DNA of 35,933 nt from Agrococcus sp. (lineage in GTDB: Bacteria > Actinomycetota > Actinomycetes > Actinomycetales > Microbacteriaceae): positions 1 to 35,933 of the forward strand of contig JAPSJX010000015.1 in NCBI GenBank assembly GCA_031178105.1, written 5' to 3'. The first letter of the stretch is position 1. Each line of letters starts with the position of its first letter. Under the pieces are notes generated by a model that worked only from the letters and a program-made list of their open reading frames with translations, made no database searches and was not told the DNA's origin. Made by a program: the position numbers and the translations under genes. Shown in pieces: positions 1-35,933 of this stretch.

Positions 1-5
1 CCACC

Positions 6-1001
6 ATGCCCAAGCCCCGGCTCTACTCCGGGATGCAGCCCTCGTCGGGCTCGCTCCACCTCGGCAACTACATCGGCGCGCTGCAGCAGTGGCGGCGCAT
101 GCAGGACGAGGTCGACGCGTTCTTCTCGATCGTCGACCTGCACGCGATCACGGTGCCGCAGGCACCGCAGGTGCTGCGCGAGCAGGTGCGCACGCTCGCG
201 GCGCAGTACATCGCCGGCGGCATCGACCCCGACCGCTCCTGCCTCTACGTGCAGTCGCACGTCGCCGCGCACGCGCAGCTCGCGTGGCTGCTCGGCACCA
301 TCACGGGCTTCGGCGAGGCGAGCCGGATGACGCAGTTCAAGGACAAGGCGGCGAAGGGCGGGCAGGATGCGGCGTCCGTCGGCCTCTTCACCTACCCCAT
401 CCTCATGGCCGCCGACATCCTGCTGTTCGACGCGGACGTCGTGCCGGTCGGCGACGACCAGAAGCAGCACGTCGAGCTGACGCGCGACCTGGCCGAGCGC
501 TTCAACAAGCGCTTCGGCAAGACCTTCACCGTGCCGAAGCCGGTCATCCTCGCGGGCGGCGCGCGCATCTACGACCTGCAGGCGCCCGAGGCGAAGATGT
601 CGAAGTCGGCCGACAACGACAAGGGCATCGTGTGGCTGCTCGACGATCCCGCGAAGACCGCGAAGAAGATCCGCTCGGCGGTGACCGACACCGAGGGCTC
701 GATCCGCGCCGACCGCGCGCAGAAGCCTGGCGTCACGAACCTGCTCGACATCCTGAGCGCGACGACCGGTCAGCCGGTCGCCGCGCTCGAGGCGGAGTTC
801 GAGGGGCAGGGCTACGGCGTCTTCAAGACGGCCGTCGCCGACGCCGTGGTGGCGGAGCTCGCACCGGTGCGCGAGCGGACGCTCGAGCTGCTCGACGACC
901 CCGCCGAGCTCGACCGGCTGCTCGCCGCCAACGCCGACCGCGCGGCAGCGGTCGCCGACGCGACGCTCCGGCGCGCGCTGGAGGCGATGGGCCTGCGATG
1001 A
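6..1001 (+). CDS. trpS: Tryptophanyl-tRNA synthetase
   Basis: Class I aminoacyl-tRNA synthetase that charges tRNA-Trp with tryptophan using ATP. The 331-residue product has the usual length of bacterial TrpS. It shows the N-terminal nucleotide-binding signature in the form SGSLHLGNY (the HIGH-type motif) within the first 25 residues, and the second class signature AKMSKS near residue 198. The start at base 6 gives the expected N-terminus, with the Rossmann fold beginning directly after [13 protein letters not shown]; the upstream promoter lies outside the window. The stop overlaps the start of the following acetyltransferase gene (ATGA), so the two are probably co-translated. Family identity is clear; only the upstream context is unknown. 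Confidence 0.97.
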
Positions 1002-1588
1002 GCGCGCCCCCGGCCGGCCCCTCGCTGCCCGTGCTGGGCGGCTCGGTGCTGCTCACGGCGCTCCGCGAGGAGGACATCGATCGCATCGTCGAGGCGTGCT
1101 CGACGCCCGATGCCGAGCGGTTCCTGGACACGCCCTGGCCCTACCGCCGTGCGGACGCCGAGTCGTTCGTCCGGGAGTTCGCGCCGGCGGGCTGGCGGGG
1201 CGAGCACGACGAGCGCGTCTGGGCGATCCGCGAGTCGCTGCGCGGGCCGCTCGCCGGCGTGATCGGCCTGCGCGGCGAGCGCGCTGAGGTCGGCTACTGG
1301 CTGCACCCCGACGCGCAGGGGCGGGGCCTCATGGCGGATGCGCTCCGCACCCTCGTCGGGCATGCCGAGGGCTGCCTGACGTGGTCGGAGGTGCACTGGC
1401 GCTGCTTCGACGGCGACGTCGCCTCGATGCGCGTCGCGAAGGCGGCCGGCTTCTCCTACCTCGGCGCGCGCGAGGCGGAGGCCGAGGCCGACCGCTCTCG
1501 CACCCGCGGTCCCCGCCTGGAGCACCACGCGGTGCGCGTCGCCGGCGGCATGCCCCCCGGCGCCCGCCCGTGGCCTCCCCTCGACTGA
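998..1588 (+). CDS. GNAT family N-acetyltransferase
   Basis: A 196-residue protein of the GNAT acetyltransferase fold, transferring an acetyl group from acetyl-CoA to an amine. The acetyl-CoA pyrophosphate-binding loop is visible as [11 protein letters not shown], preceded by the beta-strand VGYWLHP typical of the RimJ/RimL-like ribosomal-protein or amino-acid acetyltransferases. The substrate cannot be read from the sequence. The chosen ATG at 998 overlaps the trpS stop by four bases (ATGA); reading-frame extensions further upstream run inside trpS and are not credible. The final residues are Pro/Arg/Gly rich. The gene ends 23 bases before a large inverted repeat that could act as its terminator. 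Confidence 0.85.
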
Positions 1589-1611
1589 CCCCTCCCCGCC
1601 TCCCGCCCGCC

Positions 1612-1698
1612 GGGTGGTCACGACACGCCGCGACGGATGCGCGGGGCGGTCACGACGCGCCGCGTCGCCCCCTCCCGGGCGGCGTGTCGTGACCACCC
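1612..1698. repeat. Inverted repeat with 19-bp arms, copy 1
   Basis: Perfect arms GGGTGGTCACGACACGCCG (1612-1630) and its reverse complement (1680-1698) enclose 49 bases. Inside, a third degenerate copy of the arm in direct orientation begins near 1646 (GGCGGTCACGACGCGCC). The same arms occur again at 26180-26235. The position just after the acetyltransferase stop fits a terminator role, but sharing of exact arms between unlinked sites suggests a dispersed palindromic repeat family. Confidence 0.85.
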
Positions 1699-1770
1699 CA
1701 CGCCAGTGAACGGGCGGAGCGGCGGGCGGGAATGGGGTCGGGAGGGGGCGAGTTGTAGGGTGGCAGTGCA

Positions 1771-1910
1771 ACGTGCCCGGGGTCAGTGCAAGTCTGAACC
1801 GGCGGTGATAGTCCGCGACCCGTGAGCGCTGCTCGACTGCGAGCAGCACGATCGGCTGAGCTGGTGGAACTCCAGCACCGACGGTGAGAGTCCGGAGGGG
1901 AGGCGCACGT
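1771..1910 (+). ncRNA. FMN riboswitch (RFN element)
   Basis: Leader RNA that binds flavin mononucleotide and represses the riboflavin operon. The closing P1 helix is formed by ACGTGC (1771-1776) and GCACGT (1905-1910). Conserved blocks of the class are present in order: GGGGTCAGTG, GAACCGGCGGTGATAGTCCG, the CGACCCG strand, CTGGTGGAACTCCAG, ACCGACGGTGAGAGTCCGGA and GGGAGG. A variable stem (CTGCTCGACTGCGAGCAG) lies in the middle. A perfect 8-bp hairpin, GGGGTCGC-AC-GCGACCCC at 1911-1928, directly follows P1 and is the likely expression platform. The ribD ribosome-binding site is 20 bases further down. Confidence 0.95.
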
Positions 1911-1960
1911 GGGGTCGCACGCGACCCCTCGTTCCCCGCGCGCGTCCGGAGAGGAACGAC

Positions 1961-2977
1961 ATGGCAGGGAACCCCGTCGCAGAGCGCGACGCGATGGCCC
2001 GCGCCCGCGAGCTCGCGCGGCGCGGCCCCCGCGGCGTGAACCCGCAGGTCGGTGCCGTGCTCCTCTCCCCCGACGGACGGATGCTCGGCGAGGGCTGGCA
2101 CCGCGGCGCCGGCACGCCGCACGCCGAGGTCGACGCGCTGTCGCGGCTGCGCCCGGAGGAGGCGCGCGGCGCGACCGCCGTCGTCACCCTCGAGCCGTGC
2201 AACCACACCGGCCGCACGGGACCGTGCGCCGAGGCGCTGCTCGCCGCCGGCATCCGGCGAGTGGTGTACGCGTCCGCCGATCCGGGCGAGGCGTCGAGCG
2301 GCGGCGCGGCGCGGCTCGGGTCCGCCGGCGTCGACGTCGACCGGCTCGACGAGGGCGAGGGCGACGCGCTCATCGCCGACTGGCTGTTCGTGCAGCGCAC
2401 CGGCCGGCCGCGCGTGACGGTGAAGTGGGCGCAGTCGCTCGACGGCCGCGCCGCCGCGGCCGATGGCACGAGCCGCTGGATCACCGGACCGGAGGCGCGT
2501 GCCCACGTGCACCGCGAGCGCAGCGCGCACGACGCGATCGCGGTCGGCACCGGCACCGTGCTCGCCGACGATCCGCTGCTCACCGCCCGCCTGGACGACG
2601 AGCCCGAGGCGCCGCAGCCCCTTCCCGTCGTCTTCGGCGCCCGCGAGATCCCGGCCGACGCCGCCGTCCGGCAGCACCCGCGCGGCCTCCGCACCGCCGG
2701 CCACGACCTCGAGCGCGAGCTCTTCGGCCTCGCCGCCGCCGGGCTCCAGACGCTCTACGTCGAGGGCGGACCGACGCTCGCGAGCGCCTTCCTGCGCGCC
2801 GGGCTCGCCGACCGCCTCACCGTCTACCTCGCGCCGACGCTCCTCGGAGGTCCGCGCACCGTGCTCGACGACATCGGCGTCGGCACGATCGACGAGCAGC
2901 GACGCCTCACGGTGACGCGGCTCGAGCAGCTCGGCCGCGACCTCCTGGTCGAGGCCACGACAGGGAAAGAGCACTGA
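1961..2977 (+). CDS. ribD: Bifunctional riboflavin deaminase/reductase RibD
   Basis: Catalyses two successive riboflavin steps: deamination of the pyrimidinone product of GTP cyclohydrolase II, and NADPH-dependent reduction of its ribosyl chain. The 338-residue protein has an N-terminal CMP/dCMP-deaminase-like zinc domain, with HAE at residues 54-56 and zinc cysteines C80 and C89 in PCNHTGRTGPC. The C-terminal reductase domain begins near VTVKWAQSLDGR and contains the ITGPEAR and YVEGGPTLASAF segments. The start is set by GGAGAGGA at 1948-1955, five bases before the ATG. It is the first gene behind the FMN riboswitch, and its stop shares one base with the ribE start. Confidence 0.96.
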   Translation: MAGNPVAERDAMARARELARRGPRGVNPQVGAVLLSPDGRMLGEGWHRGAGTPHAEVDALSRLRPEEARGATAVVTLEPCNHTGRTGPCAEALLAAGIRRVVYASADPGEASSGGAARLGSAGVDVDRLDEGEGDALIADWLFVQRTGRPRVTVKWAQSLDGRAAAADGTSRWITGPEARAHVHRERSAHDAIAVGTGTVLADDPLLTARLDDEPEAPQPLPVVFGAREIPADAAVRQHPRGLRTAGHDLERELFGLAAAGLQTLYVEGGPTLASAFLRAGLADRLTVYLAPTLLGGPRTVLDDIGVGTIDEQRRLTVTRLEQLGRDLLVEATTGKEH

Positions 2978-3588
2978 TGTTCACCGGCATCATCGAAGAG
3001 CTCGGCGAGATCGTCTCGTTCGAGCGCAGTGGGGAGGCGTGGCGCCTCACCGTCCGCGGCCCGCTCGCCGTCAGCGACGCATCCCACGGCGACTCCATCG
3101 CCGTGAACGGGCTCTGCCTGACCGTCGTCGACCGGACGGCGGATGCCTTCACAGCCGACGTCATGCAGATCTCGGTCGACATGTCGACGCTCGCCGACCG
3201 CAGGCCGGGCGACCGCGTCAACCTGGAGCGCGCGGCCGCGGCCGGCGACCGGCTCGGCGGCCACATCGTGCAGGGCCACATCGACGGCACCGCGGAGGTG
3301 CTGTCGATCGCGGAGGGCGACGGGCAGCGCACCGTGCGCATCTCGCTCGACCCCGAGCACGCGCACCTCGTGGTGCGCAAGGGGTCGATCGCCGTCGACG
3401 GCATCAGCCTGACGGCCTCCGCCGTGAGCGGCCCCGACGAGGCGCAGCAGTGGTTCGAGGTCTCGCTCATCCCCGAGACGCTCGCATCGACGACGCTCGG
3501 CTTCCGCGCCGTCGGCGACCGCGTGAACCTCGAGACCGACATCATCGCGCGTCACGTCGAGCGCATGCTCCAGCGGGAGGCCTCATGA
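2977..3588 (+). CDS. ribE: Riboflavin synthase alpha subunit
   Basis: Dismutates two molecules of 6,7-dimethyl-8-ribityllumazine to riboflavin plus the pyrimidine intermediate. The 203-residue product consists of two tandem lumazine-binding barrels. The first starts with the hallmark MFTGIIEELG and contains VNGLCLTV; the second carries the repeated elements GHIVQGHIDGTA and VDGISLTA. The length matches the family. The ATG overlaps the ribD stop by one base (TGATG) and is preceded by AGGGAAAGAG. The stop overlaps the ribBA start (ATGA). The gene is called ribC or ribE depending on the naming scheme. Confidence 0.96.
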   Translation: MFTGIIEELGEIVSFERSGEAWRLTVRGPLAVSDASHGDSIAVNGLCLTVVDRTADAFTADVMQISVDMSTLADRRPGDRVNLERAAAAGDRLGGHIVQGHIDGTAEVLSIAEGDGQRTVRISLDPEHAHLVVRKGSIAVDGISLTASAVSGPDEAQQWFEVSLIPETLASTTLGFRAVGDRVNLETDIIARHVERMLQREAS

Positions 3589-4853
3589 GCATCACCACCA
3601 TCGACGAGGCCATCAAGGCGCTGCGCGAGCGCAAGCCCGTGATCGTCGTCGACGACGAGGGTCGCGAGAACGAGGGCGACCTCATCATGTCCGCGCAGCT
3701 CGCGACGGCCGAGCAGGTCGCCTTCATGGTGCGCCACACCTCGGGATACCTGTGCGCGCCGCTCACGGCCGAGCGCGCCGACACCCTCGCGCTGCCGCTC
3801 ATGGTGCTCGACAACGAGGATGCGCGCCAGACGGCCTACACGATCACCGTCGACGCCGCCGACCGCGACTCGACCGGCATCTCCGCCGATGACCGCGCGC
3901 ACACCCTGCGCGTGCTCGCCGACCCGGCGTCGACGCCGGCGAGCCTCCGTCGCCCCGGGCACATCGTGCCGCTGCGCGCGGTCGAGGGCGGCGTGCGCGA
4001 GCGCAAGGGGCACACCGAGGCCGCTGTCGAGCTCATGACCCTCGCGGGCCTCGAGCCGGTCGCGGTCATCGGCGAGCTCGTCGAGGACTCCGGCGAGATG
4101 CGCAGGCTGCCCTCCCTCATCGCCTTCGGCGAGGAGCACGACCTGCCGGTCATCACGATCGAGGACCTCGTCGAGCACCTCGACGCCGGGGGGCTGCCGA
4201 CCGCCTGCGGCGGCGCCGACGAGGAGTCGGCGCGGGTCTCCTTCGAGGTCGAGACGCACGTGCCGACGCGCTTCGGCACGTTCCGCGTCGCCGCCTACCG
4301 CGACCGCCAGACCGGCGCCGACCACGTGGCGATCATCGCCGGCGACTCGCTCGCCGACGGTGCGCTCGTGCGCGTGCACTCGGAGTGCCTCACGGGTGAG
4401 GCGCTCCACTCGCTCAAGTGCGAGTGCGGTCCGCAGCTCGACGCGTCGCTCGCGCAGGTCCAGGAAGCCGGTGGCGGCATGGTCGTGTACCTCCGCGGCC
4501 ACGAGGGCCGCGGCATCGGCCTCATCAACAAGCTGCGCGCCTACCGGCTGCAGGAGGACGGGCTCGACACGCTCGACGCGAACCTCGCGCTCGGGCTGCC
4601 GGCCGACGCCCGCGAGTACGGCGCGGCCGCCGACATCATCCGCCAGCAGGGTGTGCAGTCGATCCGGCTGCTGTCGAACAACCCGTTCAAGCAGCAGCAG
4701 CTCGAGCAGCACGGCATCGCCGTCACGGAGCTCGTGCCGCTGCTGGTCGGCGTCGGCGAGCACAACGAGGAGTACCTGCAGGCGAAGCGCGACCGGATGG
4801 GCCACCAGCTCCCGGCCGTGATGGACACCCGCGACGAACAGGGAGATGACTGA
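3585..4853 (+). CDS. ribBA: Bifunctional DHBP synthase / GTP cyclohydrolase II RibBA
   Basis: Makes both precursors of lumazine: 3,4-dihydroxy-2-butanone 4-phosphate from ribulose 5-phosphate, and the opened pyrimidine from GTP. The 422-residue fusion has an N-terminal RibB domain (about residues 1-205) with VDDEGRENEGDL, TGISADDRAHT and GHTEAAVELM, and a C-terminal RibA domain with the zinc-ligand region SECLTGEALHSLKCECG and the RGHEGRGIGL segment. Translation is coupled to ribE by an ATGA overlap. Downstream ribH starts across or just after the stop. Both domains look intact. Confidence 0.96.
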   Translation: MSITTIDEAIKALRERKPVIVVDDEGRENEGDLIMSAQLATAEQVAFMVRHTSGYLCAPLTAERADTLALPLMVLDNEDARQTAYTITVDAADRDSTGISADDRAHTLRVLADPASTPASLRRPGHIVPLRAVEGGVRERKGHTEAAVELMTLAGLEPVAVIGELVEDSGEMRRLPSLIAFGEEHDLPVITIEDLVEHLDAGGLPTACGGADEESARVSFEVETHVPTRFGTFRVAAYRDRQTGADHVAIIAGDSLADGALVRVHSECLTGEALHSLKCECGPQLDASLAQVQEAGGGMVVYLRGHEGRGIGLINKLRAYRLQEDGLDTLDANLALGLPADAREYGAAADIIRQQGVQSIRLLSNNPFKQQQLEQHGIAVTELVPLLVGVGEHNEEYLQAKRDRMGHQLPAVMDTRDEQGDD

Positions 4854-4854
4854 G

Positions 4855-5337
4855 ATGGCTGGAGCAGGATCGCCCACGACGGGCGGGCTGGACGCGAGCG
4901 GGCTGCGGATCGCGGTCGTGCACGGACGCTGGCACGAGCAGATCGCCGCCGGACTGCTCGAGGGCGCGCGCCGCGCGCTCGCCGAGATGGGCGCCGAGGT
5001 GCTCGAGCTGCCGGTGCCGGGCTCGTTCGAGCTGCCGGTGGTGGCGCAGGCTGCGCTCGAGGCGGGCGCAGACGGGGCGGTGGCGCTCGGCGTCATCATC
5101 CGTGGCGGCACCCCGCACTTCGAGTACGTCTCGCAGGCGGCGACGATGGGTCTCACGGAGGTGGCGGTGCGCACCGGGAAGCCGGTCGGCTTCGGCGTGC
5201 TCACCCTGGACGACGAGCAGCAGGGCATCGACCGGGCCGGCCTGCCCGGCTCGAAGGAGGACAAGGGCCGCGAGGCCGCGGAGGCGGTCGTCGAGGCCGC
5301 GCTCGCCCTGCGGTCGCTCCGCTCGCTCGAGGGGTAG
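4855..5337 (+). CDS. ribH: 6,7-dimethyl-8-ribityllumazine synthase
   Basis: Condenses the ribitylamino-pyrimidine with dihydroxybutanone phosphate to give lumazine, usually as an icosahedral or decameric shell. The 160-residue product has the expected length and carries GVIIRGGTPHFEYV with the catalytic-region histidine, and the PVGFGVLTLDDEQQ segment of the active site. Two in-frame ATGs exist, 4846 and 4855. I chose 4855 because AGGGAG lies nine bases before it, while the same element would touch the 4846 start. It is the last gene of the riboflavin operon and is followed by a hairpin at 5344-5362. Confidence 0.95.
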   Translation: MAGAGSPTTGGLDASGLRIAVVHGRWHEQIAAGLLEGARRALAEMGAEVLELPVPGSFELPVVAQAALEAGADGAVALGVIIRGGTPHFEYVSQAATMGLTEVAVRTGKPVGFGVLTLDDEQQGIDRAGLPGSKEDKGREAAEAVVEAALALRSLRSLEG

Positions 5338-5343
5338 CCGGCG

Positions 5344-5362
5344 ACGCGCGCGCTGCGCGCGT
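5344..5362 (+). terminator. Hairpin after the riboflavin operon
   Basis: An 8-bp GC-only stem, ACGCGCGC / GCGCGCGT, with a GCT loop lies seven bases after the ribH stop. There is no T tract, as is usual in this kind of genome, so the terminator call rests on position and stem only. Confidence 0.5.
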
Positions 5363-5380
5363 GCGCGTCCGGCCGGTCGC

Positions 5381-5386
5381 TAGGCT
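5381..5386 (+). promoter_or_regulatory. Possible -10 box of the MFS gene
   Basis: TAGGCT fits the actinobacterial TANNNT -10 pattern and lies between the ribH terminator and the MFS gene. It would give a leader of roughly 117 bases. No convincing -35 element is visible. Confidence 0.35.
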
Positions 5387-5509
5387 GGACTGCCGCCGAT
5401 CGGGACCGATGTCGCTCCCCGGGCGGCCGGAGCGCCACGAGCGCGCCGAGCGCCCGGGCCACACACCGGCGACGGGTGCGCGCAGACCTTCCATCCCCGG
5501 AGCATCCTC

Positions 5510-6877
5510 ATGTCCACGCCCACCACCGCAGCCAAGCCCACGGGCAAGGCCAACACGCCGCGCCGCGTCATCCTGGCGAGCCTCATCGGCACGTCGATCG
5601 AGTTCTACGACTTCTACGCGTACGCGACCGCGGCAGTGCTCGTCTTCCCTGCGCTGTTCTTCCCCGCCGACGACCCCACCGCGCAGCTGCTGTCGTCGTT
5701 CGCCGTCTTCGGCGTCGCGTTCATCGCCCGCCCCATCGGCTCGATCCTGTTCGGGCACTTCGGCGACCGCGTCGGCCGCAAGGCGACCCTGGTGGCGTCG
5801 CTCCTGACCATGGGCGTCGCGACGGTCCTCATCGGACTCCTCCCGACGGCGCTCACGCCCGGCTGGGAGATCGCGGCGCCGGCGCTGCTCGCGCTGCTGC
5901 GCTTCTGCCAGGGCCTCGGGCTCGGCGGCGAGTGGTCGGGTGCCGCGCTGCTCGCGACCGAGAACGCCCCCGCCGGCAAGCGCGCCGTCTGGGGCACGTT
6001 CCCGCAGCTCGGCGCCCCGATCGGCTTCATCCTCGCGAACGTCACCTTCATCGTCATCAGCTACACGATGTCGGCCGAGGCGTTCCAGGAGTGGGGCTGG
6101 CGCGTGCCGTTCCTCGCCTCCGCGGTGCTGCTCCTCGTCGGTCTGTGGGTGCGCCTGTCGCTGCTCGAGACGCCCGCGTTCACGCGCGTCGTCGAGCGCA
6201 ACGAGGTCGTGAAGCTGCCCCTCGCGCGCGTGTTCCGCCGCAACGGGGTGCAGCTGCTGCAGGGCACGTTCATCATGCTCGCGACGTACGTGCTCTTCTA
6301 CCTGATGACCGCGTTCACGCTCACCTACGGCACCGCCCCGAGCGACGCGCCGGTGCCGGGGCTCGGCTACGCGCGCATCGACTTCCTCTGGATGCTCATC
6401 GCGGGCGTCGTCTTCTTCGGCGTGTTCACGCTCGTCGCCGGGCCGCTCGCGGAGCGCTTCGGTCGCCGGAAGATGCTCGCTGTGGTGACGGTCGGCATCG
6501 TCGCGTTCGGCCTCCTCTGGGTGCCGCTGTTCTCGTCGGGCTTCGTCGGCACGATGGCCATGCTCGTGCTGGGCTTCTCGCTCATGGGGCTCACGTTCGG
6601 CCCGATGGCGGCGTTCCTGCCCGAGCTCTTCCCCAGCAACGTCCGCTACACCGGCTCGGCCATCGCGTACAACTTCTCGTCGATCCTCGGCGCGGCGCTC
6701 GCGCCCTTCATCGCCGTGGCGCTCTGGCGCGCGGCCGGCGGCTCGACGCTGCTCGTGGGCCTGTACCTCGCCGCTGCGGGCGCGATCACGTTCGTCGCGC
6801 TCATGCTCACGAAGGAGACCCGCGACCGGGAGTACGTCGAGAACAGCTCCGTCGTGATCGCGGCCGAGGAGCCGTGA
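5510..6877 (+). CDS. MFS transporter, metabolite:H+ symporter (MHS) type
   Basis: A 455-residue, twelve-helix major facilitator of the MHS subfamily, which imports organic acids or related solutes with protons. The family signature begins in helix 1 (TSIEFYDFYAYATAAVLVFPALFFP); the loop between helices 2 and 3 reads GHFGDRVGRKATL, and a second charged loop is GPLAERFGRRKML. The start is supported by GGAG eight bases upstream of the ATG. The substrate cannot be inferred. It is transcribed alone, between the riboflavin terminator and a strong hairpin at 6900-6925, and converges on surE. Confidence 0.9.
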   Translation: MSTPTTAAKPTGKANTPRRVILASLIGTSIEFYDFYAYATAAVLVFPALFFPADDPTAQLLSSFAVFGVAFIARPIGSILFGHFGDRVGRKATLVASLLTMGVATVLIGLLPTALTPGWEIAAPALLALLRFCQGLGLGGEWSGAALLATENAPAGKRAVWGTFPQLGAPIGFILANVTFIVISYTMSAEAFQEWGWRVPFLASAVLLLVGLWVRLSLLETPAFTRVVERNEVVKLPLARVFRRNGVQLLQGTFIMLATYVLFYLMTAFTLTYGTAPSDAPVPGLGYARIDFLWMLIAGVVFFGVFTLVAGPLAERFGRRKMLAVVTVGIVAFGLLWVPLFSSGFVGTMAMLVLGFSLMGLTFGPMAAFLPELFPSNVRYTGSAIAYNFSSILGAALAPFIAVALWRAAGGSTLLVGLYLAAAGAITFVALMLTKETRDREYVENSSVVIAAEEP

Positions 6878-6899
6878 TCGACCCTCGCTGACCGACGTC

Positions 6900-6925
6900 G
6901 GGGCCGCGCCGCTGGGCGCGGCCCC
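6900..6925. terminator. Bidirectional terminator between MFS gene and surE
   Basis: A perfect 11-bp stem, GGGGCCGCGCC / GGCGCGGCCCC, with a GCTG loop lies between two converging genes, 22 bases after the MFS stop and 9 bases beyond the surE stop. It can serve both strands. Confidence 0.85.
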
Positions 6926-6934
6926 GCTGTCGTC

Positions 6935-7693
6935 TCAGCCGCCGGACGCCGCGAGCGCCCGCACCGCCGTGATCGTCGCGACGCCGGCGGCGAGCCGCTC
7001 CATGTCGGTGCCGGGCGCCGCCGCCGCGCTGTGCTCCCGGATCGACAGGCGCACCTCGTCGCCGTCGAGCTCGGTCATCGTCGTCTGCACGATGCCGAAG
7101 GGCGCGAGCGGCGCGGTCGTCAGCGCGACCGCCTCGGGGTCGGCGACGTCCGGCACGTTGAGGTTGTGCACCGCTCCCGCAGGTGCCTGGAGCAGACCCG
7201 GGAGCGCTCGGGCCGCGAGCGCCGCGGCCGTCTCCCAGTGCTCGTCGCCGCCCTCGCGCAGGCCCACGTCGAGCGAGACGGCGAGCGCTCGCACGCCGCC
7301 CTGCCCGGCCGTGAGCGCCGCGCCGACGGTGCCCGAGTGCAGGATGGCGCTGCCGACGTTCGCGCCGCGGTTGATGCCGCTCAGGATCACGTCGGGCACC
7401 GGGCCGAAGGAGCCGTGCAGCGCGAGCAGCACGATGAGCGCCGGTGCCGCGTGCACCGCGTACGCCTCCCCCTCGTGCCCAGCGACCGCGCGCCGCTCCG
7501 AGCGCACCGTGCCCCTGCCGCCCGATGCCGTGACGGCCGTGCCCTGGGTGGCGATGATGGATGCGCTCGCCCCCGAGTGCTCGTGGGCCGGCGCGGCGAT
7601 CACCACCTCGAGCCCTGCCTCGGTCGCCGCGCGCGCGAGCGCGGCGAGCCCCGGCGAATCGATCCCGTCGTCGTTCGTGATGAGTGCGCGCAT
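6935..7693 (-). CDS. surE: 5'/3'-nucleotidase SurE
   Basis: Metal-dependent nucleoside monophosphate phosphatase of the SurE family, 252 residues. The N-terminus MRALITNDDGIDSPGL holds the two metal-binding aspartates D8 and D9. S40 sits in the HSGAS motif, and the SGINRGAN segment supplies the further metal-ligand asparagine. The substrate loop APAHEHSGA departs from the usual APxRxRSGxS form. Translation is coupled to the upstream kinase gene: the kinase stop and the surE ATG share one base (TGATG at 7693). The pairing with a PfkB kinase suggests a shared role in handling a phosphorylated nucleoside or sugar, which is inference. Confidence 0.92.
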   Translation of the reverse strand: MRALITNDDGIDSPGLAALARAATEAGLEVVIAAPAHEHSGASASIIATQGTAVTASGGRGTVRSERRAVAGHEGEAYAVHAAPALIVLLALHGSFGPVPDVILSGINRGANVGSAILHSGTVGAALTAGQGGVRALAVSLDVGLREGGDEHWETAAALAARALPGLLQAPAGAVHNLNVPDVADPEAVALTTAPLAPFGIVQTTMTELDGDEVRLSIREHSAAAAPGTDMERLAAGVATITAVRALAASGG

Positions 7694-8622
7694 CAGTCGT
7701 CCCCCTCGATGTCGTCCAGCTGCACCTGCTCCGCGATGGCGCGGATCGCCTCGGCGTCTCCGGTGCCGAGCCCGCGACGCGTGGCGTTGACCGCGCCTGC
7801 CGCCGCGCCCATGCGGATCGCCGCGTCGTGCGCGCCGCCGCCGGCGAGCACCGACGCGACGCCCGCCGCGTACGAGTCGCCGGCTCCACGCGTGTCGACG
7901 GGCTCGAGCTGCGGCGCCGACACGCGCCACGCGCCCCCGTCGCCGACCACGACGGAGCCGGCGTCGGCGCGCGTCACCGCGACGAGCGCGATGCCGGAGT
8001 CGTGCAGCTCGCGCGCGGCTGCCACGAGCTGCGCCTCGTCGTCGCCGTCGTCGACCCGGCCGTCGTCGACGAGCTCCTCGTGGCTGACCTTGAGCACGTC
8101 GACGCCGCCCTCGAGCGCCGCCGCGAGCCGCGGTCCGGCGAGGTCGACGAGCACGGGCGTGCCGAGCGCCCGCACGTCGCTCGCGAGGCGCCGGTAGACG
8201 TCGTGCTCGAGCACGTCGTCGCCGTCCGGGCCGGACAGGATCACGAGGTCGGCGCGAGCCGCCTCCCGCAGGGTCGCGGAGTAGAGGTCGTCGAGCGCGT
8301 GCCGCTCGAGGCGCTCGCCGTCCTCCTCGACGACCGCGACCCGCTCGCCGCCTCGGCGGTCGTGCACGTAGGCGGGGCTGATGCCCTCCCGCTCGATCGC
8401 GACGACCTCGAAGCCCTCCGCGTCGAGCAGGTGCCGGACGACGCCACCGACCTCGCCCGTCACCGAGCAGGTGACCACGGTGTCGACGCCGAGCGCGGTC
8501 AGCATCCGCGCCTGCCAGACGCCCTGACCGCCGACGTGGAGGTGGACGTCCGCCTCTCCGTGGAGGTCCTCGATCGTGACGGTGAGCGTCGGGGCGGGGG
8601 CGAAGATCAGCACGCGTGCCAT
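7693..8622 (-). CDS. PfkB-family sugar kinase, 1-phosphofructokinase-like
   Basis: A 309-residue ribokinase/PfkB-fold kinase. The C-terminal PfkB signature is present as TRGAGDSYAAGVAS, with the catalytic aspartate in GAGD and the anion hole next to it. The N-terminal architecture, beginning with VLIFAPAPTLTVTIED, resembles 1-phosphofructokinases. However, the substrate motif usually read as GGKGxNVA is GGQGVWQA here, so the substrate may not be fructose 1-phosphate. The ATG is preceded seven bases upstream by TAGGCT (8630-8635), consistent with a leaderless transcript covering pfkB and surE. Confidence 0.85.
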   Translation of the reverse strand: MARVLIFAPAPTLTVTIEDLHGEADVHLHVGGQGVWQARMLTALGVDTVVTCSVTGEVGGVVRHLLDAEGFEVVAIEREGISPAYVHDRRGGERVAVVEEDGERLERHALDDLYSATLREAARADLVILSGPDGDDVLEHDVYRRLASDVRALGTPVLVDLAGPRLAAALEGGVDVLKVSHEELVDDGRVDDGDDEAQLVAAARELHDSGIALVAVTRADAGSVVVGDGGAWRVSAPQLEPVDTRGAGDSYAAGVASVLAGGGAHDAAIRMGAAAGAVNATRRGLGTGDAEAIRAIAEQVQLDDIEGDD

Positions 8623-8629
8623 GCCCGCA

Positions 8630-8635
8630 AGCCTA
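8630..8635 (-). promoter_or_regulatory. Leaderless promoter -10 box of the pfkB-surE unit
   Basis: On the minus strand TAGGCT is followed by seven bases and then the kinase ATG, so transcription would begin at or next to the start codon. No Shine-Dalgarno sequence is present. Confidence 0.55.
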
Positions 8636-8639
8636 GGGA

Positions 8640-8655
8640 TCGCGCCTGGGCGCGA
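8640..8655 (-). terminator. Hairpin after the ABC-2 exporter operon
   Basis: TCGCGCC-TG-GGCGCGA forms a stem of up to seven pairs (the 2-base loop probably frays) 15 bases beyond the stop of the second permease gene, just before the pfkB promoter. Confidence 0.5.
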
Positions 8656-8670
8656 CCGGGACGGCCGCCG

Positions 8671-9495
8671 TCAGCGCAGGAAGAGCGCCTTCAGCCGCGC
8701 CGTCGTGAACCACAGCCCGACGACGATCATGACCGCGAAGTAGAGGAGGTGCAGCAGGATCGACGGCTGGATCAGCCCGGTCGTCAGCTGCCGGACCATG
8801 TCGACGCCGTGCCAGAGCGGCATGGCCTGGATGACCCACTGCACGCCCTGCGGGTAGACCTCGATCGGGAAGAACGTCGCGGAGAGCAGGAACATCGGCA
8901 TCATCACGAAGTAGACGTAGTCGAGGTGCTGGAACGTCTTCATGTAGCTCGTCACCGCCATGCCGAACGATGCGAAGCCGAACGCGATGACGAGGGCGGC
9001 GGGGATCGCCAGGACCGCCGTCCACGACAGGTTGAGACCCATGAGGCTCGTGACGACCATGAAGCCGCACGCGTAGAGCAGCCCGCGGAACAGCGCGAGC
9101 AGGATCTCGCCGAGCGCCACGTCGAGCGGGCCGAGCGATGTCGAGAGCATCTGCTGGTAGAGCTTCGCGAAGTTCATCTTGAAGAAGACGTTCATCGTGG
9201 AGTCGTACACCGCGCCGTTCATCGCGCTCACGGCCATGAGGGCCGGCGCGATGTAGGCGGCGTAGGGCACGTCGACGCCGTAGAACTCGACGGTGCCGAT
9301 GAGCGCGCCGAGACCGATCCCCATCGACAGCAGGTAGAAGACGGGCTCGAAGAACCCGGTGACGACGATGAGCCAGTTGTTGCGGGCGATGACCCGCAGG
9401 CCGCGCGCGACGACCGACCGGGTGTTGCCGGCGTAGAGGCCGCGCAGAGGACCGCGGATCGTGGGCGCAGGCGCCTCGAGCAGCTGCTCCGTCAC
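8671..9495 (-). CDS. ABC-2 type exporter permease (second)
   Basis: A 274-residue ABC-2 family permease with about six membrane helices, related to DrrB/NodJ-type multidrug or polysaccharide exporters. Segments such as WLIVVTGFFEPVFYLLSMGIGLGALIG, MNGAVYDSTMNVFFKM and the C-terminal FFPIEVYPQGVQWVIQAMPLWHG loop are typical (the last corresponds to the FPLxxLPxxLQxxxxxxPLxH pattern of this family). A GTG start at 9495 overlaps the stop of the upstream permease gene by four bases (GTGA). It would form a heteromeric membrane channel with the upstream permease, powered by the ATPase encoded first in the operon. Confidence 0.88.
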   Translation of the reverse strand: MTEQLLEAPAPTIRGPLRGLYAGNTRSVVARGLRVIARNNWLIVVTGFFEPVFYLLSMGIGLGALIGTVEFYGVDVPYAAYIAPALMAVSAMNGAVYDSTMNVFFKMNFAKLYQQMLSTSLGPLDVALGEILLALFRGLLYACGFMVVTSLMGLNLSWTAVLAIPAALVIAFGFASFGMAVTSYMKTFQHLDYVYFVMMPMFLLSATFFPIEVYPQGVQWVIQAMPLWHGVDMVRQLTTGLIQPSILLHLLYFAVMIVVGLWFTTARLKALFLR

Positions 9496-10349
9496 TTGTC
9501 GAGCCTCCGACGGAAGGTGCGGATGGAGAGCGCGCACGTGACCGCCCCGAGCAGCACGAGGTAGCCGACGTGCACGAGCAGCATCGCGGCGGGCAGCGGC
9601 GCCCCGTAGAGCGCGGCACGGCCGAGCTCGGCGGCGTGCCAGAGCGGTGAGATCCAGCCGACCCACTGCAGGGACCACGGGAGCGTCTCGAGCGGGAAGT
9701 AGGTGCCGGAGAAGAGCGTGAGCGGCACGACGACGAAGCGCTCGATGAAGGAGAGCTGGCCTCGGTCCTCGGTCTGGGTCGCGACCCACGACATGACGGC
9801 GAAGCCGACGGCCGCCGCCATCAGCAGGCCGATCGGCAGCAGGAGCACGGCACCGAGCGGGTCACCGATGCGGAACAGGATCATGACGAGCACGAAGGCG
9901 ACGAGCGACACGAGCACGCGCACGAGCACCGCCACCTGGAAGCCCAGCACGATGTGCGCGGGACCGATGGGCGTGCCGTTCATGGCGAAGAACATGGGGA
10001 ACCACTTGAAGCCGCCGAAGACGCCGTAGGTGTTCTCCTGCGACGACGTCTGCATGGCGCCCGCCATCGCGAGCGCGGGCGCGAGGAAGACGAGGTACGG
10101 CACGCCGTCGACGCCCTGCGAACCCTGGTTGGCATCGACGAGCAGGCCCAGCCCCACGCCCAGCCCGATGAGGAAGAGGAACGGCGAACCCAGTCCGATG
10201 ATCACCGCCGAAGCGACGTACGACCGCATCGCGCGGATGCGGTGCTCGGCGACGAACCACCATCCCCATGCGCGCGACGACCGGGCGACGGCGGCGTGGT
10301 CGACCTGGCCGGCGGCCGCGAGGCCGCCATCGACGACGGTGCCGCTCAT
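9492..10349 (-). CDS. ABC-2 type exporter permease (first)
   Basis: A 285-residue ABC-2 permease with an N-terminal cytoplasmic stretch of about 45 residues, then roughly six helices starting at YVASAVIIGLGSPFLFLIGLG. It contains the FSGTYFPLETLPWSLQWV / ISPLWHAAELGR region shared by DrrB/NodJ-like exporters. The ATG at 10349 overlaps the stop of the ATPase gene by four bases, and its own stop overlaps the next permease. ATPase, permease, permease is the usual order of a daunorubicin-resistance-like exporter. The exported compound is unknown. Confidence 0.88.
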   Translation of the reverse strand: MSGTVVDGGLAAAGQVDHAAVARSSRAWGWWFVAEHRIRAMRSYVASAVIIGLGSPFLFLIGLGVGLGLLVDANQGSQGVDGVPYLVFLAPALAMAGAMQTSSQENTYGVFGGFKWFPMFFAMNGTPIGPAHIVLGFQVAVLVRVLVSLVAFVLVMILFRIGDPLGAVLLLPIGLLMAAAVGFAVMSWVATQTEDRGQLSFIERFVVVPLTLFSGTYFPLETLPWSLQWVGWISPLWHAAELGRAALYGAPLPAAMLLVHVGYLVLLGAVTCALSIRTFRRRLDK

Positions 10350-11272
10350 TCGATCAGCGACCTTCCGGTGAGGCGCAGGAAGACGTCCTCGAGGCTCGAT
10401 CGCCGCACGAGGCTCGTGATCGGCTGGAGGCCCCGCTCGTGCACGGCCGCCATCGCGGCTTCGCCGTCGTCGTCGTAGACGAGCACGCGGTCGGGCAGCA
10501 CCTCGATGCGCGATCCGATGCCTTCGATCCGCTCTGCCGCCTCGGCGTTCCGGCTCGAGCCGAAGCGCACCTCGAGCACCTCGCGCGTCGAGTACTGCCG
10601 GATGAGCGCCGAGGGGCTGCCTTCGGCGACGATGGCGCCCTTGTCGACGACGACCAACCGGTCGCACAGTTGCTCGGCCTCGTCCATGTAGTGCGTGGTG
10701 AGCACGAGCGTCGTGCCCTCCTCCTTGAGCCGGAACAGCCGATCCCACAGCACGTGCCGCGCCTGCGGGTCGAGCCCGGTCGTCGGCTCGTCGAGCAGCA
10801 TCGCCTTCGGGCTGTTGATGAGGCCGCGCGCGATCGTCAGCCGTCGCTTCATGCCGCCGGAGAGGCCGTCGACGCGAGCCTTGCGCTTCTCGGTGAGCTG
10901 GGCGAAGTCGAGCAGCTCCTCGGCGCGGCGCTTCACGTACGGCAGCGGGAGGCCGAAGTAGCGGCCGTAGACCACGAGGTTGTCGATGACGCGCAGCTCC
11001 TCGTCGAGCTGGTCGGCCTGCGGCACGATGCCGAGCTGCGCTCGGATCTCCGGGCCGTGGCTCTCGGGGTCGAAGCCGAGCACCTGCAGGTCGCCCGACG
11101 TCCGCGTCGAGGTGGCGGCGATCATCCGCATGGTGGTCGACTTGCCTGCACCATTGGGGCCGAGGAAGCCGAAGGCCTCCCCCGGCTCGATCGCGAAGTC
11201 GATGCCATCGACGGCCGTGAAGTCGCCGTACTGCTTGCGCAGGCCCCTGGCCTCGATCACTGGTGCTGGCAC
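10346..11272 (-). CDS. ABC exporter ATPase, DrrA/NodI-like
   Basis: A 308-residue nucleotide-binding subunit. Visible motifs are Walker A GPNGAGKST, the signature LSGGMKRRL, Walker B AMLLDEPTTGLD and the H-loop TTHYMDEAE, followed by an extra C-terminal domain of about 80 residues as in DrrA. The start is a GTG at 11272. It has no ribosome-binding site, but TAGCGT lies eight bases upstream, fitting a leaderless message; a second GTG at 11260 is possible. The gene diverges from the mini-HTH gene at 11367, with two palindromes between them, so both exporters may respond to the same regulator. Confidence 0.92.
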   Translation of the reverse strand: MPAPVIEARGLRKQYGDFTAVDGIDFAIEPGEAFGFLGPNGAGKSTTMRMIAATSTRTSGDLQVLGFDPESHGPEIRAQLGIVPQADQLDEELRVIDNLVVYGRYFGLPLPYVKRRAEELLDFAQLTEKRKARVDGLSGGMKRRLTIARGLINSPKAMLLDEPTTGLDPQARHVLWDRLFRLKEEGTTLVLTTHYMDEAEQLCDRLVVVDKGAIVAEGSPSALIRQYSTREVLEVRFGSSRNAEAAERIEGIGSRIEVLPDRVLVYDDDGEAAMAAVHERGLQPITSLVRRSSLEDVFLRLTGRSLIE

Positions 11273-11280
11273 GAGACCCA

Positions 11281-11286
11281 ACGCTA
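11281..11286 (-). promoter_or_regulatory. -10 box of the ABC-2 exporter operon
   Basis: On the minus strand TAGCGT is followed by eight bases and then the GTG of the ATPase gene, indicating a leaderless or nearly leaderless transcript. No -35 match is visible at the usual distance. Confidence 0.45.
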
Positions 11287-11320
11287 GACCGTGGCGCCCA
11301 CGAGCGGCATCGCGGGATGT

Positions 11321-11364
11321 GTCAACGCGGGTTGACGGATCCACCGCCGTCAACCATCGTTGAC
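11321..11364. promoter_or_regulatory. Double palindromic operator and promoter of the mini-HTH gene
   Basis: Two perfect palindromes of the form GTCAAC-N4-GTTGAC lie at 11321-11336 (spacer GCGG) and 11349-11364 (spacer CATC), with centres 28 bp apart. On the plus strand TTGACG (11332-11337), a 17-bp gap and CATCGT (11355-11360) make a promoter whose start would fall on the ATG at 11367. The first palindrome covers the -35 box and the second the -10 box, so a protein bound to both would block transcription. The obvious candidate is the HTH protein encoded immediately downstream. Confidence 0.7.
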
Positions 11365-11366
11365 AC

Positions 11367-11570
11367 ATGGACCGCATCACCGCATCGTCGGAGCAGCCGC
11401 CGGGCGTGCTCGAGCGGCTCTCCGACGCCGCCGCCGCGCGGCGCGAGATCGAGCGCGAGGAGTCGGCGCTCGTGCGACGCGCAAGAATGGAGGGGTTCCC
11501 CTGGCAGGCCATCGCCGATGCGCTCGGCGTCACGCGCCAGGCGGTGCACAAGAAGCACGGCAAGCGGTAG
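11367..11570 (+). CDS. Mini helix-turn-helix DNA-binding protein (67 aa)
   Basis: A protein of only 67 residues: an N-terminal charged helix (about residues 14-42, rich in Arg and Glu) followed by a helix-turn-helix, FPWQAIADALGVTRQAVHKKH, at residues 44-64. It has no effector or dimerisation domain beyond the long N-terminal helix, which could form a two-helix dimer interface. The ATG sits three bases after a pair of palindromes and six bases after a CATCGT -10 box, so the message is probably leaderless. It lies between two divergent ABC exporter units and most likely represses itself and the exporter behind it; this is inference from position and operator layout. Confidence 0.8.
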   Translation: MDRITASSEQPPGVLERLSDAAAARREIEREESALVRRARMEGFPWQAIADALGVTRQAVHKKHGKR

Positions 11571-11582
11571 ACGGCCCAGCGC

Positions 11583-11633
11583 GACGGGCCAGAGCGGCAG
11601 ACGGGCCAGAGCGGCAGATGGGACAGCGCGGCA
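11583..11633 (+). repeat. Three tandem 17-bp repeats
   Basis: The unit GACGGGCCAGAGCGGCA occurs twice without change (11583-11599, 11600-11616) and once as GATGGGACAGCGCGGCA (11617-11633), with a partial 13-base copy (GACGGCCCAGCGC) before it. The array fills nearly all of the space between the mini-HTH stop and the exporter ATG. Confidence 0.85.
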
Positions 11634-11634
11634 G

Positions 11635-13422
11635 ATGAGCGAGCGACGAGGCATGTTCGGCCGGCGGCGGCGCGACGACGACGGGCCGCGAGCATCGGTG
11701 CGCGAGCTCTTGCCGTACCTCTTCCCGAAGAAGGGGCTCCTCGTCGGGGCGATCGTGCTCTCGGTGCTCGGCGCGGGGTTCGCGCTCGCGCAGCCGGCGC
11801 TCGCGCAGGAGCTGATCGCTCGCGTCGAGCAGTCGCGGCCGCTCGAGGGGCTGCCCGTGGTGCTGCTCGTCATCGTGGTCGTCGGCGCGCTGCTCGACGG
11901 CTTCCAGCACTTCCTGCTGCAGGTGCTCGGCGAGCACGTGGTGCTGCGGACGCGACGCACGCTCGTCGAGCGGATGCTGCGGCTGCCGATCGCCGAGTTC
12001 GACGCCCGGCGCATCGGCGACCTCGTGAGCCGGGTGGGCAGCGACACGACGCTGCTGCGGGCCGTGCTCACGCAGGGTCTCGTCGAGTCGGTCGGCGGCC
12101 TGCTCACGCTCGTCGGCGCCGTCATCGCGATGCTCGTCATCGACCCGCTGCTGCTCGGCCTCACCGTGCTCGTGCTGGCCGTCGCGATCGCGGCGATGCT
12201 CGCCGTCATGCCCCTGCTGACGCGCGCGTCCGGCAGGGCGCAGGAGCAGGTGGGGCACCTGACCAGCGCGCTCGAGCGCGCCATCAGCGCCGTGCGCACC
12301 GTGCGCGCCGCCGGCGCGACCGAGCGCGAGGCAGCGGCGATCGTCGAGCGCGCGAGCGGCGCGTTCGACGCCGGCGTGCGGGTCGCCCGCATCTCCGCGC
12401 TCGTCGTGCCGATCTTCGGCGTCGCGATGCAGCTCGCGTTCCTCGTCGTGCTCGGCGTCGGCGGCCTGCGCGTCGCCACGGGCGAGATCGGCATCGCCCA
12501 GCTCGTCGGCTTCCTGCTGTTCCTCTTCCTCATGATCATGCCGCTCGGCCAGCTGGCCGGCGCGATCTCGGCAGTGAGCGTCGCGCTGGGCGCGCTCGGC
12601 CGCATCCAGGAGATCGTCCGCCTGCCGAGCGAGACGGATGCGGACGCCGATGCGCCGCTCGAACCGCGCGCCGGCGCGCCGATGGTCGCGTTCGAGGACG
12701 TCTCGTTCGCGTATCCCTCGACCGACGAGCCGCGCGTCGTGCTCGACCACGTGTCGTTCTCGGTGCCCGCGGGCACGCGCACGGCGCTCGTCGGGCCCTC
12801 GGGCGCCGGGAAGTCGACGACGTTCGCGCTCATCGAGCGCTTCTACGACGTCAGCGAGGGCAGGTTGCGGATCGGCGGCGCGGACGTGCGCGACGTCGAT
12901 CGCGACTCGCTGCGCGCCCGCATCGGCTACGTCGAGCAGGATGCGCCCGTGCTCGCCGGGTCGCTGCGCGACAACCTGCGCCTCGGTGCGCCCGATGCGA
13001 CCGACGCGCAGCTGCTCGACGCGCTCGAGGCGGTCAACCTCGGCGACCTCGTGCGCCGGGCGAGCGCCGGGCTCGACGCCGAGGTCGGCGAGGGCGGCGT
13101 GCTGCTGTCGGGCGGCGAGCGGCAGCGGCTCGCCATCGCCCGGGCGCTGCTCGCGTCGACGCCGATCCTGCTGCTCGACGAGTCGACCGCCAACCTGGAC
13201 GCCCGCAACGAGGCGTCGCTCAAGGCCGCGCTCGACGTCGCGAGCGAGGGTCGCACGACGCTCGTGATCGCGCACCGGCTCGCGACGGTCGTGGACGCCG
13301 ATCAGATCGTCGTGCTCGACGGCGGCCGGGTGCTCGCGCGCGGCACCCACGAGGAGCTGCTCGACGCGTCCCCGCTGTACCGCGAGCTCGCCGCGCACCA
13401 GCTGCTGGCGCCCGCCGCCTGA
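11635..13422 (+). CDS. ABC exporter, fused membrane and ATPase domains
   Basis: A 595-residue half-transporter of the ABC-B type, expected to work as a homodimer. Six helices occupy roughly residues 35-330, beginning LVGAIVLSVLGAGFALAQPALAQ. The nucleotide-binding domain follows with Walker A GPSGAGKST, Q-loop region YVEQDAPV, signature LSGGERQRLAIARALL, Walker B ILLLDEST and H-loop IAHRL. The start at 11635 follows the 17-bp repeat array, with no good ribosome-binding site; a second ATG at 11653 is possible. The N-terminus carries a run of arginines and aspartates. Drug, lipid or peptide export are all possible; the sequence does not say which. Confidence 0.92.
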   Translation: MSERRGMFGRRRRDDDGPRASVRELLPYLFPKKGLLVGAIVLSVLGAGFALAQPALAQELIARVEQSRPLEGLPVVLLVIVVVGALLDGFQHFLLQVLGEHVVLRTRRTLVERMLRLPIAEFDARRIGDLVSRVGSDTTLLRAVLTQGLVESVGGLLTLVGAVIAMLVIDPLLLGLTVLVLAVAIAAMLAVMPLLTRASGRAQEQVGHLTSALERAISAVRTVRAAGATEREAAAIVERASGAFDAGVRVARISALVVPIFGVAMQLAFLVVLGVGGLRVATGEIGIAQLVGFLLFLFLMIMPLGQLAGAISAVSVALGALGRIQEIVRLPSETDADADAPLEPRAGAPMVAFEDVSFAYPSTDEPRVVLDHVSFSVPAGTRTALVGPSGAGKSTTFALIERFYDVSEGRLRIGGADVRDVDRDSLRARIGYVEQDAPVLAGSLRDNLRLGAPDATDAQLLDALEAVNLGDLVRRASAGLDAEVGEGGVLLSGGERQRLAIARALLASTPILLLDESTANLDARNEASLKAALDVASEGRTTLVIAHRLATVVDADQIVVLDGGRVLARGTHEELLDASPLYRELAAHQLLAPAA

Positions 13423-13479
13423 GGGGTACCCACTGGTGATGCGTGCCCAACGCCGTAGCGGCCGGCGGCAGGCGATCGC

Positions 13480-14325
13480 TCAGACGAGGACGGTCACCGC
13501 ACTGAGCGCCGCAAGCAGCAGGCTCGCGAGTGTTCCCACGAGGAATTCCTCCGCTTTAGCCCCGCGGTCCTGGTCCGCGGAGATCTCCGGGAAGCGCACG
13601 ACACCCTTCACTGCGACGAGGCTCGCGATGAGGATCGGCATGGACGCCAGGAAGGCCGCGAACACCAGGAGGCGCTCAAGGGGTCCTACGAAGCGGCCGC
13701 CGAGGAATCCGGAAGCGGCGATCGAGTCCTTCGGCTTGCGGATCTCGGCGACCTCGGTATTCCGGATGCTCAGTTTCCAGGACGGCTCATGAGGCGTCTC
13801 GACAGGGACGCCCGATGTCTCTTCGTCGGTGTGAGCGGCGTTGACGATGACCGTCACCAGGGCGTTGCAAGCAGGGCCGAGGAACAGCAAGGCGCTGATC
13901 GCTGCCGCGAGGGCTCCATATTCCACGCCGAGCGTCGCTGCCGCTCGAGCGAGCGCCTGCCCGACCACGCCCACCGGAGAAGGGTGCGCGTCTTGAAGAA
14001 GAACAGCCGCAACGATGCTGACCACCGCGATCGCTACGCCGATCAGTCTCGTGCGACGCGTGCGGCGAAACAGCAGGAGCGTGCTGATGACGGCAGTCGA
14101 CGTCGCGATCGAGGTGTCGAGGCCACTCACTCCAACACCCCAGTGCAGAAGACTGGCCGACGCGAGCAGGCACACCGAGGCGAAGATCCAGCCGCCCACG
14201 CCGGAAGGCCGCGGTAGGTCAGGAGCGTGTGGCTCCTCGAGCGAGCGGCCGCCACGGCGCGGGCTGACCAGAGCGAATGCCGTCCACACGGTGCCCAGCA
14301 TGAGCATGATGGCGGAGGCGATCAT
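13480..14325 (-). CDS. Polytopic membrane protein paired with SatD-like gene
   Basis: A 281-residue membrane protein with about seven hydrophobic segments: residues 1-18, around 45-67, two short ones between 70 and 110, one long pair near 125-165, and two at the C-terminus. A charged loop of about 45 residues (AHTDEETSG to DSIAAS) precedes the last part. That part, GRFVGPLERLLVF, then VAVKGVVRF, then AEEFLVGTLAS, matches a pattern I know from membrane proteins linked to SatD (GxxIGxLER, AKSxxRF, AEYxxIGTLxS). Its start overlaps the satD-like stop by four bases. GC content is lower than in neighbouring genes. Function is unknown; a membrane partner or effector of the SatD-like protein is the simplest reading. 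Confidence 0.75.
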   Translation of the reverse strand: MIASAIMLMLGTVWTAFALVSPRRGGRSLEEPHAPDLPRPSGVGGWIFASVCLLASASLLHWGVGVSGLDTSIATSTAVISTLLLFRRTRRTRLIGVAIAVVSIVAAVLLQDAHPSPVGVVGQALARAAATLGVEYGALAAAISALLFLGPACNALVTVIVNAAHTDEETSGVPVETPHEPSWKLSIRNTEVAEIRKPKDSIAASGFLGGRFVGPLERLLVFAAFLASMPILIASLVAVKGVVRFPEISADQDRGAKAEEFLVGTLASLLLAALSAVTVLV

Positions 14326-14957
14326 GATGTCGCTTCCTTCAGGGTCTGGACCATCTCCACCAACGCGGCGGCGCCGGAGCGATTCCAGCTCTGAGAGACC
14401 GCGGGTTGCGATATTCCTTCTTCCTGTGCTGTGCGACTCTGCGGTATGTTTCGCAGCCCGGCCAACGCGATGGTCCTGTCACGTTCTCGCATGCGCCCGA
14501 AGATGTGGTCGCGAAGCAGCAGGAGTGATTGGATCGTAGGATCCACTCCTCCCGAAGGACCCACGATCCCAGTTCGGCTGTAGCTCCGACCTGCTTTCTC
14601 CGCGCGCCGGATGCGGTCAATGGCGTCGCGGGCATGCCACCAAGCCGACCCATCCCTGATTCTTGATGGTCCGTCGGACTCGATGACGTCGTCGATGCCG
14701 ACGCCAAGACCGAAGCGGAGCTCGATGCCTTGAGGCAGGAGCAGCGGCACCACCGTGGTGGCGATGACCGCCTGCGAGATGGTGTCGTACACGGTCTGGA
14801 ACTCGTCGCCTACGGTGGCATACGCTGGCACCGCGGGTCGAGCATGCTCGGTGGCGCCCTGGAAAGCCGTCAGGATCTGGGCTTGCGCCTGGCTTCGGTC
14901 GTCAAGACGTCGGGATCCGACGATGTCCGCGATCAGGGCCACGACGTCGCTCTGCAT
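14322..14957 (-). CDS. SatD-like protein: cyclase-like core plus C-terminal HTH
   Basis: A 211-residue protein resembling the SatD family (first named from the acid-tolerance satCDE genes of Streptococcus mutans). The N-terminus reads VVALIADIVGSRRLDDR, then YATVGDEFQTVYD with D51, then ELRFGLGVGIDDV. These three blocks run in the order and spacing of the metal-binding core of class III nucleotidyl cyclases, with D11 and D51 as the candidate metal ligands. The later cyclase Asn/Arg motif is not recognisable (WHARDAIDRIRR in its place). The C-terminal 50 residues, SRTAQEEGISQPAVSQSWNRSG, form a helix-turn-helix. Start: ATG at 14957 with TACACT seven bases upstream, so probably leaderless. Hand count over 14341-14580 gives 62% GC, well below neighbours. 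The cyclase reading is inference. Confidence 0.75.
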   Translation of the reverse strand: MQSDVVALIADIVGSRRLDDRSQAQAQILTAFQGATEHARPAVPAYATVGDEFQTVYDTISQAVIATTVVPLLLPQGIELRFGLGVGIDDVIESDGPSRIRDGSAWWHARDAIDRIRRAEKAGRSYSRTGIVGPSGGVDPTIQSLLLLRDHIFGRMRERDRTIALAGLRNIPQSRTAQEEGISQPAVSQSWNRSGAAALVEMVQTLKEATS

Positions 14958-14960
14958 GAT

Positions 14961-15007
14961 GATAAGTGTACAGCTAATACTGGCGATATATAAGTGTCCG
15001 TCTTATA
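14961..15007 (-). promoter_or_regulatory. Paired operators over the satD-like promoter
   Basis: Two related 19-bp sites, at 14961-14979 and 14989-15007, share ATAAGTGT, a C, CT and a final ATA (14 of 19 positions) and have centres 28 bp apart. The upstream one is a clean palindrome, TATAAG-N7-CTTATA. On the minus strand TACACT (14965-14970) is a -10 box seven bases before the satD ATG and lies inside the nearer site; the farther site covers the -35 region. Binding by the HTH of the SatD-like protein would give autoregulation. The stretch is strikingly AT-rich for this genome. Confidence 0.6.
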
Positions 15008-15138
15008 GTCGCCGTCTATGCGCTGCAGGCTTATCAGCCTTCCAGAAGAGGTCGACGGACGGGCCGTCGGCGACCGTGCCTTCGGCTCGGCGCGCACGCG
15101 CGCGCTGCAGAGCTCGCGGCGGAGAACGGAGGACGCAG

Positions 15139-16164
15139 ATGACGGTCGAAGCCTGGCTGGGCACACCGCTGCCCGTGGTGGCGGCACCGATGGCGGGCGG
15201 GCCGAGCTCCGTCGCCCTCACGACGGCGACCGCGCGAGCGGGCGGCTTCCCCTTCGTCGCCGCCGGCTACAAGGCGCCCGAGGTGATGGCGCACGAGATC
15301 GACCAGGTGCGCGCGCTCGGCGTGCCCTTCGGCGTCAACCTCTTCGTGCCCGGCGCCGCTGCGCTCGACCTGCCGTCGTTCCGCGTCTACGCCGCGTCGC
15401 TGCAACCCGAGGCCGCGGTCTACGACGTGCAGCTCGATCCCGAACCGGTCATCGATGACGACCACTGGACCGCCAAGCTCGCACACCTCGTCGCGCATCC
15501 CGTCCCCGTGGTCTCCCTGACGTTCGGGCTGCCGTCGCCTCGAGACATCGAGGCGCTGCAGCGTCGTGGGACGCGCGTGCTCGCGAGCGTCACGACGCCG
15601 GAGGAGGCAGTGGCGGCGCGCGCCGCAGGGGTCGACGGGCTGGTCGCGCAGGGCACCGACGCAGGCGGGCACTCCGCGACCCACGATCCGGCTCGCACGC
15701 TCGTGCCGGTGACGACGCTCGGACTGCTCCGGGCCGTGCGCGCGGTCGTGGACATGCCGGTGATCGCGGCAGGCGGCGTGGACGGGCCGGATGCCGCAGG
15801 CGCCCTCCTCGACGCCGGAGCAGCAGCCGTCGCGGTCGGCACGCTGCTGCTCCGCACCGACGAGGCGGGGACCTCACCGACGCATCGGGCGGCGCTGGCC
15901 GACCCGCGCTTCGACGAGACGGTCATCACGCGCGCCTTCACGGGCCGCCCCGCGCGAGCGCTCCTGAACGGGTTCATCGAGCGCCACGACGGCGCCGCCC
16001 CGGTTGCCTACCCGGCGGTGCACCACCTGACGCGCGCGCTCAGACAGGCAGCGAGCGGCGCCGGCGACGCCGACCGACTCCACCTGTGGGCGGGCACGGG
16101 CTTCCGCAACGCCCCGACCGGGCCGGCCGCAGACGTCGTCCGGTGGCTGGCGGGAGTCGGCTGA
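15139..16164 (+). CDS. Nitronate monooxygenase (NMO/2-nitropropane dioxygenase family)
   Basis: FMN-dependent TIM-barrel enzyme, 341 residues, that oxidises alkyl nitronates to a carbonyl compound plus nitrite. The FMN-binding start VVAAPMAGGPSS, the active-site segment QGTDAGGHSATHD with H178 (the catalytic-base position of class I enzymes), and the phosphate loop VIAAGGVDGPDAAGALLDAGAAAVAVGT are all visible. The ATG at 15139 is supported by GGAGG eight bases upstream. It converges on the nitrilase gene across a strong hairpin. Nitronate metabolism next to a nitrilase suggests attention to nitrogen-bearing natural compounds, but some family members act on other substrates. Confidence 0.88.
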   Translation: MTVEAWLGTPLPVVAAPMAGGPSSVALTTATARAGGFPFVAAGYKAPEVMAHEIDQVRALGVPFGVNLFVPGAAALDLPSFRVYAASLQPEAAVYDVQLDPEPVIDDDHWTAKLAHLVAHPVPVVSLTFGLPSPRDIEALQRRGTRVLASVTTPEEAVAARAAGVDGLVAQGTDAGGHSATHDPARTLVPVTTLGLLRAVRAVVDMPVIAAGGVDGPDAAGALLDAGAAAVAVGTLLLRTDEAGTSPTHRAALADPRFDETVITRAFTGRPARALLNGFIERHDGAAPVAYPAVHHLTRALRQAASGAGDADRLHLWAGTGFRNAPTGPAADVVRWLAGVG

Positions 16165-16177
16165 GCGCGCACGGACA

Positions 16178-16216
16178 CCATCGTCGCCCGCCCGGCAGCC
16201 GGACGGGCGACGATGG
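16178..16216. terminator. Bidirectional terminator between NMO and nitrilase genes
   Basis: Perfect 13-bp arms CCATCGTCGCCCG (16178-16190) and CGGGCGACGATGG (16204-16216) flank a 13-base loop. It lies 13 bases after the NMO stop and 12 bases beyond the nitrilase stop. Confidence 0.85.
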
Positions 16217-16228
16217 ACAGCGCGGCCG

Positions 16229-17152
16229 CTACCGAGTGAAGCGGACCGACTCCGCCGCCGACTCGTTCACGGTGAGGGTGAACACGTCCGGCCGGGAGTA
16301 GTGCCCGACGGCGTCGAAGTCGAGGTGCGACCGCACCTTCGCGTCCTGATCGATCTCCGCGTAGAGGATGGTCTCCTCGTCGAAGACCGGGCCCGCCAGC
16401 ACGCGACCGGCAGGATCGATGATCACGCTGCCGCCTCGCATGAGGATGTCGCCGCCCGGCACCTCGTACTCGACCGGGTGGTCGGCCGGGAAGGCGTCGC
16501 GCGTGATGACCTGGCAGCTCGAGAGCACGAAGGTGCGCCCCTCGATCGCGATGTGCTGCATGGTCGACTGCCACGAGGGCCGGTCGTCCGCCGTCGGTGC
16601 GCAGTAGATCTGAACGCCCTTGGCGTACATCGCCTGGCGCAGCAGCGGCATGTAGTTCTCCCAGCAGATGACGGTGCCGACGCGACCCCCGGCTGTGTCC
16701 ATCGTGTCGAGGGTGGAGCCGTCACCGAAGCCCCAGACCAGGCGCTCCGTCGCGGTCGGCATGAGCTTGCGGTGCTTGCCGACCACACCTCTGCCAGGGG
16801 CGATCATGAGCGCCGTGCAGTAGAGCGTGTTGCCCAGCCGCTCGATGATCCCCATGACGAGGTGCACGCCGTGCTCGGCCGATGCGCGCTCGAGCCGCGC
16901 CACCTCGGGCCCGTCGAGCGCGACGGCGCCGCGCACGTACCGCTCGTACTCCGCGCGTCCGCTGTCGGTACGAGTGCCGATCGCGGTCCCGAACGACGTC
17001 CCTTTGGGATAGCCGCCGATGAACGCCTCTGGGAAGACCGCGAGCTCCGTGTCGTTCGCAGCCACCTCGGCGATCAGCTCCTCGGCCCGGCTGGTGGCGG
17101 CGTCGGCGTCGAACGGGACGGATGCGGCCTGGACCACAGCGACCTTGAACAC
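16229..17152 (-). CDS. Nitrilase
   Basis: Hydrolyses organic nitriles to carboxylic acids and ammonia. The 307-residue protein shows the catalytic triad of the carbon-nitrogen hydrolase superfamily: E42 in VFPEAFIGGYP, K129 in HRKLMPT, and C163 in VICWENYMPLLR. The cysteine context CWENYMP is that of true nitrilases rather than amidases. The GTG start at 17152 is chosen because GGAGGAGG lies about six bases upstream; longer forms would place that ribosome-binding site inside the gene. It follows the MHS transporter gene by 25 bases, apparently one unit, so the transporter may import the nitrile or a related acid. Confidence 0.92.
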   Translation of the reverse strand: MFKVAVVQAASVPFDADAATSRAEELIAEVAANDTELAVFPEAFIGGYPKGTSFGTAIGTRTDSGRAEYERYVRGAVALDGPEVARLERASAEHGVHLVMGIIERLGNTLYCTALMIAPGRGVVGKHRKLMPTATERLVWGFGDGSTLDTMDTAGGRVGTVICWENYMPLLRQAMYAKGVQIYCAPTADDRPSWQSTMQHIAIEGRTFVLSSCQVITRDAFPADHPVEYEVPGGDILMRGGSVIIDPAGRVLAGPVFDEETILYAEIDQDAKVRSHLDFDAVGHYSRPDVFTLTVNESAAESVRFTR

Positions 17153-17177
17153 GGCGCTCCTCCTCCGCTCGCTCGCC

Positions 17178-18503
17178 TCAGCCACGCGAGATGTCGCGAC
17201 CCTTGGTCTCCGGCAGCAGGGGCCACAGCACCGCGAGGGCGACGATGCCGACCGCGATGACGTAGAACGCCGGGGACACGAGAAGACCGGTGCCAGCCAC
17301 GAGGGCGGCCGCGATCAGGGGGCCGGGGCCCGCGAGCAGCGCGTACGCGATGTTGTAGCCGATCGCAGACCCCGTGGCACGCAGCGAGGCGGGGAAGACC
17401 TCGACGAGCAGGACGTTGTTCGTCACGGCGGTCGCGGCGACGAACAGCGCGAAGGGCACGAGACCGACGATCACGAAGAAGGGGTTGCCGGTGTTCATGA
17501 GCAGGAACGCGGGGACCGACCACAGGATGAGCCCGATGATGCCGAAGTGGTTCACCGGCTTGCGGCCCCACCGGTCGGCCGCCATGCCCATGAGCGGGTT
17601 GAACCCGACGTAGATGACCATGACAACCGCCGTCGCCCACAGCGCGTCGAAGCGCTGCATGCCGACCGCACCGGTGAGGTGGTTGTTGGCGTACGTGACG
17701 AGGTAGTAGAGCGAGACGCCGAAGATCCCCGCGAAGGCGAGCGTCATGACGAAGGCCTTGGCCTTGTCTCCGGCGCTCGTGTGCTCGATCTCGTTCGCCT
17801 TGCGCTTGCGCTCGACCTCCTCGTAGACGGGGGTGTCCTCGAGCTTGCGGCGGATGTAGACGGCGACGACCGCCATCGCGAACGACGCGACGAAGGGCAG
17901 GCGCCAGCCCCAGCCGGCGAGGGCGTCCTGGTCCATGCTGGCCGTCAGCACGACCGCGGTGAGCGTGCCGACCAGGAAGGCGAGGCCCGCCGTCGCGGTG
18001 ATGAGGCTCGCGTAGAGCCCCCGCTTGTGCTCGGGCGCGCTCTCACCGATGTAGGCGGCCGCGCTGGTCCACTCGCCGCCGACCATCATGCCCTGCAGCA
18101 GGCGCAGGACGACCACGATGATGGGCGCCGCGATCCCGATGGCCGCGTACGACGGCACGAGGCCGATGAGCGCCGTGATGATGCCCATGCCCATCACGGT
18201 GATGATGAGCACCGCACGGCGACCGAGTCGATCACCCATCGGACCGAGGATCAGTGCACCGATGGGCCGGGACAGGAAGCCGACCGCGAAGACCGCGAGG
18301 GCGGAGAGCATCTCAGCCGTGGCATCGCCCGACGGGAAGAACTGCGCGCCGATGATCGCGGCGAAGTAGCCGTAGATGGCGAAGTCGAACCACTCCATGA
18401 AGTTGCCGATGCCGACCGCGAGCATGCGCTTGCGGCGGTCGTCCTTCGTGAGCTGGCGAGGGTGGTGCTGGCCGACGTTCGCGTCGGTAGGTGCTGGCTG
18501 CAT
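17178..18503 (-). CDS. MFS transporter, MHS family (organic-acid:H+ symporter-like)
   Basis: A 441-residue, twelve-helix symporter of the metabolite:H+ family (relatives include KgtP, ProP and aromatic-acid carriers). The family opening VGIGNFMEWFDFAIYGYFAAIIG, the MGDRLGRRAVL loop and the LVEVFPASLRATGSAIGYN segment in helix 10-11 are all present. The start MQPAPT at 18503 is set by GGGAG six bases upstream, in preference to an upstream ATG at 18521. It diverges from lysR; a -10 candidate TAGTCT (18539-18544) overlaps the edge of the GntR-type operator. Together with nitrilase it probably forms an uptake and conversion unit. Confidence 0.92.
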   Translation of the reverse strand: MQPAPTDANVGQHHPRQLTKDDRRKRMLAVGIGNFMEWFDFAIYGYFAAIIGAQFFPSGDATAEMLSALAVFAVGFLSRPIGALILGPMGDRLGRRAVLIITVMGMGIITALIGLVPSYAAIGIAAPIIVVVLRLLQGMMVGGEWTSAAAYIGESAPEHKRGLYASLITATAGLAFLVGTLTAVVLTASMDQDALAGWGWRLPFVASFAMAVVAVYIRRKLEDTPVYEEVERKRKANEIEHTSAGDKAKAFVMTLAFAGIFGVSLYYLVTYANNHLTGAVGMQRFDALWATAVVMVIYVGFNPLMGMAADRWGRKPVNHFGIIGLILWSVPAFLLMNTGNPFFVIVGLVPFALFVAATAVTNNVLLVEVFPASLRATGSAIGYNIAYALLAGPGPLIAAALVAGTGLLVSPAFYVIAVGIVALAVLWPLLPETKGRDISRG

Positions 18504-18542
18504 GTGATCTCCCTTGTCCACTGCTCAGGCGCATCGTCAGAC

Positions 18543-18565
18543 TACGGTCATACCGTAATACCGTC
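18543..18565. promoter_or_regulatory. GntR-type operator between lysR and MFS gene
   Basis: Three pentamer half-sites at 8-bp spacing: ACGGT, ACCGT and ACCGT, separated by CAT and AAT. The first two form a perfect palindrome, ACGGT-CAT-ACCGT, with the GGTNNNACC core of FCD-type GntR sites. It touches the MFS -10 box (18539-18544) on one side and covers the -35 position of the lysR promoter on the other. A matching array lies upstream of gntR at 25078-25099. Confidence 0.7.
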
Positions 18566-18581
18566 CTCCCTCATCGATGAT

Positions 18582-18587
18582 TATCAT
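18582..18587 (+). promoter_or_regulatory. Leaderless promoter -10 box of lysR
   Basis: TATCAT is followed by seven bases and then the ATG at 18595. This spacing picks that ATG out of several in-frame candidates. Confidence 0.5.
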
Positions 18588-18594
18588 GAGCGCT

Positions 18595-19512
18595 ATGAAC
18601 ATGGTCGATCTGCGGCGCGTCGATCTCAACCTGCTCGTGGTGTTCCAGGTCCTCTGCCAGGAGCGGCACGTCACTCGCGCGGCGACGAAGCTCAACCTCA
18701 GCCAGAGCGCGGTGAGCGCAGCGCTCGCCCGACTGCGCACGCTCTTCGACGACCCGCTCTTCGTGCGGACGCGCGCCGGCATGACGCCCACGCCGAAGGC
18801 GCTCGCGATCTCGGCTCGGGTGGCCCCGACGCTCTCGTCGATCGTCGACCTCATCTTCGACGACGTGGCCTTCGATCCGCAGCGCACGACGCGGACGTTC
18901 CACCTGGGGATGTCGGACGACCTCGAGCTGGCCTTCGCGCCGTGGCTCATGGCGCAGAAGATCGCCGAGGGGTGGACCATCGACTTCGCCATCCACCAGA
19001 CGAACAGCACGCTCTGGCGGGACACGCTCGCCGATCCGCGCATCGACCTGGTGGCGTGCAGCACGCAGCCGCAGCAGCAGGGGGCCAGCCACCAGTCCGA
19101 GCCGTTGCTCTCCGGCCGCTACCTCTGCGTGTTCGATCCTCGGATGCTCGAGTGCTCGCAGCCGATCACGAGGCAGGAGTATCTGGATGCCCACCACGTG
19201 CGGGTGTCCTTCGACCTCCAGCGCGGCTGGGTCGACGAGCGGATGGCGGCGCTCGGCTTCCCGCGCAGGACGCTGTGCACCGTCAGCCACTTCTCCGGCC
19301 TCGGGGTCCTGCTGCAGCGCGTGCCCGCCGTCGCGACGATCCCCGAGCACGCGGCCCGCAGCGTCGCTGCGGCGAGCGGCCTGTCGACGAGTCCGGTGCC
19401 GATCGAATCCCCGCGGTTCTCGGTCTCGGCGATCTGGAGCGCCCGTGCGGACGGGTCCCCGGAGAACGCCTGGCTGCGCGCGCTCCTGCAGCGCTTCGCC
19501 GAGACGCTCTGA
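18595..19512 (+). CDS. LysR-family transcriptional regulator
   Basis: A 305-residue LysR regulator. The N-terminal winged helix-turn-helix reads VDLRRVDLNLLVVFQVLCQERHVTRAA..LSQSAVSAALARLR and is followed by the linker helix and a two-lobed substrate-binding domain from about residue 90. Four in-frame ATGs exist (18577, 18586, 18595, 18601); I chose 18595 because TATCAT lies exactly seven bases before it and none has a ribosome-binding site. It diverges from the MHS transporter and nitrilase genes, the usual arrangement for a LysR activator of those genes. Its 3' end converges on the aldehyde dehydrogenase gene with only 19 bases between the stops. Confidence 0.9.
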   Translation: MNMVDLRRVDLNLLVVFQVLCQERHVTRAATKLNLSQSAVSAALARLRTLFDDPLFVRTRAGMTPTPKALAISARVAPTLSSIVDLIFDDVAFDPQRTTRTFHLGMSDDLELAFAPWLMAQKIAEGWTIDFAIHQTNSTLWRDTLADPRIDLVACSTQPQQQGASHQSEPLLSGRYLCVFDPRMLECSQPITRQEYLDAHHVRVSFDLQRGWVDERMAALGFPRRTLCTVSHFSGLGVLLQRVPAVATIPEHAARSVAAASGLSTSPVPIESPRFSVSAIWSARADGSPENAWLRALLQRFAETL

Positions 19513-19531
19513 GCCCCGGGGACCCGGGTAG

Positions 19532-21001
19532 TCAGGCGAAGGGGTTGGGCATGAGCGTGTACTTCGTCTCGAGGTACTCGCGGATGCCCTCGGCGCCGCC
19601 CTCGCGGCCCAGTCCGGACTGCTTCACCCCGCCGAAGGGCCCGGCGGCGTTGGAGACGACGCCCACGTTCAGGCCCATCATGCCCGTGTCGATCCGGTCG
19701 ATCATCCGCTGACCGCGCTTCGCGTCCTCCGTGAAGACGTAGCCCACCAGGCCGTACTCCGTCGCGTTCGCGAGCCGCACCGCGTCGTCCTCGGTCGAGA
19801 ACCGCTGGATCGCGACCACCGGGCCGAAGATCTCCTCGATCGACACCGACATGTCGGCCGAGACCCGGTCGAGCACGGTCGGCTGGAAGAACGAGCCGGG
19901 GCCCTCGATCGCGTCGCCGCCGGTGCGCAGCTCGGCGCCCTTCGCGACCGCCTCGTCGACGAGCCGCTTCGAGTTCACGACGGCCTTGTCCTCGACGAGC
20001 GGGCCGATCGTGACACCCTCCTCCGTGCCGCGGCCGACCTTCATCGCCTGCACGCGCTCGGTGATGCGCGCCGAGAACTCGTCGGCGATCGACTCGTGCA
20101 CGATGAAGCGGTTCGCCGCCGTGCAGGCCTGCCCGATGTTGCGGAACTTCGCGAGCATCGCGCCCTCGACCGCCTTGTCGAGGTCGGCATCCTCGAACAC
20201 CACGAACGGGGCGTTGCCGCCCAGCTCCATCGACGACTTCAGCACCTTGTCCGCCGCCTGCTTCAGCAGCTGCACCCCCACAGGCGTCGAGCCCGTGAAC
20301 GACACCTTGCGGAGCCGGTCGTCCGACATGAGCCGCTCGGAGAGCGCGCCGGTCGCCGTGGTCGTCACGACGTTCACGACGCCCTTCGGCAGCCCGGCCT
20401 CCTCCAGCAGGCCCACGAGCGCGAGCGTCGTCAGCGGCGTGAGCGTCGCGGGCTTCACGACCGCCGTGCAGCCCGCCGCGAGCGCGGGCGCGATCTTGCG
20501 GGTCGCCATCGCCAGCGGGAAGTTCCACGGGGTGATCAGGTAGCACGGGCCCACCGGCCGGTTCGTGACGATCATCTGCCCCGTGCCCTCCGGGGTCATC
20601 GTGTAGCGGCCATCGATGCGCACCGCCTCCTCCGAGAACCAGCGCAGGAACTCACCGCCGTACGCGACCTCCCCGCGCGCCTCCGCGAGCGGCTTGCCCA
20701 TCTCCAGCGTCATCAGCAGCGCGAACTCCTCCTTGCGCTCCTGCAGCAGATCGAACGCCTTCCGCAGGATCTCCCCGCGCACCCGCGCGGGCGTCCGACC
20801 CCATGACTCCTGCGCCTCCGACGCCGCATCGAGCGCACGCACACCATCGGCGACCGACGCGTTCGCGATCGTCTTGATGACCTCGCCCGTCGCGGGATCG
20901 CGCACGTCGATCGTGCCGTCCTCCCCCTCGATCCACTCGCCGCCGATGAACAGGCGGCCGCGGACGGCGTCGAGGACCTGGGATTCGCTGGTCGCAGTCA
21001 T
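19532..21001 (-). CDS. NAD(P)-dependent succinate-semialdehyde dehydrogenase-like
   Basis: Oxidises an aldehyde to the carboxylate; the closest recognisable type is succinate-semialdehyde dehydrogenase. The 489-residue protein has the ALDH-fold residues N160 (LITPWNFPL), E259 (MELGGNAPF) and C293 (NIGQACTAANRF), plus the FTGSTPVG cofactor loop. The start at 21001 follows AAGGAG by five bases. It is the last gene of the gntR operon, 25 bases after the alpha/beta hydrolase stop. In this setting its substrate could be the semialdehyde made by the hydroxyacid dehydrogenase gene upstream, giving a route lactone, hydroxyacid, semialdehyde, diacid. That pathway is inferred. Confidence 0.9.
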   Translation of the reverse strand: MTATSESQVLDAVRGRLFIGGEWIEGEDGTIDVRDPATGEVIKTIANASVADGVRALDAASEAQESWGRTPARVRGEILRKAFDLLQERKEEFALLMTLEMGKPLAEARGEVAYGGEFLRWFSEEAVRIDGRYTMTPEGTGQMIVTNRPVGPCYLITPWNFPLAMATRKIAPALAAGCTAVVKPATLTPLTTLALVGLLEEAGLPKGVVNVVTTTATGALSERLMSDDRLRKVSFTGSTPVGVQLLKQAADKVLKSSMELGGNAPFVVFEDADLDKAVEGAMLAKFRNIGQACTAANRFIVHESIADEFSARITERVQAMKVGRGTEEGVTIGPLVEDKAVVNSKRLVDEAVAKGAELRTGGDAIEGPGSFFQPTVLDRVSADMSVSIEEIFGPVVAIQRFSTEDDAVRLANATEYGLVGYVFTEDAKRGQRMIDRIDTGMMGLNVGVVSNAAGPFGGVKQSGLGREGGAEGIREYLETKYTLMPNPFA

Positions 21002-21026
21002 GAGGACTCCTTGCGTCATGGTGTGG

Positions 21027-22253
21027 TCAGGTCGTGGATGGAGTGGGGCCGGCTGAGGCGGCGAGGATCCGTTGGATCGCAGGTTCAAGATATCTCGCGA
21101 AGCGTGCGGGGTCCTCGGCATGGGGGAAGTGCCCGAGCTCCGGCATGAGCTCGAACGAGCTGTTGGGGATGCGGGCGGCGAGCGAGCGCGACGCCGCCGG
21201 CGGCACGCTCGTGTCGAAGGCGCCCGACAGCACGGCGACGTGCGGGCTCGACCGCAGCAGGAGGTGCTCGACCTCGGCGAGATCCCACTGCTGGTAGCCG
21301 GTGATGTCCGCGTCGTAGGCGCCGTAGCCGCCGCTGGAGTAGCCCCACCACACGCGGTCGCGGTGCTCGATCGGGGAGGCGGGACTCATGAGGCCGTACG
21401 TCCACTCGGGCACGTGCACCGCCTGGTTCACGAGCGCCGAGCGCAGCGCGGGCGTGCTCCTGCCAGCGACGCTCGGGCCCGCCTGGCACGAGACGGCACC
21501 GGCGAAGCGGTCGGGGTGCAGCGCGATCGCACGGACGACGGCGGCGCCGGCCATCGACGGGCCGACGAGGATCGGCCGCTCGAGCGCGAGCGCGTCGGCG
21601 ATGGCGACGATGAGCGCAGTGTAGCCGGCGGGATCGAGGCGGTACTCCACCGGATCGACGCCGCGCACGGGCATCGACTTGCCGTGCCAGGGCAGGTCGA
21701 CCGCGATGAGCTCGAACCGGTCGGTGAGATCGGTGTCGGTGACGAGCCCGTGATACTGACTGGAGTCGCTGCCGGCGGTCGCGAGGCACAGCAGCTGCCG
21801 CCCCGAGCCGGCTCGCTCGACGTAGACGTCCGAAGCGCCGAGCGGCCCGTCGACGCGCACGTAGGAGCCGCGCATGGAGAGCGGTCGCCGCTCCCCTGCC
21901 GCGACGACGCGCGCCTCCGGCCGGAGCGCCTCGACGAGCCGGCGAACGAGCTGCAGGTGCTGCGCGAAGGCGAGCTCGTCGCCCTGCACGACGGCTCGGC
22001 CGTCTCGCCGCATCGCGAGCACGTGCTGGTCGCCCGGCCCGGGCGCCGCGGCGAGGAGCCGGCACCAGTCGGCGTCCGCGAGGCGGATGCTGAAGTCCGA
22101 GGTCCCGCCGGCGTGGACCTCGCCGCCGACGATGCGCACGACCTGCGTGCCGGAGTCGTCGACCAGGCCGATCGAGACATCCGCGCCTCGGCCCATCGCG
22201 CGCAGCCGGGCATCGCTCCGGACTGCCGCCACCACGTCCGGGGGCAGGCTCAC
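21027..22253 (-). CDS. Alpha/beta hydrolase with N-terminal SCP2-like domain
   Basis: A 408-residue protein with two parts. Residues 1 to about 115 resemble a sterol-carrier/SCP2-like domain (FSIRLADADWCRLLAAA, then MRRDGRAVVQGDELAFAQHLQ). Residues from about 140 form an alpha/beta hydrolase with nucleophile S233, acid D347 (SGAFD) and H375 (ELGHFPH). The nucleophile elbow is GPSMA rather than the usual GxSxG, with a glycine one position later. The oxyanion region CLATAGSDSSQYHG lacks the common HG motif. It overlaps the lactonase-like gene by four bases. Ester, lactone or thioester hydrolysis is possible; the N-terminal domain suggests a hydrophobic or CoA-like substrate. Confidence 0.8.
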   Translation of the reverse strand: MSLPPDVVAAVRSDARLRAMGRGADVSIGLVDDSGTQVVRIVGGEVHAGGTSDFSIRLADADWCRLLAAAPGPGDQHVLAMRRDGRAVVQGDELAFAQHLQLVRRLVEALRPEARVVAAGERRPLSMRGSYVRVDGPLGASDVYVERAGSGRQLLCLATAGSDSSQYHGLVTDTDLTDRFELIAVDLPWHGKSMPVRGVDPVEYRLDPAGYTALIVAIADALALERPILVGPSMAGAAVVRAIALHPDRFAGAVSCQAGPSVAGRSTPALRSALVNQAVHVPEWTYGLMSPASPIEHRDRVWWGYSSGGYGAYDADITGYQQWDLAEVEHLLLRSSPHVAVLSGAFDTSVPPAASRSLAARIPNSSFELMPELGHFPHAEDPARFARYLEPAIQRILAASAGPTPSTT

Positions 22254-23050
22254 GACTGCCGTCCGATCACGCCCGCGAGGCCGGGCAGCGGATCGCCGAG
22301 CGGCTCGAGGGTCGCAAGCGTCCCCGCGTCGTGCCCCGTCAGCACGTGGACGGCGTCACTGCGCCGGATGCGGTCGAGCACGCGGTAGGACTGCGGCACG
22401 TCGGCCATGGAGACGAACGGCATGTCGCGCTCGAGCTCCTCGACGAAGTGCGCGGCGTCGCTCGCGATGAGCACGCGGCCCGCGCTCGTCTCGACCGACA
22501 CCATCGCCTGACCGGGCGTATGTCCTCCGACCTCGAGCAGCTCGACGCCGTCGGCGATGCGGTCCGTGCCGCTGAAGGGCCGGAGCCGCCCCTCGTCCTC
22601 GATGCGCCGCAGCTCGTCGACCTCGGCGGGGTCCCCGAAGTGCGAGAAGAGGGGCCTGCTCGCGATGTCGCTGCGCCAGAAGTCGAGCTCCGCCTGAGCG
22701 ATGTGGACAGGTGATGACGTGAACGCGGGCAGGTTGCCGATGTGATCGTAGTGCGCGTGGGTCACGACGACCGGTACACCGGAGGTCGGCTCGACCCCGA
22801 GTCGTCGCAGCGCGTCCACGGGATCGATCAGCACCTCGCGCCCGCGCGACGCCGCCCCCGCGGCCGAGTAGCCGGTGTCGACGACGATCGCCTCGTCGCC
22901 GCGGCGCAGCACCCACAGGAAGTAGTCGAGCGTGAAGGGGCCGTCCTCCTCCCCGTAGAACGGGTAGTTGAGGAACACCTCGCTCCGTCGTGCGTCGCGC
23001 GTGCCGTGCCGCACGACCACGACCTCCCACGGGCGCTGCTCCGTCGCCAT
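22250..23050 (-). CDS. Metallo-beta-lactamase fold hydrolase, AHL-lactonase-like
   Basis: A 266-residue dinuclear-zinc hydrolase resembling the N-acyl-homoserine lactonase group (AiiA/BlcC type). The metal set is complete: H98, H100, D102 and H103 in THAHYDHIGN, a later His in GGHTPGQ, Asp in IASDAAHF and His in LTGHDAG. The N-terminal segment YPFYGEEDGPFTLDYFLWVLRRGDEAIVVDTGY is typical of that group. The chosen start MATEQR lies at 23050. It would open a lactone ring to a hydroxyacid. Its companions in the operon are a hydroxyacid dehydrogenase and a semialdehyde dehydrogenase, which favours a nutritional lactone over signal degradation, though quorum quenching remains possible. Confidence 0.88.
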   Translation of the reverse strand: MATEQRPWEVVVVRHGTRDARRSEVFLNYPFYGEEDGPFTLDYFLWVLRRGDEAIVVDTGYSAAGAASRGREVLIDPVDALRRLGVEPTSGVPVVVTHAHYDHIGNLPAFTSSPVHIAQAELDFWRSDIASRPLFSHFGDPAEVDELRRIEDEGRLRPFSGTDRIADGVELLEVGGHTPGQAMVSVETSAGRVLIASDAAHFVEELERDMPFVSMADVPQSYRVLDRIRRSDAVHVLTGHDAGTLATLEPLGDPLPGLAGVIGRQS

Positions 23051-23076
23051 CCTGATCCCTGCTGTCTGCGAGGCCG

Positions 23077-23496
23077 CTACTGACCGGAGCCGGAGCCGCC
23101 CTGGTGGACGGCGACGGTCGGCTCGATGCCCTCCGCGCCGACGACCTCGCGCCACGCGTCGAAGCCAGCCTGGAAGGCGACGATCCCCGCTTCGGGCAGC
23201 GAGATCTCGATGGCCTCGAGGATCTCGGTCGGTGAGAGGCCGAGGTCGAGGGCGACGCGGATGTGCGACTGGATGTGGCCCTTGGAGGCCCGCATGACCG
23301 TGAGGGAGACGATGAAGATCAGCTCCTTCGTCTTGCGGTCCAGGGTGCGCTGGTCGAGGTACGCGGCCGACACGACGTGGTTCGCGGCCTGCAGCACCGG
23401 GAAGTCGTGCTTCGCCATGACCTTGTGGTAGTCGAGGACGTAGCCGCGCTTGCGCGCCATGTCGTCGATGTACTCCTGCGGATCCGTGGTGGTCAT
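23077..23496 (-). CDS. Carboxymuconolactone decarboxylase family protein
   Basis: A 139-residue, all-helical protein of the CMD/AhpD-like family. The core runs LDRKTKELIFIVSLTVMRASKGHIQSHIRVALDLGLSPTEILEAIE, with the characteristic His-rich helix. The CxxC redox pair of AhpD-type peroxidases is absent (KGHIQSH in its place), so it is not a thiol peroxidase; a decarboxylase-like or isomerase-like role is more likely, substrate unknown. Its ATG overlaps the dehydrogenase stop by four bases (ATGA). The Gly/Ser-rich C-terminal tail ends 26 bases before the lactonase-like gene. Confidence 0.88.
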   Translation of the reverse strand: MTTTDPQEYIDDMARKRGYVLDYHKVMAKHDFPVLQAANHVVSAAYLDQRTLDRKTKELIFIVSLTVMRASKGHIQSHIRVALDLGLSPTEILEAIEISLPEAGIVAFQAGFDAWREVVGAEGIEPTVAVHQGGSGSGQ

Positions 23497-24392
23497 CCGT
23501 GCTGCCCTTCGTCGATGGTGATGCCGGTCGCCTGCTGGTAGACGCGCGCGATCTCGGTGTGGTCGGGGTGCTCGCCGAGGCCGCCGCGACCCGCGGACAG
23601 CGCGTCGAACGCGGCGGCGGTGACGGGCGTGAAGCCCACCTCGTCTGCCATCCGCCTGGCGATCGCCATGTCCTTCAGCATCAGGTCATAGGCGAACTTC
23701 GATGCGTAGGTGCCCGGCAGGATGTGCTGCGGGAACTTCACCTGCGTGGCCTGGCTCATGCCGGTCGAGGCGTTCAGCACCTCGACCATCGAGCTGGGCT
23801 CGATGCCGTAGCGCTTCGCGACCAGGACCGCTTCGGTCGCGGCCGCGATGTTCGTCGCGCTGACGAGGTTGTTGAGCGCCTTCGCGGCGTGACCGGCTCC
23901 GGCCGGCCCGACGTGCACGATCGAGGCTCCGACGGTCTCGAGGTGCGGCATCGCGCGCGCCACCGCGTTCTCGTCACCGCCGACCATGATCGTGAGCTCA
24001 CCGGTGTGCGCCTTCGCGATGCCGCCCGAGACGGGTGCGTCGACGTAGTCGATGCCACGTCCGGCAGCCGCTGCGGCCAGCGAACGGGTGCTCGCGGGCT
24101 CGCTCGAGCCCATGTCGATCACCAGGGCGCCCGAGTCCAGGCGATCGAGCAGTCCGCCGTCCCCTACCAGCGCCTCCTCGACGTGGGCGCTGGTCGGGAG
24201 CATGAGGATGACCGTTCCGATGCCGGCGCCCTCGGCCGCGAGCTCCGCGACAGGCTCGGCTCGCGAGTCGTCGGCGACCGCGCTCACGGCTGCCGGGAAC
24301 ACGTCGAAGACCCGGGTCGGGAAGCGCTCGGCGTGGAGCCGCGCCATCGGTGCGCCCATGCGTCCGAGGCCCAGGAAGAGGGTGTCACTCAT
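23493..24392 (-). CDS. Beta-hydroxyacid dehydrogenase (HIBADH/GLYR family)
   Basis: A 299-residue NAD(P)-dependent dehydrogenase of the 3-hydroxyisobutyrate dehydrogenase family, which also contains glyoxylate/succinic-semialdehyde reductases and gamma-hydroxybutyrate dehydrogenases. The Rossmann motif is FLGLGRMGAPMA at the N-terminus; the substrate loop DAPVSGG holds S122, and the catalytic lysine is K171 in GAGHAAKALNN. It overlaps gntR and the CMD gene by four bases each, so it is translationally coupled in the operon. Conversion of a hydroxyacid to a semialdehyde would feed the aldehyde dehydrogenase at the operon end. Confidence 0.9.
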   Translation of the reverse strand: MSDTLFLGLGRMGAPMARLHAERFPTRVFDVFPAAVSAVADDSRAEPVAELAAEGAGIGTVILMLPTSAHVEEALVGDGGLLDRLDSGALVIDMGSSEPASTRSLAAAAAGRGIDYVDAPVSGGIAKAHTGELTIMVGGDENAVARAMPHLETVGASIVHVGPAGAGHAAKALNNLVSATNIAAATEAVLVAKRYGIEPSSMVEVLNASTGMSQATQVKFPQHILPGTYASKFAYDLMLKDMAIARRMADEVGFTPVTAAAFDALSAGRGGLGEHPDHTEIARVYQQATGITIDEGQHG

Positions 24393-25054
24393 GCGAAGGC
24401 CTCCATGCGGGCGCCGAGGTGGTCGAGGGCGATGGCGGATGCGGCCATCACGTGCGCGATCGAGAGGTCGTATGCGGCGTCGGCGTCACCGCGGGCGATG
24501 GCGTCCACGACGGCACCGAGCTCCGCGCGCATCGCGGTCTGGCGGTCGGGTGCCGAGAGCGTGACGGCACGGAGCTGGCTGATCCGCGCCTGCACGTTGG
24601 CGAGCTGCTCGCCGATGATCGGGTTGCGGCTCGCGGCGATCAGCGCGGCGTAGAAGTCGCCCTTGATCGCCAGCAGCTCGTCGAGCGAGGGCGGGGCCTC
24701 GTCGGGGATGCGGTCGAACGCCGCCCGGAGCGCCCGGACGTGCGCCTCGTCGCCGTGGCGAGCGGCGAGCCGCGCGGCCGCCGCCTCGAGGGCGGCGCGC
24801 ACCTCGTAGAGCTGGCGCGCGTCGTCGGCGGTGAGCTCGGTCACCATCGGACCGACGCCGGGGTGGATCCGGATGAGCCGCTCGCTCTCGAGCTGCCGCA
24901 GCGCCTCGCGCACGACCGTGCGGCTCACACCCAGTCGCTGCTCGATCGACTTCTCCGTGATCCGCGACCCGGGCAGCAGCTCTCCGCGCACGATGGAGGC
25001 TCGGATCTCCTCGACCGCCCGCTCCCGCAGGGGTGCCGCACGCCGTTCCAACAT
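24389..25054 (-). CDS. GntR-family regulator, FCD subfamily
   Basis: A 221-residue repressor with an N-terminal winged helix (residues about 10-70: LRERAVEEIRASIVRGELLPGSRITEKSIEQRLGVSRTVVREALRQLESERLI) and a C-terminal all-helical FCD ligand domain from about residue 80. FCD regulators commonly bind organic acids together with a metal ion. Start: ATG at 25054 with AAAGGG about eight bases upstream. It is the first gene of a six-gene catabolic operon and probably represses it. The array of ACGGT half-sites 24 bases upstream of its ATG is the likely target, and a related array lies in the lysR/MFS intergenic region. Confidence 0.92.
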   Translation of the reverse strand: MLERRAAPLRERAVEEIRASIVRGELLPGSRITEKSIEQRLGVSRTVVREALRQLESERLIRIHPGVGPMVTELTADDARQLYEVRAALEAAAARLAARHGDEAHVRALRAAFDRIPDEAPPSLDELLAIKGDFYAALIAASRNPIIGEQLANVQARISQLRAVTLSAPDRQTAMRAELGAVVDAIARGDADAAYDLSIAHVMAASAIALDHLGARMEAFA

Positions 25055-25077
25055 CCGCAGACCCTTTCGTCCACAGC

Positions 25078-25099
25078 GACGGTATTACGGTCATACGGT
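25078..25099. promoter_or_regulatory. GntR-type operator upstream of the gntR operon
   Basis: Three direct ACGGT pentamers at 8-bp spacing, separated by ATT and CAT, lie 24 bases before the gntR ATG. The array shares GACGGTATTACGGT with the reverse complement of the site at 18543-18565. On the minus strand a TAATAC -10 candidate falls within it, so binding would repress the operon. Confidence 0.7.
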
Positions 25100-25164
25100 G
25101 CGCCGCAAGTCTCGCCACCGTCGCCGGTCATCCTCCTGTCGATCCTCCTACGGAGCGACGCGCT

Positions 25165-25300
25165 CCGGCGCAGCGAGCGCACGAGGGACGTGTCGATGAG
25201 CACGCCGAGCGCGACGACGACGGCGAGCTGCAGCAGGAACAGCACCGGGATCCCGAGCGCCGCGAGGATCAGCGCGCTGACGCCGAGCCCGGTGCCGTGC
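25165..25300 (-). pseudogene. Remnant of an MMPL/RND-type transporter C-terminus
   Basis: Reading the minus strand in one frame gives GTGLGVSALILAALGIPVLF followed by LLQLAVVVALGVLIDTSLVR, which is the penultimate membrane region and the VALGxLxDTxxVRS signature of MMPL-family transporters. There is no start codon, no upstream domain and no proper C-terminus; the frame runs on into unrelated arginine-rich sequence. About 45 codons remain of a protein that normally has 700 or more. It lies between pncA and the gntR operon and marks a deletion or insertion boundary. Confidence 0.65.
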
Positions 25301-25325
25301 GAAGGCCAGCGTCCGACCGTGGACG

Positions 25326-25898
25326 TCAGGCTTGCGCGACCACCTCGACACCGGCGTCCCGCAGCTCGTCGAGCGCCGTCGCCCGCGTCGCGGGCGAGAC
25401 CGCCGAGGTGAGCGCGTCGATGACGCGCACCTTGCGGCCCGCGAGCGCCGCGTCGAGCGCGGATGCCTTCACGCAGTAGTCCGTCGCGATGCCCACCACG
25501 TCGAGCTCGTCGATCCCCTGCTCCTCGAGCACCTCGTCGAGCGTCTCGCCGTCGTCGGTGACGCCCTCGAAGGCGGAGTACGCGGGCTTCCCCTGGCCCT
25601 TCTTGACGTGCACGTCGATGGCGAGGGCGTCGAGCGCCGGGTGGTACTCCGCGCCGGGCGTGCCGGCGACGCAGTGGACCGGCCAGGTGTCGACGAAGTC
25701 CGGGGCACCGCTCGCGAAGTGGCCGCCGTTGTCGCCGGTCCCGTCATGCCAGTCGCGGCTCGCTGCGACGAGGTCGTAGGCGTGGCCGCGGAGGTGCTCG
25801 GTGATCGCGGCGGCGACCGCGGCGCCGCCCTCGGTCGCGAGGGCGCCGCCCTCGGTGAAGTCGTTCTGGACGTCGACGATGAGGATGCCGCGGGTCAT
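25326..25898 (-). CDS. pncA: Nicotinamidase (isochorismatase-fold hydrolase)
   Basis: Deamidates nicotinamide to nicotinate in NAD salvage; in mycobacteria the same enzyme activates pyrazinamide. The 190-residue protein has the catalytic triad of the family: D9 (IVDVQNDF), a lysine at 99/100 (HVKKGQGKPAYSAF) and C142 (GIATDYCVKASALDA). Metal ligands D49, H51 and H60 are also in place. The ATG at 25898 is preceded six bases upstream by TACCCT, so the message is probably leaderless; there is no ribosome-binding site. It diverges from a small unknown gene. Confidence 0.93.
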   Translation of the reverse strand: MTRGILIVDVQNDFTEGGALATEGGAAVAAAITEHLRGHAYDLVAASRDWHDGTGDNGGHFASGAPDFVDTWPVHCVAGTPGAEYHPALDALAIDVHVKKGQGKPAYSAFEGVTDDGETLDEVLEEQGIDELDVVGIATDYCVKASALDAALAGRKVRVIDALTSAVSPATRATALDELRDAGVEVVAQA

Positions 25899-25904
25899 GC
25901 ATGC

Positions 25905-25910
25905 AGGGTA
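25905..25910 (-). promoter_or_regulatory. Leaderless promoter -10 box of pncA
   Basis: On the minus strand TACCCT plus six bases leads directly into the pncA ATG. Confidence 0.55.
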
Positions 25911-25973
25911 GCGAGAGCGGCCCATCCGCACCCTCCATGGCGCATCGCAGGCGAGGTCTGCCACGATCGACGC

Positions 25974-26177
25974 ATGAGCCAGCACGCCAGCCGCGACGCG
26001 GCCGCCGATCACCTCCGCTCCGCCCTGGCCGCGATCGATCCCGACGGCAGCGTCGACTGGTCGGAGGTCGAGGGCCGAGCGATCACGCACGACCCGCGCG
26101 AGGGCGTCGAGGACGACTGGCGCGTCGCCGAGGGCACCGAGCTCGAGCAGATCGTCGGGCGGCTGCGCGAGCACTGA
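25974..26177 (+). CDS. Small acidic hypothetical protein (67 aa)
   Basis: A 67-residue, strongly acidic protein beginning MSQHASRDAAADHLRSALAAIDPDG and ending in a helix, AEGTELEQIVGRLREH. No family is recognised and no membrane segment or Cys/His cluster is present. CACGAT lies six bases before the ATG, a slightly off-consensus leaderless -10 box. It diverges from pncA and ends two bases before the second copy of the 19-bp-arm inverted repeat, which would close its transcript. Codon usage fits the host. It is a likely real gene of unknown role. Confidence 0.6.
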   Translation: MSQHASRDAAADHLRSALAAIDPDGSVDWSEVEGRAITHDPREGVEDDWRVAEGTELEQIVGRLREH

Positions 26178-26179
26178 TG

Positions 26180-26235
26180 GGGTGGTCACGACACGCCGCG
26201 CCGGCGACCCCGCCGACGGCGTGTCGTGACCACCC
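26180..26235. repeat. Inverted repeat with 19-bp arms, copy 2
   Basis: Arms GGGTGGTCACGACACGCCG (26180-26198) and the exact reverse complement (26217-26235) enclose 18 bases. The arms are identical to those at 1612-1698, though the loops differ. It lies between the converging small acidic gene and the CHAP gene, so it may end both transcripts. Confidence 0.85.
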
Positions 26236-26255
26236 GTCGCGGAGGGGCGGCGCGG

Positions 26256-27137
26256 TCAGCCGTCGCTGAGCCGCTTCGCGAGGTCGGTCGCCGCGTCGGT
26301 CCCGAGCCCATCCTTGAGCTGCGCGGCCAGCGCGTCCACGTCGAGCGCAGGGCGCGCCTTGAGGCGTCCGACCGAACCGGTCAGCCCCTGCACCAGGGTG
26401 AGGATGGCCTGGTCGTAGCTGTACTGACCCGGGGCGATCTGGCCCTCCCTGATGGCCTTCACGTACGTGAGGGTCTCCTCGAGCTGCTTGCTCGCCTCGT
26501 CGACCTTCTCCACCATCGCGCGCAGCTCGACGACGGTCACGTCGCCCCACGAGTACTTGCCGCGACCGCCCGGGCTCAGGAGGTTGTCGAGGTGGTCGCG
26601 CAGGCCAGCGATCTCGGCGCGGATGTCGGCTGCTTCGGACATGGTGAGCTTCCCTTCTGCCTTGCTCTTGTGCGTGCTGAGGCTGCCCGGCGCGCCGGCG
26701 AGCGGCTGGATCGGCCGGAGGTAGCCGAGCAGGTACCGCTTCTTGATCGTGCTGCGCTCCGAGTAGCCGTGCCCCTTGAAGTTCTGGTTCATGACGTCCA
26801 GGCTCGAGCCGCGGTCCCACTCGACGACCGCGACGTGCCCTGATTCCGACCCTGGCCGCGTCATCGCAGCCGACCAGATCGCGACGTCGCCCCACTGGGC
26901 GGGGGCGTCCGGCGCGACCTTCCGGAGCCACCTGCTCGGGCGATCGACGTCGGCTTCGAAGCCCGTCCACCACTGCCACGCGTAGTCGGCGACGTGGCCG
27001 ATGCCCCACGGTGCGCCGAGCACGCGCATGTAGTAGTCGCGCACCAGGTCCGTGCACTGCGGGCGCTCCTGAGCGGCGGAGTTGTCGATCGCCTTGCCGT
27101 CGACGTCGCGAAGCCACTCGTCGAAGGTGATGGTCAC
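26256..27137 (-). CDS. CHAP-domain cell-wall hydrolase, phage-lysin-like
   Basis: A 293-residue protein with an N-terminal CHAP amidase/peptidase domain: the catalytic cysteine is in PQCTDLVRDYYMRVLGAP and the histidine in GSESGHVAVVEWD. The middle (about residues 165-250) holds a coiled-coil-like stretch (MSEAADIRAEIAGLRDHLDNLL, VVELRAMVEKVDEASKQLEE). The C-terminus, LDVDALAAQLKDGLGTDAATDLAKRL, resembles short repeats at the ends of actinophage lysins. There is no signal peptide. A GTG start at 27137 is chosen because GGGGGAG lies just upstream. No holin or other phage gene is adjacent, so it is a stray lysin or a domesticated peptidoglycan hydrolase. Confidence 0.75.
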   Translation of the reverse strand: MTITFDEWLRDVDGKAIDNSAAQERPQCTDLVRDYYMRVLGAPWGIGHVADYAWQWWTGFEADVDRPSRWLRKVAPDAPAQWGDVAIWSAAMTRPGSESGHVAVVEWDRGSSLDVMNQNFKGHGYSERSTIKKRYLLGYLRPIQPLAGAPGSLSTHKSKAEGKLTMSEAADIRAEIAGLRDHLDNLLSPGGRGKYSWGDVTVVELRAMVEKVDEASKQLEETLTYVKAIREGQIAPGQYSYDQAILTLVQGLTGSVGRLKARPALDVDALAAQLKDGLGTDAATDLAKRLSDG

Positions 27138-27335
27138 GGCTCCCCCGCTCCTCGGCGGCTGCGCACGCCCCAGCGCGACGGCGGCGCTCGTGACCCGCGC
27201 GCTCACGTTCTACTCGCTGCCTCGGCGCTCGTCCACCCGTGACCTGCGAGGGACCACGCCGCATCCTGAGCCGATCGAGCGTCGACCCTGGGCTCGGCTT
27301 CTGCATCACCCCGGCCGCCTCCCAGTCCGTGTGCC

Positions 27336-27341
27336 TACCGT
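27336..27341 (+). promoter_or_regulatory. Leaderless promoter -10 box of the gene at 27348
   Basis: TACCGT plus six bases leads straight into the GTG start at 27348; there is no ribosome-binding site. Confidence 0.5.
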
Positions 27342-27347
27342 TCGAAT

Positions 27348-27752
27348 GTGCAGAACCTCGCCACGGCTGACGCCGTCATCACCGATGCTCAGGTGCGCGC
27401 GATCCTCGACGAGCTCAACGCAGGCGACGCCGGACTGCATGACCTCGACCGATGGGCCGCCCGGTCGGCGTGCAAGCCCGACCGAGTCATCGTCGGCCCC
27501 GACATCACCTACGTCCGGCTCGCCGGACGAGCCGAGCATGGCGGGCCCGTCATCCTCATGTACGTCGAGCAGGCGTGGGAGCAGGCGACGCGGAAGCCCG
27601 CGTCCCCTCGCGTGCACGACATCGGCCGTCACCGCGCGCAGCGCAGGAGCCCGGTCGCCGGCCCCTCGTCGCTCAGCACGTCGCGGGCAGACCACGAGGC
27701 ACAGCTCGCGCGGACGATGGCAGAGCTGTTGGGGCCGCCGAGCATCGCGTAG
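27348..27752 (+). CDS. Hypothetical protein (134 aa)
   Basis: A 134-residue protein of unknown family. The first 80 residues look folded (LATADAVITDAQVRAILDEL, then PDRVIVGPDITYVRLAGRAE and PVILMYVEQAWEQATR); the second half is basic and Ser/Arg rich (HDIGRHRAQRRSPVAG) and ends in a short helix. No motifs or membrane segments. The GTG start is supported by a TACCGT -10 box six bases upstream, giving a leaderless message. It lies alone between the CHAP gene and the tRNA-Thr gene, with hairpins following its stop. The 210 bases before it (27138-27347) hold nothing else that I recognise. Confidence 0.55.
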   Translation: MQNLATADAVITDAQVRAILDELNAGDAGLHDLDRWAARSACKPDRVIVGPDITYVRLAGRAEHGGPVILMYVEQAWEQATRKPASPRVHDIGRHRAQRRSPVAGPSSLSTSRADHEAQLARTMAELLGPPSIA

Positions 27753-27757
27753 GGCGT

Positions 27758-27826
27758 CGCCGTCGCTGCGACGGCGGAACGGCCCCGGACCTGGGCTCCG
27801 CGCAGGAGTCCCGGTCAGGGGCCGTT
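27758..27826. terminator. Hairpins between the hypothetical gene and tRNA-Thr
   Basis: First stem: CGCCGTCG-CTG-CGACGGCG at 27758-27776, six bases after the plus-strand stop. Second: AACGGCCCC (27778-27786) pairs with GGGGCCGTT (27818-27826), ending seven bases beyond the 3' end of the minus-strand tRNA gene. Together they can end both converging transcripts. Confidence 0.7.
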
Positions 27827-27833
27827 CTCGTCG

Positions 27834-27909
27834 TGGTGCCGCCTCGGAGAATCGAACTCCGGACCTATTCATTACGAGTGAATCGCTCTGCCGACTGAGC
27901 TAAGGCGGC
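27834..27909 (-). tRNA. tRNA-Thr (anticodon CGU)
   Basis: A 76-base tRNA on the minus strand with CCA encoded. The acceptor stem GCCGCCT / AGGCGGC is perfect, the D arm contains TTAGCTCAGTCGGCAGAGC, and the anticodon stem ATTCA / TGAAT holds the loop CTCGTAA with anticodon CGT, reading the threonine codon ACG. The T arm is TCCGGAGTTCGATTCTCCGA. A 44-base-loop hairpin follows as terminator. Confidence 0.96.
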
Positions 27910-27929
27910 GTGCCGAGGCACGATCAACG

Positions 27930-27935
27930 ATCATA
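27930..27935 (-). promoter_or_regulatory. -10 box of tRNA-Thr
   Basis: TATGAT on the minus strand lies 20 bases before the 5' end of the mature tRNA. It is close to the -10 consensus; the -35 region is weak. Confidence 0.5.
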
Positions 27936-27982
27936 GCGCATCCGACCGTCGCCCGACGAACCGTCGGCCCCGCGGGCGGTCG

Positions 27983-28816
27983 CTAGACGGAGCGCCAGTC
28001 GTCGCCCTGCAGGTGGGACCCGGCCTGCGGACCCATCTGCAGCATCCCGCCGTCGACGACCATCGAGGCGCCGGTCACGTAGGAGGCTGCCGGCGACGCG
28101 AGGAACGCGATCACGGAAGCGATCTCGCGCGCGTCCCCCGGCCGGCCCAGCGGGATGCCGGGGCGGGCCGTGCGGTGCGGATCCTCGTCGGTCTGGCCCG
28201 TCATCGGCGTCGCGATCTCGCCGGGCGCGACCGTGTTCACCGTGATCCCGTGCCGGCCGAGCTCGAGCGCCGCGGTCTTCACGAGGCCGCCGAGGCCGTG
28301 CTTCGCGGCGTCGTAGGCGCTCGAGCCGACGCGCGGCTGGTGCTCGTGCACGCTCGACACGGCGATGATTCGGCCCCCGGTGCCGCCGGCGACCATCCGC
28401 CGCGCGGCCCGCTGGATGCAGACGAACGCGCCGCTGAGGTCGGTCGTGACGATCTCGTCCCACTCGTCGTACTCGAGGTCGAGCAGCAGCGTGGAGCCGC
28501 CCGTGCCCGCGTTGTTGACGAACACGTCGAGCCCGCCGAGCTCGTCGGCGAGGCGGTCGACCACGTCGCCGCAGCCGGGGATGTCGGTGGCGTCGAGCCG
28601 CGCGACCGTGGCGCGCACGCCGTGCGTGCGCACCTCCTCCGCGGTGTCGAGCGCGCCCTGCTCGTCCGTGTGCCAGGTGATCCCGACGTCCATCCCCGCC
28701 GCCGCGAGCGCGACCGCGGTCGCACGGCCGATGCCCGAGTCGGAGGCGGTGACGATCGCGCGACGCGGTTCGAACCGCAGTTCGGCGTCCAGCGCAGGCG
28801 GGTTGGTGTCGCTCAT
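27983..28816 (-). CDS. Short-chain dehydrogenase/reductase
   Basis: A 277-residue classical SDR oxidoreductase. The cofactor loop reads TASDSGIG (the usual first Gly of TGxxxGIG is Ala), followed by NNAG, the catalytic serine in AVSSVHEHQ, and SAYDAAK with the catalytic Tyr and Lys. The C-terminal motif FLASPAASYVTGASMVVDGG is typical of this class. An Asp/His-rich stretch after the second beta strand (GITWHTDEQ) makes the NAD/NADP choice unclear. Substrate unknown. The ATG follows TACGTT by six bases, so the transcript is probably leaderless. It is transcribed towards the tRNA-Thr gene. Confidence 0.88.
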   Translation of the reverse strand: MSDTNPPALDAELRFEPRRAIVTASDSGIGRATAVALAAAGMDVGITWHTDEQGALDTAEEVRTHGVRATVARLDATDIPGCGDVVDRLADELGGLDVFVNNAGTGGSTLLLDLEYDEWDEIVTTDLSGAFVCIQRAARRMVAGGTGGRIIAVSSVHEHQPRVGSSAYDAAKHGLGGLVKTAALELGRHGITVNTVAPGEIATPMTGQTDEDPHRTARPGIPLGRPGDAREIASVIAFLASPAASYVTGASMVVDGGMLQMGPQAGSHLQGDDWRSV

Positions 28817-28822
28817 GGCGCC

Positions 28823-28828
28823 AACGTA
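28823..28828 (-). promoter_or_regulatory. Leaderless promoter -10 box of the SDR gene
   Basis: TACGTT on the minus strand, then six bases (GGCGCC), then the ATG; no Shine-Dalgarno sequence. Confidence 0.5.
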
Positions 28829-28889
28829 CGCGCGGCCCCTTCAGACCCGCTCCGAATCGGAGCAGAGCCCCTCGCGAGGCATGCGGCGC

Positions 28890-30440
28890 TCAGCAGTCGA
28901 GCTGCGCGGTGGGTGCGACGCCCTCGAGGAAGTAGCGGTTCACGGGCCGGTCGACGCACTCGTTGCCGCTGAAGTACTGCCCGTGCCCTTCCGCGTCGAC
29001 CGAGATCAGCACGCCCGACTCGAGCATCTCCGCCAGGTCGACCGCCTGCTGGTACGGCGTCGCCGGGTCGTTGATGCCGCCGATCACGATGATCGGCTCG
29101 GCGCCCGGCGCGGTGATCTCGTGCGGCTCGCGCGTCGCCTCGAGCGGCCAGCCGGCGCAGCTGCCGAGGCCGACGAAGTCGGGGCCGAGCGTCGGCGCGG
29201 CCGCCATGATCTGCTCCGCATTGGCGCGCACCTCGTCGAAGTCGGTGACAGCCGGGTAGTCGAGGCAGTTGACCGCGATGAGGGACTCGAGCGAGTTGTC
29301 GGCGAACGTCCCGTCGGGGTTCACGCCGTAGTAGGCATCCGCCTCGGCGAACGCGGACTCGCCCTCGCCTGCGACGACGTCGGTCAGCACGGCGCGAAGC
29401 GTCGCCCACTGCGCATCCGCGTAGAGGTTCGCCGCGATCGCGGTGAACAGGGCGCTCGAGCCCAGCTCGCGCCCGTCGGCGACGGGGATCGGCTGCGCAT
29501 CGAGGCGGTCGAGCAGGTCGCGTGTCTGCTGCAGCGCATCCTCCTTCGTGCCGACGAAGGGGCAGCCGTCCTGCTCGAGGCAGTCGGCCACGAAGTTGCC
29601 GTAGGCGAGCTCGAAGCCGGCCGCCTGGTAGAGCGTGCCGTCGAAGTCGGTCGAGTCGGGCGCGACCGCGGCGTCGAGCACCATCCGGCCGACGTTCTCG
29701 GGGAACAGGTCGGCGTAGGTGGCGCCGATGAGCGTGCCGTACGAGACCCCCAGGTAGTTGAGCCGCTCCTCCCCCAGCAGCGACCGCACGAGGTCCAGGT
29801 CGCTCGCGACCTGCTCCGTGCCGATCTTCCCGAGCAGCGCACCCGTGTGCTCGAGGCACGAGTCGCCGAGCCACCGCGCGTCGGCGAGCTGCTGCTCGAG
29901 GTCCTCGTCGCTGAGCGGCTCCGGCCGCGGCCCCTCCGGGAGCTCCCAGAGCCAGTCGTAGAGCTCCTGCGGATCGTCGTAGCAGGAGATGGGCGTCGAG
30001 GCGCCGACCCCGCGCGGATCGAAGCCGACGAGGTCGTAGTGCTCGCGCACCTCCGGCCGCAGCAGGTAGTCGGCGTACTGCTGCACGTACTCGACGCCGG
30101 ACGCGCCGGGCCCGCCCGGGTTGTAGAGGATCGCGCCGTGGCGCTCACCGGTCGCCGGTGCGACCGTCACGGCCAGGTCGATCGACTCCGCGCCGACCGC
30201 GAACCAGTCCATGGGCGCGCGCACCGTGCCGCACCACGCCGTGCCGCAGCGCTCCCAGTCCACGTCCTGCTCGAAGTAGCCCTCGAGCTCCGGGGCGACG
30301 TCCTCGCCGGTCGGGACCCAGCGCGGCGCATCGGCGAGCGTCGGCAGCGGCGGCGGAAGGATGACGCACCCGCTCAGCGCGACCGCCGTCGCGGCGACGG
30401 CGGCGGCGATGGCGGCGAGACGGCGGCGGGTGCGGAGCAT
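28890..30440 (-). CDS. Secreted lipoprotein alpha/beta hydrolase, TAP-like
   Basis: A 516-residue exported hydrolase of the tripeptidyl-aminopeptidase-like group found in actinobacteria. A signal peptide with arginines at 3, 5, 6 and 7 and a hydrophobic core ends in a lipobox, LSGC, with lipidated Cys at about residue 25. The hydrolase core has the oxyanion segment NPGGPGASGVEYV, the nucleophile elbow GVSYG, the acid region GGINDPATPY and the histidine in AEGHGQYF. Several cysteines (CYDD, CLEH, CLEQDGCP, CLDYP, CAGWP, C-terminal C) point to extracellular disulfides. Both GGGAGG and, seven bases upstream, TACCGT precede the ATG. A cell-envelope peptidase or esterase is likely. Confidence 0.88.
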   Translation of the reverse strand: MLRTRRRLAAIAAAVAATAVALSGCVILPPPLPTLADAPRWVPTGEDVAPELEGYFEQDVDWERCGTAWCGTVRAPMDWFAVGAESIDLAVTVAPATGERHGAILYNPGGPGASGVEYVQQYADYLLRPEVREHYDLVGFDPRGVGASTPISCYDDPQELYDWLWELPEGPRPEPLSDEDLEQQLADARWLGDSCLEHTGALLGKIGTEQVASDLDLVRSLLGEERLNYLGVSYGTLIGATYADLFPENVGRMVLDAAVAPDSTDFDGTLYQAAGFELAYGNFVADCLEQDGCPFVGTKEDALQQTRDLLDRLDAQPIPVADGRELGSSALFTAIAANLYADAQWATLRAVLTDVVAGEGESAFAEADAYYGVNPDGTFADNSLESLIAVNCLDYPAVTDFDEVRANAEQIMAAAPTLGPDFVGLGSCAGWPLEATREPHEITAPGAEPIIVIGGINDPATPYQQAVDLAEMLESGVLISVDAEGHGQYFSGNECVDRPVNRYFLEGVAPTAQLDC

Positions 30441-30447
30441 GCCTCCC

Positions 30448-30453
30448 ACGGTA
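30448..30453 (-). promoter_or_regulatory. Leaderless promoter -10 box of the TAP-like gene
   Basis: TACCGT on the minus strand, followed by GGGAGGC and the ATG at 30440. The intervening GGGAGG is too close to the ATG to act as a normal ribosome-binding site. Confidence 0.45.
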
Positions 30454-30494
30454 CGCGGCGCCGGCCCCGCTCCCGATCCAGCCGCGCGCATGCG

Positions 30495-31655
30495 TCAGCG
30501 GCGCTGCGCGGCCCGGGCGGCGCGCACGAGCATCGCCTCGAGCGCCAGCACGGGCGGCACGTTCGCCTCGATCCGCTCGCGAGCGACGCGGATGCTGTCG
30601 AGCACGTCGATGACGGCGGCGCGCTGCAGGTAGGCCGCCGCGGCGAGCACGGTCGGCCGCATCGCCTCGTTGACGAGCTCCCGGCCGACGCCGAGCTGGG
30701 TCATGAGGATGTCGCGGTAGAGCGAGAGGAGGTCGACGAGGATCCGGTCGACGCCGTCGCGCATCCCGCGCTTCGCCCGCTGCTTCTGGGCGTCCTCGAG
30801 CTCCTTCAGCTGGCGGCGCAGCGCCGGCGGCACGGTGCCGCCCGGCTCGATGCCGAGCTGGTGGAGCGCCTGCGCGCGCTCCACCTCGTCGCGCTCCGCC
30901 GAGAGCGCGTCGGCGTCGGCCGTGGCGATCTCGACGTAGCGGGCGGCCGCGAGCACCGCGGACGCGGCCGTCGACACGCGCATCGCGATCTGCAGCGTCT
31001 CGGCGCGACGGGCGCGCGCGTCGTCGCTCGTCGCGAGCCTGCGCGCCATGCCGATGTGGCTCTGAGCCTCGCGCGCCGCGCGCGCGGCGACCTCGGGCGC
31101 GACGCCGTCGCGCTCCACGAGCAGGCGCGCGACCTCGGCCGGATCCGGCACCTGCAGCGTGAGCGTGCGCACGCGCGACCGGATCGTCGGCAGCAGGTCG
31201 GCCTCGCTCGGCGCGCACAGTATCCACACGGTCTCGGGCGGCGGCTCCTCGAGCGCCTTGAGCAGCGCGTTCGACGTGCGCTCCGCCATCCGATCGGCGT
31301 CCTCGACGACGATCACCCGGTAGCGCGCGCTCGAGGGAGCGAGCGCGGCGCGCTGCACGACCGAGCGCGCCTGCGCGATGGTGATGAGCACGCCCTCGGT
31401 CGACAGCGTCACGAGGTCGGGATGCGTGCGCGCGCCGACGAGCGTCGCGACGCCCTCGTCGATGCCCGACGGTGGCGACAGCAGCGCGGCCGCGAACGCG
31501 TACGCGAGGTTGGAGCGGCCGGAGCCGGGCGGGCCGGTGAGGAGCCACGCGTGCGTCATGGCGCCGGAGCCGTCGGCACCGGGGTCGACCGCTGCAGCGC
31601 GCTGCAGCTGCGCGACGGCGTCGGCCTGGCCGACGATCGCGTCCCAGCCGCCCAT
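30495..31655 (-). CDS. holB: DNA polymerase III subunit delta'
   Basis: Clamp-loader subunit that helps place the sliding clamp on DNA. The 386-residue protein has the AAA+ fold with LLTGPPGSGRSNLA as its Walker-A-like loop: Arg replaces the usual Lys, in keeping with delta' as the non-ATPase member. It continues with VVEDADRMAERTSNALLKALEEPPPETVWIL (Walker B and sensor 1 region) and SRVRTLTLQ. The zinc-knuckle cysteines expected between Walker A and the THPD segment are missing (SPPSGIDEGVATLVGARTHPDL). Start at 31655: GGAGGAGG lies about eight bases upstream. It follows tmk by 38 bases, the common actinobacterial order. Confidence 0.9.
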   Translation of the reverse strand: MGGWDAIVGQADAVAQLQRAAAVDPGADGSGAMTHAWLLTGPPGSGRSNLAYAFAAALLSPPSGIDEGVATLVGARTHPDLVTLSTEGVLITIAQARSVVQRAALAPSSARYRVIVVEDADRMAERTSNALLKALEEPPPETVWILCAPSEADLLPTIRSRVRTLTLQVPDPAEVARLLVERDGVAPEVAARAAREAQSHIGMARRLATSDDARARRAETLQIAMRVSTAASAVLAAARYVEIATADADALSAERDEVERAQALHQLGIEPGGTVPPALRRQLKELEDAQKQRAKRGMRDGVDRILVDLLSLYRDILMTQLGVGRELVNEAMRPTVLAAAAYLQRAAVIDVLDSIRVARERIEANVPPVLALEAMLVRAARAAQRR

Positions 31656-31693
31656 GCGCGCCCCCTCCTCCGCGGCCGCCATCGCCCGGCCGG

Positions 31694-32326
31694 TCAGCGG
31701 TCCGCGTCGAGCATCGCACGCACGTGCGACAGGACGCGCGCATGCACCTCGGCGGGGCTGCCGGATGCGTCGACCACGGCGAAGCGGTCGGGCTCGGCCG
31801 CCGCGAGCTCGAGGTAGGCGGCGCGCACCCGCAGCGCGAACGCGTCACCGGCCTCCTCGAGGCGGTCGTACGGCGCGTCCTCGCGCGCGGCCATGCGCTG
31901 CTTCCCGGCGCTCGGGTCCAGGTCGAGCAGGATGGTGAGATCCGGCAGCAGGCCATCGGCCGCCCAGAGCGACAGCTCGCGGATCTGCCCGCCGTCCAGC
32001 TCGCGCCCCGCCCCCTGGTAGGCGACCGAGGAGTCGAGGTACCGGTCCTGCAGCACGACCTCGCCGCGCTCGAGCGCCGGGCGGACGAGCGTCGCCACGT
32101 GGTGCGCGCGGTCCGCCGCATAGAGCAGCGCTTCCGCCCGGGGCGCGACGTGGCCCTCGGTGTGCTGCACGAGCCGCCGGATCTCGACGCCCAGCTCCGT
32201 GCCGCCCGGCTCGCGCGTGCGCACGACGGTCCGGCCCTGCGCCTCGAGCCAGGCCTGCAGCATCCCCGCCTGCGTCGACTTGCCGGAGCCGTCACCCCCC
32301 TCGAGGGTGATGAACGCCCCGGTCAC
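31694..32326 (-). CDS. tmk: Thymidylate kinase
   Basis: Phosphorylates dTMP to dTDP for DNA synthesis. The 210-residue product begins with the P-loop FITLEGGDGSGKSTQ and contains TREPGGTELG, the DRYLDSSVAYQGAGR substrate motif and a LID region (REDAPYDRLE). The length is that of the family. The GTG start at 32326 overlaps the topA stop by four bases (GTGA), so translation is coupled to topA, and holB follows: topA-tmk-holB is a conserved replication-linked block. Confidence 0.95.
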   Translation of the reverse strand: MTGAFITLEGGDGSGKSTQAGMLQAWLEAQGRTVVRTREPGGTELGVEIRRLVQHTEGHVAPRAEALLYAADRAHHVATLVRPALERGEVVLQDRYLDSSVAYQGAGRELDGGQIRELSLWAADGLLPDLTILLDLDPSAGKQRMAAREDAPYDRLEEAGDAFALRVRAAYLELAAAEPDRFAVVDASGSPAEVHARVLSHVRAMLDADR

Positions 32327-35118
32327 GACGCGTCGGTGCTCGGCGCCGGCTCCGCCTTCGCCGCGGCGGGCTTCTTGGCCGCCGGCTTCTTGGCCGCCGG
32401 CTTCTTGGCCGCCGTCGTCTTCGCCGCCGCCGTCTTCGCCGCGGTCGTCTTCGCCGCGGGCTTCTTGGCTGCCGGCTTCTTCGCGGCGGCCTTGCGCACG
32501 GGCTTCTTCGCCGGACCCTTCTCGCGCTTAATCTGCAGCAGCTCGATCGCGCGCTCGAAGGTGATCGCCTCGACGTCCTCGCCGCGCGGGATGGTCGCGT
32601 TCGTCTCGCCGTCGGTGACGTACGGGCCGAAGCGGCCGTCCCGCACCTTCACGGGCTTGCCGGAGACGGGGTCGGCGTCGAACTCCTTCAGCGCCGACGC
32701 CGCCTTGCGAGCACCGTACTTGGGCTGCGCGAACCGCTCGACCGCCTGCTCGAGCGTGATCGAGAAGATCTGGTCCTCGTCCTCCAGCGACCGCGTGTCG
32801 GTCCCCTTCGACAGGAACGGCCCGTAGCGGCCCGGACGCGCGGTGATCTCGACGCCCGACTCCGGGTCGACGCCCACGACGCGCGGCAGCCCGAGCAGCT
32901 TGAGCGCCGTCTCCAGGTCGACCGACTCCGGCTCCATGTTCTTGAAGAGCGAGGCGCGACGCGGCTTCGGCGCCGCCTTGCCCTTCTTCGGCGCCACCGG
33001 CTTGCCCTCGTCGTCGAGCTCGACGGGCAGCGCCTCCTCGATGTACGGACCGAAGCGGCCGTTCTTCACGACCACGTCGAGACCGGTCTCGGGGTGCGGG
33101 CCGAGCACGCGGTCCTGCACCGGCTCCGCCGAGAAGAGCTCGGCCGCCTTCTCGGGCGTCAGCTGGTCGGGCGTCAGGTCCTCGGGGATGTTCGCGCGCT
33201 TCGTCTCGCCCTCGGCATCCGTGCCCTCGAGGTACGGCCCGTACTGCCCGACGCGCAGCGTGACGCCCTCCGCGACGGGGATCGAGTTCACGGCGCGCGC
33301 GTCGATGTCGCCGAGGTTGGCGACGGTGCTCCGCAGGCCCGGTCGCGCGTCGCTCCCGAAGTAGAACCGCTGCAGCCACTCCTGGCGGTCGAGCTCGCCG
33401 TCGGCGATGCGGTCGAGGTCGGCGAGCATCTCGGCCGTGAAGTCGTAGTCGACGTAGTCGCCGAGGTTGTCCTCGAGCAGCTTGATCGTCGAGAAGGCGA
33501 TCCAGTTCGGCACGAGCGCGCCGCCGCGCTGCGTGACGAAGCCGCGTCGCACGATGGTGTCGATGATGGACGCGTAGGTCGACGGGCGGCCGATCTCGAG
33601 CTCCTCGAGCGCCTTGACGAGGCTCGCCTCGGTGTAGCGGGGCGGCGGTGTGGTGGCGTGGTCCTTGCGCTCGAGCTCCGCGAGCCCGAGCGGGTCGCCC
33701 TGCTTGACCTCCGGCAGCCGCGCGTCGCCGGACGCCGCCTCACCGGACGCCTCGTCGGCGTAGCGGGCCGCATCCGTCGACTCCTCGTACGCCTGCAGGA
33801 AGCCGGGCTCGGTGATGACGGTGCCGGATGCGGTGAACTCGGCGATGCCGCGACTGGTCCGATCGGACGCGATGGTGATGGTGGCCGTCTGCCCGGTGGC
33901 GTCGATCATCTGGCTCGCGACGGTGCGCTTCCAGATCAGCTCGTAGAGGCGCTGCTCGTTCGGCGTGAGCGAGCCCTTGACGTCGCTCGGCGTGCGGAAC
34001 GACTCCCCCGACGGCCGGATGGCCTCGTGCGCCTCCTGCGCCGACTTCGACTTGCCCGCGTAGTGGCGGGCGGCAGCGGGGATCGACCCCGCGCCGTAGA
34101 GGCTCGTCGCCTGCGCGCGGGCGGCCGCGATGGCCTGCGACGACAGCGACGGCGAGTCGGTGCGCATGTAGGTGATGTAGCCCTGCTCGTAGAGCGACTG
34201 CGCCACGGACATCGTCTGCTTCGCGGAGAGCTTGAGCTTGCGGCCGGCCTCCTGCTGCAGCGTCGAGGTCGTGAACGGCGCCGACGGGCGGCGGCGGTAG
34301 GGCTTCGACTCGACACCGGCGACGGCGAACGCCGATCGCTCCAGCTCGGCCGCGAGCGCCTCCGCGCCCTCGGCGTCGAGCACGGTGCGCACGCCCTTGA
34401 TCTGGCCCCGGTCGTCGAAGTCGGAGCCGGTCGCGATACGGGCGCCGTCGAGCCGCACGAGGCGGGCGCCGAAGCGGGTGCCGTCTGCCTCGAACTGCGC
34501 GGCGAGGCTCCAGTAGCCGGCCGAGACGAACGCCATGCGCTCCCGCTCGCGGTCGACGATGAGCCGCGCGGTGGGAGACTGCACGCGCCCGGCCGACAGG
34601 CCCTGCCGCACCTTGCGCCAGAGCACCGGGCTCACCTCGTAGCCGTAGAGGCGGTCGAGGATGCGGCGGGTCTCCTGGGCGTCGACGAGCGGCATGTTGA
34701 GCTCGCGCATCGAGTCCTTGGCCTGCTGGATCGCGTCCTCGGTGATCTCGTGGAACACCATCCGCCGCACCGGCACCTTCGGCTTCAGCACCTCGAGCAG
34801 GTGCCACGCGATCGCCTCGCCCTCGCGGTCCTCATCCGTCGCGAGGATGAGCTCGTCGGCGTCCTTGAGCGCCTTCTTGAGCTCGGCGACGGTCTTCTTC
34901 TTCTCGTCGCTCACGACGTAGTAGGGCGCGAAGCCGTTGTCGACGTCGACGGCGAACTTGCCGTACGACCCCTTCTTGAGGTCGGCGGGCAGGTCGCGCG
35001 GGCTGACGAGGTCGCGGATGTGGCCGACGGATGCCAGCACCTGGTATCCCTCGCCGAGGTACCGCTCGATCGTCTTTCCCTTCGCGGGGGACTCGACGAT
35101 GACGAGCTTCTTGCCCAT
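32323..35118 (-). CDS. topA: DNA topoisomerase I
   Basis: Type IA topoisomerase relaxing negative supercoils, 931 residues. The N-terminal Toprim domain shows KKLVIVESPAKGKTIERYL and the acidic triad DEDREGE at 95-101. The catalytic tyrosine is Y317 in ITYMRTDS. The C-terminal half has repeated small domains without zinc fingers, each with an RFGPY, RYGPF or QYGPY core, as in mycobacterial TopA. The last ~70 residues are a Lys/Ala/Pro-rich tail thought to aid processivity in actinobacteria. The ATG at 35118 is the natural start; an in-frame GTG twelve bases upstream is possible. A TATTGT box at 35177-35182 may be its -10 element. Confidence 0.95.
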   Translation of the reverse strand: MGKKLVIVESPAKGKTIERYLGEGYQVLASVGHIRDLVSPRDLPADLKKGSYGKFAVDVDNGFAPYYVVSDEKKKTVAELKKALKDADELILATDEDREGEAIAWHLLEVLKPKVPVRRMVFHEITEDAIQQAKDSMRELNMPLVDAQETRRILDRLYGYEVSPVLWRKVRQGLSAGRVQSPTARLIVDRERERMAFVSAGYWSLAAQFEADGTRFGARLVRLDGARIATGSDFDDRGQIKGVRTVLDAEGAEALAAELERSAFAVAGVESKPYRRRPSAPFTTSTLQQEAGRKLKLSAKQTMSVAQSLYEQGYITYMRTDSPSLSSQAIAAARAQATSLYGAGSIPAAARHYAGKSKSAQEAHEAIRPSGESFRTPSDVKGSLTPNEQRLYELIWKRTVASQMIDATGQTATITIASDRTSRGIAEFTASGTVITEPGFLQAYEESTDAARYADEASGEAASGDARLPEVKQGDPLGLAELERKDHATTPPPRYTEASLVKALEELEIGRPSTYASIIDTIVRRGFVTQRGGALVPNWIAFSTIKLLEDNLGDYVDYDFTAEMLADLDRIADGELDRQEWLQRFYFGSDARPGLRSTVANLGDIDARAVNSIPVAEGVTLRVGQYGPYLEGTDAEGETKRANIPEDLTPDQLTPEKAAELFSAEPVQDRVLGPHPETGLDVVVKNGRFGPYIEEALPVELDDEGKPVAPKKGKAAPKPRRASLFKNMEPESVDLETALKLLGLPRVVGVDPESGVEITARPGRYGPFLSKGTDTRSLEDEDQIFSITLEQAVERFAQPKYGARKAASALKEFDADPVSGKPVKVRDGRFGPYVTDGETNATIPRGEDVEAITFERAIELLQIKREKGPAKKPVRKAAAKKPAAKKPAAKTTAAKTAAAKTTAAKKPAAKKPAAKKPAAAKAEPAPSTDAS
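32365..32485 (-). repeat. Short tandem repeats encoding the TopA basic tail
   Basis: The 15-bp unit CTTCTTGGCCGCCGG (plus-strand reading) occurs at 32371, 32386 and, with one change, 32401, followed by more diverged copies. It encodes KKPAA/KTTAA-type pentapeptides. Such arrays change length easily by slippage in steps of five codons. Confidence 0.8.
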
Positions 35119-35176
35119 GCTCACGCTCACTGCTTCTTGGTTTGGGGGTTGCGGCCCGACGGGGCCATGCCTCGCC

Positions 35177-35182
35177 ACAATA
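35177..35182 (-). promoter_or_regulatory. Possible -10 box of topA
   Basis: TATTGT on the minus strand lies between the TadE-like gene and topA, giving a leader of about 50 bases that contains a small hairpin (GGCCC / GGGCC, 35153-35166). The -35 element is not clear. Confidence 0.35.
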
Positions 35183-35191
35183 CACACGCTG

Positions 35192-35599
35192 TCATGGTGC
35201 GTTCGCTGCGGGCGGACCGGCGATGGCGGCGGCGGACGCGGTGACCGGTCCGATCGGGACGGTGGTCGTGACGCGCGCCTCGAGACCGTCGACGACGCAC
35301 GCATGGAGCCGCGCGCCGCTCGCCGCGGCGACCGCCTGGGCGAGCCCGCAGGGGCTGCCATCGGCATAGCCGGAGAGCGCATCCGCAGCGGCGAGCGCCG
35401 CCGCATCGGCCGCGGCTGCGGCGCGCGCCTGCGCGATCGAGGCGGTGCCCGCGCTGACGACGAGCAGTGCGAGCAGCACCGCCGCCGTGGCGATCGCGAG
35501 GGCGAGGGCCGCTCCGGCACCGCCGTCCCCTCGAGGGTCCGGGCGGCGCTCCGCTCGTCCGTCGAGCACGCCCGCGGCACGCCGTTCGGACGATGTCAC
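35192..35599 (-). CDS. TadE-like pilus/secretion protein (Rv3654c type)
   Basis: A 135-residue protein of the actinobacterial TadE-like group linked to Flp/Tad pilus loci. After about 28 charged residues comes a single membrane helix (ALALAIATAAVLLALLVVSAGTASIAQ) followed at once by an Ala-rich helix, ARAAAAADAAALAAADALSG, the feature of this family. Two cysteines in the outer part (SPCGLAQ, LHACVVD) may form a disulfide. It overlaps the gene before it by four bases. The rest of the Tad cluster would lie beyond the window. In actinobacteria these genes are usual neighbours of topA. Confidence 0.8.
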   Translation of the reverse strand: MTSSERRAAGVLDGRAERRPDPRGDGGAGAALALAIATAAVLLALLVVSAGTASIAQARAAAAADAAALAAADALSGYADGSPCGLAQAVAAASGARLHACVVDGLEARVTTTVPIGPVTASAAAIAGPPAANAP

Positions 35600-35910
35600 C
35601 GCCCGCCTCCGTGCGCGCAGCTGCGCGCGACGAGCGTGAGCGCGCCCGCGAGCGCGTCCCGTGACAGCTCCGCGCAGACGAGCTCGCCGTGCCGCGCCAC
35701 GCGAAGGCGCGCGTCGCCCGCGTACGCGGCTGGGTCGTCACCGCGCCCCGCAGCTCGCGCTGCGGCTCCCGCCGACTGCTCCAGCGCGACCTGCGCCGCC
35801 GCGGCGGCCACGCCGCCGACCGCGAGCCCGATCGCGAGCACCGCCGCCGGCAGGGCCGCGGGGGGGGCGGGCGGCCCCCGGGCCCCCCCCCCCCCGGGGG
35901 GCCCCCCCAC
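35596..35910 (-). CDS. TadE-like minor pilin, truncated at contig end
   Basis: The reliable part reads LPAAVLAIGLAVGGVAAAAAQ, a membrane helix, then an Ala-rich helix and DARLRVARHGELVCAELSRDALAGALTLVARSCAHGGGR, which resembles the small TadE-like protein (Rv3655c type) encoded just before the Rv3654c-type gene. The upstream 18 or so residues (Gly/Pro only) come from the G/C-run sequence beyond about 35850 and are not believable, so the true start is unknown and the coordinates given are only the open frame. The gene is in the same operon as its downstream partner (ATGA-type overlap). Confidence 0.55.
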   Translation of the reverse strand: MGGPPGGGGARGPPAPPAALPAAVLAIGLAVGGVAAAAAQVALEQSAGAAARAAGRGDDPAAYAGDARLRVARHGELVCAELSRDALAGALTLVARSCAHGGGR

Positions 35911-35933
35911 CCCCGGGGCGGCCCCCCCCCCCC
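35858..35933. other. Low-quality G/C homopolymer tail at contig end
   Basis: The last ~75 bases consist of alternating runs of G and C, up to 14 C in a row, with almost no A or T. This is not like any coding or intergenic sequence in the window and fits basecalling or assembly noise at a contig edge. Confidence 0.75.

Follow-up and report, generated by a model that had tools for sequence, protein, structure and literature searches.

How is a locus to be read in which a protein resembling a nucleotidyl cyclase carries a DNA-binding domain and its gene runs into that of a membrane protein? The two genes lie on the reverse strand of a 35,933-nucleotide stretch of an Agrococcus sp. contig (the whole of which is called the window here). 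satD (14322..14957) encodes 211 amino acids, and the gene for its membrane partner (13480..14325), recognised as an open reading frame with conserved adjacency, encodes 281. The earlier note had read the motifs ALIADIVGSR, ATVGDEFQTVYD and LRFGLGVGI, in that order, in the satD product, had placed a four-base overlap between the two genes and had counted 62% GC over 14341-14580. The motifs are present in the frame 14322-14957 (reverse strand), the overlap (ATGA) lies as described and the GC content of that segment is 61.7%. Over the full genes, GC amounts to 63.4% for satD and 66.4% for the partner, with 71.9% for the whole window, and the 600 bp with the lowest GC in the window begin at 14451. 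At third codon positions the values are 0.73 and 0.79, respectively, against 0.92-0.97 in three neighbouring genes. An Rfam search of 13300-15300 gave no match. Since both genes and their adjacency are kept in relatives, the pair is more than a chance arrangement.

The satD product matches the SatD family (PF16264) with 47.6 bits, the curated cut-off being 29, and divides into a cyclase-fold domain (about residues 1-135; codons 14559..14957, reverse strand) and a C-terminal helix-turn-helix (HTH) region (about residues 140-211; codons 14325..14540, reverse strand). An AlphaFold2 model, computed with an alignment of 29 relatives as input, reached a pLDDT of 95.2 and a pTM of 0.91. In Foldseek, class III cyclase domains matched this model best (3et6 at E 1.7e-4, then 1ybu), with TM scores of 0.44/0.50 for the top match; the cUMP synthase 7r65 ranked seventh, and a GGDEF domain and PucR-type regulators (3onq, 9f80) came after. 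Likewise, alignment with 16 actinobacterial class III cyclases by hhalign gave a probability of 83.7 (E 8e-6) and placed D11 and D51 on the cyclase metal aspartates. The cyclase-like fold claimed from the motifs is thus borne out, as is the C-terminal HTH, for which the model shows helices at 158-168, 173-180 and 184-193 and SatD relatives give weak HTH matches. A PDB sequence search with the window protein returned no match, a search with the SatD profile returned HTH proteins only, weakly, as its top matches, and no Guanylate_cyc match was obtained in Pfam for either protein. Scanning the genome contigs with the single window sequence gave no relative; the alignment-based scan did.

Class III cyclases use two metal-binding aspartates, a transition-state asparagine and arginine, and a lysine/aspartate pair that specifies the base. 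In SatD, D11, S15, D51 and Q54 are invariant in all 39 aligned sequences, one archaeal and the proteobacterial ones included, with E52 kept in 36 and R81 in 37. The positions aligned with the transition-state Asn/Arg and the base-specifying Lys/Asp are variable or non-polar. A canonical class III cyclase, with canonical cyclisation, is not supported, because these catalytic and base-recognition residues are not conserved; judged from its residues, the site looks fit for binding a metal-nucleotide complex. Residue roles were taken from the available text of PMC4886424, together with general knowledge. The DUF2652 cyclase-like proteins with which that text is concerned were considered as members of the same family as SatD and set aside, as they belong to a different DUF. 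The earlier note had named a missing cyclase fold, a loss of D11/D51 or a lack of linkage between the genes as grounds for abandoning its proposal; the fold was found, both aspartates are kept and the genes are linked.

Linkage was counted in three samples. Within the Microbacteriaceae, SatD occurs in 43 of 199 genomes at 44 places, and in all 29 loci fetched, of the 43 places found outside the window's own, the partner adjoins it. The partner lies directly downstream with an overlap of 1-7 bases in 26 of these, is convergent in one (L025) and divergent in two (L030, L031). A second set comprised 80 named loci, chosen as the best among at least 471 relatives; the partner is next to SatD in 78 of them, on the same strand in 76 and downstream on the opposite strand in L110 and L111. 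The two remaining loci have PycTM in its place (L037, Demequina phytophila) or neither (L080, Microbacterium). As adjacency is kept in L025, L030, L031, L110 and L111, the pairing holds despite changed orientation. The family and named sets (L002-L031 and L032-L111) contain partly the same organisms, so that their counts overlap; L009, a near copy of L007, was dropped from A1, A2 and A3, and L025, where the partner start is unclear, from A2. Across the phylum, the C-terminal module of the partner was found in 30 of 396 genomes, each time beside a SatD-like ORF (down to 25.9 bits), and eight SatD-like loci lack a partner (L143, L155, L157, L159, L160, L168, L169 and L171). This count leaves out L156, a fragmentary gene at the end of a contig, and includes L159, which ends near a contig end, and L155, whose SatD-like gene has no SatD match in Pfam. 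A partner never found without a SatD-like neighbour, while eight SatD-like loci are partnerless, is the asymmetry expected of toxin and antitoxin. As a separate observation, ORFs neighbouring the partnerless SatD-like genes of L155 and L157 look aconitase-like by eye, L159 being partnerless as well.

The pair extends to plasmids, where a SatD-like gene lies just 5' of a partner gene in all 10 records opened (17 were found). The hosts are Haloplanus, Halorientalis, Segatella, Fusobacterium, Vibrio, Agrobacterium, Sphingomonas, Enterobacter, Arthrobacter and Salinivibrio, two of them archaeal, and the partner module usually sits within a DUF3307 protein. Tested against Pfam SatD, eight plasmid SatD-like proteins gave three matches at the cut-off, two weak ones and three none, so that the wider family rests on common position, size and motifs. 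No match to the Enterobacter pair was found in E. coli genomes, and neither SatD nor the partner was found in a phage collection.

The partner itself has no match in Pfam, NCBIfam, PADLOC or PHROGs. It had been described as a seven-helix membrane protein lacking a cyclic-nucleotide-binding domain; Pfam indeed finds no such domain in it, nor any other. The figure of seven helices is plausible; a crude hydropathy scan gives eight partly overlapping segments and a structure model, itself weak, 10 helices of mixed length. This model has no PDB match at E 0.001 or better, and a PDB sequence search with the module gave none. The N-terminal part of the partner is variable among relatives, while the last ~80 residues (13480..13713, reverse strand; GGR..G..ER ... 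K...R..E ... E....G...S) carry invariant G, G, G, E, R, K, R, E, E, G and S. In L137-L139 a DUF3307 domain (PF11750) precedes this tail, and SatD-paired proteins of L137, L138, L139, L175 and L179 match DUF3307 in Pfam; this family is not matched by the window partner and is absent from the 13 families matched by 28 partners. In L030, L031 and L177 the partner is little more than the module, with 90 residues in Agrobacterium (L177). The C-terminal module is the likely point of contact with SatD. On the Agrobacterium plasmid pAt, SatD and this 90-residue partner lie near annotated HEPN/nucleotidyltransferase, HipA and DUF4365 genes.

Directly before satD lies a candidate operator (14958..14996, reverse strand), an imperfect inverted repeat CTTATAT-N7-ATATAAG followed by a third half-site next to the start codon. 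The window's own copy scores below 7. An inverted repeat scoring 7 or more occurs in 46 of 103 unique upstream regions (from 110 in total), compared with 3.6% of shuffled sequences and 30 of 309 control sites upstream of random ATGs, and CTTATA or its complement occurs in 59 of the 103. Furthermore, the half-site shifts with the recognition helix: QQAVS goes with CTTGTA in 10/10 loci (L027 and L107 also carry CTTGTA), TPSAVSQ mostly with CTTACTT, and SASAVS or SDSAVS with CTTCAT. The helix groups with differing half-sites are also phylogenetic groups, and part of the shift may be explained by shared descent, as all 10 QQAVS loci are Actinomyces. On plasmids, a repeat scoring 7 or more lies within 90 bp upstream in 6 of 10 loci, a figure that stands without a control. 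The shift of half-site with helix indicates that SatD very probably controls its own operon through the predicted operator. A single sigma-70-like site came out of a promoter scan, TCGCCA-16-TATCAT (14986-14959), where shuffled sequences gave 0.2; from comparison with relatives, we prefer TACACT at 14965-14970 as the candidate promoter element. The predicted operator overlaps the likely promoter, which is probably leaderless, and its position over promoter and start suggests repression rather than activation. A genome-wide search found perfect palindromes in 4 of 199 genomes, with just two lying at satD; the reversed control pattern turned up in 4 genomes as well, so that this search says nothing on a regulon. 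Perfect CTTATAT/ATATAAG palindromes were also seen at L264 (~2429-2449) and L263 (~2464-2484), in two genomes that give no SatD match, one of them, by eye, at the start of a PadR-like gene.

The low local GC had been taken as a sign of transfer, and comparison with congeners agrees. In three of them (G174, G601 and G119), the genes that flank the pair in the window, for an ABC transporter and an oxygenase-like protein, lie 22-35 bp apart and form an empty site, while in the window ~1.7 kb separates them and holds just the pair and its operator. The inserted segment (about 13426..15123, given without strand) contains no transposase. G601 has a SatD on another contig. SatD is clear in only one of 15 congeners, a second match, in G594 (20.6 bits), being probably spurious. 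In 24 relatives satD is not lower in GC than its flanks (mean difference +0.7%), unlike the window satD. With a low GC content and a clean insertion relative to three empty sites, the pair is a mobile unit.

Taken together, the findings lead us to favour, with moderate confidence, a mobile unit of a nucleotide-sensing repressor, which controls its own operon, and a membrane effector, acting in the manner of a toxin-antitoxin module. SatD, with both metal-ligand aspartates kept, would most likely bind a metal-nucleotide, and its HTH would bind the inverted repeat over its own promoter and hold the operon down. The second, overlapping gene would supply the membrane effector, whose common part is the C-terminal module. 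A change in nucleotide, perhaps on stress or phage attack, may then release repression or the partner, with growth altered or stopped. In this scheme the nucleotide ligand, the toxicity of the partner and a protective role in stress or defence are what we infer; the pair probably represents a switch for stress or defence that controls itself and has been overlooked.

A parallel to Pycsar had been drawn from the motifs, and it holds for the neighbourhood of SatD, which adjoins PycTM in four lineages, and not for the pair itself, which has no PADLOC, PycTM or Guanylate_cyc match. In G412 (L143/L182; 1486-3441 of L143) two SatD-like genes enclose a PycTM gene (PF18967, E 6.8e-17) on the opposite strand, and no class III cyclase match lies within 1.5 kb. 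In G263 a cyclase-PycTM pair converges on the SatD-partner pair, and Sphingomonas insulae has PycTM and a cyclase gene next to SatD-DUF3307. Demequina phytophila (L037, 4842-7750) has SatD, PycTM and then a gene with a cyclase-like GD motif by eye and no Pfam match; an operator of the usual type is absent upstream of this SatD. Over 396 genomes SatD is adjacent at 2 of 21 PycTM places, for which a rough chance estimate is well below 0.01. SatD might accordingly be a divergent but active nucleotidyl cyclase, whose cyclic or other nucleotide gates the membrane partner as in Pycsar, the HTH only setting the level. The invariant metal aspartates, the cyclase domains at the head of the fold matches with 7r65 among them, the replacement of the usual partner by PycTM in D. 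phytophila and the G412 arrangement all speak for such an enzyme. We nevertheless consider it rather doubtful, as the Asn/Arg and Lys positions are not conserved, the partner lacks a cyclic-nucleotide-binding domain, and in L272 and L178 PycTM already has a Guanylate_cyc cyclase. None of 31 Microbacteriaceae genomes gave a match to Guanylate_cyc (PF00211), compared with 30 of 60 genomes sampled across the phylum that have one.

Location in defence islands, also raised earlier, did not emerge clearly. For 18 of 20 Microbacteriaceae loci (in the other two, satD was missed by the gene caller), 138 neighbours were compared with 135 of 153 called control genes. At E 1e-10, 71 PADLOC families were matched among the neighbours and 47 among the controls; mad3 was found in 8 neighbours against 2 controls, mad8 in 6 and AriA in 5 against at most 1. 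These matches form no recognisable system, and we speak of no clear defence signal rather than of none. The genes around these pairs look ordinary, as they would if SatD and its partner were a housekeeping pair, neither toxic nor defensive, in which a PucR-like ligand-sensing repressor serves with a membrane protein in envelope or acid stress. PucR-type regulators are indeed among the fold matches, and the S. mutans satCDE genes, which lie with ffh, are tied to acid tolerance (PMC12077213), which fits a milder role than that of a toxin-antitoxin-like switch. The patchy presence in the family and among congeners, the clean insertion with its low GC, the occurrence on plasmids and the retention of both metal aspartates make this account unlikely. 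A non-enzymatic SatD governing a broad regulon, with the partner one target among many, is highly improbable, for although G043 and G187, which give no SatD match, likewise carry perfect palindromes, the partner is a near-constant neighbour and the operator sits at satD's own start codon.

The autoregulated, toxin-antitoxin-like pair may be one instance of something wider. Tentatively, we envisage a hitherto unrecognised two-gene system, bacterial and archaeal, in which a repressor with the nucleotidyl-cyclase fold perceives or itself produces a nucleotide signal and in that way sets free a membrane effector whose defining part is the new module. The effector slot would be exchangeable, even for the PycTM pore protein, and the system would spread as a bare cassette and serve as a toxin-antitoxin or abortive-infection device. 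SatD and DUF3307 (PF11750) are named yet unexplained families that appear here as one unit of cyclase-fold sensor, own operator and membrane effector, and the same pairing recurs in very different bacteria and archaea. If correct, this reading would bring a protein with the cyclase fold into the group of self-regulating toxin-antitoxin or defence switches and assign a role to a conserved membrane module that Pfam does not model. It would also explain why satD is essential yet accessory in Streptococcus pyogenes, where 178 of 249 genomes carry it and where, according to PMC11323703, it alone among accessory genes scores in the top quarter for essentiality; this argument draws on a distant SatD, considered without its partner. 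In our literature searches the SatD family is uncharacterised, with no description of a cyclase fold, of an operator of its own or of a constant membrane partner; passages of PMC10326533 and PMC5786311 give no mechanism, and those of PMC11224242 cover Pycsar.

Among known families, the closest is SatD (PF16264), which takes its name from the sat operon of Streptococcus mutans, with the same N-terminal domain and HTH as the window protein. DUF3307 membrane proteins resemble the partner in that the SatD-adjoining gene of L137-L139, L175 and L179 ends in the same C-terminal module; the window partner differs in having no DUF3307 match and an N-terminal membrane part of another type. Pycsar systems (a PycC cyclase with PycTM or PycTIR) likewise join a cyclase-fold protein to a membrane protein, and SatD stands beside PycTM in four lineages. 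Unlike PycC, SatD lacks conserved canonical catalytic residues and has an HTH, and by Pfam and PADLOC neither gene of the pair encodes a PycC-type cyclase or an effector of the PycTM or TIR type. PucR/CdaR-type regulators (3onq, Rv2242), which we take to combine a cyclase-like fold with a DNA-binding part, differ from SatD, which keeps both metal aspartates and a fixed membrane partner. Toxin-antitoxin modules are overlapping gene pairs whose first gene encodes a DNA-binding, autoregulated protein. A conserved two-gene operon and an autoregulating DNA-binding protein, both typical of such modules, are seen here in the linkage and in the candidate operator, to which SatD presumably binds. The window pair departs from them in the nucleotidyl-cyclase fold of its first protein, and resembles them in its gene overlap, in the DNA-binding domain and predicted autoregulation of the first gene, and in a second gene that never stands alone in our sample.
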